Shown: positions 1 through 64,000 of the stretch, piece by piece
Numbering within the stretch: position 1 is the stretch's first letter
Layout: every line of letters starts with the position of its first letter
NCBI RefSeq assembly: GCF_900091625.1
Contig: NZ_FMIC01000002.1
Coordinates: forward strand, 7,205,547 to 7,269,546
Direction of reading: 5' to 3'
Source: Micromonospora peucetia
Lineage (GTDB): Bacteria > Actinomycetota > Actinomycetes > Mycobacteriales > Micromonosporaceae
Length of the DNA stretch: 64,000 nt
Program-made: the position numbers and the translations under genes
The notes under the pieces: generated by a model
The model's input: only the letters and a program-made list of their open reading frames with translations
The model's database searches: none
What the model was told of the DNA's origin: nothing

Positions 1-2
1 AC

Positions 3-395
3 CGGACCTTCGCCAAGGGTCAGGACCTCTCCGGCGGCCAGTGGCAGCGCATCACCGCCGCCCGTGGCTTCCTCCGCGACGCCGACCTGCTGGTCATGGA
101 CGAGCCGTCCTCCGCCCTCGACCCGCGCGCCGAGGACGCACTGTTCCAGGCCATCCGGGACCGGCAGGGTCGGGCGACCACCATCCTCATCACCCACCGG
201 CTGGCCAACGTCCGCCACGCCGACCGGATCTTCGTCCTGCATGACGGCGCGCTGGTCGAGGCCGGCAGCCACGACGAACTCGTCGCCGCCAACGGCCGGT
301 ACGCCGAACTGTTCGCCCTCCAGGCCGCCGGCTACGACGACACGCACAGCGACCGCGGCCCCGCACCGCGGCAGCGCCCCCTCACCACGCCCTGA
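3..395 (+). CDS. ABC exporter ATP-binding domain, C-terminal part (5' truncated)
   Basis: The reading frame is open from the window edge, so only the end of the protein is seen. It carries the ABC signature (LSGGQWQRI), Walker B with its glutamate replaced in context (LLVMDEPSSALD), and the H-loop (ILITHRL). This order and the closing NGRYAELFALQ tail are typical of exporter-type (MsbA/LanT-like) permease-ATPase fusions rather than importers. It would drive export of a lipid, peptide or drug across the cytoplasmic membrane. The substrate is unknown. A hairpin terminator follows, so it ends a transcript that lies mostly outside the window. Confidence 0.9.
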   Translation, partial: RTFAKGQDLSGGQWQRITAARGFLRDADLLVMDEPSSALDPRAEDALFQAIRDRQGRATTILITHRLANVRHADRIFVLHDGALVEAGSHDELVAANGRYAELFALQAAGYDDTHSDRGPAPRQRPLTTP

Positions 396-463
396 CGGCC
401 GGCACCGCTCGGCGGCACCGGTCCGCGGACGGTCGGCCCGCGCCGCGAGGTCCCACCGGACGG

Positions 464-496
464 TCGGGCCGCCGGGGTGGTGTCCCGGCGGCCCGA
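464..496. terminator. hairpin terminator between convergent genes
   Basis: TCGGGCCGCCGGG and its exact reverse complement form a 13-bp stem with a 7-base loop. It lies between the ends of two convergent genes and could stop both. No U-tract is present, as is usual in actinomycetes. Confidence 0.7.
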
Positions 497-504
497 GCGG
501 TACG

Positions 505-2088
505 TCAGTGGATGATGACGGGAGCCTTGGCCTGCCCCGCCTGCTGGTCGTCGAGCAGGTGTGACGGCTCGCGCCGCCGGGGCAGGAACGCCGCCGGGAT
601 GAACGTGACCAGCACCAGCGCGAACGCGACCCAGAACGTGGTGGCGAACGAACTGGCGGCGTAGTCGAGGCCACGGGAGATGAGCGACGGCTCGACCGGG
701 AACTGCTGGGCCAACTCCGGCTGCTGCTGGACGGCGATGGCGAGGCCGGCCTCGGTGATCGGCTCACCGCTCGGATCGGTCGCCCCGGGGATCGGCCGGG
801 ATCCGTTCAGCTCGTTGGTGAGGATCACCGACATGATCGCGGCACCGACCGACCCGCCGATCTGCTGGATGATGTTGACCAGCGTGGAGCCGCGGGCCAC
901 CTCGTGGGCCGTCAGGGTCTTCAGCGCCGAGGTCATGATCGGCATCATGGTGCCGCCCATGCCCAGGCCCATGACGAACAGCGACCCGCAGAGCAGCACG
1001 TACGACGTCTCCGGGTCGACCTGGGTGAAGGTGAAGAACCCGAGGGCGATGAGTCCCAGCGCGAACGGCACGGTACGGCCGACGGGCATCTTGTCGGCCA
1101 GCATCCCGGCCACCGGCATGGTCACCATCGCGCCGAGACCCTGCGGCGCCATCAGCAGGCCGGCGGTCAGCGTCGACTCGCCGCGGACCTGCAGGAAGTA
1201 GCTCGGGAACAGCAGGCCGGCGCCCATGAACGCGATGATGAACACGAACATGGTCACGGTCGCGATGGTGAGGTTGCGGTTGGCGAAGAGCCGCAGGTCC
1301 AGCAGGGGGTGCCGGGGCCGGAAGGAGTAGAGGACGAAGGCGACGAGGAGCGCGCCGCCGACCAGCATGGGCGCCCACACCTTGGTGTCGGCGAACGTCC
1401 CGGTCTCGGGCAGCGAGGAGATGCCGTAGAGGAAGAGGGCGAGCCCCGGCGAGAGCATCAGCATGCCGATGAAGTCGAACGACTCGGACGGCTCGGGGTT
1501 GTCCTTCGGCAGTGCCAGGGCGGCGTAGACGAGCGCCACGGCGCCGATCGGCAGGTTGATCAGGAAGATCCAGTGCCAGCTCGCGACGTCGATCAACCAG
1601 CCACCGAGGATCGGGCCCCCGATGGGCCCGAGCAGCATCGGGATGCCGAGGACGGCCATCAGCCGGCCGATCCGGTGCGGCCCGGCCGCCCGGGTCATGA
1701 TCGTCATGCCCAACGGCATGAGCATGCCGCCGCCGAGACCCTGGAGCACGCGGTAGCCGATCAACTGCCCGATCGTGTCGGCGTTGGCGCACAGCCCCGA
1801 CCCGATCGTGAACAGGGCCAGCGCGATCATGTAGAGCCGCTTGGTGCCGAACCGGTCGGCGGCCCAGCCGCTGAGCGGGATGACCGTGGCCAGCGACAGG
1901 GTGTAGGCGGTCATCGTCCAGGCGACCTCGGCGTAGGACGCGTCGAACTCGCGCTGGAAGGTCGGCAGGGCGACGCTGACGACCGTCACGTCGAGGATCG
2001 ACATGATCGCGCCGATGACGACGACCCCGGCGATCTTGAGGACCGAGCCGTCGAGCCTGTCCGAGGCCGCAGTGGATTGCTGTGTCAC
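505..2088 (-). CDS. MFS drug exporter, DHA2 (EmrB/QacA) family, 14 TM
   Basis: A 527-residue integral membrane protein of the expected length for 14-helix proton-driven multidrug exporters. Motif A (GWAADRFGTKR, about residues 74-84) and the antiporter motif C (GPIGGPILGG, about 154-163) are clear. It starts at GTG, eight or so bases after an AGGAGA ribosome-binding site. Its neighbour upstream is the large LAL regulator, on the same strand but 180 bp away. It sits close to the lanthipeptide genes and could help self-resistance, but that is only inference from position; family members usually export small cationic drugs. Confidence 0.9.
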   Translation of the reverse strand: MTQQSTAASDRLDGSVLKIAGVVVIGAIMSILDVTVVSVALPTFQREFDASYAEVAWTMTAYTLSLATVIPLSGWAADRFGTKRLYMIALALFTIGSGLCANADTIGQLIGYRVLQGLGGGMLMPLGMTIMTRAAGPHRIGRLMAVLGIPMLLGPIGGPILGGWLIDVASWHWIFLINLPIGAVALVYAALALPKDNPEPSESFDFIGMLMLSPGLALFLYGISSLPETGTFADTKVWAPMLVGGALLVAFVLYSFRPRHPLLDLRLFANRNLTIATVTMFVFIIAFMGAGLLFPSYFLQVRGESTLTAGLLMAPQGLGAMVTMPVAGMLADKMPVGRTVPFALGLIALGFFTFTQVDPETSYVLLCGSLFVMGLGMGGTMMPIMTSALKTLTAHEVARGSTLVNIIQQIGGSVGAAIMSVILTNELNGSRPIPGATDPSGEPITEAGLAIAVQQQPELAQQFPVEPSLISRGLDYAASSFATTFWVAFALVLVTFIPAAFLPRRREPSHLLDDQQAGQAKAPVIIH

Positions 2089-2270
2089 GAAGTCTCCTGA
2101 AATCCCCGTTGTGGCCGGCGGGTGCCGCGCCTGGACTCGTCACGTACCGAGCAGTGTCCGCAGGCAGACTAACGACCGGCACCGACGATCCGCGTCAGGT
2201 TTTCCGACCGGCAGAATGTGGGATACGCCATGATGCCGTGCGCCGATCGGGGTGGGGTCGGGATCCCCAG

Positions 2271-4868
2271 TCATCCGGTGAACGAGCCGGCGAGTTCGAG
2301 CCGGCTGCGTACGCCGAGCTTGTGGTAAGAGCGCTGTAGGTGGTTCTCCACGGTTCGTACCGACAGACGCAGCCGGTGGGCGATCGCGGTGTTGTCCAGC
2401 CCGGTGGCGGCCAGTTCGCAGATCTCGCGTTCCCGGCCGGTCAGCGGGCTCGGCGCGGACTCGACCTGCCCGCACCACGCCGGCCAGTACGCGTCGCAGC
2501 GCCGCCGCAGCTTCTCGGCGCGCGCGGCGTGCGCATTGGCGGCGCGGTGCTCGCCGCGCCCGCGCCGGGCCGTCCCGGCGGCGACGGTCGTCTCCAGCAC
2601 CAGGGTGGTGTATCCCCCTTCGTCGAACGTTGCGGCCAGCCGCTCCAGCGCGTCGGGGTCCGGCCGGGCGAGCGCGGCGGCCAGGTCGGCGTGCAGACGG
2701 AAGAGCGGGCTGTCGCAGGCGTCGGCGACCTGTCGCAGCTCCGAGGCGGCCGACGCGGACGGCGACACCCGGGAGAGCAGGTGCAGGGCCTGCGCGGCGA
2801 TGGTGAGCACGCCGTTCTCGCGGGCCCGCGCGGCCAGCGCGACGAGCTGCCCGGCCGCGACGGCGAGCCGCCCCTCGGAGACGTGGGTCCAGGCCTCGGC
2901 GAGGCCCCAGAAGTCGGCGGGCCCGCTGTGCGTGGGAAACCGCCCACCCAGCTCGTCGCGTACCTCCCTGACGTCGCGCGCCTCACCGGCCTGCGCGGCG
3001 AACCACGCGCCCACCGACAGGACGTAGCCGCGGATGGGAAACAGCGTCCGCCCGTCGACGAGGGCGCGGGCCTCGCGCAGCCAGCGCAGCGCGTCCCGCA
3101 GCCGCCCCCGGTGGTAGCGGCAGTTGCCGACCATCAGGGCGAGCAGGGCGACGCCGTCGGACGAGCCCCGGTCGACCGCGTCCAGGTAGTAGGCCTCCGC
3201 CGACTCCGTCGCCTGGGTCAGGTTTCCGGACATCACCAGCGCCTGCACGTGCAGGGCCTGGGTGGCGGCGCGCATGGTGGGCCAGGCCTGCGGGAAGGTG
3301 ACCTCGGCTCCGTCGAACATCGCCGCGGCGCGGGCCGGCTCGCCGGAGAAGACCAGCAGGTAGGGCAGGAGCGGGGTGCCGGCCATGCCCAGCAGCGGGT
3401 CGCGCGGCGGATGCTGGCCGAGGCGGGTGACGGCGTCGCGCCCCTCGGCTGTCCGGCCGTCGAAGACGGCCATCGCGGCGACCGCGGTCAGCAGCCCGTC
3501 GTGCACGGCGGCGGGCAGTGCCGCCGCCGCGTCGGCGAGCACAGCACCGGCGGCCCCGGGGCGGCGCAGCCCCCAGAACAGGTTCACCGCCCGCAGCGCC
3601 GCCGTCTCGGCTCGGTCGCGCGGGTCGTCCAGCGTCTCGTACGCCCTGCGCAGGTGCTCGTCGGCCTCCTCGCCGCGACCCTGCGCGACCAGGGCACGGC
3701 CGAGCTGGCGGGCGCCCCGGGGCGAGGCGACCCGACGGGCGAGCCGTTCGGCGAGGCGGGCCCCGCGCCGCAGCAGCGCCGACTCGGAGGCGGCCAGCAG
3801 GTCCGCCTCGTCGACCGCGAGGTCGGCCTCGCACCGCCACGACACCACGCGCAGGTGGTCCTCGTGCCGCGCCGTGGAGGTGGCTTCCAGGGCGTCCGCC
3901 AGTTCGCGCAGGATGCGGCGGGTGCGCAGCGCACCGGTGCTCGCGCGGGCCGCCTCGGCGTAGAGCGGATGCGTCACCCGGACCAGGCCGCGCTGCTCGC
4001 CGGTGGTCAGTTCGATGAGTCCCCGCTCCTCCAGCCGCTCGGCGACCTGTGCCGGGACGAGTCGCTCGATGACGGGCAGCGGCGCGGGCTCGCCGTGCGC
4101 GACGTACTGCAACGCTTCGATCTCGTCGGGGCCGAGCAGGCTGAGCGTCTCGGCGATGAGATCGTTCAGGTGCGGATGCTCCAGCGGGGTTCCACGCCAG
4201 GTCCACACGCCGCGTCGCCGGGCGAGGGCGCCGGTCTGTTGCCCGCCGCGCAGCATCTCCCGCAGGAACAGGGGGTTGCCGCGTACGGCCTGCCAGATGG
4301 TGGCGAGGGTCAGGCCGTCGGTGGGCCCGCCGAGCATCGCCTGGACGAGTTCGGCTGTCTCCTCCTGGCTCATCGCCGCCAGTTGCACGCGCTCGACGGG
4401 GCCCTGGCGACGCAGGGCGGTGACGGCCGGGCTGGCGACCGCCTCGCTGCGGGCGCTGGCGAGAACCCGTACCGCCTCGCCGGCCACCAGCCGCTCGAGC
4501 AGCGCCGACGAGGCGTCGTCGAGCCAGTTCACGTCGTCGACGACGACGAGGACCGGCCGGTGCCCGGCGATGGCGCGCAGCCTGGTGGCGATGTCACGGA
4601 AGGCCTCGGCGACCGAAGGGCCCACCGGCTGGGCGACGAGCTGGGCGAGCACCCCGAAGGGCACACTCTGCCAGCCCGGCGTCGCCGTCACGCGCAGCGC
4701 CAGGAAGCCCCGCCGTTCCGCCTCGCCCAGGACCTCCGTGGCCAGGCGGCTCTTGCCGATCCCGGCCTCCCCGGTGACGAGCGTGCACCGGGTCACGCCG
4801 CCGGTCAGGCTGTCGGTCAGCCGGTCCAGCTCCCGCCGCCGCCCGACGAGTGGCCATGATGTGGACAA
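2271..4868 (-). CDS. LuxR-family transcriptional regulator, LAL type with AAA ATPase domain
   Basis: A large ATP-binding regulator of the LAL/MalT class, about 865 residues. The N-terminal AAA domain has Walker A (GEAGIGKSR, about residues 34-42) and Walker B (VLVVVDDVNWLDD). A long alpha-helical TPR-like middle follows. The last 60 residues are a LuxR/GerE helix-turn-helix (LTGREREICELAATGLDNT). I place the start at the TTG at 4868 because GGGAGG precedes it by six bases; an in-frame TTG at 4886 lacks such a site. It reads away from the lanthipeptide precursor gene and is a candidate pathway regulator. LAL proteins commonly control natural-product clusters. Confidence 0.88.
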   Translation of the reverse strand: MSTSWPLVGRRRELDRLTDSLTGGVTRCTLVTGEAGIGKSRLATEVLGEAERRGFLALRVTATPGWQSVPFGVLAQLVAQPVGPSVAEAFRDIATRLRAIAGHRPVLVVVDDVNWLDDASSALLERLVAGEAVRVLASARSEAVASPAVTALRRQGPVERVQLAAMSQEETAELVQAMLGGPTDGLTLATIWQAVRGNPLFLREMLRGGQQTGALARRRGVWTWRGTPLEHPHLNDLIAETLSLLGPDEIEALQYVAHGEPAPLPVIERLVPAQVAERLEERGLIELTTGEQRGLVRVTHPLYAEAARASTGALRTRRILRELADALEATSTARHEDHLRVVSWRCEADLAVDEADLLAASESALLRRGARLAERLARRVASPRGARQLGRALVAQGRGEEADEHLRRAYETLDDPRDRAETAALRAVNLFWGLRRPGAAGAVLADAAAALPAAVHDGLLTAVAAMAVFDGRTAEGRDAVTRLGQHPPRDPLLGMAGTPLLPYLLVFSGEPARAAAMFDGAEVTFPQAWPTMRAATQALHVQALVMSGNLTQATESAEAYYLDAVDRGSSDGVALLALMVGNCRYHRGRLRDALRWLREARALVDGRTLFPIRGYVLSVGAWFAAQAGEARDVREVRDELGGRFPTHSGPADFWGLAEAWTHVSEGRLAVAAGQLVALAARARENGVLTIAAQALHLLSRVSPSASAASELRQVADACDSPLFRLHADLAAALARPDPDALERLAATFDEGGYTTLVLETTVAAGTARRGRGEHRAANAHAARAEKLRRRCDAYWPAWCGQVESAPSPLTGREREICELAATGLDNTAIAHRLRLSVRTVENHLQRSYHKLGVRSRLELAGSFTG

Positions 4869-5232
4869 CGGTTCCCTCCCCCACAAGACGGTCTGCCGTG
4901 ACAGACGCTGTCAGCGGCGCGCGAGGTTGTCGGCGGGGATGACGGTAGGGCAACCGCGATCGTTGAGTACCGGGTTCTTCCGGCCCTGAGTAGCCCCGCC
5001 GACCACCACGTACGCATGCCGACCTGCGCATGTAGCTAATTTTCAGGGAAGGCGCCATCTCGCGGCGTCAGGTTTCAGACACCGTCGCCCGGGTCGCGTC
5101 GCGAACCCGGCGGTGACTGTTTCGCGACTGCGATGGAGTACCGGCTACTCACGCCCCGCCCCCTGCGCTCGGCGAGTCTCAGATGGACGGACCGCGGCAC
5201 CCGGCCGCCGGTCGCCACCGAGGAGGAACCAG
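4869..5232. other. intergenic region between LAL regulator and lanA
   Basis: About 360 bp between two divergent genes. I see no convincing gene. It must hold the promoters of the LAL gene and of the lanthipeptide operon. The only AT-rich patch is near 5030-5047 (tagctaattttc). I could not recognise a clear -35/-10 pair or operator. AGGAGG at 5221-5226 is the strong ribosome-binding site of the precursor gene. Confidence 0.5.
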
Positions 5233-5412
5233 ATGTCGATCACCGATGTCGTCCGCGCCTGGAAGGACGAGTACTACCGGGGCGAGGCGTCGCCCGACCA
5301 CCCCGCCGGGCTGGTCGAGCTGAGCCGCGAGGAACTGGAGACGGTCGCCGGCGGCATGGCGCCGATCGACGGGCACACCGAGAAGTGCTGCCACTGCATG
5401 TCGCCCTGCTGA
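5233..5412 (+). CDS. lanA: class II lanthipeptide precursor (mersacidin/lichenicidin-type leader)
   Basis: A 59-residue precursor starting at an ATG six bases after AGGAGG. The leader has the VVRAWKDEYYRG opening and a helical LSREELETVAGG end typical of the mersacidin/lichenicidin family. Cleavage after the double glycine (residues 40-41) by the C39 peptidase of the adjacent LanT would release the 18-residue core MAPIDGHTEKCCHCMSPC. Only Thr49 and Ser57 can be dehydrated, while Cys52, 53, 55 and 59 can donate thiols, so at most two thioether links form and some Cys must stay free, pair as a disulfide or be decarboxylated. The C-terminal Cys fits the LanD gene downstream. It is first in an operon with lanM, lanT and lanD. 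Confidence 0.9.
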   Translation: MSITDVVRAWKDEYYRGEASPDHPAGLVELSREELETVAGGMAPIDGHTEKCCHCMSPC

Positions 5413-5430
5413 CCTGTCCATCACGGCGAC

Positions 5431-5467
5431 TGCGCCGGAGCCCGGCCACCGGCCGGGCTCCGGCGCA
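5431..5467. terminator. 17-bp hairpin between lanA and lanM (attenuating terminator)
   Basis: TGCGCCGGAGCCCGGCC is followed after three bases by its exact reverse complement. The hairpin begins 18 bases after the precursor stop codon and ends 23 bases before lanM. Such hairpins in lantibiotic operons let most transcripts stop after the precursor gene and a fraction read on into the enzymes. That role here is inferred. Confidence 0.75.
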
Positions 5468-5490
5468 CCGCCCTCACCCGAGGATCGGCG

Positions 5491-8400
5491 ATGACTGTTG
5501 GGTTCCTACCCGCCCTCTCGCTCACCGAGCGCGTCCCGGTCGACGGGGCCGGCTCGTACCCCGTCTCCGACCGCGCGCGCTGGCGGCTCTCCCGGTGGCG
5601 CGGCTCGCAGGCCTTCGCCACCGCCGGAGCCTGGCAACGCCGCCTGGCCGCCGACGCGTGCGACGAGGACGCCCTGCTGCGCCTGCTCGACGAGCCCGCC
5701 GCGCGGATCGCGGAGCGGCTCGCACACCCCCCGGACTGGTCACGACGGTTGCAGCGCCTGTACTCCGGGCCGGCCGCGGACGACTGGCGCCCCGAGCGGC
5801 TGCCGGGACGGCCGCTCGACGACGCCCTGATCATCGCCGCCCCGATCCTCGCCGACGCCCGCCGCCGGGTCCGCGAGGCGGCGGCGGAACTGGCCGGCCC
5901 CGCCACCCCCGTCGATCCGCGGACCGCTGACACGCTCGGCATCGCCGACCTGCTCGACGAGCTGGTCCGGCTGCTCAGCCGCGCGAGCGTGCTGGAGCTG
6001 AACGTCGCCCGCGTGCGCGGCGAGCTGACCGGGCAGACGCCGGCGCAGCGGTTCGCCGCCTTCTTCGCCGGGATGGCGCAACCCTCGGCCGCCTCGGAAT
6101 TCCTCGCCGAGTACCCCGTGCTGGCCCGCCAACTCCTGGCCGTCGTCGACGCCTGGGCATCGTCCACCATCGAGTTCCTGCGGCGGCTGCACGCCGACTG
6201 GGCCGCGATCGCGCCGGCTCTCGACATGGATCCGCGCGTGCGGCTCACCGGGCTCACACCCGCCGGTGACGCCCACCGGGGTGGTCGCCGGGTGTGCCTC
6301 GCCAGCTTCGACGACGGTTCACGGGTGGTCTACAAGCCCCGCGACCTCGGCGTGGACGCCCGTTTCCAACTGCTGTTGGGCTGGCTCAACCGGCGGGACC
6401 CCGACCTGGGCCTGCGCACCATCGCGGTGCTGACGCGCGACGGCTACGGCTGGGCCGAGTTCGTCGCCGCCACCGAACCGACGGCCGTCTCCCGCTACGC
6501 CCGCCGCTACGGGAGCCTGCTCGCCCTGCTGCACACGCTGGGCGCCAGCGACTGCCACCCCCGCAACGTGGTGGGTGCCGGCGACACGCCGGTGCTCGTC
6601 GACCTGGAGACCCTGTTCACCCCGGCGCTGACGCGCGGTTCCCGTGACGCCGCCGCCGGCGAGGCCGTCGCCGCCTCCGTGCTCGCCGTCGGCCTGTTGC
6701 CCGCCGCCGAGCAACCGGCGGGCGAGGCCGCGGCGTGCAACTGCGCCGAATGGCTCGGCGCCGGCACCGACGAGATGCAGCTGCACGTCCCGGGCGTACA
6801 CATCGGGCACGGGACACCGGCCGCTCCCGAGGGCGTCCGACCCGCCGACCTGCGCGCGCACGAGGCCGACGTCGTCGCCGGCTTCCGCCACGCGTACGAC
6901 CTGCTGCACCGCCACGCCGGGGTGCTGGCCGACCGGGTACGCGCCTTCGCCGGTGACGAGATCCGAGTGGTCCTGCGCCCGACGCGCACCTACGCCCGGC
7001 TCCAGGAGGCGCTGCTGCACACCGACCACCTGCGCGACGCGCTCGACCGGGACCGGCTGCTGGACTGGCTCTGGGTCGGCGTGGAGGAGCTGCCGGTCCT
7101 CGCCACCACGATCGCCGCCGAGCGCGCCGACCTGGCCGCCGGGGACACGCCGCTGTTCACGTCCAGGGTCGGCTCCCGCGGGCTGTGGACCGGCGACGCC
7201 CAGCAGTTGCCCGGCGCGCTGGCCCGCTCGGCGTTGGACGAGACACTGCGCCGCATCGCCGGCCTGGGCGAGGCAGACCAGGAACGCCAGGTCTGGCTCA
7301 TCCGTGCCGCGTTCGCGTCGCTGGCCGAGCTGCCCGACGCCCCGCACGCCGAGGTGCGCTGGCGTCCCGGGCCGGTGCCGGTCGAGCCGTCCGCGTTCCG
7401 GCCGTTGCTGGCGCATGCCGCCGAGGTCGGCGAGCGGGTCGCGGCGATGGCCCACGGCGGGACCTGGTTCACGTTCGGCCCCACCGTGGGGGCCCGCTGG
7501 GCGCCGGTCCCGATGGGCGCCGGCCTCTACGACGGCCTGTCGGGCCTGGCCCTCTTCTACGGTTACCTGGGAGAGACGACCGGGCACGAGGACTTCACCG
7601 ACCTGGCCGCCGGGATCGCGCGAAGGCTCGGCGACCGGCTGCGCGCCGACGGGCTCCCCACGACCGCCGTCGGCGCGTTCAACGGCTGGGGCGGCCTGTG
7701 CTACGCGTACGGTCACCTGGCCACCCTGTGGGACGACGACCCGGGCATCCGCTCCGGCCTGGACCTGGCGCTCAGCCGGTTGGAGGCCCTCGCCGACGAC
7801 GCCGACGACGCCGACGTGGTCAACGGGCTGGCCGGCGCGGTGCTCGCCGTGCTGGCGTGCGGCGCGGACCCGCAGCGCACGGTCGACCTGGCACGCCGCC
7901 TCGGTGACCGCCTCCTCGCGACGGGCCCGGCGCTCCGGCTGGGCGGCCTGTCCCACGGCGCCGCCGGGGTGGCGGCGGCGCTGTTCGAGTTGTGGAGCGT
8001 CACCGGTGAGGACCGCTACGCCGAGGCGGGACGGTCCGCGCTGGAGTTCGACCGCTCGCTGTTCGACCCGGCCTCGGGCAACTGGGCGGATCTGCGCCGG
8101 CCAGGCCTGCTCAGCAACGCCTGGTGCCACGGCGCGCCCGGGATCGGGCTGTCGCGGGTGCGGATCCGGCAGGCGCTGACCCGCCGCCCGCTGCCGCTGC
8201 TCGACGGCCTCGACGCCGAGATCGCGGTGGCGCTGGGTACGACGTTCACGCACGGCTTCGGGCGCAACCACTCCCTGTGCCACGGCGATCTCGGCAACCT
8301 CGACCTGCCGCTGCTCGCCGGGTCCGACCCGGCGGCGGTCGGCGCGGTCGTCGACGGCGTGCTGCGCGACGTGGCCGCCCACGGGTGGCGCTGCGCCAAT

Positions 8401-8520
8401 CCGGCCGGGCTCGACTCGCCGGAGCTGATGACCGGGCTGGCCGGGATCGGGTACCAGTTGATGCGGCTGGCGGAGCCGGAACGCGTGCCGTCGCTGCTGA
8501 CCCTGGCGGGCACCCCGTGA
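5491..8520 (+). CDS. lanM: class II lanthionine synthetase LanM
   Basis: A 1009-residue bifunctional enzyme, full length for LanM. It phosphorylates and eliminates Ser/Thr of the precursor core and then adds Cys thiols across the dehydro residues. The N-terminal DUF4135 dehydratase shows the kinase-like residues Lys282 (YKPRD), Asp354-Cys-His356..Asn359 and the DLET motif at 371-374. The C-terminal cyclase has the LanC zinc ligands Cys879 (WCHGAPG), Cys930 and His931 (LCHGDLG). It starts at ATG 5491 after GAGGATCGGCG. Its stop overlaps the lanT start (GTGA). The substrate is almost certainly the 59-residue peptide encoded just upstream. Confidence 0.96.
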   Translation: MTVGFLPALSLTERVPVDGAGSYPVSDRARWRLSRWRGSQAFATAGAWQRRLAADACDEDALLRLLDEPAARIAERLAHPPDWSRRLQRLYSGPAADDWRPERLPGRPLDDALIIAAPILADARRRVREAAAELAGPATPVDPRTADTLGIADLLDELVRLLSRASVLELNVARVRGELTGQTPAQRFAAFFAGMAQPSAASEFLAEYPVLARQLLAVVDAWASSTIEFLRRLHADWAAIAPALDMDPRVRLTGLTPAGDAHRGGRRVCLASFDDGSRVVYKPRDLGVDARFQLLLGWLNRRDPDLGLRTIAVLTRDGYGWAEFVAATEPTAVSRYARRYGSLLALLHTLGASDCHPRNVVGAGDTPVLVDLETLFTPALTRGSRDAAAGEAVAASVLAVGLLPAAEQPAGEAAACNCAEWLGAGTDEMQLHVPGVHIGHGTPAAPEGVRPADLRAHEADVVAGFRHAYDLLHRHAGVLADRVRAFAGDEIRVVLRPTRTYARLQEALLHTDHLRDALDRDRLLDWLWVGVEELPVLATTIAAERADLAAGDTPLFTSRVGSRGLWTGDAQQLPGALARSALDETLRRIAGLGEADQERQVWLIRAAFASLAELPDAPHAEVRWRPGPVPVEPSAFRPLLAHAAEVGERVAAMAHGGTWFTFGPTVGARWAPVPMGAGLYDGLSGLALFYGYLGETTGHEDFTDLAAGIARRLGDRLRADGLPTTAVGAFNGWGGLCYAYGHLATLWDDDPGIRSGLDLALSRLEALADDADDADVVNGLAGAVLAVLACGADPQRTVDLARRLGDRLLATGPALRLGGLSHGAAGVAAALFELWSVTGEDRYAEAGRSALEFDRSLFDPASGNWADLRRPGLLSNAWCHGAPGIGLSRVRIRQALTRRPLPLLDGLDAEIAVALGTTFTHGFGRNHSLCHGDLGNLDLPLLAGSDPAAVGAVVDGVLRDVAAHGWRCANPAGLDSPELMTGLAGIGYQLMRLAEPERVPSLLTLAGTP

Positions 8521-10751
8521 GGCGGCGCCGCCGGGTGCCCGTCGTCCTGCAGATGACCGACGCCGACTGCGGTGCCGCCTGCCTCGCGATGGTCCTGCGC
8601 CATGCCGGCGTCCGCGCCTCGCTCGCCGGGTGCCGCGAGCACCTCGGCGTGGGCCGCGACGGGGTCAGTGCGCTGGCCCTGCTGGACGCGGCAGAGGAGA
8701 TGGGACTGCGCGCGAGCGCCTACCGGGCGGCCCCGGAGGATCTCGTGTCGCTGCCGATGCCGCTGATCGCACACTGGGAGGGCTCGCACTTCGTCGTGGT
8801 GGAGCACCTCACCCGGCACGGGTTCTCGATGGTGGACCCCGCCCTGGGCCGCAGGACCGTCCCGTTCGCCGAGGCGGCCGAGTTCCTCACCGGCACCGTG
8901 CTGGTCTTCACCGGTCGTACGACGACAGCCGGCCCGGCCAGGCTCGCCGCGGGCCCCCGTACGCCGTGGCTGCGCCGCGGCTACCGGATGGCGCGCGCGT
9001 TCCTGCCGGCGCTGGGGACGGTCCTGTCCGTCTCCGTGGTCCTGCAACTGCTCGGGCTCGCCCTGCCGCTGGCCATGTCGACCGCCCTCGACGCGATCCT
9101 GCCCGCACGGGAGACCGGGCTGCTGCCCTATCTCGGCCTGGCCGTGCTGGCGCTGGCCCTGACCCAGTTCGGCCTGGCGCACCTGCGTTCGATGCTGCTG
9201 GTGAACCTCCAGTCCCGGGTGGACCGGGAGCTGATGACCCGGCTGTTCGCCCACCTGATGAGCCTGCCGTTCCGCTTCTTCCAGCAGCGCTCCAGCGGGG
9301 ACCTGATGCAGCGGCTGGCGAGCAGCGTGCTGCTGCGGGAGATCGTGACGACGCAGGTGCTGACCGCCGTGATCGACGGCGCGCTGGTGGTCGGGTACTT
9401 CGCGGTGCTGTTCGTCGCCGACACCGGGTTCGCCACGGTGGCGTTGGGGATCGGTCTGGTCCAGGTGTGTGCGGTCGCGGCGGTCAACCGCCGTCTGCTG
9501 CACCTCAACCACCGCCAGCTCACCGTGCAGGCGGAGGCGGAGAGCGTGCTCATCGAGGCGCTGTCGGGTATCGCCACCATCAAGTCGATGGGCGCCGAGA
9601 AACACGTGTACGACCACTGGCTGGGCCGTTACTCGGCGGCGCTCGCGGTGGATCGCGCGCGCAGCCGGCTGTCGTCGACCGTCGACAACGTGGCGGCGAC
9701 CGTACGGCTCGTGGGGCCGCTGGCCCTGCTGTGGCTGGGCATGTACCGGATCTTCGCCGACGGCATGAGCCTGGGTGACGCGATGGGCCTGCAGATGCTG
9801 GCGCTGGCCGCGATCGCCCCGCTGGGTTCGCTGGTCGCCAGCGCACAGGTGCTCCAGTCGGTCGCCTCGACCGTGCAGCGGCTGCGTGACGTGTTCTCCG
9901 CCCGGCCCGAGATCGAGGACACGTCGCAACTGCTGTCACCGACGCTGCGCGGAAGGGTCGAGGTACGTGGGCTCAGTTTCCGGTACGACGGCACCGGCCC
10001 GTACGTGCTGCGGGACGTCTCGTTCACCGTCGAGCCGGGCCGGACGGTGGCGGTCGTCGGCGCCTCGGGCAGTGGCAAGAGCACCCTGGCGATGCTGCTG
10101 ACCGGGCTCTACCGGCCCACCGGCGGCCGGATCCACTTCGACGGGGTGCCGCTGGAACGCATCGGCCCGGACGCCCTGCGCCGCCAGTTCGGCGTGGTGT
10201 TCCAGGAGAGCTACCTGTTCCGGGACTCGATCCGGCGCAACATCGCCCTCGCCCGGCCGGACCTGCCCCTGGCGGACGTGCGGCGGGTCGCCCGGCTGGC
10301 CGCCATCGACGCCGACATCGAGGCGATGCCGATGCGCTACGACACCCGGGTCGCCGAGCGCGGCCAGGCACTCTCGGGCGGGCAGCGACAACGGCTGTCC
10401 ATCGCCCGGGCGCTCGCCGGTGAGCCGGCGATCCTGCTGCTGGACGAGGCGACGAGCCACCTGGACGTGGCCACGGAACGACGGGTGAGCCGGGCCGTCG
10501 CGGGGCTGCGCTGCACCCAGATCATCATCGCGCACCGGCTGAGCACGGTGCGGCACGCCGACGAGATCCTCGTGCTCGACGGCGGCACGGTCGCCGAGCG
10601 CGGCGGCCACGACGAGTTGCTGGCGCTCGGCGGCAGGTACGCCGACCTGGTCCACGCACAGCTCGACACCCAGGCCGACCCACAGACAGACGCACAGGCC
10701 GACGGGCCGCCGGAGCATGAGCCGGCCGTCGCCGGAGGGAGTCACCGATGA
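8517..10751 (+). CDS. lanT: lanthipeptide exporter with C39 leader peptidase, LanT
   Basis: A 744-residue AMS-type ABC transporter that cleaves the leader after Gly-Gly and exports the product. The N-terminal C39 peptidase has its catalytic Cys18 (TDADCGAAC) and later the His (GSHFVVVEH) and Asp (VDPALG). A six-helix membrane domain follows, then an ATPase with Walker A (GASGSGKST, about 514-522), signature LSGGQRQRL (about 619) and Walker B (ILLLDEATS). I choose the GTG at 8517, which overlaps the lanM stop and places the peptidase at the N terminus. The longer upstream frame lies inside lanM. Confidence 0.95.
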   Translation: MRRRRRVPVVLQMTDADCGAACLAMVLRHAGVRASLAGCREHLGVGRDGVSALALLDAAEEMGLRASAYRAAPEDLVSLPMPLIAHWEGSHFVVVEHLTRHGFSMVDPALGRRTVPFAEAAEFLTGTVLVFTGRTTTAGPARLAAGPRTPWLRRGYRMARAFLPALGTVLSVSVVLQLLGLALPLAMSTALDAILPARETGLLPYLGLAVLALALTQFGLAHLRSMLLVNLQSRVDRELMTRLFAHLMSLPFRFFQQRSSGDLMQRLASSVLLREIVTTQVLTAVIDGALVVGYFAVLFVADTGFATVALGIGLVQVCAVAAVNRRLLHLNHRQLTVQAEAESVLIEALSGIATIKSMGAEKHVYDHWLGRYSAALAVDRARSRLSSTVDNVAATVRLVGPLALLWLGMYRIFADGMSLGDAMGLQMLALAAIAPLGSLVASAQVLQSVASTVQRLRDVFSARPEIEDTSQLLSPTLRGRVEVRGLSFRYDGTGPYVLRDVSFTVEPGRTVAVVGASGSGKSTLAMLLTGLYRPTGGRIHFDGVPLERIGPDALRRQFGVVFQESYLFRDSIRRNIALARPDLPLADVRRVARLAAIDADIEAMPMRYDTRVAERGQALSGGQRQRLSIARALAGEPAILLLDEATSHLDVATERRVSRAVAGLRCTQIIIAHRLSTVRHADEILVLDGGTVAERGGHDELLALGGRYADLVHAQLDTQADPQTDAQADGPPEHEPAVAGGSHR

Positions 10752-11344
10752 GCGTCACGTTGCCGTTCGAGCGGGTCCTCGTCGCCGCCTGCGGATCAAG
10801 CGGCGCCATGTCGCTGCCGCAGTCGCTGCTGGCGATGAGGCACGCGCTCGGTCTCGAGGTGCGGGTGGTGATGACCGAGGCCGCCTCGACGTTCGTGACC
10901 CCCACGGCCCTCGCGGCGATCACCGGCCACCCGGTGACCGTCGAGGAGGCCCATGGGCAGCCCGGGGTTCCCCACCTGGACCTGACCGAGTGGGCACAGC
11001 TGGTGCTCGTGCTGCCCGCCACCGCCAACACCCTGGCCAAGGCGGCGCTGGGCATGGCCGACAACCTGGTCACGGCGTGCGTGCTGGCCTCGGCGGCGCC
11101 CGTGGTGTTCGTACCCGCGATGAACGTGCGGATGTGGGAGAAGCCCGCCGTCCAGCGCAATGTCGCGCAGTTGCGCGCGGACGGGTACGGCGTCGTGCCC
11201 CCCTCGCGGGTGATCGCGCTCAGCTCCGGCACGGCCACCGGCATCGGCGTGCCCGGCATCGAGACGGTGCTGGAGTGGACGGTGGGCCACCTGACGTCGA
11301 CCGGGTCCGGTGCGGGCGTGGACGGGGCGGCCTCCGATGGCTGA
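10748..11344 (+). CDS. lanD: HFCD-family flavoprotein, peptidyl-cysteine decarboxylase LanD
   Basis: A 198-residue flavin enzyme of the EpiD/MrsD family, which oxidatively decarboxylates a C-terminal Cys to an enethiol used for aminovinyl-cysteine (AviCys). The three hallmarks are present: active-site His76 (GVPHLDL), the flavin-binding PATANT (90-95) and the substrate-clamp PAMN (123-126). Its ATG overlaps the lanT stop (ATGA), so it is translationally coupled to the lanthipeptide genes. The precursor core ends in Cys, as this enzyme needs. A PPC decarboxylase of CoA biosynthesis is the alternative, but those are usually fused to CoaB and not in such operons. Confidence 0.92.
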   Translation: MSVTLPFERVLVAACGSSGAMSLPQSLLAMRHALGLEVRVVMTEAASTFVTPTALAAITGHPVTVEEAHGQPGVPHLDLTEWAQLVLVLPATANTLAKAALGMADNLVTACVLASAAPVVFVPAMNVRMWEKPAVQRNVAQLRADGYGVVPPSRVIALSSGTATGIGVPGIETVLEWTVGHLTSTGSGAGVDGAASDG

Positions 11345-11975
11345 CCCCCTCGGGCGCGAGGCGCGGGCGACACGGTGGGTGGCGGGGCTGATGGCGCTGC
11401 TGGGCGTCGGCCTGCTCGGCTGGGTGGCGGTGCCGGTCGCACGGCAGCGGCTGGCGCCGCCCGCGCCGATCGCGTCGTTCGGGGTGGCCGGGACGGCGGC
11501 CGGCTGCGATCCGGAGCTGACCGACCCGGTGTCGGGCAAGGGGGTACACGTCGGGCGTGGGGCGCGCGTCGCCTACCTGACGGTGCCGCCGTCGTCCGGG
11601 CCGCACTACGAGCTGCCCGCGCCGATGCGCCGGTTCTATCTCAGCGGTGACCGGCCCCCGGTGGAGGTGCTGGTGCACAACCTGGAGCACGGCTACACGG
11701 TGGTCTGGTACTCGGACGACCTGCCGGCGCCCCAGGTGGAGGCCCTGCGCGGCCTGGCCGCGAGGCTCGGCGCCGACGAGCGGACCGCCAAGTTCGTCGC
11801 CGCGCCGTGGGACGAGGCCTACGGCCGGTTCCCGCCGGGGCGCCGCGTCGGCATCAGCCGCTGGGGCGCCACCGCCGGCTACCGCCTGCTGTGCGAATCG
11901 GTCAGCGGCGCCGTCATCGAACGTTTCCTCGCCGCCCACCCGCCGACCGACTCGCCCGAACCGGAGGGGGCGTGA
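11337..11975 (+). CDS. DUF3105 membrane-anchored protein in lanthipeptide operon
   Basis: A 212-residue protein with one N-terminal membrane helix (about residues 15-36) and an extracytoplasmic DUF3105 domain, recognised by SSGPHYELPAP and EVLVHNLEHGYTVVWY with conserved His residues. The start ATG at 11337 lies inside the last codons of lanD, an 8-base overlap that argues for co-translation. The family has no established biochemical role. The His-rich core suggests metal or cofactor binding. In this operon it could act in export, immunity or late maturation; all three are guesses. Confidence 0.8.
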   Translation: MADPLGREARATRWVAGLMALLGVGLLGWVAVPVARQRLAPPAPIASFGVAGTAAGCDPELTDPVSGKGVHVGRGARVAYLTVPPSSGPHYELPAPMRRFYLSGDRPPVEVLVHNLEHGYTVVWYSDDLPAPQVEALRGLAARLGADERTAKFVAAPWDEAYGRFPPGRRVGISRWGATAGYRLLCESVSGAVIERFLAAHPPTDSPEPEGA

Positions 11976-12026
11976 CACCACGGCGTCCCACGCGCGAGCC
12001 CGGCCCGGTGCGCCCTCCGCCTCCGG

Positions 12027-13655
12027 TCAGCCCACCTTGGGTACGGCCCGGGAGATGATCGCGGTGAAATCGACACCGCGGGGCAGCGTGCCGTACGCCT
12101 GGCCGTGGTCGCCGCCGAGCCGGGAGACGCAGAAGGCGTCGGCGACGGCGGGGTGGCCGTGCCGCACCAGCAGCGAGCCCTGAAGAACCAGGGCGAGCCG
12201 TTCGACGACGCGGCGGGCCCGCAGTTCGAGGTCGTCCTGGTCGGACAGGTCGGCCCGCACCTGGCGTACGGCGGCGTCGAGTCGCGCGTCGGTGCCGGCG
12301 GCGGCGGTCACCTCGGCCTGGAACGCCGCCATGACCTCGGGTTCCCGGGTGAGGGCGCGCAACACGTCCAGCGCGGCGACGTTGCCGGAACCCTCCCAGA
12401 TCGAGTTCAGCGGGGACTCGCGGAACAGCCTCGGCAGGCCCGACTCCTCGACGTAGCCGTTGCCGCCCAGGCATTCGAGGGCCTCGGCGGCGTGTCCCGG
12501 CCAGCGCTTGCAGACCCAGTACTTGCCGACGGCGAGGGCGAGCCGCTTGAACGCGGTCTCGCCGGCGTCGCCGCGCGCGGACCGGTCGGTGGCTCCGGCG
12601 AGCCGCATCATGAGCACGGTGGCGGCCTCGGACTCGACCGCAAGGTCGGCGAGCACGTTGCGCATCAGGGGCTGGTCGACGAGGTACCGGCCGAATGCCT
12701 GCCGGTGGGCGGCGTGGTGGGCAGCGGTGATCACGCCCTGGCGCATCCCGGCCGCCGCGCCGATGACGCAGTCCAGGCGGGTGAGGTTGACCATGTCGAT
12801 GATGGTGCGCACGCCACGCCCCTCGTCCCCGACCCGCCAGGCGACCGCGTGCTCGTACTCGACCTCGGCCGAGGCGTTGGACCGGTTGCCGAGCTTGTCC
12901 TTGAGGCGCATCAGCCGCATCGGGTTGCGCGTGCCGTCCGGCAGGACGCGCGGGACGAGGAAGCAGGTGAGCCCGCCCGGCGCCTGGGCGAGGGTGAGGA
13001 AGACGTCGCACATCGGCGCCGACGTGAACCACTTGTGCCCGAGGAGCCGGTAGGTGCCGTCCGGCTCGGGGTGGGCGGTGGTGGTGTTGGCGCGTACGTC
13101 CGAGCCGCCCTGCTTCTCCGTCATCGACATGCCGGCCAGCAGTCCCCGCTTGGCCAACGGCGGGCGCAGCCCGAAGTCGTACGTGGTGGCGGTGAGCAGC
13201 GGCTCGTACGTCGCGGCCAACTCCGGGGCGTGCCGCAGCGCCGGCACGGCGGCGTAGGTCATCGAGATCGGGCAGCCGTGACCGGCGTCCGGACGCCAGG
13301 TGTAGAACTTGGCCGCCCGCGCGACGTGGGCGCCCGGCCGGTCGTCCGCCCACGGCGCGGCGTGCAGGCCGTGGGTGACCGCGACCCGCATCAGCTCGTG
13401 CCAGGCGGGGTGGAACTCCACCTCGTCGATGCGGCGGCCGTGCCGGTCGTGGGTGCGCAGGACCGGCGGGTGTTCGTTGGCCAGCCGCCCGTGGTCGATC
13501 GCCGGCTCGGCGCCGCCGAGCCGGCCGAGCTCGTGCAACTCGGCGGCGGCCCAGCCGGCGCCCTCGCGTTCGAGCCCGTCGAGCAGTGCCGGGTCGTCCG
13601 CCGCGTCGTAGCCGGCCAGCGGGGGAACCTGGTTGAAGACCTCGTGCGTCGTCAC
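12027..13655 (-). CDS. acyl-CoA dehydrogenase, AidB/DNA-alkylation-response type
   Basis: A 542-residue FAD-dependent acyl-CoA dehydrogenase homologue, matching AidB in length. The N-terminal ANEHPPVLRTHDRHGRRIDE block and FHPAWHELM are characteristic of the AidB branch rather than of ordinary 380-residue enzymes. AidB has weak isovaleryl-CoA dehydrogenase activity and binds DNA during the response to alkylation. I start it at GTG 13655, which overlaps the stop of the TetR gene upstream (GTGA). The two genes form an operon, so the TetR protein likely controls both. A role in branched-chain fatty acid oxidation is equally possible. Confidence 0.88.
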   Translation of the reverse strand: MTTHEVFNQVPPLAGYDAADDPALLDGLEREGAGWAAAELHELGRLGGAEPAIDHGRLANEHPPVLRTHDRHGRRIDEVEFHPAWHELMRVAVTHGLHAAPWADDRPGAHVARAAKFYTWRPDAGHGCPISMTYAAVPALRHAPELAATYEPLLTATTYDFGLRPPLAKRGLLAGMSMTEKQGGSDVRANTTTAHPEPDGTYRLLGHKWFTSAPMCDVFLTLAQAPGGLTCFLVPRVLPDGTRNPMRLMRLKDKLGNRSNASAEVEYEHAVAWRVGDEGRGVRTIIDMVNLTRLDCVIGAAAGMRQGVITAAHHAAHRQAFGRYLVDQPLMRNVLADLAVESEAATVLMMRLAGATDRSARGDAGETAFKRLALAVGKYWVCKRWPGHAAEALECLGGNGYVEESGLPRLFRESPLNSIWEGSGNVAALDVLRALTREPEVMAAFQAEVTAAAGTDARLDAAVRQVRADLSDQDDLELRARRVVERLALVLQGSLLVRHGHPAVADAFCVSRLGGDHGQAYGTLPRGVDFTAIISRAVPKVG

Positions 13656-14251
13656 GGCGACACTCCCAACGCGCGGTGGAGAAACGTGATCAGGTGGGCG
13701 TTGGTGTCCGGGCCGGCGACCCCGGCGGCCAGGGGGCCGACCATGGCCTCGGCCAGGGCGCCGACCAACGCGGTGGCGGTCAGCTCGGGATCCTGCGGGG
13801 GAAGCTCGCCGCTCGCCACCCCCTCCGCGACGTGACCGGCGATCAGCTCGGCGTACGCCCGGCGGAAGACGAGCCGCTCGGCGTCGACCGCCGGATCGGC
13901 CGGCTCGGCGAGCAGCGCGTACGCCAGTCGTGGGGACCGCAGCGCCCGGCCGGAGAACGTCTCGACGATGGTGGACACCCGTTCGGCGACGGTGGTCTCC
14001 AGCGCCGCCGCACGGGCGACCGCGTCCACCTCGCGCTGCGAGGCCGTGCGGAACACCTCGGCGACCAGGTCTGCCTTGGTGGGGAAATGCCGGTAGACGC
14101 TGCCGGTCGCCAGCCTGGCCCGCTCGGCGACGGCGACGACGGAGCAGCCGGCGTACCCGTGCTCGGCCATGAGCTCCAGCGCGGCGGCGATGATCCGCTC
14201 CCGGGAGGCGCTCAGCCGGGCCTTCACGCGATCGGTGCTCCGGTAGACCAC
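13652..14251 (-). CDS. TetR-family regulator of the AidB-like gene
   Basis: A 199-residue regulator with an N-terminal TetR helix-turn-helix (RERIIAAALELMAEHGYAG, then ATGSVYRHFPTKADL) and a helical ligand domain. The GTG start at 14251 is almost immediately downstream of a perfect 11-bp inverted repeat, which would make it autoregulated. It overlaps the start of the acyl-CoA dehydrogenase gene by four bases. Regulators next to acyl-CoA dehydrogenases often sense acyl-CoA thioesters; that ligand is inferred. Confidence 0.88.
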   Translation of the reverse strand: MVYRSTDRVKARLSASRERIIAAALELMAEHGYAGCSVVAVAERARLATGSVYRHFPTKADLVAEVFRTASQREVDAVARAAALETTVAERVSTIVETFSGRALRSPRLAYALLAEPADPAVDAERLVFRRAYAELIAGHVAEGVASGELPPQDPELTATALVGALAEAMVGPLAAGVAGPDTNAHLITFLHRALGVSP

Positions 14252-14252
14252 G

Positions 14253-14280
14253 CAAGGATTGAACCATCATTCAATCCTTG
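14253..14280. promoter_or_regulatory. perfect palindromic TetR operator
   Basis: CAAGGATTGAA, six bases (CCATCA), then TTCAATCCTTG: an exact 11-bp inverted repeat. It begins two bases upstream of the GTG start of the TetR gene, so the bound repressor would cover its own transcription or translation start. Confidence 0.8.
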
Positions 14281-14437
14281 CCGGCAAGACATCGTCGTAC
14301 GAGCCGTCAGGGCTTGGCGCCGCTTCGGTTACTCAGCCGGCGCCTGTCCCGGGTGCTCCGCCATGCCGCCGGGTGATCCGCGCCCGGTGGGGCGGTGGTG
14401 CTCGCCGGGCCGGCCGGCGGGCGAAAGCGTCTCGTAC

Positions 14438-14534
14438 GACGCTGTCGAGCTGAGTCGTCTGCGACATCAGGCGGTCTGGGCCGCTGTGGCACCAGACGGC
14501 GGTGAATCGTCTGCGACATCAGCTCGACAGCGTC
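14438..14534. repeat. nested inverted and direct repeats
   Basis: GACGCTGTCGAGCTGA at 14438-14453 is exactly reverse-complemented at 14519-14534. Inside, TCGTCTGCGACATCAG occurs twice in direct orientation (14455-14470, 14507-14522), and a short GTCTGG/CCAGAC pair lies in the middle. The block occupies an otherwise gene-free stretch from 14281 to 14571. It resembles a small mobile-element remnant or a cruciform-forming site. Confidence 0.7.
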
Positions 14535-14571
14535 CCGCGTGCGGATCCCCCACCGGCCGACACCGAGCAGA

Positions 14572-14603
14572 AAGGCCACCTCCCGGTCTCGGAAGGTGGC
14601 CTT
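14572..14603. terminator. hairpin terminator downstream of SapA-like gene
   Basis: AAGGCCACCT and AGGTGGCCTT form a perfect 10-bp stem with a 12-base loop, 53 bases after the stop of the minus-strand SapA-like gene. Confidence 0.65.
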
Positions 14604-14655
14604 CGAACTGCGTTGGCGACACGTGGATCCGCAGGCGGACCAGGATGGTAGTGGG

Positions 14656-15096
14656 TCAGCAGCCCTGGCGTCGGCTGAAGATCTGGTGGCGCTGGCCGGC
14701 CCAACCGATGTAGCCGACCGCCTCGACGCAGTAGTTCGCCGTGCCGGTGACGCCGACCGGGCCGGCGTGGTAGCTGAAGTCACCCGAATCGGTGTCCGCG
14801 GCACCCGAGCGCGTGCAGTGCGCGCCCTCACCGGAACGCTCCGCGCAGCGGTAGATCTGCACGAAGGTGGGCGCCGACTTTCCGTAGGCCGCGCCGCGGT
14901 GGTAGAAGCACGCGCTGTTGGTGCCCCCGTTACTGCTGTTGTAGTAGATCACCAGTTCGCCGAAACCTGACGACTGCACCTGGCTGTAGATGATCGTGCC
15001 CGAGCAGGAGCCGGCCGCCTGAGCGGCAGGCGCGCCGACCGTCATGACCGTCGCGGCGGTCACCAGCGCCATCAGCATCGAGAACACTCTTCTCAT
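14656..15096 (-). CDS. secreted protein similar to spore-associated protein A
   Basis: A small exported protein of about 146 residues. A Sec signal peptide is clear (MRRVFSMLMALVTAATVM, cleavage after AAQAA). The mature part has several Cys and the blocks VIYYNSSNGGTNSACF and DSGDFSYHAGPV, which resemble the spore-associated protein A (SapA) family of actinomycetes. No enzymatic residues are recognisable. An upstream ATG at 15111 is possible, but MRR at 15096 gives a canonical signal peptide. Monocistronic, with a hairpin terminator after it. Assignment to SapA is by remembered motif similarity, so moderate. Confidence 0.7.
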   Translation of the reverse strand: MRRVFSMLMALVTAATVMTVGAPAAQAAGSCSGTIIYSQVQSSGFGELVIYYNSSNGGTNSACFYHRGAAYGKSAPTFVQIYRCAERSGEGAHCTRSGAADTDSGDFSYHAGPVGVTGTANYCVEAVGYIGWAGQRHQIFSRRQGC

Positions 15097-15154
15097 GGTC
15101 ACAAGATCCAATCCACACTCGACTGTCGTACGTTGTGGATCATGATCGCACGAC

Positions 15155-15811
15155 GTGGACCCTCACGCTCCCGCGCCCCGAGTTGGGCAGGCTGAGCTGC
15201 CACGGGACGTACACCCGACTCCCGCACGTCACGCGGCGGTCTTGACCGCCCGGCGGGCGGCGGGTCTACTGGTGGCTGTGTTGGATCGCGGCTCAGGCCG
15301 AAAGCCGGAGGACACGACCGGGGGAAAGCCCCATCCCGGGTTCTCGGCAGAGGAATACCTCGCCGAACGGCTCGCCCAGTACCAGTCCTGGTACGACAAG
15401 AAGGCAGTCAGGGCAAAGGCCACACACCTGCGGACGCGCACCGCTGCCGTCGTCGGCGGCTCGCTGGTCCCGGTGCTCGTCAACCTTGACTTTCCCTACG
15501 CGCAGGCAGTGACCACCGTGGTGAGTCTCGTCGTGGCCGGGGCCGTGTCGCTGGAGAGCGTGTTCCGCTATCGGGAGCAGTGGAAGAACTACCGGTCGAC
15601 GGAGCAGACCCTCGGGCACGAACGGGTCTACTTCCTCACCCGGACCGGGATCTATACCGGCATGGATGAAACAACGGCGTTCTCCACCCTGGTCGAGCGG
15701 GTGGAGGCGACGATCGCGAACGAGAACGCCGCGACCCTGAGCGTGATGACGCAGGTCGGCTTCGCCGGCGACGACGGGCAGGCAGCGGTCGAACACCGAG
15801 GCAACAGGTAG
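15155..15811 (+). CDS. DUF4231 two-helix membrane protein
   Basis: A 218-residue protein with a pair of membrane helices (TAAVVGGSLVPVLVNL and AVTTVVSLVVAGAVSL) in the middle and the FRYREQWKNYRSTEQTL segment after them. This is the DUF4231 pattern. Related SLATT-type domains are thought to form membrane pores or sensors linked to conflict systems, but nothing here shows an effector partner. The conserved region starts near residue 58 and the first 50 residues look low quality, so the GTG start at 15155 is uncertain. It converges with the importer operon. Confidence 0.7.
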   Translation: MDPHAPAPRVGQAELPRDVHPTPARHAAVLTARRAAGLLVAVLDRGSGRKPEDTTGGKPHPGFSAEEYLAERLAQYQSWYDKKAVRAKATHLRTRTAAVVGGSLVPVLVNLDFPYAQAVTTVVSLVVAGAVSLESVFRYREQWKNYRSTEQTLGHERVYFLTRTGIYTGMDETTAFSTLVERVEATIANENAATLSVMTQVGFAGDDGQAAVEHRGNR

Positions 15812-15852
15812 CAGAACGCCCGTGCCCAGGCGTCCGACCGGTACGGGAGCCG

Positions 15853-16863
15853 TCAGGCGATGACCGGAAGACGCCGCGCTGCCGGGGGAACCTCGTTGAT
15901 GCACGCCACCGGATGCCCGGCAGCGCGCCGGACCAGGGCGGGTTGCTCCTCGGCGCAGGCGTCGATGGCCTGCCAGCAGCGGGTCCGGAACCGGCAGCCG
16001 CTGGGCGGGTTCACCGGACTGGGTGGGTCGCCCCGGAGCAGGATCTGCTCACGCTCGTGGTGCGGGTCCGGCACCGGCGCGGCGGACAGCAACGCCTTGG
16101 TGTACGGATGTGCCGGGCGGTCGAATATCTCCGCCACGGTGCCGGTCTCCACCACCTTGCCGAGGTACATGACGGCGACCCGGTGCGAGATGTGCCGCAC
16201 GACGGACAGATCGTGGGCGATGAACACGTACGCCAGACCGAGGTCCCGTTGCAACCGCCGGAGCAGGTTGATCACCTGCGCCTGGACCGACACGTCGAGC
16301 GCCGACACCGGCTCGTCACAGACCACCACCTCGGGCTGCAACGCCAGGGCACGGGCGATGCCGATCCGCTGCCGCTGGCCGCCGGAGAACTGGTGCGGGT
16401 AGCGGTTGACGTTCTCGGGGTTGAGTCCGACGGTCTCCAGCAGCTCCTGGACCCGCCGCCGGCGCCGGTCGGCGGTGCCCAGCTCGCCGTGCACGGCGAA
16501 CGGCTCGGCGATGATCTGGCCGATCGTCATCCTCGGGTCGAGCGACGAGTACGGGTCCTGGAAGACGATCTGGATACGCCGTCGCAGGTCACGCAACTCC
16601 CTACCGCGCAGCCCGGCGATGTCGGTCCCCCGGTAGTGGATCTGCCCGCCGGTCGGCTGGTCCAGCCGGGTCAGCAGCTTGGCGAGGGTGGACTTGCCGC
16701 AGCCGGACTCACCGACGATGCCCAGCGTCTCACCGGCCCGGAGCTGGAACGAGACGCCGTCGACGGCCTTGACCACACCCGCCGCCCGTTTGACCAGGTT
16801 CCCCCGCCGGAGGGGGAAGTGCCTGGTCAGCCCGTCGACATCGAGCAGCACATCGGGGGTCAT
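15853..16863 (-). CDS. peptide ABC importer ATP-binding protein (DppF/OppF type)
   Basis: A 336-residue ATPase that powers a peptide/nickel-type importer at the inner face of the membrane. It has Walker A (GESGCGKST), the signature [10 protein letters not shown] and Walker B ([12 protein letters not shown]), and the C-terminal oligopeptide_HPY extension with conserved Cys ([14 protein letters not shown]), which may bind an Fe-S cluster or metal. ATG 16863 overlaps the stop of the metalloenzyme gene (ATGA). It is the last gene of the operon and pairs with the fused DppC-DppD protein. Confidence 0.93.
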
Positions 16864-17855
16864 GCCGCGCTCCCCCGGGGGCGGCCGATGACGAACCCGA
16901 AGTTGTACGGATGCACCGGATGGCTGCGCGGAACCGACAGCAGGATCCCGTCGCCGGGCGACCGGTACTCCTCGATGACGGTGAGGTCGACCGGGGAGAT
17001 CAGCCGGCCGAGCAGCTCTCCCCCGGTGGTGGCGGTCAGCAGCCGGTCCTCGGTGATCTCGGGTACCAACATGCCGCCGTGCCCGGGCCGCAGGTCCCAG
17101 GCGACCTCGACGTCGGTGACCGGCCGGGGCGGTGCCGGCTCGTCGAGCATGCCCAGATGGGCCATCACCCGGCGGACGCCGTCGACGTTCCGGGCGATCC
17201 AGTCGTTCTCGCTGCGCGAGCCGAAGCCGAGGCCGCCGACCTCGATGCCGATGGCGGACACCCCGGCGGCACTGGCCGCGTCGAACACCGAGTTCGGGAA
17301 CGCGACCGCGGCGTCCTCGCCCTGGATGTACGGCATACCGAAGGCGACGGCCAGCTCCCGGCTGGCGGCCGACAGCGGGCCGGTCGCGTCGTAGAGCACG
17401 ACGCCCCAGGTGGTGCCCCACGGGCCGGGGTGGAAGTCCAGCAGGTGGGTGGAGCGGTCGACGATCTGTTCGACGAGCACCTGGCCGGTCCGTCCGGTGA
17501 TCGACTCGGTGTCGCGCAGGATCGCCTTGTTCATGTTGACGAAGCCGACCTGCTGGATGTCGTTGGAGTAGCGGGTGACGGTCCGCAGGGCGTACGGGTT
17601 GGCGGCCGGCACGACCACCAGGGTGCCGCGCAGCGTCGCCGGGTCGGTGCCGGCCAGCACCGCGCGCAGCACCGCGTGCGAGAACCACTCGTTGCCGTGC
17701 ACCCCGGAGATCAGGGTGAGCGTCGGCCCGTCGGCGGTGCCCGTCAGCACGTGGGCGTGGATGGCCAGTTCCGAGCCGTCCAGATCGGTCAGTACGGGGA
17801 ACCGGAGGATCTGGCGTTCCCCGGCACGGGTTCGCAGCGGTACACGGGAGGTCAT
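16860..17855 (-). CDS. AstE/aspartoacylase-family zinc carboxyamidase
   Basis: A 331-residue M14-like deacylase of the succinylglutamate desuccinylase/aspartoacylase family. The zinc site is visible as HxxE in [10 protein letters not shown] and the third His in LLDFHPGP. The family removes acyl groups from N-acyl amino acids or trims peptides. Here it is embedded in a peptide importer operon, four bases after the DppC-DppD gene and overlapping dppF, so it probably processes the imported ligand in the cytoplasm. I chose ATG 17855 (MTSRVPL); the longer upstream frame runs into the neighbouring gene. The natural substrate is not known. Confidence 0.85.
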
Positions 17856-17859
17856 GTCG

Positions 17860-19818
17860 TCACGGCCTTTCGGGGATGGACGAGGTGGTGGTCTCCGGCA
17901 GGGCATCGCCGGGTGGGGGCAGGAGCAGGCACGCCGCCAGGTGGCCGACGGTCACCGGGACGAGGTTCGGCACGGCGGTCGAGCAGTCGGGCGTACGGAG
18001 CCCGCAGCGGGGGGCGAACGCGCATCCGGCCGGCAGTGCGGTCATGCTCGGCGGTGAGCCGGGGATCGCCCACAGCTCCTCGTCGGCGGGCCGGTCGAGG
18101 CGGGGCACGGAGCCCAGCAGACCCTGGGTGTAGGGCATCGAGGGGTTGTCGAACACGTCGGCGGCGGTGCCGACCTCGACGAGGCGGCCGGCGTACATCA
18201 CCGCGATCCGGTCGGCGATCTCGGCCACGATCCCGAGGTCGTGGGTGATCATCAGGATCGCCGCGCCGGTACGCTCCCGGACGGCCCGCAGCGCGGCGAG
18301 CACCTGGGCCTGGACGGTGACGTCCAGGGCGGTCGTGGGCTCGTCGGCGATGATCAGATCCGGGTCGTTGGCGATGGCCATCGCGATCACCACCCGCTGG
18401 CGCATGCCGCCGGAGAACTGGTGCGGGTAGTCGCCGAGCCGGTTGCGGGCGTCCGGGATCCCGACGGTGTCCAGCAGCTCCACGGCACGGGCCCGGGCGG
18501 CGGCCCGGGAGCAGCCCTGGTGTACGCGGACGGCCTCGGCGACCTGGTCACCGATGGTGTGCACCGGGCTCAGCGAGGACATCGGGTCCTGGAACACCAT
18601 GGCGATCCGGCTGCCTCGCAGCCGCCGGAACTGCGGCTCGGCCAGTCCGACGAGTTCCTGGCCGGCGAAGTGGACCGAGCCGCTGACGGTGGCGGTGGGC
18701 GGCAGCAACCCCATCAGCGCCGCGGCGCTGACGGACTTGCCCGAGCCGGACTCGCCGACCAGGCCGACGACTTCGCCACGGCGCAGGTCCAGGTCGAGGT
18801 GGCGGACCGCGGGCACGTCGCCGCCGTCGGCGGCGAACACCACCCGCAGGTCGCGGACCGACAGCAGCACGTCGTCGGGTACCGCGTCGGTACGGGCCGC
18901 CGGCTGGGCCAGGTACCGGCGGCGGCGCGGGCCCCTGGTCTGGGTCGGGTCGAGGGCGTCGCGCAGCCCGTCTCCGACGAAGTTGATGGACAGGGCGATG
19001 AGCAGGATGACCAGGCCCGGGAAGTAGAACAGCCAGGGCCGGGTGGCGACGGCGGACTGCGCGTTGGCCACCAGCAGGCCGAGGGAGGTGTCCGGCGGCT
19101 GGACACCGAAGCCGATGAACGACAGCGCGGTCTCGGCGAGGATCGCGGTGGCGACCAGGATGGTCACCGACACGATGATCGGGGCGGCCACGTTGGGCAG
19201 GACGTGCCGCAGCATGATCCGGACATCGGACGAGCCCAGCGCCCGGGCGGCGGAGATGAACTCGCGTTCCCGCAGGCCGAGTACGACACCACGGACGACC
19301 CGGGCGACGCTGGTCCACATCAGCGCGGCGAGTACGGCCGCGATGAGCATCCATCCGCCGCCGCTGCCGGCGAAGTTGTGCCCGAGTACGGCGGCGACCG
19401 CAATCGTCGGCACAGTGAGGAAAAGGTCCACCAGCCGCATCAGCAGTGCGTCGGTGCGACCACGGTAGTAGCCGGCCACGATGCCGATCACGGTGCCGAC
19501 CACCGCCGCGCCGAACGCCACGGTGAGCGCGATAAGCAGTGACTGCTGGGTACCGCGCATCACCTGGGCGAGCAGGTCGTGGCCGAGCGAGTCGGTGCCC
19601 AGCGGGTGGGCTCCCGACGGCGGCTGCGAGTTGTCGGGTGTGATGTCGTCGTGACCGTAGCGCCACAGCAACGGGCCGACGAACGCGAACAACGCGACGA
19701 GCACGAGGACCACCAGCGCGGCCGCGGCGAGCCGGTGCCGGCGGAACCGGGCGAGGACACCGCGCCATGGACCGGGCGCGGCGACGGGTGCGGACACCGG
19801 TGGCGATTCAACGGACAC
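17860..19818 (-). CDS. fused ABC importer permease and ATPase (DppC-DppD)
   Basis: A 652-residue fusion. Residues about 1-300 are a DppC-type permease with several membrane helices and the EAA-like loop (REREFISAARALGSSD). A short linker follows, then from about 325 a DppD ATPase with Walker A (GESGSGKS), signature FSGGMRQRV and Walker B (LIIADEPTTALD) and the C-terminal HPY domain. This fusion is known in actinomycete peptide/nickel importers. Its start overlaps the end of the DppB gene by 11 bases. It needs the separate DppB and DppF to complete the transporter. Confidence 0.93.
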   Translation of the reverse strand: MSVESPPVSAPVAAPGPWRGVLARFRRHRLAAAALVVLVLVALFAFVGPLLWRYGHDDITPDNSQPPSGAHPLGTDSLGHDLLAQVMRGTQQSLLIALTVAFGAAVVGTVIGIVAGYYRGRTDALLMRLVDLFLTVPTIAVAAVLGHNFAGSGGGWMLIAAVLAALMWTSVARVVRGVVLGLREREFISAARALGSSDVRIMLRHVLPNVAAPIIVSVTILVATAILAETALSFIGFGVQPPDTSLGLLVANAQSAVATRPWLFYFPGLVILLIALSINFVGDGLRDALDPTQTRGPRRRRYLAQPAARTDAVPDDVLLSVRDLRVVFAADGGDVPAVRHLDLDLRRGEVVGLVGESGSGKSVSAAALMGLLPPTATVSGSVHFAGQELVGLAEPQFRRLRGSRIAMVFQDPMSSLSPVHTIGDQVAEAVRVHQGCSRAAARARAVELLDTVGIPDARNRLGDYPHQFSGGMRQRVVIAMAIANDPDLIIADEPTTALDVTVQAQVLAALRAVRERTGAAILMITHDLGIVAEIADRIAVMYAGRLVEVGTAADVFDNPSMPYTQGLLGSVPRLDRPADEELWAIPGSPPSMTALPAGCAFAPRCGLRTPDCSTAVPNLVPVTVGHLAACLLLPPPGDALPETTTSSIPERP

Positions 19819-20797
19819 GACGGATCCTCGGATCGAGAGCGGCGTACAGGATGTCGGCGAGCAGGTTGAACAGGACCACCGCGACCGCCGCCACGAGCAG
19901 CCACGCCATCACAGCGTTGACGTCCCGTCCGTTGATGGACTCCAGCAGGTAGTCGCCCATGCCCCGCCACTGGAAGACGGTCTCGGTGACCACCGCCCCG
20001 GCGAAGACGGCGGTGAAGTCCAATGCGATGACCGTCACCAGTGGGGTGAGCGCCGTACGCAGGGCGTACTTGCGTAGTACCGTGCGCCGTCGCAGGCCCT
20101 TGGCGGTGGCCAGCTTGACGTAGTCGCTGCCGAGCACGTCCAGCATCGAGGAGCGCTGGAACCGGCTCCACGCGGCGAAGTTGATCAGCACCAGCGTGAT
20201 GGTCGGCAGCACCAGGTGGCCGGCGAAGTCGGCGATCCGGCCGCCCAGGGTGGGCGGCGGGATCACCGAACTGTCGCCGACTGTGTAGATCAGGGTGCGG
20301 CCGGCGAGGGTGTTCAGTTCGATGCCGCCCTGCTTGAGCAGTACGGCCAGCCAGAAGGAGGGCATCGCCAGGAACAGGAAGCCGGTCGAGGTGAACAGGT
20401 AGTCCAGCCAGGAGTACTGCCGGACCGCGCTGACGACCCCGACCAGGATCGCCAGCACGGCCGCGATCAGCATCGCGATGAGGACGAACCGCATCGTGAT
20501 GCCCAGGCGCGAGCCGATCTCCATGCCGATGTCGGCGTTGCGGTCGACCGACGGACCCAGGTCGCCCTGGAGGACCCCGGTCAGCCAGTTCCAGTACCGC
20601 TGTAGCACGGGCTGGTCCAGCCCGAGCCGTGCCTCCTCGGCGGCGATCGTGTGTGGCGGCACCGGTGGTTGTCGCTCCCGGAGTTCGGCCAGCGGATCAC
20701 CCGACTTGGCCACGGCCAGGAATATCAGGAACGTCGACACGAACAGCACCGGAATGGCGACGAGCAGCCGCCGCAGGGCGAAGCCCACGATCTCCAT
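19808..20797 (-). CDS. peptide ABC importer permease, DppB type
   Basis: A 329-residue permease with an N-terminal helix (LLVAIPVLFVSTFLIFLAV), a large extracytoplasmic loop and four to five further helices, plus the BPD_transp_1 cytoplasmic loop (YVKLATAKGLRRRTVL). It forms the membrane channel with the DppC half of the fused protein. It overlaps that gene and follows the signal-less binding protein gene by 27 bases. Confidence 0.93.
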   Translation of the reverse strand: MEIVGFALRRLLVAIPVLFVSTFLIFLAVAKSGDPLAELRERQPPVPPHTIAAEEARLGLDQPVLQRYWNWLTGVLQGDLGPSVDRNADIGMEIGSRLGITMRFVLIAMLIAAVLAILVGVVSAVRQYSWLDYLFTSTGFLFLAMPSFWLAVLLKQGGIELNTLAGRTLIYTVGDSSVIPPPTLGGRIADFAGHLVLPTITLVLINFAAWSRFQRSSMLDVLGSDYVKLATAKGLRRRTVLRKYALRTALTPLVTVIALDFTAVFAGAVVTETVFQWRGMGDYLLESINGRDVNAVMAWLLVAAVAVVLFNLLADILYAALDPRIRRVR

Positions 20798-20824
20798 GAG
20801 GAACCTTCCCGCGCCCGCTGCCGG

Positions 20825-22315
20825 CTAGCCTTCGCCGCCGGTGATCTTCCGGAGGCGACCCCAGTGCCAGAACGGGATCCGGAAGTCGACCTGGTCGGCC
20901 CAGCCGAAGAACTGGTCGCTGCGCAGCAGGTAGATGCAGTACCAGAACAGTGGCACCACGCTCGCGTCGCGGGCCCACACCTCCTGGAGCTGCCGGTAGT
21001 GCGCGATCCGCTCGGCCATGTCGGTGGTGGACCGGGCGGCGACGTAGCAGGCGTCCGCGTCGGGATTGGCGAGCGCGAGGTGGTTGCGCTGCCCGCCGCC
21101 CGCCAGCCGGCTGGCGGTGATGTCCGGGTCGGGCATCATGTTCCCGCCGCTGATGGTCAGGTCGAAGTCGCCGTCCCGGCCGATCTGCCGCGACCACGTC
21201 TCCGAGTCCAGCCCGGCGTACTCGACGTGCACGCCGATCGCCGCGAGGTCCTCGGTGACGCTGCGCGCCAGCCCGCCGTGGCCGTCGAAGGTGGCCATGT
21301 AGTACATCCGCAGCGACAGCCGACGACCGTCCGCGCCGCGCGGGTATCCGGCCTCGTCGAGCAACTTCTCGGCCGTGGCCGCGTCGTGGCCGACCGCCGT
21401 GACGTCACGGGCCACGCCGAAGCTGTTGCCGGGGAAGAAGTTGGCCCACGGCTCCGACCAGCCCGGCTCGGCGAAGCGTTCGAGGCGGCTGCGGTCCACG
21501 GCGTGCGCGAGCGCCATCCGCAGCCGGCGGTCGGCCCACCGCTCCTGCCGGTAGTTGAAGCTCAGCAACGCGACGCCGGGACCACGCTCGCGGTACACGC
21601 TGGCGTGCTCCGACCCCTCGGCCAGCGGCAGCCGCTTCATGGTGAGCACGTCCTGCGGCGCGTAGTGTGCCCTGCCGTCGGCGATCATGCGTACGCACTC
21701 GTCGAGGTCCGGTTCGACGACGATGGTCACCTGGTCCACGCCGGCCGGCGGTCCCCAGTACCCGTCCCAGGCCTCCAGCACGATCCGCCCGTTGGGCACC
21801 ATCTCGACGAACCGGAACGGGCCGGAGCCGACCGGCTGCTGGTTGTACGGGTTGGTCGCCCAGTCGGTGCCCTCGTACAGGTGCTTGGGCAGGATGTGGG
21901 TGGCCGCGAAGTTTCCGAGCTGGGTGAGGAACGCGGCGTTGGGCTGCTCCAGGTGGTATTCGACCAGGTGGTCGTCGAGCACCTTGATGTCGGCGATGCC
22001 GTGCAGGAACGACGCGGCGTGGTACCCGTTCGCCAGGGCGGTCAGGTGGGTGTAGGCGACGTCGTGGGCGGTGACCGGCCGGCCGTCGTGCCAGCGGGCG
22101 TGCCGGTTGAGGGTGAACCGCCAGCGCCGGGCGCCGTCCAGGCATTCCCAGTGCTCGGCCAGGTCCGGGTAGGACGCGGCGCCACCGACCTCGGTGACGA
22201 CGAGCCGGCTGAAGATGTTGTTGGCGACGAAGTAGCCGGCGCCCCCGACGAAGTTGCGGTACGACTCGTTGATCTCGGTCGTACCGTTGGGTACGACGAC
22301 GATGTACTCGTCCAA
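20825..22315 (-). CDS. family 5 substrate-binding protein paralogue without signal peptide
   Basis: A 496-residue SBP_bac_5 protein with the family block YPDLAEHWE..WRFTLNRHARWHDGRPVTAHDV. The start is the TTG at 22315, set by GAGGAGAGG just upstream. No signal peptide, lipobox or usable upstream start exists, so the protein should stay in the cytoplasm unless exported in an unknown way. It is a close paralogue of the next gene upstream: both share the NFVGGAGYFVANN-type opening and end in FWHWGR followed by a basic tail. Its role beside a normal lipoprotein binding protein is unclear. Confidence 0.88.
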   Translation of the reverse strand: MDEYIVVVPNGTTEINESYRNFVGGAGYFVANNIFSRLVVTEVGGAASYPDLAEHWECLDGARRWRFTLNRHARWHDGRPVTAHDVAYTHLTALANGYHAASFLHGIADIKVLDDHLVEYHLEQPNAAFLTQLGNFAATHILPKHLYEGTDWATNPYNQQPVGSGPFRFVEMVPNGRIVLEAWDGYWGPPAGVDQVTIVVEPDLDECVRMIADGRAHYAPQDVLTMKRLPLAEGSEHASVYRERGPGVALLSFNYRQERWADRRLRMALAHAVDRSRLERFAEPGWSEPWANFFPGNSFGVARDVTAVGHDAATAEKLLDEAGYPRGADGRRLSLRMYYMATFDGHGGLARSVTEDLAAIGVHVEYAGLDSETWSRQIGRDGDFDLTISGGNMMPDPDITASRLAGGGQRNHLALANPDADACYVAARSTTDMAERIAHYRQLQEVWARDASVVPLFWYCIYLLRSDQFFGWADQVDFRIPFWHWGRLRKITGGEG

Positions 22316-22375
22316 GACCTCTCCTCGGTGATCAGGGCGGGGATTGCCCAGGTGTCCTACGGATGGATGGAAGGG

Positions 22376-23875
22376 TCAGCGCACGGGCCGGATCCGGCCC
22401 CAGTGCCAGAACGGCACCCGGAAGCCGACCTGGTCCGGCCAGCCGAAGAAGCTGTCGCTGCGCAGGTAGTAGGCCGCGTACCAGAACAGCGGCACCCAGT
22501 CGACGTTGCGGGCCCAGACCCGCTGCAGTTCCCGGTAGTGCTCGCCGCGCTGGTCCCGGTCGGTGGTGGCCCGGGCAGCCGCGTAGCAGGCGTCGGCCTC
22601 CGGGTCGGAGAGCCGGGCGTGGTTGCGTCCGCCGCCGGTCTCGAACCGGCTCGCGGTGATCTCCGGGTCGGGGACCATGTTGCCGCCGCTGATCGTGAGG
22701 TCGAACGCGGCGTCGCCGGCCACCTGGCGGGCCCAGGTCGGCGAGTCGAGCCCGGCGACCTCGACGTCCAGCCCGACGGCACGCAGGTCCTCGGCGACCG
22801 CCGCGGCGATACCCGCGTGGCCGGTGAAGTTCTTCATGTACGCCAGCCGCAGCGTCGGCCGGTCGGCGCCGGCCGACGTGATCCCGGCCGCGTCGAGCAG
22901 CCGGACCGCCTCCGCCGGGTCGAAGGCCGGTGCGGTCGCGTCATCGGCGTACGCCCAGTCCACGCTGCGCGGCAGGTAGTGGGCGTACGGCTCGGACCAG
23001 CCCGGATCGGACAGCGGGGCCAGCCGGCGGCGGTCGACCGCGTGCGCGACGGCGGCGCGGGCCCGTCGGTCGCCCCACCGTTCCTGGGTGTGGTTGAAGC
23101 CGAGCACGGCGATCCCCGGGCCGCGTTTGCGCCACACCGACGCGACCTCGCTCCCCTCGGCCAGGTGCAGCCGGGGGAAGGTGAGCACGTCCTGGACCAT
23201 GTAGTGGGCCCGCCCGTCGGCGACCTTGCGGACGGCCTCGTCGAGGTCGGGCTCGATGTCGAGGATGACCCGGTCGACCTGGGGGCGGGGCCCCCAGTAG
23301 CCGTCCCACGCCTCCAGCACCACCCGCTCGCCGGGTACGTGCTCGACGAACCGGAACGGGCCGGAGCCGACCGGCTGCTGGTTGTACGGGTTGGTCGCCC
23401 AGTCGGTGCCCTCGTACAGGTGCCTGGGCAGGATGTGGGCGAACACCAGGTTGCCGAGTTGGGCGAGGAATCCGGCGTTGGGCCGACGGAGCACGTACCG
23501 CAGCTCGTGCGGGCCGAGCACCTCGATGTCCTGCACGTCGTGCAGGAACGACGCGGCGTGGTATCCGTTGGCCAGGGCGGTCAGGTGGGTGTACGCGACG
23601 TCCTCGGCGGTCACCGGCTCACCGTCGTGCCAGCGGGCCTGCCGGTTGAACTGGAACCGCAGCGTACGGGCGTCGGGCGCCATCTCCCAGTGTTCGGCGA
23701 GGTCCGGGTATGCCGCCGGGGATCCGGTGTCGAACACGACGAGGCGGCTGTAGATGTTGTTCGCCACGAAGTAGCCGGCCGAGCCGACGAAGTTGCGGTA
23801 GACCTCGTTGAATTCCACGGCCGGGGACGGGACCTCGACGATGAAGTCCCGGCCGGGCCGGTGCTCACCCGTCAT
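22376..23875 (-). CDS. family 5 substrate-binding protein paralogue without signal peptide
   Basis: A 499-residue SBP_bac_5 protein, paralogous over its whole length to the neighbouring gene (for example VGSAGYFVANNIYSRLVV, GSGPFRFVE, LTISGGNMVPDPEITAS). ATG 23875 overlaps the stop of the lipoprotein gene (ATGA), which fixes the start and leaves no room for a signal peptide. The tandem pair looks like a local duplication. Possible roles are an intracellular ligand buffer, a regulator-like sensor as in SgrR without its DNA-binding part, or a non-classical exported protein. Confidence 0.88.
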   Translation of the reverse strand: MTGEHRPGRDFIVEVPSPAVEFNEVYRNFVGSAGYFVANNIYSRLVVFDTGSPAAYPDLAEHWEMAPDARTLRFQFNRQARWHDGEPVTAEDVAYTHLTALANGYHAASFLHDVQDIEVLGPHELRYVLRRPNAGFLAQLGNLVFAHILPRHLYEGTDWATNPYNQQPVGSGPFRFVEHVPGERVVLEAWDGYWGPRPQVDRVILDIEPDLDEAVRKVADGRAHYMVQDVLTFPRLHLAEGSEVASVWRKRGPGIAVLGFNHTQERWGDRRARAAVAHAVDRRRLAPLSDPGWSEPYAHYLPRSVDWAYADDATAPAFDPAEAVRLLDAAGITSAGADRPTLRLAYMKNFTGHAGIAAAVAEDLRAVGLDVEVAGLDSPTWARQVAGDAAFDLTISGGNMVPDPEITASRFETGGGRNHARLSDPEADACYAAARATTDRDQRGEHYRELQRVWARNVDWVPLFWYAAYYLRSDSFFGWPDQVGFRVPFWHWGRIRPVR

Positions 23876-25581
23876 TCCTTGACCCCCCACTCCTGGGTGT
23901 TGTAGCTGGTGCCGAAGCGGGTCGGGTTGACCCGGATGTTGCCGAGGTCGCTGCGGTACGCGACCAGGGTCGGGGTCTGGTAGATCGGCAGCGTCACGGC
24001 CTGCTCGCTGATCCGGGTGTCCACCTTGTTCAGCAGGTCGACGACCTGCTTCGGGTCCAGGGTGCGGGCGGCGTCGGTGAGCCAGCCGTCGATCTCCTGG
24101 TCCTTGTAGCCGGTGTGGGTGCCCTTCGAGCCGAACACGGACTGCGCGGTGGCGGTGGGGATGACGTCGAGGTTGGTGCCGAAGACGATCAGGTCGAAGT
24201 CGCCGGTGTTGACCGTGGTGCCGAGGCTGTCGGTCTCCTGGAGCTGGAGCGTGACGCCGAGCTGCTTGAGCTGGTTCTGGACGAGCACCGAGGTGTCCAG
24301 CCGGACCTGGTTGCCCTTGCTGTAGCGCATCCGCAGCGGCGGTACCGGCTTGCCCTTCGGGTCGGTGAGCTGGCCGTTTCCGAGCACGTAGCCGGCGTCG
24401 GTGAGGATCTTCTTCGCGGCCTCGATGTTGCCGTCGCCGAGCCCCGCCGAGGTCACGTTGTCGGTGTAGGCGTCGACCCCTTCGAGCTTCTGGCCGGGCA
24501 TGAAGTTGCGGTTGCCGAGCGGCTTGGTGCCGGCCGCGAACTGGCCGATGGTCTTGTCGATGATCGCCTGCCGGTCGACCGCGGCGAAGATCGCCCGGCG
24601 CAGGGCGACGTCGGCCAGGGCCGGGTGGGCGGTGTTGATGTCCAGGTGCTCGTAGACCAGGCCGGAGGCCAGCGACGTGGTGACGTTGCTGATGCCCTTG
24701 AGCTGCTGGACGAGGTCGAGGGTGGGGCGGGGTACGACGACCTGGATCTCGTTGTTGGCCATCGCGGTGACGGCCTGCCGCTCGTCGGTGAGGATCCGGA
24801 AGACGAGCTGGTCCAGGTGTGGGCCGTCGCCGTACCACTTGGGGTTCTTCTTCATGGTGACCGACTGGTTCGGCACGTACTCGGAGATCACGTACGGCCC
24901 GCCCGACCAGGTCGGCACCGTGCTGCTGAAGTGGTCGTTGAACGAGGTGGCCAGGTCGCCGTGCTGGGCGGCGATGTGCGCCGGCAGCAGGTGCGGGAAC
25001 ATCAGCCGCCACGGCTGGTAGGTGTTCTTGAACTCGACGGTGACGGTCTTGCCGTTGTCGCTGCCGTTCACCGAGGCCACCTGGTCGTACCCGGCCTGGG
25101 TGGCCGGCTCGCAGGTGGGGCACTGCTGCGGGTCCTGGACCTGCCAGGTGTACTTGAAGTCGTCGGCGGTGATCGGCGTCCCGTCCGACCAGGCGGCTTC
25201 CGGCCGGATGCGGTACTCGACGGTCTGTGGCGAGTCCTTGACGACCTTGACCTCGGTGACCAGCGCGTCGTTCTTGGCCATCGTGAAGTCGGGCTGGGAG
25301 ATCATCGCGTGTGGCAGCACCGGGTTGAGGATCTGCCGGTAGCCGAAGACGTCGCCGGTGGCGTGCAGGATGTTCCAGTTCTTGACGTCGACCTCGATCG
25401 AGTAGGCGAGCGTTCCGCCGTCCTTGACCTTGGCCTGGTTGGCATCGACCTGGCCGGCCTTGATGCCGTCGCCGACGTTCTCGTCGCCCCCGCCGGTGCT
25501 ACAGGCGGCGAGCAGTAGGGGCAGCAGGGCGAACCCGGCTGTCGCAGCCCGCAGGCGGCGGTGTGGTTTGCGGTGAGACAC
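23872..25581 (-). CDS. lipoprotein substrate-binding protein of peptide ABC importer
   Basis: A 569-residue SBP_bac_5 lipoprotein. The lipobox LLAAC places the lipid-modified Cys at residue 27, behind a basic, hydrophobic signal (HRRLRAATAGFALLPLLL). GTG 25581 is chosen because GGGAGG stands seven bases upstream; a longer open frame upstream has no such site. It captures the ligand outside the membrane for the DppB/DppCD/DppF transporter. It is the first gene of the operon and faces the IclR gene across a 348-bp divergent region. Confidence 0.92.
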   Translation of the reverse strand: MSHRKPHRRLRAATAGFALLPLLLAACSTGGGDENVGDGIKAGQVDANQAKVKDGGTLAYSIEVDVKNWNILHATGDVFGYRQILNPVLPHAMISQPDFTMAKNDALVTEVKVVKDSPQTVEYRIRPEAAWSDGTPITADDFKYTWQVQDPQQCPTCEPATQAGYDQVASVNGSDNGKTVTVEFKNTYQPWRLMFPHLLPAHIAAQHGDLATSFNDHFSSTVPTWSGGPYVISEYVPNQSVTMKKNPKWYGDGPHLDQLVFRILTDERQAVTAMANNEIQVVVPRPTLDLVQQLKGISNVTTSLASGLVYEHLDINTAHPALADVALRRAIFAAVDRQAIIDKTIGQFAAGTKPLGNRNFMPGQKLEGVDAYTDNVTSAGLGDGNIEAAKKILTDAGYVLGNGQLTDPKGKPVPPLRMRYSKGNQVRLDTSVLVQNQLKQLGVTLQLQETDSLGTTVNTGDFDLIVFGTNLDVIPTATAQSVFGSKGTHTGYKDQEIDGWLTDAARTLDPKQVVDLLNKVDTRISEQAVTLPIYQTPTLVAYRSDLGNIRVNPTRFGTSYNTQEWGVKE

Positions 25582-25733
25582 GGATGACCTCCCGGTATGT
25601 GGACGTTCGTCGTGCTGCGCGGGGTCAGGGGGTTCAGACCGCGATGCGCTGGTACCGGGGGCCAGGCTGGCCAGCCGGCGTGGCCCCGACATGCGCACCA
25701 GGACCAGGTGGCGTGCATCGACCGGAGCTTCTT

Positions 25734-25757
25734 TCCACAGAGTGGATAGTAGTATCC
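25734..25757. promoter_or_regulatory. candidate IclR operator in divergent region (25582-25929)
   Basis: TCCACAGAGTGGA (25734-25746) is a palindrome with 5-bp arms and overlaps a second one, GGATAGTAGTATCC (25744-25757). They sit in the most AT-rich part of the 348-bp region between the importer operon and the IclR gene. The rest of this region holds no gene I can support. Binding by the IclR protein is inferred from position. Confidence 0.5.
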
Positions 25758-25929
25758 GCATCGCGCACGTCAAGTGTTCGTTCGGAGGATCTGATCTGAC
25801 CGGGCGGATACGCCGCCACCGGCACCGAACGGCAGGCGGGTGGCTACAGCGCCGACACCGCCGCACGGCATACGATGTGCGCCGCGCTGGCATCAGCGGA
25901 GGATCACGGCAGCACGGGAACGAGGGGGC

Positions 25930-26727
25930 ATGGGGCGCGAAGGCGACAGCGGAGGAGGCGGCGTCCAGTCCGTCATGCGGGCATTGCAAATCATGAATGT
26001 CATTGCCGACACCGGGGCGCCGTGCGGGCTGTCCGAGCTGGCGACCGCCACCGGCCTGCCGATCGCCACCATCCACCGGCTACTTCGGACGCTGATCAAC
26101 GCGGGCATGCTGCGGCAGGAGCCGGACCGCCGATACGCCCTGGGCAGCGCCCTCATCCACCTCGGCGACCAGGCCCTGACCATGATCGCCCCACTGATCC
26201 GGCCGCACCTGGCCACGCTGGTCGAGGCCCTCGGGGAGACCGCCAACGCGGCACGGCTGGAGGGGACCCACATCGTCTACCTTGCCCAGGTCTCCTCCCG
26301 TCACCAGATGCGGATGTTCATCGAGGTCGGCCGGCGGGTGGAGGCGTACCGGACCGCTGTCGGCAAGGCGATGCTCGCCCAACTCGACGACCGGGTCATC
26401 GCCGACGTGTATGCCAACACCGAGTTCGTCGCGGCCACGCCGACCAGCATCACCAGCCTGGACGACCTGCTGCGGGAGTTGCGGGCGGTGCGGACGAACG
26501 GCTTCGCCACCGACGACGGCGAACAGGAGATCGGGGTGCGATGTGTCGCGGTGGCCGTTCCCGGTCCACCCGGCACCCTGGCCCTGTCCGTGTCGGGGCC
26601 GACCGCCCGGATCAACGACAGCCTGGTCGCCCAGGCCGTACCGCTGCTGCAACAGTCGTCGTCCATGATCGCCGCGGCGACCCGCGCCGCCCACACCGGA
26701 CTGCCGGCCCCTCGGGCACACCGTTAG
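25930..26727 (+). CDS. IclR-family regulator, divergent to importer operon
   Basis: A 265-residue regulator with an N-terminal winged helix (GLSELATATGLPIATIHRLLRTL) and the IclR ligand domain ending in EQEIGVRCVAVAV. ATG 25930 follows GAGGGGG by a few bases and removes a poor-quality N-terminal extension. It is divergent from the peptide importer and probably controls it, perhaps with a small acid as effector. It is paralogous to the second IclR protein near the malate synthase gene (shared TIHRLxRTL, MRMFxEVGRRV, GEQExGVRCVA). Confidence 0.9.
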   Translation: MGREGDSGGGGVQSVMRALQIMNVIADTGAPCGLSELATATGLPIATIHRLLRTLINAGMLRQEPDRRYALGSALIHLGDQALTMIAPLIRPHLATLVEALGETANAARLEGTHIVYLAQVSSRHQMRMFIEVGRRVEAYRTAVGKAMLAQLDDRVIADVYANTEFVAATPTSITSLDDLLRELRAVRTNGFATDDGEQEIGVRCVAVAVPGPPGTLALSVSGPTARINDSLVAQAVPLLQQSSSMIAAATRAAHTGLPAPRAHR

Positions 26728-26749
26728 ACCGGTTCCCCGGCACCTGCCC

Positions 26750-26778
26750 GGACCGCCGGGCATTACGCCCGACGGTCC
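26750..26778. terminator. hairpin between convergent IclR and malate synthase genes
   Basis: GGACCGCCGGGC, a five-base loop (ATTAC), then GCCCGACGGTCC: a 12-bp stem with one mismatch between two converging genes. Confidence 0.65.
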
Positions 26779-26798
26779 ACGCTCGCCGGCCGGGCAGC

Positions 26799-28403
<1,605 letters not shown>

Positions 28404-28419
28404 ACCCCAACCCCTGTCT

Positions 28420-28454
28420 TTCGCATTGTGAATAATGATTTCCGCATTGCGGAA
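28420..28454. promoter_or_regulatory. tandem IclR-type operators between aceB and iclR
   Basis: TTCCGCATTGCGGAA (28440-28454) is a perfect 15-base palindrome around a central T. TTCGCATTGTGAA (28420-28432) is a second, imperfect copy with its centre 21 bases away, two helical turns. They lie just upstream of the aceB start in the divergent region. The form agrees with known IclR-family operators of the TTCCGC/GCGGAA kind. Confidence 0.75.
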
Positions 28455-28522
28455 GTCGGTGGGTACCATATCATCGGTGCGGGCCATCCGGTACCGCGAC
28501 CAACACCACGAGGGGAGCCTGG

Positions 28523-29290
28523 GTGCCGCAGGAAGCGCCGACCGGCCGGTCCGGCGTGCAGTCCCTTCAGCGCGCCTTCGACCTGCTCGAACACCTCGCC
28601 GACGCGGGTGGCGAGATGGGGCTCTCCCAACTCGCCGCCGTCGCCGGTCTCCCCCAGCCCACGATCCACCGGCTGATCAGGACCCTCGTCGAGCTGGGTT
28701 ACGTGCACCAACAGCCGTCCCGCCGTTACGCACTGGGCGCCCGACTCATCCGACTCGGCGACACCGCCAACCGGCACTTCGGCCAACGGGCCCGCCCGAT
28801 ACTCGCCGACCTCGTCGCGGCGACCGGCGAGACGGCCAACCTGGCGACCCTGGACGGCGACCGGGTGGTGTACCTGGCGCAGGTGCCGTCACCGCACGCC
28901 ATGCGGATGTTCACCGAGGTGGGCCGAAGGGTGCTGCCGCACTGCACCGGAGTGGGCAAGGCGCTGCTGGCCCAGCTACCGGCGACGGAGGCGCACCGGA
29001 TACTCGCCCGCACCGGGCTGCCGGCGATGACCGCGCACACCATCACCGACCTGGCGGAGTTCGACCGCGAACTCGACCGGGTCCGCACGTCCGGATACGC
29101 GATCGACGAGGGCGAGCAGGAGGTGGGCGTCCGATGCGTCGCCGCACCGGTCGTCGGGGCGCCCACGATGACCGCGCTCTCCGTCTCCGGCCCGGAAGGA
29201 CGGCTGACCCGGCAGGCGGCCGAACGGATCGCACCGTTGCTGCGTTCGGCCGCGCAACGGCTCGCCGCCGACATCGCAGCCGGCAGCTGA
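28523..29290 (+). CDS. IclR-family regulator, divergent to malate synthase
   Basis: A 255-residue IclR protein: winged helix ([25 protein letters not shown]) followed by the effector domain ([36 protein letters not shown]). Starts at GTG 28523 after GAGGGGAGC. Family members such as AllR and IclR sense glyoxylate or pyruvate, which fits the adjacent malate synthase gene, but the effector is not shown by sequence. Confidence 0.9.
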
Positions 29291-29395
29291 CGGCCTGCCC
29301 GGGGCTCCGGGGCGAGGCCCGATCCCCTGCTCGCGCCGCCAGGGCCAGCGGCCCCGTGTTGCTCCCTCCCGAAGTTCCCGATCCGGTGAACTAGC

Positions 29396-30343
29396 GTGGG
29401 CGGGGTGCTGTTCGAGGAACGTCTGGAAGCGCACCGGGTAGAGCTGACCGGCTACTGCTACCGCATGCTCGCCTGCGGCGCCGAGGCCGAGGACGCGGTG
29501 CAGGAGACCCTGTTCCGTGCCTGGAAGAACGCTGATCGGTTCGACGAGGGCAGGGCGGCTCTGCGCACCTGGCTGTACCGGATCGCCACCAACGTCTGCC
29601 TCGACATGACTCGCAGTGTCCAGCGGCGCGCGCTCGCGATGGATCTCGGCCCGTCCTCACCCGTCGGGGGTCTCCTCGGTGCGCCGGTGGGTGCCGCCGC
29701 CTTCGTGCAACCGGTCCCCGACCGGCTCGTGCTGCCCCTGGAGGGCGACCCGGCCGAGCTCGTCGTCGCGCGTGACACCATCCGGCTGGCGTTCGTCGCG
29801 GCCCTGCAACACCTGCCACCACGCCAGCGGGCCGTGTTGATCCTGCGTGAGGTGCTCTGCTGCTCGGCGGAGGAGGTGGCCGGGCTGCTGGGCAGCAGCC
29901 CGGCCGCGGTCAACAGCGCCCTGCAACGTGCGCGGGCCACCCTGTCCGCGTGCCGCTCACCGGGCACGGGCGGCGAGGTCGACGAGGACCTCCTCGACCG
30001 GTACGTCGAGGCGTTCGCCGCCGACGACGTCGACGGCCTGGTGGCGCTGCTCCAGGAGGACGCCACGATGTCGATGCCACCGTTCGCCTGGTGGCTCGAC
30101 GGCCGGGCAGCGATCCGGGACGCCCTGCTCGGCGCGGCCGGTGTGTGTGCCGACGACCGGCTGGTCCGCACCGCGGCCAACGGCTCACCGGCGTTCGCGC
30201 AGTACCGCGACGGGAGGGCGTTCGGCCTGGTCGTCCTGGATGTCCGGGACGGGCGGATCGCGAGCACGACGACGTACCTCGACCCGTCGCTGTTCGTGTC
30301 GTTCGGTCTGCCGATGAATCTGGAGCGGGCATCCCGTATGTAG
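29396..30343 (+). CDS. ECF sigma factor with C-terminal SnoaL/NTF2-like domain
   Basis: A 315-residue sigma factor of the SigG/SigJ-like group. Region 2 is AEDAVQETLFRAWKNADRF..RTWLYRIATNVCLD, region 4 is LPPRQRAVLILREVLCCSAEEVAGLLG. The C-terminal 120 residues form an NTF2/SnoaL-like domain (WWLDGRAAIRDALLG..FGLVVLDVRDGRI), which in such factors controls activity in place of an anti-sigma protein. No anti-sigma gene is adjacent. The alpha/beta hydrolase gene begins three bases after its stop, so the two are co-transcribed. Start GTG 29396; a second in-frame GTG lies at 29405. Confidence 0.9.
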   Translation: MGGVLFEERLEAHRVELTGYCYRMLACGAEAEDAVQETLFRAWKNADRFDEGRAALRTWLYRIATNVCLDMTRSVQRRALAMDLGPSSPVGGLLGAPVGAAAFVQPVPDRLVLPLEGDPAELVVARDTIRLAFVAALQHLPPRQRAVLILREVLCCSAEEVAGLLGSSPAAVNSALQRARATLSACRSPGTGGEVDEDLLDRYVEAFAADDVDGLVALLQEDATMSMPPFAWWLDGRAAIRDALLGAAGVCADDRLVRTAANGSPAFAQYRDGRAFGLVVLDVRDGRIASTTTYLDPSLFVSFGLPMNLERASRM

Positions 30344-30346
30344 TGC

Positions 30347-31111
30347 ATGACCGACATCGTTGATATGTGGTACGACGAACGCGGGGCTGGTGATCCCGTG
30401 GTGCTGCTGCACGGCGGGCTGACCGACAGCCGCTGTTTCACCGGCAATCTCGACGGGCTCGCCGACACGTTCCGGCTCTACCTGCCTGACCGACGCGGGC
30501 ACGGCCACACGCCTGACGCGCCCGGCCCGATCACCATCGAACTGATGGCGCAGGACACGATCGCGTTCCTGGAGAGGACGGTCGGTGGTCCGGCCCGGTT
30601 GGTGGGCTACAGCGCCGGCGGCACGGTAGCCCTGTGGGTGGCGATGCACCGCCCCGATCTCGTCGAGCGTCTCGTCCTGATCAGCGCGGTCTACGACGTC
30701 GACGGACTGGTCTTCAAGCCGCAGGCGGGTGGCGAGATGCCCGCCGCGATGGTCGACGACTACGCCGAGGTGTCGCCCGACGGCCGGGACCACTTTCCGG
30801 TCGTCATCGGCAAGATCGCCGAGGCCGCCGCAACCGAGCCGAGCCCGGACCCGGCCGACCTGCGCGCGGTGACGGCCCGGACCCTTGTCCTGGCCGGCGA
30901 CGACGACCTGGTCACGCTCGACCACACGGTGCGGCTCTTCCGGGCGCTGCCCACCGCCGAGTTGACCGTGCTGCCCAACGCCAGCCACCTGCTGCTGATG
31001 GAGCACGCCGAGACGGTGCGTGCCATGATCCAGAAGTTCCTGACCACGGAGGCCGCCCCGACGTACCTGCCCATCGCACGTGCCCGTCGAGGAACCCCGG
31101 AGGCGGGATGA
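30347..31111 (+). CDS. alpha/beta-fold hydrolase
   Basis: A 254-residue serine hydrolase. The oxyanion HGG motif ([11 protein letters not shown]), nucleophile Ser in VGYSAGGT, the acidic residue in LAGDDDLV and the catalytic His in LPNASHLLL are all in place. Tightly coupled to the sigma factor gene upstream, so perhaps part of a stress or lipid response. Substrate unknown. Confidence 0.88.
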
Positions 31112-31199
31112 CGACCGGACGCTGCGGCGCGGAATCCGGCGTCCCTGCTCGTCGGTGCCGGACCGGACGCTGAGTCGACGTACGCCTAGGGTGGGCGCT

Positions 31200-32432
31200 A
31201 TGGCGAGCCCTGACCCCTCCTCGGCCCAGAACCCGCTCACCCTGCTCACGCTGGACGAGCTCCGGCAGCGCAGCAGCGTGAAGTGGCGCCTGCACGCGCC
31301 CGACGTGCTCCCGCTCTGGGTCGCGGAGATGGACGTGCCCCTCGCTCCCCCCGTGGCCGAGGCGCTCCGCCGCGCGATCGACCTCGGCGACACCGGTTAC
31401 CCGTACGGAACGGCGTACGCCGAGGCGCTCGGCGACTTCGCCGCCCGGCGCTGGGGCTGGCACGACTTCCGCGTCGAGCACACCACTGTCGTACCCGACG
31501 TGATGATGGGCGTCGTCGAGGTGCTCCGGCTGGTGACCGACCCCGGGGACGCGGTCGTGGTCTGCTCCCCCGTCTACCCGCCCTTCTACGCCTTCGTCAG
31601 CCATGCCGGCCGGCAGGTGATCGAGGCCCCGCTCGGGCCCGACCTGCGGATGGACCCCGCCGCGCTCGAAGAGGCCTTCCGACGGGCCAGGACCCACGGC
31701 CGCCGGCCGGCGTTCCTGTTGTGCAACCCGCACAACCCGACCGGGGTCGTCCACCGACGCGACGAGCTCGAGACCGTGGCCGAACTGGCCGGCCGGCACG
31801 GCGTACGGGTGATCTCCGACGAGATCCACGCCCCCCTGGTGCTGCCCGGGACGCACTTCACGCCGTACCTCACGGTGGCCGGCGCCGAGGACGCGTTCGC
31901 CCTGGTCTCCGCCTCGAAGGCGTGGAACCTCGCCGGCCTCAAGGCGGCGCTCGCGGTCGCCGGGCCGCGGGCCGCCGCCGACCTCGACCGGATGCCGGAA
32001 GAGGTCAGCCACGGGCCTAGCCACCTGGGCATCATCGCGCACACCGCCGCGTTCCACGCTGGTGAATCGTGGCTCGACCTCCTGCTCGACGGCCTCGACA
32101 GCAACCGCGCGCTGCTGGCGACGCTGCTGGCGGAGCACCTTCCGTCCGTCACGTGCCACCGCCCCGAGGGCACCTACCTCGCCTGGCTGGACTGCACCGG
32201 GCTGGGCATCGCCACGGAGCATCCGGTCGGCGGAACCGGCGTGGTCAGCGACGTCGCCGGGCCCGCGAAGGTGTTCCTCGACCACGCGCGGGTGGCCGTC
32301 AGCTCCGGGCACGTCTTCGGCACCGGTGGGGCGGGCTTCGTACGGCTCAACTTCGCCACCTCACCCGCGATCCTCACCGACGCCGTCGCGCGGATGGGCC
32401 GGGCAGCCGACGCGCACCTGTCGGCGAGCTGA
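31200..32432 (+). CDS. PLP-dependent aminotransferase class I/II, PatB/MalY type C-S lyase
   Basis: A 410-residue PLP enzyme. The PatB/MalY N-terminal signature is present ([23 protein letters not shown]), as are the PLP-binding [16 protein letters not shown] and the Schiff-base Lys in [12 protein letters not shown]. It would cleave cystathionine or other S-substituted cysteines to pyruvate, ammonia and a thiol. ATG 31200 is chosen because the family signature begins soon after; upstream sequence is low quality. Stands alone on the plus strand. Confidence 0.9.
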
Positions 32433-32466
32433 GCTGCCACAACTGAGCCCGTGAGCAGGGGCCCGC

Positions 32467-33147
32467 TCAGGCCCCTGCGTCGGGTGATCCGGACAGCGGC
32501 AGCGGCAGTTCGACGGCGGCCACCGCATCGACCCGCACGGCGGAGTGCTCCGGCGGTAGCCGGTCGGCTCGCGGCGAGCGGCTGTGCACCCGGCCCTGGC
32601 CGGTCGGGTCCGGCCGCCTGCTCACCTCACAGGTCACCATCCGGATCGGCGGCGGCGGCGCGGTGAACCGGCCGGTACCCCAGCGCAGCCAGAGCACGAT
32701 CCGCCCCGCGTCGGCTTCGGCGACCAGCTTCTCCCAGGTGCGGCGGCGCGTACCGTGATCGACCTCGACGACGACCGGCGGCCCGTCCGGGCGGGCACAC
32801 GCCACGTCGAGCACCGACTGCTGTGCGGACATCGGCGGGGGCAGCGGCAGCACGCTGGCCGCCCGCCGGTAGACCCGCCAGCCCCGCTCTCCCGCCCAGT
32901 CGACCACCGCGTCGATCAGCCGGGCAGTGACCTGTTCCGTGGTCAGGTCGGCAAAAGTGACCGCGTCGAGCCGGTCGGTCAGCGACGCCGCCAACCGCTC
33001 CCCGTCCTCACCGACCACCACCGCCGCAGGGTAACCGCGCAACCGGCCGTCCTCGCCAGCGGGGCAGCGCGGAAGCAGGCGCGGCGACGGCTGACGCTGC
33101 CCGGAAATCCGTCCGGCGGGCACAGTTCGCCCTACCGCTCCCGTCAC
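32467..33147 (-). CDS. hypothetical protein, possible nuclease-like fold
   Basis: A 226-residue protein of unknown function. It starts at GTG 33147, overlapping the stop of the amidohydrolase gene (GTGA), and ends the long catabolic operon. The segment SVLDVACARPDGPPVVVEVDHGTRRRTWEKL shown in part here (VVVEVDHG) resembles the D..ExD core of PD-(D/E)XK or DUF559-like nuclease folds, but no full motif set is visible. The N-terminal 40 residues are basic and may be disordered. Its functional link to the operon is uncertain. Confidence 0.6.
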   Translation of the reverse strand: MTGAVGRTVPAGRISGQRQPSPRLLPRCPAGEDGRLRGYPAAVVVGEDGERLAASLTDRLDAVTFADLTTEQVTARLIDAVVDWAGERGWRVYRRAASVLPLPPPMSAQQSVLDVACARPDGPPVVVEVDHGTRRRTWEKLVAEADAGRIVLWLRWGTGRFTAPPPPIRMVTCEVSRRPDPTGQGRVHSRSPRADRLPPEHSAVRVDAVAAVELPLPLSGSPDAGA

Positions 33148-34100
33148 CGACCGCCAGGCGCCCGACCCAGAGCCCGCGCCGCGTTGTCGGTGGCCACCTG
33201 CCGGGCGTAGTCGGCGCCCCGGTGCGCCACCGTGGCGGACGGAGCGTCGGTGCCCATCGGGAACGGCCAGTCGCTGCCGAGCACCAGCCGGTCCGCGCCG
33301 AAGACCGACACCGCCAGGTCGACCACCTTCGGGTCGTGGGCCAGATTGTCGACGTAGAGGGCGCGCACCGCCTCGGCCGGGGTGGGCGACAGCACCGGTA
33401 CGCCCGGCCGGGTGGTGGTGTGACCGCGCTCCCAGCGCCCGACCACCGCCGGCACGCAACCGCCACAGTGGACCAGCACGAACCGGATCCCCGGGTGCCC
33501 GCCGAGCACCCCGCCGAAGACGAGCTGGGCCACTGCCACAGTCGTCTCGACCGGGTTGCCCAGCAGGTTGGCCAGGTAGTAGGGCTCCAGACGGGGGTCC
33601 GCCGAGTGCGCCGGGTGCAGTTGCACGGTGCGCCGGTCCACGTCGAGACGCTGCCACAGGGGATGCAGCGCCGGGCCGTCGAGCGGTCCGGCGTCTCCAC
33701 CGGCGGCGCCCACCACCCCGGCCCAGCGGTCGGCGGCGGCGATCCGGTCGTACTCGGCGAGGGCCACTTCGGGATGTTCGAACGGCAGGTACGCCAGCGG
33801 GGTGAGCCGGGGCCGGTCGGCGACCACGGCGAGCAGGCCGTCGTTGACCGCACGGACCCACGCCGCCGACTCCGGGGCGGACAGCCCCTGACGGTAGAAG
33901 GGCGGCGGAACGCTGACGATCGCCTCGTCCAGCCCCGCCTGGTCCAGGTGGTTCTCGAGCCGGTCCGGGTGGTACAGGTCGGGCGGGCCGACCCGTCTGC
34001 CGCCGAGAACGGCGACACCGTCACCGTCGACCGCGACCCCTGACAGATCGGCCGAGCGCAGGTCGGGGGCGAGGTGGGCGTGCATGTCGATGCCAGGCAA
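33144..34100 (-). CDS. amidohydrolase, ACMSD/gamma-resorcylate decarboxylase-like
   Basis: A 318-residue TIM-barrel metal enzyme. The HxH metal pair is His7/His9 (DMHAHLAP), another ligand is the His in FVLVHCGG and the catalytic Asp lies in LGSDWPFPMG. This is the amidohydrolase_2 pattern of ACMSD and hydroxybenzoate decarboxylases, which remove CO2 from ring-cleavage products or aromatic acids. Together with the cupins, FAH-type hydrolase and FAD hydroxylase of the same operon it supports a role in aromatic breakdown. A hydrolase activity is the alternative. Confidence 0.85.
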   Translation of the reverse strand: MPGIDMHAHLAPDLRSADLSGVAVDGDGVAVLGGRRVGPPDLYHPDRLENHLDQAGLDEAIVSVPPPFYRQGLSAPESAAWVRAVNDGLLAVVADRPRLTPLAYLPFEHPEVALAEYDRIAAADRWAGVVGAAGGDAGPLDGPALHPLWQRLDVDRRTVQLHPAHSADPRLEPYYLANLLGNPVETTVAVAQLVFGGVLGGHPGIRFVLVHCGGCVPAVVGRWERGHTTTRPGVPVLSPTPAEAVRALYVDNLAHDPKVVDLAVSVFGADRLVLGSDWPFPMGTDAPSATVAHRGADYARQVATDNAARALGRAPGGR

Positions 34101-34262
34101 CGGGGGCTTCCTAACGGTTGGCCCGACCGGCGGTCACGACAGGACGCGCCGACGGTACGGGGTGGTGGCTGGCGTGGCCGCTCACCCGACGGCGGACAGT
34201 CCGTCGGGGCAGAGGTGCCCCGACGGTTGGAGGACGGCGCCCCCACGCGGTGACGCCGGCGG

Positions 34263-35027
34263 TCAGCAGCCGGTAGGCGCGGGCCCCGGTGCCCGGGCGG
34301 CAGGCACCGCAGCGGCGTCGGTGTTCATCTTGCCGATCACCCGGTCGGCCGCGTGCTGGATGTGGACCTGCACGGCGGCCACCGCCGCCGCCACGTCCCC
34401 CGCCACGCACGCGTCGAGGATGGCCCGGTGCTCACGGAACCGCTCCTCGTGCTGCCCCGTCGGGGTGACCGTCGCGAACCGGTACCGCTCGCTGTTCTCC
34501 CAGACCGGTTCCAGACCGCGCAGCAGCCAACGCGATCCGGCCGCCCGGTAGATGGTGAAGTGGAACTCGGTGTGTGCCCGGCGGGCAGCCGTGGCGTCGC
34601 CACGCGCGGACGCGGCGACGTGCTCGTCGAGTGCCGCCTCGGCACGCCTGGCGTCCCGGGCGGTGAACCGGGTCGCCGCCCGTTCGATCAGGGCCGTCTC
34701 CATGGCGATCCGGGTCTCATGGGTGTCGACCGCGTCCTCGACGGTCAGCGGCATGACCCAGGCGCCCTTGTGCTGGACCACCTCGACCAGGCCCAGCGCG
34801 GCCAACCGGCGGATCGACTCGCGGACCGGGCTCATGCTCATGCCGAGCAGGTCGGCCATCTCGTTGAGCCGCAGCGGGGTGCCGGCCGGCAACCGACCGG
34901 TGAGGATCGCCTCGTGCAGGACCGCGGTCGCCGAGTCGGCGAGGGTGCGGTGCTGTCCGTCGGCTCCACCGGCCCGGCCGTCGTCGTTGGCGTCGCTCAG
35001 GACGGATCGACGATGCGTTGTTACCAC
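34263..35027 (-). CDS. GntR-family regulator, FadR/FCD subfamily
   Basis: A 254-residue regulator with an N-terminal winged helix (GTPLRLNEMADLLGMSMSPVRESIRRLAALGLVE) and a helical FCD ligand domain with metal-binding His/Asp residues (EFHFTIYRA, FREHRAIL). GTG 35027 is fixed by GGAGG seven bases upstream. It lies within the catabolic operon, same direction, and is its probable regulator. FCD regulators usually bind carboxylic acids. Confidence 0.9.
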   Translation of the reverse strand: MVTTHRRSVLSDANDDGRAGGADGQHRTLADSATAVLHEAILTGRLPAGTPLRLNEMADLLGMSMSPVRESIRRLAALGLVEVVQHKGAWVMPLTVEDAVDTHETRIAMETALIERAATRFTARDARRAEAALDEHVAASARGDATAARRAHTEFHFTIYRAAGSRWLLRGLEPVWENSERYRFATVTPTGQHEERFREHRAILDACVAGDVAAAVAAVQVHIQHAADRVIGKMNTDAAAVPAARAPGPAPTGC

Positions 35028-35084
35028 GGTTTGCCTCCGGATAGAGCCGCTGGTGGATGCCGTGCTCGTCCCGTTCCCACGGGA

Positions 35085-35151
35085 CATGATCCATGGTTCA
35101 TGGGTGCTCGGGTGATCCCACAAACGCATCAGGGCCCTGGAAATGGTACCA
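35085..35151. promoter_or_regulatory. candidate GntR operators upstream of the regulator gene
   Basis: CATGA and TCATG (35085-35089, 35098-35102) flank ATG-rich sequence as an inverted repeat. A second site, TGGTACCA (35144-35151), is a perfect 8-bp palindrome inside GAAA..ATTTC. Its core fits the GGT-n-ACC logic of FCD-type GntR operators. Both lie in the 188-bp gap above the GntR start. Confidence 0.45.
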
Positions 35152-35215
35152 ATTTCGTCGCTGTGGAATGGTGCGGGCCGGCGCCGCGCCGCGCCGCCCC
35201 GCACCCGTCGCGGGG

Positions 35216-36097
35216 TCAGTGCAACTTCGTGAGTCGCACCCGGTTGCGCAGCTCACCAAGCGCTTCCACCCGGGTCACCACCAGATCCCCGTCCTTCAGG
35301 AACACCTGTGGATCACGGGCGTTTCCGATGCCACTCGGCGTACCGGTGAGCACCACGTCGCCGGCCCGCAGGGTCATCCCCCAACTCAGTTCCGCGATGA
35401 TGCGGGCGAATGGGAAGGCCATCTGCCCGGTCGACGCGTCCTGGAGCAGCACGCCGTTCACCTCGCACTGGATGCGCAGGTTCGCCGGGTCCGGCACCTC
35501 GTCCACGGTGGTCAGCCACGGCCCGAGCGGCATGGTGGCGTCGATGCTCTTGCCCTTGAGCCACTGACCGCCGTGCGCGCGTTGCAGGTCGCGCTGCGAC
35601 ACGTCGTTGGCCACACAGAACGCCGCCACGTACGACAGCGCGTCCGCCTCGCTCACCGAACGGCAGTCGGCACCGATGACCAGTGCCACCTCCGCCTCGT
35701 AGTCCCACTTGGCGGAGATCTGCGGGTCGTACGCGATGTCGTCGTACGGGCCGACGACCGTGTCCGGGCCCTTGGTGAAGAAGGTCGGGTGCTTGGGCGG
35801 TTCCGCGGGGTCCTGCCCTTCCCGCTTGCCGCGCGACTCCTCGAAGTGGTCCCAGTAGTTCCAACCGGTGCAGAGGATGTCCCGGTTGAACCGGCGCAGC
35901 GGCGCGTCGAGCCGGACCTCGGCCAACGGCACCGCCACGACCTGCCGCGCGGCGGCGCGGACGGCCTCCAACGCGTCCGCGCCACCTCGGATCGCCTCGT
36001 CGAGCTCGCCCAGCTCGGCGGGGAGCACGGCGATGGTGTCACCGTCCACCACGCCGATCCGCCGGCCGGTTCCGGTGCGAACGCTGGCGAGCTTCAT
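35216..36097 (-). CDS. fumarylacetoacetate hydrolase (FAH) family protein
   Basis: A 293-residue FAH-domain enzyme. Metal-binding acidic residues lie in WDYEAEVALVIG, and the closing block TGTPSGIGNARDPQVFLKDGD is diagnostic. Relatives hydrolyse or decarboxylate ring-cleavage diketo acids, such as fumarylpyruvate or 4-oxalocrotonate. ATG 36097 shares one base with the stop of the RidA-like gene. Within this operon it is a good candidate for the step after ring opening. Confidence 0.88.
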   Translation of the reverse strand: MKLASVRTGTGRRIGVVDGDTIAVLPAELGELDEAIRGGADALEAVRAAARQVVAVPLAEVRLDAPLRRFNRDILCTGWNYWDHFEESRGKREGQDPAEPPKHPTFFTKGPDTVVGPYDDIAYDPQISAKWDYEAEVALVIGADCRSVSEADALSYVAAFCVANDVSQRDLQRAHGGQWLKGKSIDATMPLGPWLTTVDEVPDPANLRIQCEVNGVLLQDASTGQMAFPFARIIAELSWGMTLRAGDVVLTGTPSGIGNARDPQVFLKDGDLVVTRVEALGELRNRVRLTKLH

Positions 36098-36513
36098 CAG
36101 GCGTCCTGCTCGTCGTCGATCACGCCAATCGCGTTGATCTCGATGAGATAGTCCTTGTTCACGAACTTGGAGACCTCCACCATCGTCGAGGCCGGCGGCT
36201 CACCGGTGAAGTACTGCCGGCGCACCTCGTGGATGGCCTGGAAGTCCTCCATGTTGCGGACGTAGACGTCCACCCGCACGATGTCCTCCAGCGACCCGCC
36301 GGCAGCCGTCATCGCGGCGCGCAGGTTCTGGCAGACCTGGTGCGTCTGGGCGGCGACGTCACCGACGCCGGTGACCCCGCCCTCGCGGTTGCGGGCGGTC
36401 ATGCCGGACACGAACACCATCCGGCCCCGCGCCCTGATCTGGGTGGCCTGGGCGAAGTGGCCGTTCGGGACGGCCAGCTCTGGGGAAACAATCTGCTGCT
36501 TGGGCATCGTCAT
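36097..36513 (-). CDS. RidA/YjgF-family protein lacking the deaminase arginine
   Basis: A 138-residue RidA-fold protein (VFVSGMTARN, VRVDVYVRNM). In canonical RidA an Arg in PARSCVEV is needed for imine deamination; here the block reads PASTMVEV with Ser109 in that place. So this belongs to an Rid subgroup that may not deaminate 2-aminoacrylate. Some operon-borne members act as 2-aminomuconate deaminase-like enzymes or bind ring-cleavage products. Starts at ATG 36513 after GAAGAGAAG, 21 bases after the cupin gene. Confidence 0.88.
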   Translation of the reverse strand: MTMPKQQIVSPELAVPNGHFAQATQIRARGRMVFVSGMTARNREGGVTGVGDVAAQTHQVCQNLRAAMTAAGGSLEDIVRVDVYVRNMEDFQAIHEVRRQYFTGEPPASTMVEVSKFVNKDYLIEINAIGVIDDEQDA

Positions 36514-36534
36514 CTTCTCTTCTTCGAGGTGGAG

Positions 36535-37068
36535 CTAGTGGGCGTCCGCCGGGTCGGTGTACCAGTCCGGCTGGGTCGGGTAGTGCGGCCCGTCGTAGAT
36601 CTCCAGCAGGACGCTCTCCTCTTCGGCGAGCGTGGGCCCGTGCAGGCTGCCCTTCGGGTTCCAGTAGAAGGAGCCCGGCGTGAGGGTGAGCCCGGTGGGC
36701 ACGTAGGTGTACCGGCCGCTGAGGCAGAACATGAACTGGTTGGACGCGTGCGAGTGGCGCAGCGGGATGCCGGCGCCCTTGCGGAACCGGATCAGCGAGA
36801 TGGACGCCTCGGTCTCCTCGTTGCGCCACAACGCCTTGTGGGAGAGGCCCGCCAACGTCTTGTCCGCCCAGTCCAGCTCGTCGGTCTGGAGCAGGATCTC
36901 GCGGAAGCGGGCCAACACCGCGCCGTCCGGGCCGGGCACCAGTTCCTCCCGCGAGCGGTCGGCCGCCTCGCCGCCGTAGTTCGACGGCTCGGAGAGGTTG
37001 TTGGCCCACTCCTGGCCGTCGACGCCGGTCGGCACCGGCGGGGTCGGTACGAGCGGCTGCTCGCTCAC
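36535..37068 (-). CDS. cupin-domain protein, possible ring-cleavage dioxygenase
   Basis: A 177-residue protein with a single cupin barrel. Metal-ligand His are seen in LRHSHASNQFMF and again in KGSLHGPTL, spaced as in small iron-dependent dioxygenases. GTG 37068 overlaps the stop of the other cupin gene (GTGA), so the two are made together and could form one enzyme. Cleavage of a hydroxylated aromatic substrate is inferred from the operon; a sugar or storage cupin is less likely here. Confidence 0.8.
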   Translation of the reverse strand: MSEQPLVPTPPVPTGVDGQEWANNLSEPSNYGGEAADRSREELVPGPDGAVLARFREILLQTDELDWADKTLAGLSHKALWRNEETEASISLIRFRKGAGIPLRHSHASNQFMFCLSGRYTYVPTGLTLTPGSFYWNPKGSLHGPTLAEEESVLLEIYDGPHYPTQPDWYTDPADAH

Positions 37069-37442
37069 CGCTCGCCCTGACCGGACACGAGGTTCTCCCC
37101 CAGGCACTTCAGCTCGACGAGGCGGCTGCGGTACCGGGTGGTGCCGTTGTTGGTGAGCATGTGGACCTCACCCGGCTCGCGGTAGACCACCCCGCCGATG
37201 GCCTCGTGCACCAGACGGGGGTCGCCACCGGCGAGCGCGTCGATCCGGTTGTCGGCGGCTTCCAGCGCGATCACCATGTACGGGTTGAGGTGGTGGTGCC
37301 AGGGCTGCTGCTCGCCGGGCGCCAGGTTGATCTCCCAGACCCGCACCTGGTCGTTCTCGAAGACCACCTGCTGGCCGACGGCACCGAGCTCGACCTGGGT
37401 TCCGTCCGGGGCGGTCGCGTGACCATAGTTACTCATTGTCAT
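37065..37442 (-). CDS. small cupin-domain protein
   Basis: A 125-residue single cupin. Motif 1 is WHHHLNPYMVIALE with three clustered His, and motif 2 contains GEVHMLTN. This gives a plausible 3-His metal site. It overlaps the end of the FAD hydroxylase gene and the start of the next cupin. ATG 37436 with AAAGGG seven bases upstream is an equally good start (two residues shorter). It could be the catalytic or the partner subunit of a dioxygenase. Confidence 0.82.
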   Translation of the reverse strand: MTMSNYGHATAPDGTQVELGAVGQQVVFENDQVRVWEINLAPGEQQPWHHHLNPYMVIALEAADNRIDALAGGDPRLVHEAIGGVVYREPGEVHMLTNNGTTRYRSRLVELKCLGENLVSGQGER

Positions 37443-39069
37443 CCCTTTCGCAGACGAGGGTGTTGTCGGACCGGGTCACGGGCGGTGGACAGCCGGTGAC
37501 CCGGGCGTATAGCTGGGCGGCCGTGTCGATGCCGGAGACGGGGTCGAACGGGACGATCGCCGCCACGTGCCCGTCCGGGCGGACCAGCACCAGGGTGTCG
37601 TTGTCGACTCCGAAGCGGCGCCGTACCCGGTCTCCCGGGTCGAACAGTGCCCGGTCCCGCAGCCCGGAGTCGTGCGGCGCGTCCCACCGGCTCACCACGT
37701 AGTGCCGCAGCGCGGGCGACTCCTGTGGCGGCAGCGCCGGGCCCCGGCGCGGGTCGGTGAAGTAGAGCGCCACGAAGGCGTCGGCGACCAGGTCGTGCAG
37801 GTGCACCGTGCCGGTCTGACCGAACAGCGGCAGGTCGGGGCTGCGCGCCCCGGCCAGCACCGGCAGCGGCTCGTCGCCGGCGGCGACCATCGACCAGTCG
37901 CCCGTGCCGCCCACGTCTAGGCGTACGCCGAGCATGGCGCGGGTGAACGCGTTGCCCCAGTTGCCGGCGGTCATCACCCCCGGGTCGTCGGCGCGCCGGG
38001 CCATGTAGGCCCGCGCCGCCGCGGCCATCGCCGCGGAGCCCTTGGTGGCGACCGGCTCCTGCTCGACCTGGTAACCGTCGAGCAGGCTCGGCTCGGCCCA
38101 GCCGCGCAGCACCCAGGCCATCCGCCAGGGCAGGTTGGAGGCGTCCAGGACCCCGGTGTTCAGGCCCAGCGCCCACATCGGGGTGATCAGGTGGGCGGCG
38201 TCGCCGAGCAGGAAGACCCGCCCGTCCTGCCAACGGTCGGCCACCCGCTGGTGCACGTTGTAGATGTTGGTGCCGACGATCTCCAGGGTCTTGGTGTCGC
38301 CGATGAACCGGCGTGCCTTGTCGACCAGCTCATCCCGGCCCGGCTCGGCCTGCCCGGCCGGCAGCGGATAGAGGAAGCGCCAGCAGTGCGGCTGGCGGAC
38401 CAGGATCATCCACTCCTGGGGGTCGCCGAAGTAGGCCAGGTACGGGTAGTCGCGCGGGTTCTCCACGTCCAGGTCGACCTTCAGGTCGACCAGCATGTAA
38501 CGCTCCTGGTACGTCTCGCCCTCGACCCGCGCGCCGATCTGGTCCCGGACGGCGGACCGACCACCGTCGCAGCCCAGCAGGTACCGCACCGGAACGGTCC
38601 GCTCCCCCTCGGCGGTACGCAGCCGCACGTCCACCCGGTCGGGGTGCTGGACGAAGTCGAGCAGCCGGTGTCCCATGTGCAGCGCGCCGGGGGCGGTGGC
38701 GTCGAGCCGCTGCTGCAGGATGGGCTCCAGCTCGTGCTGCGGGATGTTGATGACGAACGGGAAGCGGGTGTCCTCGGTGAGGTCCCCGGTCCGGACGCTG
38801 AGGGTCTGGGTGTTCGTGGCCCGGTCCAGCTCACCGATCTCGTCGATGCGCAGCGACCCGGCCAGCACGTCGTCCAGGGCGCCGTACCGGTGCAGCACCT
38901 CCAGGGTGCGGGTGAGGACGGTGCCCGCCTTGGTGTCCAGCGACAGCCGCTCGTCCTCCTCGAAGATGACCACCGGCACGCCGTAGTGGGCCAGGCCCAG
39001 CGCGGTGACCAGGCCGACGGGCCCGGCGCCCACGATACCCACCGGCAACTGCTCTGTCGGGCTGCTCAT
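37429..39069 (-). CDS. FAD-dependent aromatic hydroxylase, PheA/TfdB/MhpA type
   Basis: A 546-residue class A flavoprotein monooxygenase. It has the GxGxxG dinucleotide fold (VGIVGAGPVGLVTA, residues about 9-22), the DG motif (LGCDGGRSAVRD) and the GD motif (FLLGDAAHLITP), plus a C-terminal thioredoxin-like domain as in phenol and 3-hydroxyphenylpropionate hydroxylases. It would add OH to an aromatic ring using NAD(P)H and O2. Its ATG overlaps the SDR stop (ATGA). It is the strongest sign that this operon acts on an aromatic compound. Confidence 0.92.
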   Translation of the reverse strand: MSSPTEQLPVGIVGAGPVGLVTALGLAHYGVPVVIFEEDERLSLDTKAGTVLTRTLEVLHRYGALDDVLAGSLRIDEIGELDRATNTQTLSVRTGDLTEDTRFPFVINIPQHELEPILQQRLDATAPGALHMGHRLLDFVQHPDRVDVRLRTAEGERTVPVRYLLGCDGGRSAVRDQIGARVEGETYQERYMLVDLKVDLDVENPRDYPYLAYFGDPQEWMILVRQPHCWRFLYPLPAGQAEPGRDELVDKARRFIGDTKTLEIVGTNIYNVHQRVADRWQDGRVFLLGDAAHLITPMWALGLNTGVLDASNLPWRMAWVLRGWAEPSLLDGYQVEQEPVATKGSAAMAAAARAYMARRADDPGVMTAGNWGNAFTRAMLGVRLDVGGTGDWSMVAAGDEPLPVLAGARSPDLPLFGQTGTVHLHDLVADAFVALYFTDPRRGPALPPQESPALRHYVVSRWDAPHDSGLRDRALFDPGDRVRRRFGVDNDTLVLVRPDGHVAAIVPFDPVSGIDTAAQLYARVTGCPPPVTRSDNTLVCERDDNE

Positions 39070-39800
39070 CGCTCTTCGCTCCTCGGGTACGCCCGGTCAC
39101 GGGTGAGAGTGGATCCGGTCATGGTCGCGGCGGGCGAGAGCAGGAACATCAGCGGACCGACCACGTCGGCCGGCATGCCGATGCCGGTGGCCCGCGCCCA
39201 GTGCTCCCGTTCGCCACCGGTCGGGTTGGCCTGCTGGAACTGCGGGGTGTCCACCACACCGGGGAAGACGGTGTTCACCCGGATCCGGTGCTCGGCGACC
39301 TCGGCGGCGAGCGACTTGGCGAAGGCGATCAACGCCCCCTTGCTCGCCGCGTAGGCCGACGCCTGCGCCCGGCCGGCGGTGGCCAGGCCCGAGGCGAAGA
39401 CCAGGATCGCGCCCGACCGACGGGCGATCATGTCCGGCAGGACCGCCTGCGCGCACCAGACCACCCCGTCGAGGTTCACCGCCAGCGTGCGGCGCCACTG
39501 CTCGGGGTCCATGTCGACCACGTCGCACCGCGGCTGCACCGCCGCTCCGGCCACCAGAGCGTCGATCCGTCCGTGCTCGGCGAGCACCCGGGCGACCGCG
39601 GTGTGCACCGCGTCCCGGTCGGACACGTCCACCCGGTGCTCGTGCACCCGCCCGCTGGGGTGCGGCTGGCCCGAGGTCACGTCGAACACGACGGCCGTGC
39701 CCCCCGCGTCCGCGTACGCGTGGGCGAGGGCGGCGCCGATCCCGTTGGCGCCCCCGGTGACCACGAGCACCTCGCCGGTGGCGTCGAAACTGGCCTGCAT
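39066..39800 (-). CDS. short-chain dehydrogenase/reductase
   Basis: A 244-residue classical SDR: cofactor motif VTGGANGIG, the NLDG structural block, catalytic Ser in VFASGLATA and YAASK. Asp in VVFDVT after the second strand favours NAD(H). ATG 39800 follows GAAGGAGG by six bases. It may oxidise an alcohol or cis-diol intermediate before or after the hydroxylase encoded next. Confidence 0.9.
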   Translation of the reverse strand: MQASFDATGEVLVVTGGANGIGAALAHAYADAGGTAVVFDVTSGQPHPSGRVHEHRVDVSDRDAVHTAVARVLAEHGRIDALVAGAAVQPRCDVVDMDPEQWRRTLAVNLDGVVWCAQAVLPDMIARRSGAILVFASGLATAGRAQASAYAASKGALIAFAKSLAAEVAEHRIRVNTVFPGVVDTPQFQQANPTGGEREHWARATGIGMPADVVGPLMFLLSPAATMTGSTLTRDRAYPRSEER

Positions 39801-39834
39801 GTCTTCCTTCCTCCTTCGTCGGACTCGACCGGGG

Positions 39835-40914
39835 TCAGCCGACGCTGGCCGGTGACTGGAGCGGCACGCCCAGCCCGGCGGCGACCTCCACCAGTCCGGC
39901 GAAGACCGACGGCTGGAGCGCGACACCGTCGCGCGCCGCCCGGTCGTACCGGCCGGCTTCGATGTCACCGGGCAGGTGGACCCGCTCCGTGCCGGGTGCC
40001 AGCGCGGAGCCGAGCACCTGGTCGGCCAGGTCGTCGACCCGACGGGCGAGCTCCTCCGCGTCCTCGGCGAACGCCTCGGCGTCCAGGGCGAGGAAGAAGT
40101 GCGCGCAGTCGTTGGGCACCGACACGTCGGCGTAGAGGCCCTGGACCCCCTGGCCGTACGCCCCGCCGGACAGCACCCCGGTCAGTACGTCGATCATGAG
40201 CGCGAGACCGTATCCCTTGTGGGCGCCGGAGGGCAGCAACAGTCCCTTGAGCGCGGCGGCCGGATCGGTGGTGGGCCGCCCCTGCGCGTCGGTCGCCCAG
40301 CTCGCGGGGATCTCACGGCCCTCACCGGCAGCCAGCCGGACCTTGCCGAGCGCTGCCTCGGAGAGCGCCACGTCGAGGATCACCGGCTTGCCGCCCGCGC
40401 GGGGTACGCCCACCGCGAGCGGATTGTTGCCGACCACCGCCGAGGCGCCACCCGGGGCGGGCATCAGCGGGCGGGTGTTGGCCGCCGCGATGCCGACGCA
40501 TCCGCTGTTCGCGGCGAGGTCCACGTAGCGGAACGCCCCACCGAAGTGGAACGCCCGGCGGACGGTGACCACGCCGACGCCGTACGTCTGCGCCTTCGCC
40601 ACCGCCAGCCGCATCGCCTGGTCACCGGTGAGCTGACCCAGCGCGTGGCCGGCGTCGAGCACCGCGATGGCGCCCTTGTCCCGGACCGCCTCGGCCCGCT
40701 CGGCCCGGCTGACCGAGCCGGCCCTGATCCGGTCCACGTACATCGGCAGCAGCATCACCCCGTGCGAGGAGATTCCTCGCATGTCGGCGTCCACCAGGGA
40801 GCCGGCGACCAGACCGGCCGCCTGCTCGGAGTAGCCCAGTGCGCCGAAGACCGAGGCGACAGCGTCGGTGAGCCACCGGACCGGGACCGTCGGCGGGAAG
40901 TCCGGCGCGCTCAT
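39835..40914 (-). CDS. LDH2/malate dehydrogenase-family oxidoreductase
   Basis: A 359-residue NAD(P)-dependent dehydrogenase of the LDH2/MDH2 (YlbC/ComC-like) family. Diagnostic blocks are ADMRGISSHGVMLLPMYVDR with the catalytic His and LPSGAHKGYGLALMIDVLTG. The family reduces or oxidises 2-oxo acids, sulfolactate or ureidoglycolate. ATG 40914 overlaps the permease stop (ATGA). In an operon for an imported organic acid it may process the substrate or a late product. Confidence 0.9.
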   Translation of the reverse strand: MSAPDFPPTVPVRWLTDAVASVFGALGYSEQAAGLVAGSLVDADMRGISSHGVMLLPMYVDRIRAGSVSRAERAEAVRDKGAIAVLDAGHALGQLTGDQAMRLAVAKAQTYGVGVVTVRRAFHFGGAFRYVDLAANSGCVGIAAANTRPLMPAPGGASAVVGNNPLAVGVPRAGGKPVILDVALSEAALGKVRLAAGEGREIPASWATDAQGRPTTDPAAALKGLLLPSGAHKGYGLALMIDVLTGVLSGGAYGQGVQGLYADVSVPNDCAHFFLALDAEAFAEDAEELARRVDDLADQVLGSALAPGTERVHLPGDIEAGRYDRAARDGVALQPSVFAGLVEVAAGLGVPLQSPASVG

Positions 40915-41711
40915 GACCGGTCCGCCCACGGTACGAAGAACCGCTCGATCGCGGCGAGCAGGTAGAACAGCACGACACTCATCACCCCGAGCAGGATCAT
41001 CGCGGCGAAGGCCAAGGCGGTGTCGGCGCTGGCGCCGGAGGCGACGATCGCATAGCCCAGCCCTTCGGTGGCACCGACGAACTCGGCGATCACCGCGCCG
41101 ATGACGGCGAGGGTGATGGCGAGCTTGAGACCGACGAAGAGCTGCGGGATGGCGGCCGGCATCCGGATCATGCGGAACGTCTGCCACCAGTTGGTCTTCA
41201 GCGACCGGCCCAGCTCCACCAGGTCGGCCGGGGTGGAGCTGAGGCCGGCGGCGGTGGAGATGACGATCGGGAAGAAGCAGACCAGGAAGACCAGGAAGAC
41301 CTTGGGGAACTGACCGAAGCCCATCCACACCACCAGCAGCGGCGCGACGGCCACCTTCGGTACGGCGTTGAGCATCAGCAGCAGCGGGTAGACGGTCCGC
41401 TCCAGCATCCGCGAGGCGGTGACGATCAGCGCCAGCGGCACCCCGACCGCGATGGCCAGCAGGAAGCCCAGCAGCGTCTCGGTGAGGGTGACCAGGGTGT
41501 TGTCCCACAGGTAACCGGCCTGCTCGACCATGCTCTGCGCCACCTGCACCGGGGACGGCAGGATGAAGCTCTCCACCTCGAAGACGACCGTGATCGCCCA
41601 CCACAGGGCGGTGGCGGCCACGACGCCGAGCACGGGCGGGAGTTGCTGGACCAGGCGGCTCCCGGCGCGTGGCTTGTCGCGGCCGGTACGACGGGTTTCG
41701 GTGACCGTCAC
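40911..41711 (-). CDS. ABC importer permease, SsuC/TauC type
   Basis: A 266-residue permease with six membrane helices and the cytoplasmic EAA loop (LVELGRSLKTNWWQTFRMIRMPAA). GTG 41711 is preceded by GAGGAGGTGG and overlaps the ATPase stop (GTGA). The NMT1/SsuC class imports sulfonates, nitrate, taurine, pyrimidines or aromatic acids such as phthalate. Confidence 0.92.
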   Translation of the reverse strand: MTVTETRRTGRDKPRAGSRLVQQLPPVLGVVAATALWWAITVVFEVESFILPSPVQVAQSMVEQAGYLWDNTLVTLTETLLGFLLAIAVGVPLALIVTASRMLERTVYPLLLMLNAVPKVAVAPLLVVWMGFGQFPKVFLVFLVCFFPIVISTAAGLSSTPADLVELGRSLKTNWWQTFRMIRMPAAIPQLFVGLKLAITLAVIGAVIAEFVGATEGLGYAIVASGASADTALAFAAMILLGVMSVVLFYLLAAIERFFVPWADRS

Positions 41712-42475
41712 CGTGCCACCTCCTCGGGGGTCATGAGCAGATCGTGCAGTTGGGCGCGCAGCACGCCGAGTTCGGCCGAGTGGCCGTCGCGTCCCAGCGA
41801 ACGCGGACGAGCGATGTCGATGTCCACGATCTGCCGCAGCCGGCCCGGTCGCGGGCTGAGTACGACGACCCGGTCGGCGAGCAGCACGGCCTCGTCGACC
41901 GAGTGCGTCACGAAGAGCACCGTCGAGGCGTGCTTCATCTGCAGGCGCTGGAGTTCGACCGTGAGGTCGGCGCGGGTGAGCGCGTCGAGTGCGGAGAACG
42001 GCTCGTCCATCAGCAGCACCCGCGGCTGCTGGATGAGGGCCCGGCACAGCGAGACCCGCTGCTGCATCCCGCCGGAGAGTTCGTGCGGCAGGCGCTTCTC
42101 GAAGCCGTTCAGCCCGACCAGGTCGAGCAGTTCGTGCGCGCGGTTACGGGCGTCCCGTCGGTCCTGCCTGAACACCTCGGTCGGCAGCAGCACGTTGTCG
42201 ATGACCGACCGCCACGGCAGCAACGCCGGGCGCTGGAACATGAAGCCGATGTCCCGCCGTGGCCCCCGGATGGGGGTGCCGGCGACGGTTATCTCGCCCG
42301 AGGTGGCCTCCTGGAGGCCCGCCACCAGCCGCAGCAGGCTGGACTTACCGCACCCGGAGCGCCCGACGATCGCCACGAACTCGCCGTCGGCGACCTCCAG
42401 CGACACATCACGCAGGGCCTCCACGTCACCGGCCCGGGTGCGGTAGATCTGCGAAACGTTACGAATTCCGATCAT
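41708..42475 (-). CDS. ABC importer ATPase, SsuB/TauB type
   Basis: A 255-residue ATPase with Walker A (GRSGCGKSS), signature LSGGMQQRVS, Walker B (VLLMDEPFSALD) and H-loop (VTHSVDEA). It sits between the binding protein and permease genes and energises that importer. Confidence 0.93.
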   Translation of the reverse strand: MIGIRNVSQIYRTRAGDVEALRDVSLEVADGEFVAIVGRSGCGKSSLLRLVAGLQEATSGEITVAGTPIRGPRRDIGFMFQRPALLPWRSVIDNVLLPTEVFRQDRRDARNRAHELLDLVGLNGFEKRLPHELSGGMQQRVSLCRALIQQPRVLLMDEPFSALDALTRADLTVELQRLQMKHASTVLFVTHSVDEAVLLADRVVVLSPRPGRLRQIVDIDIARPRSLGRDGHSAELGVLRAQLHDLLMTPEEVAR

Positions 42476-42535
42476 GGTTTCGCCCCTCGCGGTGCACGCG
42501 GCAACCAGCCGCGCGCACCGCCGTCGAAGAGGAAG

Positions 42536-43537
42536 TTATGGCTTTGCGATGTCGTAGACGCCGAGGTCATCGGCGCTCGGCGTCGACTTGAGGGTGCCGG
42601 TGCCGGCGAGCAGCTTGATCATCGCCTCCACCCGCGCCCGGTCGAGCTTCCCGGCGGTCCCGCCGTCGACCAGGACGTACGGCCGCATCTCGGTGAGTTC
42701 GGCGGCGGCGACCTTCTCGTCGGCCGTCCGGTCGTGCTTCTTGAGCAGCTGGGCGGCTTCCTCGGGGTGCTCCACCGCATAGATCAGGCCCTTGACCAGC
42801 GCCGCCGTGAACTTCTCGACCTCTGCGCGGTCGCTGTCCAGCTTCGTGGCGGAGACCAGCAGGCCGTTGCCGTACAGGTCGGGCAGCTTGTCCGCGTACG
42901 GCAGCATGGTGACGGTCTTGCCACCGGCCGCCTTCTCCAGCAGCGGCTTGCCGGCGGCGAACTGGCCGATCGCGTCCACCGAGCCGGCGGCGAGCAGCTG
43001 CGGCAGCGACTGCGGCGAGGACGGGACGAACTTCACCGACTTCGGGTCGATGCCGGCCGCCTTGGCGTACGCCGGGAAAATGATCATGTTGGTGGAGCCG
43101 GAGCTGTCCGCGATGCTGGCGCCGGGCAGCTTCTCCGGCGAGTCGATCGCCTTGTCCAGCGAGGCGATGCCGGCCATCGACCGCTGGTGGATGGCGGCCA
43201 CCGCGCGCACCGGCATCTTCTCGTTGGCCATCGTGGTGATGACCCCGGAGAGGTCGCCGGTGCCGTAGTCGGCCTGCCCCGACCCGATCAGCTTCATGAC
43301 GTCGACAGTGCCGGTGCCGGGCTTGATGGTGACGTTGAGCCCGGCCTCCTTGAAGTAGCCCTTCTCCAGGGCGACGTAGGCGTACGAGTCCCGACCGAAC
43401 GTCCCGAAGGAGGTCAGGTAGGTGACGGAGGCGGCATCGGGGGAAGAATCGGCCTCCTCCGAACCACCACAGCCGGCGACGGTGAGGGCGAGAGCCGCTG
43501 TGGCAACGGCCGCGACGAGACGGGTACGAGCTGACAT
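42536..43537 (-). CDS. NMT1/SsuA-type substrate-binding lipoprotein
   Basis: A 333-residue periplasmic-type binding protein. The signal (MSARTRLVAAVATAALALTV) ends in a lipobox with Cys23 (AGCGGS). The fold blocks YVALEKGYFKEAGLNVTI and GSGQADYGTGDLSG are typical of NMT1/THI5-like proteins. ATG 43537 stands four bases after GGAGG. It is the first gene of the long operon, so it determines the substrate of the pathway. Ligand not predictable. Confidence 0.92.
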   Translation of the reverse strand: MSARTRLVAAVATAALALTVAGCGGSEEADSSPDAASVTYLTSFGTFGRDSYAYVALEKGYFKEAGLNVTIKPGTGTVDVMKLIGSGQADYGTGDLSGVITTMANEKMPVRAVAAIHQRSMAGIASLDKAIDSPEKLPGASIADSSGSTNMIIFPAYAKAAGIDPKSVKFVPSSPQSLPQLLAAGSVDAIGQFAAGKPLLEKAAGGKTVTMLPYADKLPDLYGNGLLVSATKLDSDRAEVEKFTAALVKGLIYAVEHPEEAAQLLKKHDRTADEKVAAAELTEMRPYVLVDGGTAGKLDRARVEAMIKLLAGTGTLKSTPSADDLGVYDIAKP

Positions 43538-43559
43538 GAGACCTCCTGCATCGGCGGGA

Positions 43560-43591
43560 TTTATCAAATGTCAAACTTCCCGACTCGTCAA
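43560..43591 (-). promoter_or_regulatory. candidate promoter of the catabolic operon
   Basis: On the minus strand TTGACG (43591-43586) is followed, after about 17-18 bases, by TTGATAAA (43567-43560). This is a reasonable vegetative-type promoter 22 bases above the binding-protein start. The rest of the gap to 43878 holds no gene I can support. Confidence 0.45.
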
Positions 43592-43825
43592 GACCTTGTT
43601 TTGGAAACACCGCCCCACCCCGGCGGCCCCAGCCCGGCGACCTCACCCCCACCAGGCCCACTGACCTGGCCGTACGCAACCCCGCCCTGGCGGCAACCAC
43701 CTTCCCGGTTGGATCAAGTCACGCTCCCACCGGCGATCCCGTCGTCGCACGACTCGGCACCGACCCGGTGGTTTCAAGCTGTGCTCGGACGGCCGGTTGC
43801 ATCGGAAACCGTTCGACAGAGGACT

Positions 43826-43858
43826 TGTACAGACTTACAATTTGTATCCATGTACAGA
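43826..43858. promoter_or_regulatory. AT-rich repeat region upstream of FBP-TetR genes
   Basis: TGTACAGA occurs twice in direct orientation (43826-43833 and 43851-43858), with AT-rich sequence between (cttacaatttgtatcca) that also contains short inverted TTGTA/TACAA pairs. It stands out in this GC-rich DNA and lies 30 bases above the FBP gene. It is a probable promoter/operator for the TetR protein encoded two genes on. Confidence 0.5.
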
Positions 43859-43887
43859 TTTGACCGAGAGATGACATCGTGCGGGCC

Positions 43888-44400
43888 ATGAGTCGGGACG
43901 AGGTGCGGGGTGCGATCGCGAACCTGGACGTGGTCGAGAGCAAGGTGCGTCTGCCGGCCTGGTTCGACGAGATCGCGTGGGGCAAGCTCGACTACCTCGG
44001 GTGGCGGGATCCCCGAGCGCCAATGCGCGCCTACCTGGTCACCGACATCGACGGTACGGCGTCGGGCGCAATGCTCCGCCAGAGTCCGAGCCGGGCTGAG
44101 CTCGGCGGGCGAGCGGTCATGTGCTCGCTGTGCCACTTCATGCGCCGCTTCAACGAGGTCGCCCTCTTCGCCGCACCGCGCCCCTCTGCGGACAAGCGCC
44201 AGCGGCTGAGCACGCTCGGCATCCTCGTGTGCACCGACCTCGACTGCGTCACGAAGGTGCACAGCGCGCCCGTCCTCGGGCCGCTCGACCCACCGGTCGA
44301 CGAGATGATTCAGGCGCGCAGGGAGGGGCTGCGGGTGCGTACCGTCTCGTTCCTACGCTCGGTGTCGAGCACTCCGCGAACCGTACGAGGGAGGGGATGA
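43888..44400 (+). CDS. FBP-domain (EF-G-binding, FusB-like zinc finger) protein
   Basis: A 170-residue protein matching the actinobacterial FBP domain family. The C-terminal treble-clef zinc finger is visible as CSLCH and, later, CTDLDC. FusB/FusC relatives bind EF-G and release it from fusidic-acid-stalled ribosomes. Whether this protein gives antibiotic protection is unknown. ATG 43888 is chosen; GTG 43879 would add three residues. Its stop overlaps the TetR start (ATGA), so both are one transcript. Confidence 0.82.
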   Translation: MSRDEVRGAIANLDVVESKVRLPAWFDEIAWGKLDYLGWRDPRAPMRAYLVTDIDGTASGAMLRQSPSRAELGGRAVMCSLCHFMRRFNEVALFAAPRPSADKRQRLSTLGILVCTDLDCVTKVHSAPVLGPLDPPVDEMIQARREGLRVRTVSFLRSVSSTPRTVRGRG

Positions 44401-44960
44401 TGGCGTACCTGGCGCGTGCAGAACGGCGACGCTCGATCGTGGAGGCGGCGGCCACCGTCGTCGAGCGCGATGGCTTGAGTGCGGTGACGGCCAGAGTCGT
44501 GGCGGACGAGCTTGGTGGGTCGCAGGGCCAGATCCACCACCACTTCGCGTCGACCGACGAGCTCGCCGGGGAGGCCTGGCGACACTACGCCGCGCAGCAG
44601 ATCGATGAATACGAGCACGAAATCGACGGCCTCGATGCGTACGACGCGCTCGTGCTCTTCTTCGCCGACCTCGTCAGTACCGACGGGGACGGGCACGCAC
44701 TCGCGCGGTGGGCCGAGGCGAACGCACACGCGCAGCAGCGTCCCCTCGTCGCGAAGAGCTACGTCGAGACGCTCACCCGGCTGACCGACGTCCTCGCCTC
44801 CGTCTTGGCCGGGGACTCCGACGCCGCGCGTGCGCGAACGGCCGCCTGGCGGATCCTCATGCTTGGGGTCGGGCTCGCCGGGCTCACCCGCATCACCGAG
44901 GACTCACCCGTGCCGGCCCGTGACGTCATGCTGTCGGCGATCCGAGCAGAGACGGATTGA
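44397..44960 (+). CDS. TetR-family regulator
   Basis: A 187-residue TetR protein with the helix-turn-helix RRRSIVEAAATVVERDGLSAVTAR / SQGQIHHHFASTDEL (shown in two parts). The ATG at 44397 follows GAGGGAGGGG and overlaps the FBP-gene stop. It probably controls its own operon through the AT-rich repeat at 43826-43858. The C-terminal domain resembles TetR_C of BetI/YcdC-like regulators. Confidence 0.85.
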   Translation: MMAYLARAERRRSIVEAAATVVERDGLSAVTARVVADELGGSQGQIHHHFASTDELAGEAWRHYAAQQIDEYEHEIDGLDAYDALVLFFADLVSTDGDGHALARWAEANAHAQQRPLVAKSYVETLTRLTDVLASVLAGDSDAARARTAAWRILMLGVGLAGLTRITEDSPVPARDVMLSAIRAETD

Positions 44961-45011
44961 CGTCTCGCCTGCGGCGGGAGTTGCAGTGCCGATCAGCGGT
45001 ACGGTTCGGGC

Positions 45012-45305
45012 GTGCTTGCCGTCGGCACGCGTCCGCCGATCTTTGTCGACATCGATGGTGTGCTCCTTCCGTTCCGGATCCGTCCGACTGGCGCGGATCG
45101 CCGTTCGAGCGTTGGCGCGAGCGCCGCTCCCGACCACTCCGGCAACCCGCTCCTGGAACGACTCGACCCCGGTGACGGGAAGCGTCTGCTCGGCCTGCCC
45201 GGCGACCTGGTCTGGGCGAGTACCTGGATGGCCGAGGCGAACGAGGTCGTCGCGCCCAGGCTCGGACTTCCCGCTCTGCCGGTCGTCGATTGGCCCGATG
45301 CGCGT
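45012..45305 (+). pseudogene. HAD-like domain protein, N-terminal fragment
   Basis: Begins at GTG 45012 with IFVDIDGVLLPF (catalytic Asp pair of HAD enzymes) and continues through GDLVWASTWMAEANEVV and LPVVDWPDA, blocks of actinomycete HAD proteins of about 170 residues. After about residue 97 the frame stays open but no longer resembles the family and runs antisense into the neighbouring methyltransferase gene. The expected WKT and DDE segments are missing in all frames up to 45485. So the gene is truncated by deletion or recombination, not by a simple frameshift. Confidence 0.65.
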
Positions 45306-45485
45306 ACGGCACCAAGACCGGCATTCGGGCGGTCGCCGGGTCCGCCCGGCACGATCACGGCGAGGACGACGTCCGCCCGCGCTCGTGTGGTGTCCGGCTG
45401 CGGCGCCTGTCCGCAAACGGGCGCCGCGGGGCAGGTAGCGCGATGGTGGCGGATAGCCGCCGGGCGACCGCCTGCGATCAGTGCG

Positions 45486-46310
45486 CTACCGCCGGGCGGT
45501 GGCGGCCCGCTGGCGTGCCGATTCGTACAGCACGACAGTCGCGGCGGTCGCCGCGTTCAGGGAGCTGGCGGACCCGAACATGGGGATCCGGACGAGTTGG
45601 TCGCATGCCTCGCGCCACCCGGAGCTGAGGCCGGTGGTCTCGTTGCCGATCAACGTCAGGGTGGGTTGTGTGAAGTCGTACTCGGCGGCGTCCAGGATGC
45701 CGTACTCATCTGTTCCCATGATGCTCATGCCGATGCCGTCGGCGCGGACGTCAGCGACCCAGGATAGAACGGCCTGGTGGGAGGGCACCCGGACCACGGG
45801 CAAGGCGAACAGCGAGCCGGTGCTCGCCCGGACCGCCTTCGGGTCGTACACGTCGGCGGCGTGGCCGGTGACGATGACGCCGCCGGCGCCGAAGGCGTCC
45901 GCCGACCGAACGAGGGTCCCGATATTGCCGGGGCTGGTGGGCCGATCGAACACGACGGTGAGCATGGTCGGACCGACCGGGATACGGCGCAGGTTGTCCT
46001 CCCGCAGCGCGACCACGGCCAGCAGCTCTGGAACCGTGTCTGCCTTACCTCCCAGTTCGTGCATCAGTTCACGCGAGACGGCGAACTTCTCGGCCCGGAC
46101 TGTGTCCAGGGCCTCGCGTGCCCAGCTGGACAGCTGCGCGCTGGTGTCGTAGAGCAGCTCCCGGATCTGCCAGCCGTGTTCGACGGCCATGGTGATCGGA
46201 CGCACGCCCTGCACGAGGAACTCGCCGCGTCGCTGCCGCTTGGTCCGATTGCCGAGGAGAGCTTTCCACTGCTGGAACCGCGCATTGCGGCCACTCACTC
46301 GCAGAACCAC
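45486..46310 (-). CDS. TrmH/SpoU-family RNA 2'-O-ribose methyltransferase
   Basis: A 274-residue SPOUT enzyme. It has the N-terminal substrate-binding region (RRGEFLVQGVRPI) and the three SpoU motifs: FDRPTSPGNIGTLVRSADAFGA, LIGNETTGLS and VRIPMFGSASSLNAA. It would methylate a ribose in rRNA or tRNA using SAM; TsnR-like resistance methylases belong to the same family. GTG 46310 is chosen because GGAGG lies about ten bases upstream. Its 3' end abuts the truncated HAD gene. Confidence 0.9.
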   Translation of the reverse strand: MVLRVSGRNARFQQWKALLGNRTKRQRRGEFLVQGVRPITMAVEHGWQIRELLYDTSAQLSSWAREALDTVRAEKFAVSRELMHELGGKADTVPELLAVVALREDNLRRIPVGPTMLTVVFDRPTSPGNIGTLVRSADAFGAGGVIVTGHAADVYDPKAVRASTGSLFALPVVRVPSHQAVLSWVADVRADGIGMSIMGTDEYGILDAAEYDFTQPTLTLIGNETTGLSSGWREACDQLVRIPMFGSASSLNAATAATVVLYESARQRAATARR

Positions 46311-46413
46311 TGCCAACCCGCCTCCGTCGCACGTAGCCCGCCCATGCCCTGCCTGCCACACTTCACCGGCCTCTGGCTCCCCGAGGTTTCCGACAAGGCC
46401 TTCGGCCAGGCGC

Positions 46414-47247
46414 TCAGGAACGGACGGGGCTTGTCGCCCCGGCGCCGCGGTCGGTGCCGTCTCCGTCCGGACCGAGGGCGTCCTGTCCGAGACCCTGACG
46501 GATCGCGATCTCTACGGGTGAGTATGCCCCGTCGGCCCGCTCCAGTTCGTACGGTGCGGCTGGCATCAGCGGCGGTTGGGCCATAAAGCGAGGCCGCGTT
46601 CCGTGGTGCGGTTGCGCCGCGTGCACCAGGAATGGGTGGCACAGGAAGACGTCGCCCGGAGATCCGGTGGCGAGGGCGAGCGGCCGGTGTTCGGACGCCG
46701 CCACCAGGTCGGGCGCAAGGGCCAGTCCGCTCGCTCCGTCCTCCCCGTACTTCTCCAGCACCTTCGGCACGTCGAGGTGTGAGCCGACCCTGATCCGGGT
46801 CGGGGCGTCCTTCTCACCGACCTCACTGAACAGGAACAGCATCAGCAGTGCCCGGCCCCGGGAGCGCACATTGGTGAAGTACCAGCTCTCGCCCTCCGGC
46901 AGATAGCTGCCCTCGATGTGCCAGCCCGCGTCGTTCGGCTCCTCTTCGTGCGGGAAGCGCAGCGGGAATGTGCCCAGCGAGTAGCGCGGCTCCCAGCGGC
47001 CCGCGCCGACGAGCAGGTCGTACGCGTGATGGAGGAACGGGGAGTTGGGAGCGGCGACGAACGGCCCCTGCGCCATGCCGGGCACCCAGTGCACGGGCTG
47101 CGTCCACGTCGCTGGATCGTCCGGGTCGCAGCCCGTCTCCCGCCACAGCAGCCGCGCGCAGTCCGCTGCCACGCGCGGCGCGACGGCGCCCTCCAGCTTC
47201 ACGAAGCCGTCGCGAAGAAAGCGGGATACCAAGGTCGTGTCATCCAT
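46414..47247 (-). CDS. phytanoyl-CoA dioxygenase (PhyH)-family oxygenase
   Basis: A 277-residue Fe(II)/2-oxoglutarate oxygenase-like protein. The first metal motif is GWHIEGSY (His-x-Glu, where most have His-x-Asp) and the distal His is in CHPFLVHAAQPH, followed by the 2OG-binding Arg (GTRPRF). Family members hydroxylate small molecules, including natural products. Monocistronic, starts at ATG 47247. Substrate unknown. Confidence 0.85.
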   Translation of the reverse strand: MDDTTLVSRFLRDGFVKLEGAVAPRVAADCARLLWRETGCDPDDPATWTQPVHWVPGMAQGPFVAAPNSPFLHHAYDLLVGAGRWEPRYSLGTFPLRFPHEEEPNDAGWHIEGSYLPEGESWYFTNVRSRGRALLMLFLFSEVGEKDAPTRIRVGSHLDVPKVLEKYGEDGASGLALAPDLVAASEHRPLALATGSPGDVFLCHPFLVHAAQPHHGTRPRFMAQPPLMPAAPYELERADGAYSPVEIAIRQGLGQDALGPDGDGTDRGAGATSPVRS

Positions 47248-47397
47248 GCCCCCATCGTGCGGCGGCGCCGGTCTCGATCACCCGACATTTTCCGCGCCGC
47301 TTTTGTCGGGCGCTGCCCGGTGCGCTGCGACCAAGGTTGACGTCGGACAGAGGCTTGATGATCTCGACTCCGTCTGACCGTCGAAGGGAGCGAACAC

Positions 47398-47892
47398 GTG
47401 GACGCCCGCATCGTCGACCATCCCGAGTTCCGGCTCGTGGGGCACGCGGCCCGCGTCCGGCTGGTCCATCAAGGCATCAACCCGCACATCCAGCGGCACA
47501 TCACCGCACTGCCGACCGAGGAGCACCTGCGCTTGAAGGCTCTCGGCAACACTGAGCCGAGCGGCCTGCTCGCGGTCAGCGACGACCTTGACCCCGACTA
47601 CGCCGAGGGCAGCGAGCTGACCTACCTTCACGGGGTCGCCGTATCCCCGGGTACGCCGGTCCCCGACGGCCTCGACATCATCGAAGTTCCGGCCGGCAGA
47701 TGGTTGATCATCCGGACCACGGGCCCGCATCCGCAGACCCTGCAGAAGGCCTGGGCCACGGCCGCAGCCGCGTGGTTCCCGTCCAACCCGTGGCGTCTGC
47801 GGCCAGGTCCGGAGATCGTCGCGGCGCTTGAGCCTACGAACGACTTCAGCACCGCGACCTGTGAACTCTGGCTGCCCGTCGAACCGGCGTAA
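47398..47892 (+). CDS. GyrI-like/AraC effector-binding-domain protein
   Basis: A 164-residue stand-alone effector-binding domain (PEFRLVGHAARVRL start, LTYLHGVAVSPG, IEVPAGRWLIIRTTG, CELWLPVEPA end). No DNA-binding part. Such single-domain proteins bind drugs or act on cyclopropanoid/electrophilic small molecules. GTG 47398 after GAAGGGAGC. No obvious partner. Confidence 0.82.
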   Translation: MDARIVDHPEFRLVGHAARVRLVHQGINPHIQRHITALPTEEHLRLKALGNTEPSGLLAVSDDLDPDYAEGSELTYLHGVAVSPGTPVPDGLDIIEVPAGRWLIIRTTGPHPQTLQKAWATAAAAWFPSNPWRLRPGPEIVAALEPTNDFSTATCELWLPVEPA

Positions 47893-48116
47893 CGATCTGG
47901 CGAGCATCCAGACAGCATCAGGGGTCCGGCCCGGCGGCCAACAGGATGGCCCAGCCGCGGCAACCGAGCGCGAATATCCGGATCTGCCGCCGTCCGTGCG
48001 CGCACACTGATCGCGGTTGTGGTCACGCTCAGTAGCTGATCTTGAGCCGAGCAGGCATCCTGATCTACCGAGTTGAGTGCGTTGGTTTTCCGGACGATGT
48101 AGGGTTTTCTGTCGGT

Positions 48117-49070
48117 TTAACGGAAGGCGATCACCGTTCCGATCGCGGCGGTGGCTGGTACGAAAAGCTCTCCGGATGCTGCTCGACAGAGCGGAACCTT
48201 ATTGGTTTGGAGGAGGTCCTTCGTCGCGGCTAGGTCGCGGACTTCGACCGTGTAGGCAACGAGGGCGGGCAGTGCCGGTGGTTGCTGTCCGGGCAGAGCC
48301 TCGGCGAGGCGGGATGCCTGCACCAGGGTCAGTGTTGCCGCGCCTAGATCGAACACATACCCACGCCCGTTGGCCCTGGGTGTGCGGTCAAGGTAAGCCT
48401 CGTAGCGTGTCCGGACAGCGTCCAACCCAGAGTCGGCGATGCCGAGCGTAGCGTCGACGAGACCGAAGGCGCCGTTGGGATGGTCGGCCGCGCGGGAGCT
48501 CTGGATTCCGGGATCCAGATCCGCGGCGACGCCGATCCTGCCTTCTGCCTCCACGCCAGGTTGGACGCCGTCGATCTCCAGATATCGGACTGTTTCGACT
48601 CGGGGGCCTACTGGGCGTCGCACGGTGTTGACCCCGCCGTGCTTTATCCCGGAGTTCGTTAGACGAGCTGCCGTCGCCTCGATATCGGACGAGGACAGCA
48701 TCAGGATGTGCAGGCCCTCGTACCGGTCCAGGCAGTCGGACAGGTTCGCGCTGGTGGCGTTGATCCGCTCCATCAGCGATGGCAGCACGCTGGGCGGGGC
48801 GTTCAGCGGGACCAGTCGCGCGTCGGCAGGCACTCGACTACCTACGCCGTCGACGTTGACGACGGTCACCAGTTCGACGAAGTCCTGAGGAAAGTCGGCG
48901 TGGGTGTTGGCTGCGCCGAACGGCTCGAGTGTGCCTCCGTCCTGCGGCACGATCGCGGGATAACTCGGCGTGGGCAGCGCGAACCCTAGCCGTCGATACA
49001 GCTTGAGCGCGGCGGTCATATCGCGGACCACGTGACCGATGTGGTGCAGGCGGGTGATCTCAGGAGTCAT
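48117..49070 (-). CDS. VOC (glyoxalase/dioxygenase-fold) protein
   Basis: A 317-residue protein with two VOC modules: RLHHIGHVVRDMTAALKLYRRLGF at the N terminus and a weaker copy in the second half. Metal-ligand His and Glu are only partly evident. Related proteins are dioxygenases or resistance proteins that bind small molecules. ATG 49070. It is divergent from a TetR gene with a shared 13-bp palindrome, so it is likely repressed by it and induced by a ligand. Confidence 0.78.
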   Translation of the reverse strand: MTPEITRLHHIGHVVRDMTAALKLYRRLGFALPTPSYPAIVPQDGGTLEPFGAANTHADFPQDFVELVTVVNVDGVGSRVPADARLVPLNAPPSVLPSLMERINATSANLSDCLDRYEGLHILMLSSSDIEATAARLTNSGIKHGGVNTVRRPVGPRVETVRYLEIDGVQPGVEAEGRIGVAADLDPGIQSSRAADHPNGAFGLVDATLGIADSGLDAVRTRYEAYLDRTPRANGRGYVFDLGAATLTLVQASRLAEALPGQQPPALPALVAYTVEVRDLAATKDLLQTNKVPLCRAASGELFVPATAAIGTVIAFR

Positions 49071-49084
49071 GTCGACCACGCTAG

Positions 49085-49114
49085 AAGTAGCCTGACCGTA
49101 TGGTCAAGCTACTT
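49085..49114. promoter_or_regulatory. TetR operator between divergent VOC and TetR genes
   Basis: AAGTAGCCTGACC, four bases (GTAT), GGTCAAGCTACTT: a 13-bp inverted repeat with one mismatch. It lies 15 bases above the VOC start and 24 bases above the TetR start, so one repressor could control both. Confidence 0.78.
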
Positions 49115-49137
49115 TGGGGGTGGGTACCCTGAGACGA

Positions 49138-49761
49138 ATGAGCGCGCAGCACGTAGACGGCAGGCGTCTGCGTTACCAGCACCGGCGGCCCGAACTGCTC
49201 GATGCCGTGGTCAACTACGTTCTCGCGCATGGGTTAGCGAATCTGGCGATGCGGCCGTTGGCCGAGGCAGTAGGGGTCAGCCACGGGGCTCTGCTGCACC
49301 ACTTCGGCACAAAGGAGGCCCTCCTCATCGAGGTGACCGATGTGCTTCGCCAGCGGTTGGCCGACGCGGCCGGCCTGGCCGACTCATCCGGCAGCCTGGC
49401 CGACCTCGGCTCGTGGTGGCGGCGGTCGATGACCGCAGACCGCCTGCCGGTCTATCGCTTGTTGTTCGAGGTCTACGCTCAGGCCACACGAGAGCCGGAG
49501 CGCTACGAGCGTTTCCTTCAGCAAGCAATGCACGACGCGCTTGGGCTCGTACAGCGGCTAGTCTTGGCAGAAGGATGCCCCGGCGAGCAAGCGCCCATGG
49601 TCGCATCGATGATCGTGGCCCAGGCACGCGGCCTGCAACTCGATCTCCTGGCTACCAACGACCGCGAACGCGTCGACCACGCCTTCTCTGTCTTCATCGG
49701 CCTGATCGACCGCCTGAGGCAAAGCTGGACCGGCGAGCAACCACCAACGCAGCCGCGCTGA
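49138..49761 (+). CDS. TetR-family regulator of the VOC gene
   Basis: A 207-residue TetR protein: helix-turn-helix in LLDAVVNYVLAHGLANLAMRP / SHGALLHHFGTKEALL (two parts), C-terminal helical domain with RLRQSW near the end. ATG 49138 gives a normal TetR N terminus; TTG 49114 or GTG 49120 would start inside or next to the operator. Confidence 0.87.
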   Translation: MSAQHVDGRRLRYQHRRPELLDAVVNYVLAHGLANLAMRPLAEAVGVSHGALLHHFGTKEALLIEVTDVLRQRLADAAGLADSSGSLADLGSWWRRSMTADRLPVYRLLFEVYAQATREPERYERFLQQAMHDALGLVQRLVLAEGCPGEQAPMVASMIVAQARGLQLDLLATNDRERVDHAFSVFIGLIDRLRQSWTGEQPPTQPR

Positions 49762-49855
49762 CGAGGACCGCGAACTCCCACCCCCTCCTCCGAGATCGCT
49801 TCGCAGTGCACGCTCATGGCCGCGGGGTGCGCGTTGGACCGCTCGCCGATGTCCG

Positions 49856-50644
49856 CTAATCCTCGAAGTCGAACGCGAAGGTGCCCGCCTCGATGCGGTC
49901 GATGAGTTCGCCGACATCATCGGCTTGTCGGATGGCGTTGTCCCATCCGCTGCTGGTGATGTCGACCAGCAGTACCGGTGCGGGGTCGCTGCGCAGGTCG
50001 AGCACGAGCTGTTCACGGGATCCGTCACCGCCGATGATCGCGATGCCGGGGTGCGCGTCGGTGCTCTCGTCCCATGCGTGGTGCAGCTCAAGCATCTCGC
50101 GTGGCGTGTTGAGCCAAACATAGGCTCCGCCTGTCATCCACCCTCGCCGGAACCACGACGCACCTTGCAGGTAGGCCCGCCACGCGGCCGGTAGCGCTCT
50201 GCCCAGCGCGTGGTGGGCGTCGGTGAACTCCTGGTCGCCCACGGGACCGCGGTAGTCGGCTTCCTCGATGATCGCGCCGACGATGTGGGCGTTGAGGTCG
50301 GCAAGCTCCTCTGCGGGGATCCAGTACTCCAGCACGTCGCGGCCACCGACCTGATGAACCTCGTAACGGTCCAGGTACGCACGCTGGACCTCGAACCGGG
50401 TCACGTAGCCGACGCCACCGGCAGGAACGTTCCACTCGCGGGCGATCTTTGTGGCGTACCAGCGGTTGAGTACCGGATAGAAGATCGGCTGGTCCGGCAG
50501 GCGGGGTGGCCAAGCCCGCCATCCGGACGCCGCGACAAGGTCGAGTTCGGCCTGCCCGGTGGGCCGCCACAGGATGATCGTGTCAGAGGCGTCGATGGGC
50601 CTGCTCCCCGCATTGATGGTTATCGCGCGATCGTGGCGAGCCAC
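49856..50644 (-). CDS. two-domain protein: ADP-ribosylation/crystallin J1-like plus SMI1/KNR4-like
   Basis: A 262-residue protein. Residues about 20-130 (ILWRPTGQAELDLVAASGWRAW, LPDQPIFYPVLNRWYATKIA) resemble a short actinomycete family annotated as ADP-ribosylation/crystallin J1. The C-terminal half (LGRALPAAWRAYLQGASW, NTPREMLELHHAW, IGGDGSREQLVLDL) has the SMI1/KNR4/SUKH pattern of immunity proteins. No toxin gene is adjacent. The GTG start at 50644 is weakly supported. Roles in toxin immunity or ADP-ribose biology are both only inference. Confidence 0.7.
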   Translation of the reverse strand: MARHDRAITINAGSRPIDASDTIILWRPTGQAELDLVAASGWRAWPPRLPDQPIFYPVLNRWYATKIAREWNVPAGGVGYVTRFEVQRAYLDRYEVHQVGGRDVLEYWIPAEELADLNAHIVGAIIEEADYRGPVGDQEFTDAHHALGRALPAAWRAYLQGASWFRRGWMTGGAYVWLNTPREMLELHHAWDESTDAHPGIAIIGGDGSREQLVLDLRSDPAPVLLVDITSSGWDNAIRQADDVGELIDRIEAGTFAFDFED

Positions 50645-50851
50645 GCCTGCAACTTTCTGATGCTGTCGGCCCCGGACGTTACCGCGGCCAGTTCGGCCAG
50701 GGTCGATGACACATGGAACCCAGGCACGGATCTGCCGCAGCCCGCGCGTCGTGGAGCGCAGCCGGCCGACGGAGGGCAACGCGCAACCGTGTCGTTGACA
50801 ATGCACAGGTCCAGCCGGCGGCTTGCCGGCAGCCATCGGATGTCGTCGGCG

Positions 50852-51835
50852 CTAGTCGCCGGGCCGGGTCTCGGGCGGCGAAGGCGAGAGTGCTGCGCTG
50901 AAGCGGGCCGCGACCGTGGCCACGGCGGCATGGAGTTCGGGGCCTTCTTCCACAGAGAAGTCGAAGGGGACAACGGCCAGCCACTCCTGGGCGTACATCG
51001 CCGGGTTTCGGGTGCTGCCGACCAGTACGCACCGGTCGCCGTCCGGCTCGAGGCGGCCCATCGGTGGCCGGATCCACGGTGCCACCTTTTCCCACGACGC
51101 GTGGAACCGCACGCGGGTGCGGTACTTCCATCCTGCGCCGAGGTTTTCCTCAAGTGCGGCAACCGGATCCAGGTCGTCGGGCGGTGTGAAGCCGTGCGGC
51201 AGATGCCGCACGGCCCGAACCCGGTCGATACGGTACGTGCGGATCGCGTCCGCGCGGTACGAGTGGCACAGCAGATACCAGCGCCCGTACCGCACCACGA
51301 CCGCCCACGGGTCGACCTCGGCGTCCCACTCCTCGCCGCTCTTGCCTCGATAGGTGACCAGGACGCGGCGCCGGTCGGCGACGGCGGCGACCAGGGCGCT
51401 TGTGGTGGCGGCGTCAGGACGGGCCGAATGTCGGTCAGGGGTGGCCGAGGCGTACGCCCGCAGCGCCGCCGCCTGCCGTCCGACGCTGTCGGGGAGAGCC
51501 CGGATGACCTTGCTGAGTGCCGAGCCGATCAGGTCGTCGGCGTCGATCGCGGCCGGCTGCCCGTCGAGCACGGCCATGACCAAGCCGAGCGCCTGCTCCT
51601 GGGTGAAGACGACCGGCGGTAGCCGGGTGCCGCGGCCCAGCCGGTAGCCGCCGTACGGCCCGCGGATCGATTCGACCGTGATGCCGGCCTCGCGAAGGAT
51701 CCCGACGTAGCGGCGCGCGGCCCGCTCTGTCACGCCCAGGAGGGAGGCGAGCTGGTCGGCAGTAACGCCGGGACGTGCCTGCAGGATCTCGAGCGCGCGC
51801 AGGGCCCGGGCGGTGGGGCTCGGACCGGTTCGCAC
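50852..51835 (-). CDS. WYL-domain transcriptional regulator (YafY type)
   Basis: A 327-residue regulator. N-terminal HTH_11 winged helix (RALRALEILQARPGVTADQLA, VTERAARRYVGILREAG), central WYL domain (RRRVLVTYRGKSGEEW..VDPWAVVVRYGRWYLLCHSYRADAIRTYRIDRV, in part) and the WCX C-terminal extension. WYL domains bind ligands, often nucleic acids or nucleotides. Divergent from an alpha/beta hydrolase gene, its likely target. GTG 51835. Confidence 0.9.
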   Translation of the reverse strand: MRTGPSPTARALRALEILQARPGVTADQLASLLGVTERAARRYVGILREAGITVESIRGPYGGYRLGRGTRLPPVVFTQEQALGLVMAVLDGQPAAIDADDLIGSALSKVIRALPDSVGRQAAALRAYASATPDRHSARPDAATTSALVAAVADRRRVLVTYRGKSGEEWDAEVDPWAVVVRYGRWYLLCHSYRADAIRTYRIDRVRAVRHLPHGFTPPDDLDPVAALEENLGAGWKYRTRVRFHASWEKVAPWIRPPMGRLEPDGDRCVLVGSTRNPAMYAQEWLAVVPFDFSVEEGPELHAAVATVAARFSAALSPSPPETRPGD

Positions 51836-51888
51836 AGCGGAGAGAGTAGCGGAAGTAGAACGTCCGGAATCGCCTCTAGGTTGATTCC

Positions 51889-52572
51889 ATGACTGCAGAA
51901 CAGATCGTGCTCGTGGGTGGCCTGTGGCTCGACGGGTCGGTGTGGACCAGCATCGCATGCGAGCTCGAAGAGAGGGGCCGCCTTGCGGTGCCGGTGGCCC
52001 TACCGGGGCAGGGCGACGGGAACATGGCGGCGACGCTGGCCGATCAACTGACCGCGGTGCTCGCCGCCGTGGACGCGGGTCCCGGCAGGTCGGTGGTGGT
52101 GGGGCACTCCGCAGCCTGCACCCTGGCCTGGATGGCGGCCGACGCGCGGCCCGGGCGCGTGGCCAAGGTCGTGCTGATCGGCGGGTTTCCCTCAGGCGAC
52201 GGGCAGCCGTACGCCGACTTCTTCGAGATCAGCGACGGTGTCATGCCGTTCCCAGGCTGGAGACCGTTCAACGGGGCGGACGCGGCCGACCTGGACGAGC
52301 AGGCCCGGCAGGCCTTCGCGGCGGCGGCGATCCCGGTTCCCGAGGGCGTGGCCAGGGGCGTCGTACGGCTGACAGACGAGCGGCGATTCGACGTTCCGGT
52401 CGTGGTGGTGTGCCCGGAGTTCACACCTGCCGAGGCGCAGGAGTGGATCGCCGCGGGAGACGTACCCGAGCTGGGCCGGGCCAAGCACATCGGCCTGGTC
52501 GACATCGACTCCGGACATTGGCCGATGATGACGCGGCCCACAGAGCTGGCGCGGATCCTCGCCGCGGTCTAG
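51889..52572 (+). CDS. alpha/beta hydrolase divergent to WYL regulator
   Basis: A 227-residue hydrolase: oxyanion region VLVGGLWLDGS, nucleophile Ser in VVGHSAACT, catalytic His in IDSGHWPMM. The G-H-S-A elbow and short length fit the EstA/salicylate-esterase-like group. The 53-bp region before it is shared with the WYL gene. Substrate unknown. Confidence 0.86.
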   Translation: MTAEQIVLVGGLWLDGSVWTSIACELEERGRLAVPVALPGQGDGNMAATLADQLTAVLAAVDAGPGRSVVVGHSAACTLAWMAADARPGRVAKVVLIGGFPSGDGQPYADFFEISDGVMPFPGWRPFNGADAADLDEQARQAFAAAAIPVPEGVARGVVRLTDERRFDVPVVVVCPEFTPAEAQEWIAAGDVPELGRAKHIGLVDIDSGHWPMMTRPTELARILAAV

Positions 52573-52748
52573 CGGGATACGGGACCGTATGTGCGGCGTC
52601 GTGGTCTGCTGCCGGCTCTATAGAGCGTGGACTCTGCTAAAACGCGGCATCCGAATCTGCCGCTGACCGTGCACCGGTCAGCGTCCGCTCCTGCCGATCA
52701 CCGGATGCAGGGGATTCAACCGGACGGAAGTGCCGAGCAGCGATGGAT

Positions 52749-53203
52749 CTACGGGCCGCTCGGCGATGCGGTTGTCCGTGCTTCGTCGCGACGAGGCAGC
52801 CGGTCAGGCTCAGGCAGGGAACGAAGCAATGCCGGCAGGGCGCCAAACACGAGGGGAAGGCCACCCAGCTCGCTGATCCTGACCCATGCGATGTCGTCAT
52901 GCTCCTCAGGTGCACGGTTGGTGGGAGAGCCGACCCAGTCTCTGATTTGCCAGACGCCCACGTGGACGGCGTCCTCGCCACTGCCGGCATGCAGGTCGCC
53001 CAACCGTGACGAGGACTCCGTCACAATGTGAACCCCTAGCTCCTCGTGCATCTCACGCGCGAGGGCCTGTAGTTCAGACTCACCCGCTTCGACGTGCCCC
53101 CGGGCAGATCCCAGAGATCCGGGTATGCCCGGCGGGTCGGGCTGCGGTGTACCAGCAGGACCGCGCCGTTCTCCACGAGTGCGCCGCAGACGACGACATG
53201 CAT
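52749..53203 (-). pseudogene. NUDIX hydrolase with one-base frameshift
   Basis: ATG 53203 opens MHVVVCGALVENGAVLLVHR..YPDLWDLPGG. The second half of the NUDIX box (HVEAGESELQALAREMHEELG) is in another frame and continues to 52749. The break falls at a run of five C (plus strand 53097-53101); one added base restores the complete NUDIX box and a 151-residue protein. It is therefore either a very recent pseudogene or a sequencing error in a homopolymer. NUDIX enzymes hydrolyse nucleotide diphosphate derivatives. Confidence 0.82.
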
Positions 53204-53415
53204 GACGGGATTAGAGCATAGGAGTAGGACAAGCCCGCTCCAGCCAGAGGGCACGCGCAGACATCCGGCTCTGCCACGCGGCGTGTGCGCTGGCCGTCGG
53301 GGCAGCGCCCGGCTGGCTGCTGCCTCCGGCGTAGCGACTCTCGGCGGTGTGCCAGCTGGGGCATTCGCCATGGTCACTGACGACGGGGCACCAGAGTTCG
53401 GGATGGGACGGAGGT

Positions 53416-53907
53416 TCAACCTGCCGGTGTCCTGACCTGGCTGTGAGTCGCACAGTCGGTCCCGACCCGGCAGCCCTCTTCGAGCACAACGGCACCGTAG
53501 AGGGCTGTGAAGACGCGGTCCCGCAGGATCTCGTACTGCTGGCGGCATCGCCGAGGTGGGCCCGGCGGGCGTTGCTGGACTTGACCGCCGACAACGACTT
53601 CCGGTGGCTGGAACTGGTCAGCTGTCAGGTCGACCTCGCGGCCGTCGGCCAATCGATTCCAGTAGTGGTAGCCGACCTTGACGTCTCCGGCGAGGACCTC
53701 GCCGAGGATCAGCTCTCCGCCGAGCAGGTCCTGAATGATCAAGGCAGTCACCCCGCATTGGCCACGGGCTGCGTTGCTGGCGTGCCAATCCTGCACATCG
53801 TGCGGGTCGCAGGTATCCGCTCCCCAGCCGTCGCGCAGTACCGGCCGCAGCATCTCCAGGTCAATCGCGAGAGGGACTGATCGTTGGTCGCGCTTTTCAT
53901 ACGTCAC
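53416..53907 (-). CDS. YunG-like family protein
   Basis: A 163-residue protein with the pattern of the Bacillus YunG family: GQCGVTALIIQDLLGGELI with an apparently conserved Cys, then YHYWNRLADGREVDLTADQF. A Cys-His pair in this arrangement suggests a papain-like fold, but the activity is not known. The C-terminal third is less similar and may have been altered. No operon partner. Confidence 0.72.
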   Translation of the reverse strand: MTYEKRDQRSVPLAIDLEMLRPVLRDGWGADTCDPHDVQDWHASNAARGQCGVTALIIQDLLGGELILGEVLAGDVKVGYHYWNRLADGREVDLTADQFQPPEVVVGGQVQQRPPGPPRRCRQQYEILRDRVFTALYGAVVLEEGCRVGTDCATHSQVRTPAG

Positions 53908-53997
53908 CCAGGAAGGGTCAGCCCTCCACCGGGTCGAGAGTCAAGAAATACCCCGCCTCGGGTCCTGGCCGGCCGAACGGCGCCACTAGCGGGCGCG

Positions 53998-54054
53998 CTC
54001 ATCTGCCGCCGACCGCGGTGCGATACCCCGAGCACACACTCATTTGCCGCCGAC
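53998..54054. repeat. short direct repeat
   Basis: CTCATCTGCCGCCGAC (53998-54013) recurs as CTCATTTGCCGCCGAC (54039-54054), period 41, in the gap above the phosphotransferase gene. Function unknown. Confidence 0.5.
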
Positions 54055-54126
54055 AGGGCGTTGAGGTACGCGTCATGTGAGCGGCTGTGTCCGGTGCACG
54101 GTCGTGCCGATGACAGAGTGGTACCC

Positions 54127-55026
54127 GTGGGCAGTGCGACCGAGGTTGAGATTCGCTGGGTTGAGTCGACCTGGCAGCGTCGGATCACCAGGGTGCGGCG
54201 TCTCACGGGTGGTTGGACGTCCACCATGCTGGGCCTGACCGGACACGACGGTGAACAGGCTGTACTCCGGCTGGTGACGAAGGAGCCGTGGCGTCGACAC
54301 GCTGCCGGACTGCTTTCCAGAGAGGCGGCTGTCCAGCGGCAACTGCAACGGTCATCGATCCCGGTGCCTCGAAGTATCGCCCTGGATCTGTCCGGGGAGA
54401 CCGCCGGGGCACCGGCACACCTCATGTCCTGGCTGCCCGGGCGGCTTTGCTTGACCTCTGCCGCGGACGGCATCCTGGAGGCAATGGCGCAGGTTCTCGT
54501 TAGCATCCATCAATTCGCTCCTGGGCAGGACAGGCCACGGCAGTACCAGTCGTGGGCTGCGCCGGGCAAACGAGTCATGCCACCGTGGGCGCAGCGGCGA
54601 CAGCTATGGCATCAGGCGTTCGAGCTGCTGGAACAACCCGTGCCGGCCTATGCCGGTACGTTTCTGCACCGAGACTTTCATCCGGGAAATCTACTGTGGT
54701 CGCACGGGCGTATCAGCGGCGTAGTGGACTGGGTCGAGACATCGTGGGGACCGGCGACCCTGGACGTCGCACACGCCGCGACCTATCTGGCCATGTTGCA
54801 CGGCATTGAGGCTGGGGCCAGATTCACGAACGCGTACCGTCGCCGGGTCGATGGCCGGCACGACGAGGACGAGTTCCGGTACTGGAACGTCATGGACATT
54901 GTCGGCTACCTGCCGGACCCAGCGAAAGTCGTCCAGCCATGGCGCGACTCCGGACTGGACATCAGTGACGACCTCGCTCGCAGCCGACTCGAACAGCGGC
55001 TTGAGCACGTTCTACGAGCTCACTGA
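54127..55026 (+). CDS. aminoglycoside phosphotransferase (APH)-family kinase
   Basis: A 299-residue small-molecule kinase. The Brenner motif HRDFHPGNLLW has the catalytic Asp and metal Asn, and VVDWVETSWGPATLDVAH gives the metal-binding Asp. The N-lobe begins with TRVRRLTGGWTSTMLGL. Family members phosphorylate aminoglycosides, macrolides, choline or other metabolites; the sequence does not decide which. GTG 54127 is preferred; GTG 54118 would add three residues. Confidence 0.85.
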   Translation: MGSATEVEIRWVESTWQRRITRVRRLTGGWTSTMLGLTGHDGEQAVLRLVTKEPWRRHAAGLLSREAAVQRQLQRSSIPVPRSIALDLSGETAGAPAHLMSWLPGRLCLTSAADGILEAMAQVLVSIHQFAPGQDRPRQYQSWAAPGKRVMPPWAQRRQLWHQAFELLEQPVPAYAGTFLHRDFHPGNLLWSHGRISGVVDWVETSWGPATLDVAHAATYLAMLHGIEAGARFTNAYRRRVDGRHDEDEFRYWNVMDIVGYLPDPAKVVQPWRDSGLDISDDLARSRLEQRLEHVLRAH

Positions 55027-55139
55027 CGACCCAACTGAATCCTGCTCGGTGCCTGAACCCGCCCGCCCACCAAGGCTGCGACGCTGACGTGACGCCGACG
55101 AACGGGTCTGAGGTGAGTGCGCGGATTTGCCGCAAAGCG

Positions 55140-55254
55140 CGCGGCACCGAAGGTGACGTCAGCGCCCGATCACTGGTGTCCGAACAGCGACAACACTCGG
55201 GTCGTGCTGCTGAGCGCGGAGGCCTTCGCCGCCCGGCAACCAGGCGACGGCCTG
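55140..55254 (+). pseudogene. possible gene remnant
   Basis: In one plus-strand frame the 3' part of the gap 55027-55297 reads WCPNSDNTRVVLLS then FAARQPGDGLLEMEPAT and a stop. It has normal coding composition but no start, and I recognise no family. It may be the tail of a lost gene. Confidence 0.3.
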
Positions 55255-55297
55255 CTGGAGATGGAACCAGCCACCTGATCGTCGAGGTCTCGGACTA

Positions 55298-56224
55298 CTA
55301 GCTGTTGCGGGGCAGGGGGTTGTTGACGGATCGATCGCGACCAGCCGCAGGCCCCTCGGGCGCCCTGATGCTCGGATCGTCTTCTCCGAAAGCGCGTTGG
55401 GTGAGGATCCGTAGTGCGTCTGCCGAGGAGGCATCGTTTGGGGTGTAGATCTCGAGGCGGTGATCGGGGCTGTCGGGCTGTAGCCAGACTTGGTAGGCGA
55501 TGCTCGCCGCACCGACCGTGGGGTGTTGGAGATGCATGTCGCCGGTGGTGCAGTCGGCGACTTCACCGGTTGCCCACAGGGAGGCGAACTGGTCGCTGCG
55601 CATGGTGAGTTCACCGATGAGGTTCGCTAGGCGCGCGTCGGTCGGGAACCGTCCGGCGGTGAGACGCAAGTAGGCGACGTGGACCCGGGCGAGTTCGTCC
55701 CAATTGCGGTGCAGATCCCTGGTGAGAGCGTCGAGGAAGAACATCCTCGGGATCGAGGGACGACAGCCCGGGTCACGGGGCGCCTCGAAGTCGACGTGCT
55801 CGGCGAGCAGCGCGTGTCCGGTGCGGTTCCAGGCGAGGACGTCGCCGCGGCGGCCCAGCACGATCGCCGGCGTCGCCTCGGCCAGTGATTCGAGCAGCGC
55901 GAGGACGCGCCGGTGGGGCTGCTCGACTGGTGGTTCGGCGAGGCCGGACCGGGAGGGCTGGCGGGCGAGATTGTGAAGGTGTACGACCTCCACGTCGTCC
56001 AGTTCCAGAACTCGTGCGAGGGCGTCGAGAACCTGTTCGGAGGCCGTCTCCGCCTGGCCCTGCTCCAGCCGCGTGTAGTAGCCAGCGCTGACCCCTGCCA
56101 GGTGGGCGAGCTCCTCGCGGCGCAGCCCCGGAACTCGGCGGGCGCTCCCGTAGGTGCGTAGCCCGATCTCGTCTGGGGTGACCCGGTCGCGGCGGCTCTT
56201 CAAGAATGCTCCGAGGCTCTCCAT
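55298..56224 (-). CDS. XRE regulator with MmyB-like ligand-binding domain
   Basis: A 308-residue regulator. N-terminal helix-turn-helix LRREELAHLAGVSAGYYTRLEQG, then the MLTR_LBD (MmyB-like) PAS-type domain (LAEATPAIVLGRRGDVLAWNRTGHAL.. shown in part). ATG 56224. Proteins of this class often repress a divergent exporter or oxidoreductase gene; here the divergent gene is an MFS exporter and the shared region has a repeated 12-mer. Confidence 0.9.
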   Translation of the reverse strand: MESLGAFLKSRRDRVTPDEIGLRTYGSARRVPGLRREELAHLAGVSAGYYTRLEQGQAETASEQVLDALARVLELDDVEVVHLHNLARQPSRSGLAEPPVEQPHRRVLALLESLAEATPAIVLGRRGDVLAWNRTGHALLAEHVDFEAPRDPGCRPSIPRMFFLDALTRDLHRNWDELARVHVAYLRLTAGRFPTDARLANLIGELTMRSDQFASLWATGEVADCTTGDMHLQHPTVGAASIAYQVWLQPDSPDHRLEIYTPNDASSADALRILTQRAFGEDDPSIRAPEGPAAGRDRSVNNPLPRNS

Positions 56225-56254
56225 GACATCGAGACTAGGCGCCCGTCGCGGATG

Positions 56255-56279
56255 GCTGGGTGTACCTGCTGGGTGTACC
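56255..56279. promoter_or_regulatory. tandem 12-bp repeats, candidate operator
   Basis: GCTGGGTGTACC occurs twice (56255-56266, 56268-56279), separated by one base. The second copy runs into GGGTGTACCCACACC, which has GGTGT/ACACC dyad symmetry. It lies in the 104-bp divergent region of the MmyB-type regulator and the MFS exporter. Confidence 0.6.
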
Positions 56280-56328
56280 CACACCAGGTGGCTAGCTGCT
56301 CCCGGCTCTGCGCTGGAGCGTTGCCGGC

Positions 56329-57837
56329 ATGACGCAACACACCTCACGCACGACCAACGTCCGAGCTTGGCTCGGTCTGCTGGTCGTCCTCGGCCCGGTG
56401 CTCTTGGTCTCGATGGACGGGTCCATCTTGTTCCTCGCAATGCCACGGGTCAGTCAGGCTCTCAATCCCAGCGCTGACCAAGCGCTGTGGATCCTGGATG
56501 TCTACGGCTTCTCGGTCGGCTCCCTGCTTATCGCATTCGGAAATATCGGCGACCGCTACGGGCGACTCAAGCTGCTCATGATCGGCGCGGTCTTCTTCGG
56601 CATCGGTTCGGCCGCCGCCGCGTTCGCGCCCACACCGGCGCTACTCATCGCCGCCCGTGCCGTGATGGGGATCGCCGGCGCCACCTTGCTTCCGTCCGCC
56701 TTGGCGGTGCTCAGTGAGCTGTTCACCGACCCGAAGCGTCGGGCCCAGGCCATCGGCATCTTCGCTGCGGCCTTCGCCGCGGGATTCGCAATCGGGCCGG
56801 CCATCGGTGGCGTGCTGCTGGAACGCTTCTGGTGGGGATCGGTGTTCTTGATCAACCTTCCCTTGATCGCGCTGTTCCTGTGTTTCGCACCCATGTTGCT
56901 CAGCGAGGTGCAAACCACCCGCCCCGGTCGAGTCGACCCGATGAGTGTCGTGACCTCTGCGGTCGGTCTGCTGCTAGCGATCTACGGGCTCAAGCACGCT
57001 GCCGCCGAGGGCCTCTCCGTATCGGCGGCGCTCGCCGGGCTCATGGGGGTCGCCGTGCTGGCATGGTTCGGCGTCCGTCAACGACACCTGGACCATCCAC
57101 TCATCGACTTCTCTCTCTTCCGGGATCGAGTCTTCACCATCGCGGTGATCACCGGGCTTCTACCGTTGGCCGCGTGGTCAGCAGCCGCCTACCTGGCTGG
57201 CATCTACTTGCAGTCCGTCCTTGACATTCCGGTCCTGCAGGCTGCCTTGCTGGCGTTACCGGGAGCCGTTGTGCTCATCACGACTTGCATCATCACCCCT
57301 GTGGTGGTCGATCGCGTCGGGAAACGCTCCGCGCTGCTTGTCTGCCACTTCTCCATCGCCACCGGGCTGCTCCTGCTCTTGCCCACCACCATCACTGGCG
57401 GGATCGGCTGGTACGTCGCTTCCACTGCGATCGCTGGCATCGGCTATGGCATCTCCTTCGCAGTCGTCGCTGACACCGCCGTCGGCGCGGTCCCGTCCGA
57501 GCGAGCAGGCTCAGCAGGCGCGATCGCCGAGACCAGCAACGAGGTCGGTAACGCCCTGGGCATTGCACTGCTCGGCTCTCTGGCAGCACTGCTGTTCCGG
57601 CTCCAAGGGCCCGACCTCGCGCCGACCCTGGACGAAACGCTTCAGCTCACCGGCCTGACACAAACGTTGATCACCGACGCCAAGTCAGCCTTCCTCACCG
57701 GCATGCACGTGGTCGCAGCTACAGCCAGTTTGTTGCACCTCGTACTCGGCCTCATAGCACTCCGCTGGCTACCCCGTCCCGCCAGGGACGACATCCCGGC
57801 TGATGGCAAGCACGGCGAGGCGGTCGAGGCGCGATGA
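56329..57837 (+). CDS. MFS exporter, DHA2 family (QacA/SmvA-like), 14 TM
   Basis: A 502-residue exporter with motif D1/A (VSMDGSILFLAMP, FGNIGDRYGRLKLL) and motif C (AIGPAIGGVLLERFWWGSVFLINLP in context). SmvA/QacA relatives export quaternary ammonium compounds and dyes. Divergent from the MmyB-type gene, its likely repressor. Its stop overlaps the start of the truncated YdeI gene (ATGA). Confidence 0.9.
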   Translation: MTQHTSRTTNVRAWLGLLVVLGPVLLVSMDGSILFLAMPRVSQALNPSADQALWILDVYGFSVGSLLIAFGNIGDRYGRLKLLMIGAVFFGIGSAAAAFAPTPALLIAARAVMGIAGATLLPSALAVLSELFTDPKRRAQAIGIFAAAFAAGFAIGPAIGGVLLERFWWGSVFLINLPLIALFLCFAPMLLSEVQTTRPGRVDPMSVVTSAVGLLLAIYGLKHAAAEGLSVSAALAGLMGVAVLAWFGVRQRHLDHPLIDFSLFRDRVFTIAVITGLLPLAAWSAAAYLAGIYLQSVLDIPVLQAALLALPGAVVLITTCIITPVVVDRVGKRSALLVCHFSIATGLLLLLPTTITGGIGWYVASTAIAGIGYGISFAVVADTAVGAVPSERAGSAGAIAETSNEVGNALGIALLGSLAALLFRLQGPDLAPTLDETLQLTGLTQTLITDAKSAFLTGMHVVAATASLLHLVLGLIALRWLPRPARDDIPADGKHGEAVEAR

Positions 57838-58355
57838 CCTGGCAACAGGCGGTTGACGAGGCATTGTGCTTCGGTTGGATCGACGGGCAGGCCCGCAAGC
57901 GGGATCAGGAGACCTCTTGGATCCGGTTCACCCCGCGCCGGCACCGCAGTTCCTGGTCACAGCGCAACGTCGCCCACGTGGCCCGGTTGGAGACGCAGGG
58001 GCGCATGCTGCTCTCGGGCCGCGCCGCAGTGGAAGCTGCGAGGGCGGACGGGCGGTGGGCGGCTGCCTACGCTCCGCCGTCGGAAGCTGAGGTGCCGGCC
58101 GACCTCCTTGCCGCGGTCGCCGCCGACCCCGCCGTCCAGGCCATGTTCGACGTACTCACCAAGACCAACCGCTACGCTTTCATCCACCGCGTCGGCTCCG
58201 TCAAGCGGGCTCAGACACGCGAGCGAAAGATCGCCGAGTTCGTCGCGATGCTGGCCCGTCACGAGACGATCTACCCGCAGAAGGCCAAGCCTTCGAGCCC
58301 GCCGCAATCGGCACCCTTGATGATCAAGCGCGTGCTTTGCCGCGTTCGAGGATGA
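57834..58355 (+). CDS. YdeI/OmpD-associated-family protein, N-terminally truncated
   Basis: A 173-residue protein whose first residues (QQAVDEALCFGWIDGQARKRDQETSW) match the middle of the YdeI/YdhG-like family, where about 40-45 residues normally precede. The rest (IRFTPRRHRSSWSQRNVAHVARL) is intact. Its ATG lies in the stop of the exporter gene, so the present start is probably the result of fusion of a truncated gene to the exporter transcript. Distant relatives protect against bacteriocins. Function here doubtful. Confidence 0.7.
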   Translation: MTWQQAVDEALCFGWIDGQARKRDQETSWIRFTPRRHRSSWSQRNVAHVARLETQGRMLLSGRAAVEAARADGRWAAAYAPPSEAEVPADLLAAVAADPAVQAMFDVLTKTNRYAFIHRVGSVKRAQTRERKIAEFVAMLARHETIYPQKAKPSSPPQSAPLMIKRVLCRVRG

Positions 58356-58419
58356 GCACGTACGAGAACAGGCCCGGCCGCTGCCGGTCACCCGCTCGTG
58401 GGCGGCACGGAAGTGCCGT

Positions 58420-59004
58420 TCACAGGGGACTCCTGTGTGGCAGGAGGTCAGTGGGGAAAGGTGCGGGGGTGCCGTCGGTCGGCTGGCCCCGCCACATCCG
58501 CCAGATCAGTGGCCCTTCGGTGGGCAGGTGGATCGGGGCGCCCTGGCGGTAGCCGAGGCGCTGGTACAGGTCCCTGTTGCGGGTGTTGCTGGCTTCCAGG
58601 TACGCCGCCCGGTTGGCCGCGTCGAGGGTCTGGTGGGCGTTGGTGAGCAGCGCCGTTCCGACGCCTCGGCCCTGGTGGCGTGGGTCGACGGCGACGTAGG
58701 CGAGGTAGTCGTGTGGAGCATGTGGGTGGTGCGTTTCGAAGATGGCGTCGAGCAGCAGGAACCTCGGGGCGTACCTGCCGGTGGCCCGTTCCACCTCGTA
58801 GTAGTGGCCGGTCGATTCCACCAGTGGAACCTGGTCGCGGGTGTACCAGATCGCGACGGCCGACTGGTCGTCGGTGGTGTCCACGCGTCCGTGCTGAAGT
58901 CCGTGGTTGAAGACGAGCTTGAAATAGCGGAAGTAGACGGTGCGGCGGTTGGCCGCCACCGCAACCCCACGAGCGATACCACCCACCGCCACCTCAGGCA
59001 TCAT
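58420..59004 (-). CDS. GNAT-family N-acetyltransferase
   Basis: A 194-residue acetyltransferase with the acetyl-CoA motif VDPRHQGRGVGTALL and the motif B end NRDLYQRLGYR. The N-terminal 30 residues (MMPEVAVGGIARGVAVAANRR) do not resemble the usual opening of this subgroup, so the gene may be 5' altered. Substrate unknown. Confidence 0.8.
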   Translation of the reverse strand: MMPEVAVGGIARGVAVAANRRTVYFRYFKLVFNHGLQHGRVDTTDDQSAVAIWYTRDQVPLVESTGHYYEVERATGRYAPRFLLLDAIFETHHPHAPHDYLAYVAVDPRHQGRGVGTALLTNAHQTLDAANRAAYLEASNTRNRDLYQRLGYRQGAPIHLPTEGPLIWRMWRGQPTDGTPAPFPTDLLPHRSPL

Positions 59005-59024
59005 GGCATCGGCCGGAAACGCCG

Positions 59025-59252
59025 TTGCCGCAGCAGCCTCCGAGAGCAGGGTATCGGCGGACCCGGCCCCGCCGCAGCGGCATCAACCCGCTGGTCGCCA
59101 CCACCATCCTAGTTACCGCAGTGATGGCCTCATTCGTTGTGTGCGTGTTGGAACCGGTGGTCGGCTGCCCGCTGCTGGCGGTGGCGCTCGCCGTGTACGG
59201 GAGTGTGATCGTTGCCAGCCGGCGAGGCAAACCCGGGCGCCGAATCCTCTGA
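59025..59252 (+). CDS. small two-helix membrane protein
   Basis: A 75-residue protein with two hydrophobic helices (LVATTILVTAVMASFVVCVL and PLLAVALAVYGSVIVA) between basic ends. No family recognised. It has the size and shape of the small Spd-type spread proteins of actinomycete conjugative elements. The TTG start at 59025 is weak. Confidence 0.5.
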   Translation: MPQQPPRAGYRRTRPRRSGINPLVATTILVTAVMASFVVCVLEPVVGCPLLAVALAVYGSVIVASRRGKPGRRIL

Positions 59253-59383
59253 GGCCACCACCGGATGGTGCCGTAGCCGCCACCATCCGGCCACAACCGC
59301 AGTCGCCTACCCGACAACGGTGGCGACACCACCCCCGCCCGCCACCAGCATCAGCCAGGCCAAACCGCATCCGAGGAGCCACC

Positions 59384-59782
59384 TTGACCTACCCGCAGCC
59401 CGGACCGCCGTACGGCCCGCCGCCGATCTCCGGCCCGCCCACCAGTCCCGGCTATCCGCCCGCCGGCTACTACCCGCCGCCGCAGGTGATCGTCGCCCAG
59501 GTGCCGCCAGCGTCCGGGCTCGCCACCGCATCCATGGTGTTGGGCATCATCGGGGTGCTCGGCGGCTGGTGCCTGTTCGGGCTGCCATGCCTTGCCGCAG
59601 TGGTCCTCGGGCATATGGGGCTGCGGGACACTGCGGACGGCCGGAAGTCGGGGCGGGGCATGGCGGTGGCTGGTCTGGTGCTCGGGTATGTGTTCGTTGC
59701 CCCGATGATCGTGTTCACGGTGATGATCTTCATGGGTGGGGTGATGGGGGCGGTTTCGCCTACCCCAACCGCAACGCCCTGA
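59384..59782 (+). CDS. DUF4190 membrane protein with proline-rich N terminus
   Basis: A 132-residue protein: a Pro/Gly/Tyr-rich N terminus (PPYGPPPISGPPTSPGYPP) and a DUF4190 two-helix domain (ASMVLGIIGVLGGW..GHMGLRDT, GRGMAVAGLVLGYV). The start is TTG 59384, supported by GAGGAG six to eight bases upstream. DUF4190 proteins are common in actinomycetes; function unknown. Confidence 0.82.
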   Translation: MTYPQPGPPYGPPPISGPPTSPGYPPAGYYPPPQVIVAQVPPASGLATASMVLGIIGVLGGWCLFGLPCLAAVVLGHMGLRDTADGRKSGRGMAVAGLVLGYVFVAPMIVFTVMIFMGGVMGAVSPTPTATP

Positions 59783-59855
59783 CAGGTCCGCAAGCTCAAG
59801 CCGCTGCTGAAAGAAGCCCGCCCCTCCGCATCAAGAACCACCCGAAGGAGCAGCA

Positions 59856-60272
59856 TTGACCGGGAAGCTCACCCAGGCCGACCAGTACACCGTCATCGGC
59901 GACGGACTCGCCGTCGGCTGCCTCGACCTCGGCGTCACCGGACTCACCAGCCGGAAACTCGAACTCGAACTCTCCTTCAACCACGCCTGGCGAAACTTCC
60001 CCCTAGCCGCCCGGTTCCCCCAGGTCAAAGCCGACCTGAACCGCTGCGACATCCTCACCATCCTCAACCGCAGCCCCCGCCGCCGCTGGTCCCGCGGCAG
60101 CTGGATCCAGAACCGGGCATGGTGGGAGCCTCAACTGCCGGACTCGTACGACGATGCTGGCGAGGTGGCGGAGGACATCGCCAGCGTGTACGGCATCAGC
60201 CGGGACCAGTGGACCAGCCTGGCGCGACCACTGGTGGAACGCCTCGGCGACGACTGCGTCCGACGGCAGTGA
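59856..60272 (+). CDS. hypothetical protein
   Basis: A 138-residue soluble protein rich in Trp and Arg near its middle (RRRWSRGSWIQNRAWW). TTG 59856 follows AAGGAG by a good spacing, as for the preceding gene. No family recognised. A strong hairpin terminator follows 28 bases after its stop. Confidence 0.65.
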   Translation: MTGKLTQADQYTVIGDGLAVGCLDLGVTGLTSRKLELELSFNHAWRNFPLAARFPQVKADLNRCDILTILNRSPRRRWSRGSWIQNRAWWEPQLPDSYDDAGEVAEDIASVYGISRDQWTSLARPLVERLGDDCVRRQ

Positions 60273-60300
60273 CCTGACGTCCTGCTAATCCATATGCAAA

Positions 60301-60338
60301 GAAGACCCCGGTCAAGCATCAGCTCGACCGGGGTCTTC
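60301..60338. terminator. strong hairpin terminator
   Basis: GAAGACCCCGGTC, 12-base loop, then its exact reverse complement. Ends the transcript of the hypothetical gene upstream. Confidence 0.8.
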
Positions 60339-60413
60339 GCCTACCCGGCAAGGGAGCGTCAGCTACCCGACACCGTTCACCCGCAGCAACAACCCGCCAC
60401 TACCGTCCATGCG

Positions 60414-60575
60414 GTGAGCACCGAAGGTGTCGCCGGAATTGTCGGACTCGTCGCCGTCATCGGCATCGGCTACGCGTGGTGGAACCGCGACCGCGGCGAC
60501 AGCCACGACGACGGCGAGTACGAAGAGGTGTGGTACGAGGAGTGGCATTACGAGGAACACTGGCGCGAGGACTGA
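60414..60575 (+). CDS. short single-helix membrane protein with acidic/aromatic tail
   Basis: A 53-residue protein: one membrane helix (VAGIVGLVAVIGIGYAWW) and a cytoplasmic or external tail rich in Glu, Trp, Tyr and His (EYEEVWYEEWHYEEHW). Starts at GTG 60414. The tail spacing (EE-W/H-Y repeats) is unusual and could bind metal or a basic partner. No family recognised. Confidence 0.55.
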   Translation: MSTEGVAGIVGLVAVIGIGYAWWNRDRGDSHDDGEYEEVWYEEWHYEEHWRED

Positions 60576-60589
60576 ACGCCCCAGGGGTG

Positions 60590-60787
60590 CTACTCGCACC
60601 GGTCTTCGGCGCCCCGCCCGTACAACTCGCAGCAGTCCGGCCGGTGCCGAAACACGGGCAGGGTGCGGCCGTGGCGTTCCTCGCGGTCGCCGGTCCGCTC
60701 GTACAGGCACGCACCCCACACGGCCGTCTCGCCGTGGCCGTCGACCACCTGCCCGTCACCGGGACCGTCCCGCAGCAACACCCTCAC
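60590..60787 (-). CDS. small hypothetical protein with paired cysteines
   Basis: A possible 65-residue protein (GTG 60787) with CLYER..RHRPDCCELYG. Converges with the small membrane protein gene. Coding character is moderate; no family recognised. Confidence 0.35.
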   Translation of the reverse strand: MRVLLRDGPGDGQVVDGHGETAVWGACLYERTGDREERHGRTLPVFRHRPDCCELYGRGAEDRCE

Positions 60788-60840
60788 GCCGGCGACGCTA
60801 CCCGCGAACGCCCGCGGGTTGCCGCAACTCCCGCAAGGCG

Positions 60841-60878
60841 CTGAGGCCGCCCAACCTGGCTGGGTTGGGCGGCCTCAG
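60841..60878. terminator. 16-bp perfect hairpin terminator
   Basis: CTGAGGCCGCCCAACC, six-base loop, exact reverse complement. Probably ends the minus-strand transcripts coming from 61046 onward. Confidence 0.8.
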
Positions 60879-60936
60879 CCATCCCCGCTGGTGGATAGCC
60901 ACTCGACAGGAAGCGGATTGGCCATGCCGTAAGAAT

Positions 60937-60951
60937 CGGATAGCCTATCCG
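60937..60951. promoter_or_regulatory. 15-bp perfect palindrome
   Basis: CGGATAGCCTATCCG is symmetrical around a central C and lies in an AT-richer gap. Possible operator or recombination site; no partner gene identified. Confidence 0.35.
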
Positions 60952-61045
60952 CCCCTTGCGACCTGGACTGCCGCATAGCAGGTGCTACAGCAGATGGGTA
61001 GCAAGTGCCATGGCGTTTGCCACCCGCTTGCCACCAGCGGGCCCG

Positions 61046-61339
61046 CTAGTCCTCGCCGGGCTCCCAGCCGAACAGGGCAGCCTGCCGGCGGGCATCCGCA
61101 CGAGCCTTCGTCAGCGCGTCGATCATCGCGCCCATGTCCTCATCCGACAGCAACGACCGGCACGAAAACACCATGTCGTAGTCCCCGCCGGTCACCTGAA
61201 ACCTCAGGTTGGCGTACGGGCTGTCGCAGCTCGGATCATCGAACGGCACAGCCTGCACCTCCAACACCGGCCCGTGACCCATATCCAACTCCACTCGGTA
61301 GGCGGGATGCTTCTCCGGCGGCTCCACGACGTCGCTCAC
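61046..61339 (-). CDS. hypothetical protein
   Basis: A 97-residue acidic protein (LRFQVTGGDYDMVFSCRSLLSDED in part). GTG 61339. The bases GTGA at its start would also give the upstream gene a natural stop in another frame, which supports this start and suggests co-translation. No family recognised. Confidence 0.65.
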   Translation of the reverse strand: MSDVVEPPEKHPAYRVELDMGHGPVLEVQAVPFDDPSCDSPYANLRFQVTGGDYDMVFSCRSLLSDEDMGAMIDALTKARADARRQAALFGWEPGED

Positions 61340-61694
61340 GCCCCAGCACCGCCCGCAGGGTGAGCCGGTAGTCCACGCTGTCCCCGTTGCCCCGGGTCGC
61401 CAGCAGACCCGCCGTCACCAGCTCGAACATGAACACCGACAGGGTCATCGCCGAGAACCGGTCGTAGGTGAGCTTCCAGCCCGGGTCGTCGTCCTCGTCG
61501 CGCATCGCATCCGACAGCGTGCCCTCGTAGAACTCGTTCGGCCGGTAGTCGAGGATCAGCCCTTCGCCGTCAGCAGCGAGAGACAAGCCATCCGTGAGCG
61601 ACTGAAGGTAGAAGTGGCGGCGGTTGATGTAGTCCAACCGGTGCTTATCCACTCGTTGGGGCCGACGAAGCGGGCGCCTGTGCGGTAGCCCCAC
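61236..61694 (-). CDS. hypothetical protein, 3' end probably frameshifted
   Basis: The part from DYINRRHFYLQSLTDGLSL to VDYRLTLRAVLG looks like genuine coding sequence. After that the frame continues 35 residues of low-complexity Arg/Gly sequence over the next gene. A shift of one frame would end it at the TGA inside GTGA at 61336-61339, the usual coupling in this genome. Real length is therefore about 115-120 residues. Family not recognised. Confidence 0.55.
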   Translation of the reverse strand: MGLPHRRPLRRPQRVDKHRLDYINRRHFYLQSLTDGLSLAADGEGLILDYRPNEFYEGTLSDAMRDEDDDPGWKLTYDRFSAMTLSVFMFELVTAGLLATRGNGDSVDYRLTLRAVLGRERRRGAAGEASRLPSGVGYGSRAGVGGAGCAVR

Positions 61695-61746
61695 CGGTCG
61701 GAGTCGGTGGTGATGTCGTCAGGGGTCAACGGCACGGGGGATCTCC

Positions 61747-61820
61747 AAGGGTTCCCGGAAGGGTTCCCGGAAGGGTCCCGGAAGGTTCCCGGAAGGTTCC
61801 CGGAAGGGTTCCCGGAAGGT
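61747..61820. repeat. iteron-like tandem 12-bp repeats
   Basis: About six head-to-tail copies of AAGGGTTCCCGG, with some copies one base shorter, occupy the space between two minus-strand genes. Each unit has a GGGTTCCC-like dyad. It may be an iteron cluster (plasmid/element origin or partition site) or simple slippage DNA. Confidence 0.75.
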
Positions 61821-61829
61821 ATCGGCGGA

Positions 61830-61882
61830 ACTGGTCCCGCTGCGGAACCAGTCTCCGTGTCGGACTAGTCCCGCTGCGGGAC
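61830..61882. repeat. two related hairpins next to the tandem repeats
   Basis: ACTGGTCCCGC/GCGGAACCAGT (61830-61840, 61842-61852; one mismatch) and GTCCCGC/GCGGGAC (61868-61874, 61876-61882). Both share the GTCCCGC-T-GCGG core, so they look like a duplicated protein-binding or terminator structure. Confidence 0.6.
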
Positions 61883-61884
61883 CA

Positions 61885-62270
61885 CTACGCGGGCTCCAAA
61901 CCGAGCGTCAGCAGCCAATCCTCAACGCCGTTGTCAGGGTCCCGCTCGGCCATGCCCTCGATGTACGCCCCGGAAACCCGATCGGCTTCTTGGTGCTCTT
62001 GAGCTTGCGAAACGCGTTGTAAAAGGCATCCACCGTCCACACGCCCTTCCCGAAGGTGGTGCCGTCGGAGCGCAGGTGTCCAGCGTTGATGAGGCTGAGG
62101 AACGTCGCCCGATCGTCGATTCGCTGCTGGGTAAGCTTCTTGGCTGTGCTGGGTTGCCGCTGGGCGGGAGGATTCCACTCGTCGGCAAAGCGGCTTTGCG
62201 TCTCGTCGGCCCCGGAGGGCGAAGCGACCGGAGGGGAGGCTGCTCTGGTCTGATCTTTGGTCTAGTTCAT
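61885..62270 (-). pseudogene. degenerate gene with frameshift and early stop
   Basis: One minus-strand frame reads SGADETQSRFADEWNPPAQ, TAKKLTQQRIDDRATFLSL, NAGHLRSDGTTFGKGVW and VDAFYNAFRKLKSTKKP. Near 61985-62000 the sense passes to another frame, ADRVSGAYIEGMAERDPDN, ending at 61885. Upstream the frame meets TAG two codons after the only ATG (62270). So at least one indel and one stop disrupt an approximately 130-residue protein. The composition is that of a small DNA-binding or accessory element protein; no family named. Confidence 0.6.
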
Positions 62271-62313
62271 GTTCATCTAGTTGTAGTTCTTCTAGTTCGG
62301 GTGCGCTGTGGCT

Positions 62314-62374
62314 CACTAGGGTGGTGTTCTTCAGCGCACTAGGGGTGGTGTGCTGTGGCGCACCACCCCTAGTG
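62314..62374. repeat. inverted and direct repeats around CACTAGGGGTGGTG
   Basis: CACTAGGGGTGGTG (62337-62350) and its exact reverse complement (62361-62374) flank ten bases. A near copy CACTAGGGTGGTG (62314-62326) precedes them in direct orientation. The adjacent 62260-62310 is unusually rich in CTAG and GTTC words. Confidence 0.7.
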
Positions 62375-62700
62375 GCGGAGTCTTCGGCCACGACACCAGC
62401 AGCAGCGTGTACCGGTTCGTGTCGTTGGCCTCGCCTTGCGTCGCCGCTCTGTCTCGATGAGCCCCGCGGCGGCTAGCTCGGTGAGATAGCGGTCAACCGC
62501 CGCGTATTCTTGAACTGCATCCGCTTGGCGAGGTTGCTGCGAGATGGCCAGACGTGGGCGTCGCCGCGCGTGTAGTTGATGTGCCTCAGCAGCAAGCCGT
62601 ACAGCCAGGCCGCATGGATGGTGAGCTTCCCCGCGGCAACGAAATCCTGGATCTCGGTGGGGATGCGTAGGTGAGAGGTCTCATCGTCGGTGGCGCTCAT
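62331..62700 (-). pseudogene. winged-helix DNA-binding protein with two frameshifts
   Basis: ATG 62700 opens MSATDDETSHLRIPTEIQD, then HAAWLYGLLLRHINYTRGDA and VWPSRSNLAKRMQF. Near 62515 a one-base shift is needed to continue EYAAVDRYLTELAAAGLIE; a second shift gives GEANDTNRYTLLLVSWPK and the stop at 62331. The rebuilt protein, about 120 residues, is a typical helix-turn-helix accessory protein of actinomycete plasmids and integrative elements, with the form of a replication-initiator-like winged helix. Confidence 0.72.
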
Positions 62701-62931
62701 CGCACACCAGCCGTCGCACAGACGTGCGGGCAAGGAAGACTTCCACCCTAGACATGGGTCGCCTCCTGCTAGGCGATCAGGGCCCGGCGCAAAGGTGCTA
62801 CCAACACCTGCCGGCCCGTTCTGTATTTGTGCCCCCATCCTACCGTGTGTCCGGATCATGCTGACCGGGGCCGATGGGTCGCAGGCAACGATGAAGCCTC
62901 CACCGCGAGCAGGGTGGAGGCATCATCTGCG

Positions 62932-63333
62932 TCAGGGTGTTACCGCAGCAGACGGCGTCGCTGCGGGCGTGCCCGACGGCGAACCGATGGGCTGACCGTG
63001 ACCGCCGGAGTTGCAGGCGGCCCCAACGGGGCAACTCCTTCGGCTTACCCGAGACGCACGAGTCCACGAAGAACGCCTCCACCTGGGCGATCCACTCCTC
63101 TTGGTCAATGGAAGTTCCCCAACGCCCGGGGCGTCGTCATTGAGAGCAATGTGTGCGGCCTTGCACCGCTCCGCGTCCGGCTTGCCCTCCGACGATGCGA
63201 TCAGGCTATGCGTCTCCGCGCCCCGGAACGCAACCGTGCGCAGGTAGTCGCGCCTGTCGTCGTAGTCGAGGGAGCAGCCGGTGAGGGTGAGGGCAACAAG
63301 TGTTCCTGCCGCCACGGCACGTCCAAGTTTCAT
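62932..63333 (-). pseudogene. lipoprotein with compensating frameshifts
   Basis: ATG 63333 begins a lipoprotein signal (MKLGRAVAAGTLVALTLTGC, lipid Cys20). After ELPLTK the sense continues in another frame (EEWIAQVEAFFVDSCVSGK), then returns to the first frame for GAACNSGGHGQPIGSPSG and the stop at 62932. The two shifts cancel, so the present frame is open throughout but carries about 15 wrong residues. Two nearby sequencing indels are a likely cause. Small actinomycete secreted protein, function unknown. Confidence 0.68.
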
Positions 63334-63435
63334 GACCGCAGAGCGTAAACCTAGCAGTGCCAAGGGTCATCATACGGCAGGCTGGTTACGTGCCGGCTAC
63401 GGCATCAGCAGATGTTCACGCCACAGCCACGCAAC

Positions 63436-63588
63436 TCAAGGCACCCGGCCCCGGCGGGTGCGAGACGCCCCGCCTCGCACGCCGGCTTCGGTGAACGGGT
63501 ACCGCTCGGCCACCACCTGGCCCTCATCGTTGCGGTCCACAAAGTCGGCGGCCAACTCGTCGAACAGGTCGGTGTCGATGACGAGCAC
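63436..63588 (-). CDS. small hypothetical protein
   Basis: A 50-residue protein starting at GTG 63588, eight bases after GGGAG. It reads VIDTDLFDELAADFVDRND, then EGQVVAERYPFTEAG and a basic tail. Codon use is normal for the genome. The frame is also open some codons upstream (SGWEILT), so it may be the end of a longer frameshifted gene. Confidence 0.55.
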   Translation of the reverse strand: MLVIDTDLFDELAADFVDRNDEGQVVAERYPFTEAGVRGGASRTRRGRVP

Positions 63589-63925
63589 CGTCAGGATCTC
63601 CCAACCAGAGTGAGCAAGTCCAGGGCGACCCCGAGACAGGCGACCCCGCAGGCGCCCGTCGGCACGCGCCTAAGCCCGACGCTCATCCACAGGTTTCGAG
63701 CATTGCTCGGCAGCGGAATCGTGGAGGGGCGATCGTCTTACCTGGAGCTTCGCCTCATCGATACCCGGGCTCGCCGCGCACCCTGAGCTGCAATATCAGC
63801 TCGGAAAAGAACTCGCTCCCTGCCCCTTCTAACGTATAGCGCACAGGGGGGCTTGCGACAAGACCCGGGTTGTGCCGCAGAATCGGCGGCCGGACCAGCA
63901 CCGACGAGGAAATCGGGGGTACGAC
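63589..63925. other. region without a supported gene
   Basis: About 340 bp. I find no convincing coding frame. The stretch 63822-63846 (cccttctaacgtatagcgc) is AT-richer and may contain the promoter of the genes starting at 63926 and 63985. Confidence 0.4.
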
Positions 63926-63988
63926 GTGGGTGCGTTGTCGATGGTCATTGCGGTACGGAGCACGGCTGCCGCGGAGGTATCGCAATGA
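63926..63988 (+). CDS. 20-codon leader reading frame
   Basis: GTG 63926 after GGGGG, encoding MGALSMVIAVRSTAAAEVSQ and ending in TGA that overlaps the next ATG (ATGA). It may serve translational coupling, or be a small protein. Confidence 0.4.
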   Translation: MGALSMVIAVRSTAAAEVSQ

Positions 63989-63989
63989 C
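63944..63989 (+). promoter_or_regulatory. hairpin covering the ribosome-binding site and start of the last gene
   Basis: GTCATTGCGGTAC (63944-63956) pairs with GTATCGCAATGAC (63977-63989), 13 bp with one mismatch and a 20-base loop. The right arm contains the ATG at 63985 and overlaps GGAGG. Translation of the leader frame would open it. Confidence 0.45.
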
Positions 63990-64000
63990 CGAGCGGTACG
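63985..64000 (+). CDS. start of a gene cut by the window edge
   Basis: ATG ACC GAG CGG TAC follows GGAGG by seven bases. Only five codons (MTERY) are inside the window, so nothing can be said of its product. Confidence 0.6.

Follow-up and report, generated by a model that had tools for sequence, protein, structure and literature searches.

Mersacidin is a class II lanthipeptide with AviMeCys whose core ends in C-x-C, and the AviCys ring spans 3 residues in epidermin and 5 in mersacidin; a core motif of the C-T-x-T-x-E-C type marks the mersacidin-type lipid II binders. AviCys families have been mined by the pairing of a flavoprotein with a small peptide, which yielded 1172 clusters in 67 families; the main text of that study gives as the rule for such clusters that the C-terminal Cys is decarboxylated to an enethiol adding to Dha or Dhb, and describes a sistertide ring between Thr29 and Cys34, with a span of 5 (PMC11162475). 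Micromonospora has 0 occurrences in this main text. Noursin is described as a copper-binding class III lanthipeptide possessing one Cys, labionin and His-butyrine links (PMC10206099).

The 64,000-nucleotide stretch of Micromonospora peucetia DNA analysed here (the window) contains a self-contained class II lanthipeptide cassette, probably one of Micromonospora-like actinobacteria (Table 1); its genes, their motifs, their conservation and the cassette boundary are seen directly. It resembles the families in the main text of PMC11162475 in that a PF02441 flavoprotein adjoins a precursor with a terminal Cys. It resembles the mersacidin system in LanM, C39 LanT, LanD (MrsD there) and the leader family TIGR03898, and the C-x-C end recurs in the short cores of its relatives, whereas the Thr/Ser pattern of the family is unrelated and a DUF3105 gene and a LAL regulator are added.

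Table 1. Features of the lanthipeptide cassette in the window
Feature	Position	Strand	Description and basis
LuxR-family (LAL-type) regulator, divergent	2271..4886	-	871 aa; AAA_16 ATPase and C-terminal GerE HTH (Pfam)
lanA precursor	5233..5412	+	59 aa; leader residues 1-41 with GG at its end, core residues 42-59, MAPIDGHTEKCCHCMSPC; TIGR03898, alignment of 12, dN/dS
lanA-lanM spacer	5413..5490	+	17-bp perfect G+C-rich hairpin; fold and relatives' spacers
LanM	5491..8520	+	1009 aa; dehydratase and LanC-like cyclase; family models, motifs
LanT	8517..10751	+	C39 peptidase, membrane domain and ABC ATPase (Pfam); probable start GTG 8517, 4-bp overlap with the lanM stop
LanD, predicted FMN-type Cys decarboxylase	10748..11344	+	198 aa; Flavoprotein PF02441; start overlaps the lanT stop
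DUF3105 protein	11337..11975	+	212 aa; one N-terminal hydrophobic segment (by eye); Pfam; start overlaps the lanD stop

Six genes in identical order, with differing flanks, were present in all 10 relatives whose loci were recovered in full. The earlier note had drawn the cassette from 5233 to 11344; its lanA-lanM-lanT-lanD content stands, the four genes being all present and intact in appearance by family models and motifs, but the unit is larger and also includes the DUF3105 gene and the regulator. Each of the 11 related loci recovered, including one on a contig that ends in lanM, had the regulator beside the precursor, and the DUF3105 gene directly followed lanD in the 10 full-length ones. 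Broken genes were observed in two relatives, namely LanM (3 stops when read straight through) and the regulator (split over two frames in L077) of G159, and DUF3105 (likewise split, in L078) of G151; this may reflect local decay of the cassette or errors of assembly. An EmrB-type exporter (508-2088) and two genes from 12030 to 14251 were rejected as members, being refound, within the stretches fetched, in the nearest relative (G082) only. The spacer hairpin had a folding energy of -53.5 kcal/mol (z -6.5; 0 of 200 shuffles equally stable), and perfect stems of 11-16 bp occurred in 10 of 11 relatives, the other (L079) having at most 6 bp unbroken; the hairpin is probably an attenuator.

The precursor scored 44.9 bits against TIGR03898, the NCBIfam mersacidin/lichenicidin leader model (cut-off 23.5), and its translation bore out the previously claimed core, in which Cys occurs four times and Thr and Ser once each, with a Cys at the C-terminus. 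Precursors of this kind numbered 12 among 354 genomes of one bacterial family; the presence in 12 genomes and dN/dS values (window versus G082) of 0.13 (precursor) and 0.16 (LanD) indicate that it is more than a chance reading frame. In samples of 397 order and 394 class genomes, the DNA pattern for H-T-x-x-C-C-H-C revealed no new members, its four matches besides known ones (L155-L158) translating to unrelated frames. When 296 genomes of the class were searched with a profile, the protein searches scoring no more than about 20 candidates per genome, one other leader (G706) appeared, with a different core. Three core types were found, MxPIDGHTEKCCHCMSPC, AAIDGHTSMCCHCVC and AAATTGHTTACCHCVC, corresponding to three LanM groups, each starred in a tree (100/99, 100/100, 100/100) whose rows were trimmed to tblastn ends, with starts as aligned rather than checked. 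The contig of one aligned precursor (L080, G132) stops inside lanM, and this locus was left out of the LanD, DUF3105 and LanM-tree sets. In all 12 aligned precursors G-H-T-x-x-C-C-H-C...C was kept, with Thr49, Cys52, Cys53, Cys55, the terminal Cys and both His unchanged; among the eight AAATTGHTTACCHCVC precursors, core differences summed over 28 pairs were 37 synonymous and 0 non-synonymous. The core strings were not found in the literature searched, which included the AviCys mining study without its supplements, in agreement with the earlier note, whose author knew of no described lantibiotic with a CCHCMSPC end.

LanM scored 672 bits against TIGR03897 (cut-off 304) and 47.6 bits against the class III LanKC model (cut-off 575). 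Its DUF4135 dehydratase contained YKPR, SDCHPRNV, VDLETLF and RPT and its LanC-like cyclase WCHG and LCHG, presumably with catalytic and zinc-binding roles, respectively, placing the cassette in class II. For LanD, the best solved relatives were 7cfu and MrsD, with EpiD also matched, and H76, PATANT and P-x-M-N-x-x-M-W, which we take to be active-site residues, were unchanged in 11 aligned LanD; such a decarboxylase and a C-terminal Cys in the precursor are both features of AviCys/AviMeCys peptides. A Cys in some CoaC enzymes serves as their mark, but it could not be used to separate LanD from CoaC because the genome's own, separate CoaBC (L175) lacks that Cys too. In a LanD tree, most forks were open and long branches met, and the tree carries no weight in the argument. 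LanD and DUF3105 were absent (E <= 1e-3) from all 64 other loci searched that had LanM or related precursors; therefore, the two go with the GHTxxCCHC-type core. Ten loci with two precursors and a LanM of 30-34% identity, Streptomyces and Glycomyces among them, likewise gave no LanD or DUF3105 match, and are probably of the two-component type.

The product is probably a short Cys/His-rich cyclic peptide with its last Cys trimmed chemically. Its modifications, ring pattern and export cut we infer as follows. LanM would dehydrate Thr49, together with Ser57 in the window or Thr/Ser50 in relatives, and close thioethers onto the Cys cluster; LanD would oxidatively decarboxylate the terminal Cys59 to an enethiol, and LanT would cleave after Gly41 and export the peptide. 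The enethiol and dehydrated Thr49 would form an AviMeCys ring of 9 residues in the short cores and 11 in the window, the second dehydrated residue would pair with one of Cys52, Cys53 and Cys55, and the two remaining Cys would be free, in a disulfide or metal ligands. For the window core, full dehydration and decarboxylation give a computed M of 1879.712 and [M+2H]2+ of 940.863; the computed M is 1925.717 for loss of two waters alone and 1877.696 when the decarboxylated form also has one disulfide. With four Cys against two Ser/Thr, at least two Cys are left without a thioether partner; the earlier note was thus right that some are left over, but its one or two was too low.

Earlier, both Thr49 and Ser57 had been offered as ring partners. 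Thr49 is the sole core Ser/Thr common to all 12 precursors and therefore the sole partner that the family could share; a LanM-LanT-LanD product with a large AviMeCys ring from the Cys59 enethiol to Thr49 is the reading we tentatively prefer, at somewhat less than an even chance. Ser57 was limited to the window and G082. A small S-P-C AviCys ring, in which the enethiol would close onto the nearby Ser57, gains some plausibility from the window having Ser57 instead of the Ser/Thr50 of its relatives, which may reflect a shift in where the second dehydratable residue lies; however, Ser57-Pro58 is missing from 10 of 12 precursors, even though the nine LanD aligned from such relatives are 61-65% identical to that of the window, and a two-residue step with Pro would presumably be highly strained. 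Ser57 is thus ruled out as the family-wide partner, an S-P-C ring cannot be what the family makes in common, and we regard this ring as highly improbable. To our knowledge, a Pro ahead of the C-terminal Cys, as at Cys59, is unusual in LanD substrates, which weighs against the preferred reading.

The preferred Thr49 ring is unusual in size. No precursor (0 of 12, all three core types) had a Ser or Thr 3 or 5 residues ahead of the terminal Cys, the spacings of the AviCys rings known to us though no formal requirement, the distances being at least 7 in the short cores and 2 and 10 in the window; therefore, either an Avi(Me)Cys ring of 8-11 residues forms or the enethiol stays open. We know of no precedent for such a ring of 9-11 residues. 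The spacing predicts a ring larger than the known ones, or a metal-gripping peptide. It also bears on the possibility of an antibiotic that, like mersacidin, binds lipid II and has rings of the ordinary kind, with DUF3105 as immunity protein: the leader family, the MrsD-like LanD and the position of DUF3105 as the only cassette gene left for immunity, with no other candidate shared in the flanks (by eye), are consistent with it, but the C-T-x-T-x-E-C type motif is, by reading, absent from all 12 cores and no Thr lies five residues ahead of the last Cys, so that we consider it unlikely. That LanD is idle or serves another precursor, leaving a plain lanthipeptide with a free C-terminal Cys, is conceivable since decarboxylation is predicted from the genes; it seems very improbable given that all 10 full-length relatives have LanD together with the precursor, that its motifs are unchanged in the 11 aligned, and that the last Cys is retained in all 12 precursors despite a two-residue shift.

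The invariant His and Cys, together with the common DUF3105 proteins usually lying beside DUF305 proteins of the CopM type, make a metal-binding product a serious, though not a likely, rival. Here the enethiol would not, or not only, be cyclised, and with the invariant Cys/His would form a soft-metal (copper/zinc) site, while DUF3105, with invariant His and probably anchored outside the cell, would be the partner of metal or peptide. The earlier reading of class II genes with a LanD holds, but it took no account of the open enethiol, the pair of invariant His or the DUF3105 gene. H71, H90, H114, E117 and H118 were unchanged in an alignment of 27 DUF3105, which included 17 proteins from 16 of the 30 loci with the common DUF3105 and left out the split L078 copy. 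At least 36 of 44 DUF3105 places (41 genomes) had a DUF305 place no more than 1.5 kb away, a minimum since all 44 DUF3105 places were counted but, among the DUF305 places listed, roughly the stronger half; in L170, an accessory DUF3105/DUF305 pair stood beside a heavy-metal P-type ATPase and a DsbD/cupredoxin protein. The DUF305 protein CopM binds copper (PMC4335983). Against this, it is the common DUF3105 that shows the pairing; the cassette copy shares 20-27% identity with the 17 common proteins aligned, and none of the five copies below 110 bits, including that of the cassette, had a DUF305 neighbour among the matches listed; moreover, the cassette contains no metal gene and none is common to its flanks (by eye). 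DUF3105 was not named in the literature searched.

Cyanobacterial LanM clusters offer a further comparison. Their precursors have related leaders and Cys/His-rich cores, and ZnuA, CobW, P-type ATPase and cation efflux genes lie near 6 of 15 loci examined (L180, L181, L222, L223, L224 and L226); one core, from Dolichospermum, shares HT-x-x-C-x-H-C, a match in 1 of 32 cores versus 0 of 2000 shuffled sets. However, this motif was picked after the window had been seen, and overall the cores resemble each other little: of 500 shuffles, 40, 14 and 71 scored as high as the three core types; the 32 cores had some duplicates and GG-less precursors dropped and some near-identical pairs kept. These clusters also lack LanD and DUF3105 and carry HlyD in their place, several of them with an OprB/SLH porin as well, and core homology with the window family is unproven. 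Noursin (PMC10206099) is similar in having a short lanthipeptide core with His and Thr, but it is made by a class III synthetase, in contrast to the class II LanM here, and differs in its single Cys and its links; metal binding by the present product is a rival hypothesis. A lanthipeptide metallophore, in which the enethiol would be kept wholly or partly as a soft-metal ligand next to the invariant Cys and His and DUF3105 would act at the cell surface on the complex of metal and peptide, appears quite improbable. The enethiol ligands of methanobactin are a chemical precedent for metal binding.

Nature thus provides, in the three core types, a ready-made set for probing the reach of the LanD enethiol: either there are Avi(Me)Cys rings of 8-11 residues, or LanD is there for something other than ring closure. 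The cassette is also the first biosynthetic context known to us for a DUF3105 protein, and the connection with metals that it suggests for lanthipeptides can be tested. If the metallophore reading were true, the product would be, as far as we know, the first of its kind from LanM and LanD and the first metal-binding use of an AviCys-type decarboxylase, and the metal-linked cyanobacterial lanthipeptides would represent a parallel branch.

The precursor, LanM, LanT and complete LanD described in the earlier note were all present with family-model or Pfam matches (see table), and stop-to-start overlaps, by the coordinates read in the window, joined lanM, lanT, lanD and the DUF3105 gene. The window corresponded to G000:C2:7205547-7269546 of a 7.37 Mb genome on two contigs. 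LicM2 was alignable over LanM residues 117-1005, and LanM possessed the motifs YKPR, SDCHPRNV, VDLETLF and RPT as well as the zinc motifs WCHG and LCHG, the roles of which we assume from the work on CylM. Three LanM proteins of this genome, including that of the cassette, exceeded the family cut-off; the other two full-length genes were located at G000:C2:4606537-4609221 and G000:C2:4789375-4792008. Solved structures related to LanD were 7cfu (E 5e-38), MrsD (2e-25) and EpiD (1e-16). H76, PATANT and P-x-M-N-x-x-M-W, presumably with the roles known in EpiD/MrsD, were retained and invariant across an alignment of 11 sequences, and CoaBC was encoded separately. The lanA-lanM spacer contained a G+C-rich hairpin with a 17-bp stem (z -6.5), which was represented in relatives by perfect stems of 11-16 bp in 10 of 11 and of 6 bp in locus L079; it is probably an attenuator letting the precursor outnumber the enzymes.

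Features of the cassette (window positions) and of locus L179 on the second contig (positions within the locus)
Feature	Position	Match or remark
precursor lanA	5233-5412	TIGR03898 leader, 44.9 bits (cut-off 23.5)
lanM	5491-8520	TIGR03897, 672 bits
lanT	8517-10751	Pfam C39 peptidase + ABC
lanD	10748-11344	Pfam Flavoprotein
DUF3105 gene	11337-11975	Pfam DUF3105
LAL-type regulator	4886-2271	divergent; Pfam AAA_16 + GerE
L179 ORF	6459-6599	
L179 radical SAM	6643-8088	
L179 flavoprotein	8096-8689	

Among 160 genomes from the genus, 10 encoded close kin of the precursor, the window counted, as did 12 of 354 at family level. The order regulator-precursor-LanM-LanT-LanD-DUF3105 was kept in all ten relatives recovered over the whole unit; in an eleventh (L080) the contig stops within lanM and gene order agrees up to there. 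Neighbours outside the cassette differed by eye. Broken genes occurred in two of the ten, LanM with three stops in a single frame and a regulator split over two frames in G159 (L077, 2944-5627 and 6274-9317), and DUF3105 split over two frames in G151 (L078, 11961-12489), reflecting either decay or assembly error. A search of 64 further loci, 49 of which came from the LanM search while 13 were cyanobacterial and 2 plasmid loci, gave no match to LanD or DUF3105 at E <= 1e-3.

The 12 precursors had three core types, MAPIDGHTEKCCHCMSPC / MPPIDGHTEKCCHCMSPC in the window and its nearest relative G082, AAIDGHTSMCCHCVC in G272 and G266, and AAATTGHTTACCHCVC (AAATT... forms) in eight genomes, which coincided with three LanM groups, each starred in a LanM tree constructed without G132. 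G47, H48, T49, C52, C53, H54, C55 and the terminal Cys were invariant in all 12, while the window and G082 had a Ser57-Pro58 insertion of their own and were missing the Thr/Ser50 of the others. The eight AAATT... cores showed 37 synonymous versus 0 non-synonymous differences (28 pairs summed); both kinds occurred in their leaders. Between window and G082, dN/dS was 0.13 for the precursor, 0.36 for LanM, 0.22 for LanT, 0.16 for LanD and 0.30 for DUF3105.

Because the window core has 2 Ser/Thr versus 4 Cys, at least two Cys are predicted to lack a thioether; unpaired Cys had been expected earlier, and their number, given as one or two, is hereby corrected. In the AviCys rings of epidermin and mersacidin, Ser/Thr-to-Cys spacing is 3 or 5. 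None of the cores had Ser/Thr at 3 or 5 before the last Cys, the nearest standing 7 and 8 residues ahead in short cores and 2 and 10 in the window core. Sistertide has a Thr29/Cys34 AviCys pair (PMC11162475). If a single partner serves the whole precursor family, it would be Thr49, with a ring of 9 or 11 residues; if there is none, the enethiol would be put to other use. The S-P-C ring first proposed is possible in 2 of 12 genomes alone, and the Thr49 option proposed with it is the only family-wide one.

On the second contig (96 kb), L179 (G000:C1:57000-74000) encoded a LanD-like flavoprotein after a radical SAM protein (Pfam), preceded by a 47-aa ORF ending in GGPADRNVNVIC. The trio may fit the AviCamCys type, a flavoprotein with radical SAM mentioned in PMC11162475. 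Recurring KTPARAG/PRACGDD translations at 13182-14587 were CRISPR-array-like in appearance.

Several features suggest a candidate metal-binding product. Both His and all Cys of the core were invariant, as were H71, H90, H114, E117 and H118 in 27 DUF3105 sequences. At least 36 of 44 DUF3105 places (41 genomes) had a DUF305 place within 1.5 kb, a floor given the partial DUF305 list, although the eight without such a neighbour included all five copies below 110 bits, among them that of the cassette. The DUF305 protein CopM binds copper (PMC4335983), and in L170 (3-5331) an accessory DUF3105-DUF305 pair had a DsbD_2/cupredoxin protein and a heavy-metal P-type ATPase (HMA + E1-E2) as neighbours. 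Precursors with related leaders occurred in 22 of 234 genomes of one cyanobacterial order (Dolichospermum match, E 1e-9 over residues 1-55), many with Cys/His-rich cores, and ZnuA, CobW, P-type ATPase or cation-efflux genes lay near 6 of 15 loci in the part of the genes scanned. HT..C.HC was found in 1 of 32 cores versus 0 of 2000 shuffled sets, but this motif was chosen after the fact, and the core alignment was weak: of 500 shuffles, 40 (window), 14 (AAATT) and 71 (AAID) scored as well. Metal binding is thus suggested, no more. Cyanobacterial LanM clusters L180, L181 and L216-L228, with HlyD, Cys/His-rich cores and often OprB/SLH porins, are lanthipeptide metallophore candidates. Noursin, the first copper-binding lanthipeptide according to its own paper (PMC10206099), was the sole one among the literature matches listed for metal and lanthipeptide.

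In the literature searched, GHTTACCHC, CCHCVC, TEKCCHC, HTSMCCHC and DUF3105 were not found, nor was CCHCMSPC, in agreement with the earlier note, which knew no lantibiotic with this end. A mining study grouped 1172 clusters into 67 AviCys families (PMC11162475), and the family of the cassette may be among its 67 logos. We class the cassette as a new LanD-containing variant among the class II lanthipeptides, and its product as a putative AviCys peptide.
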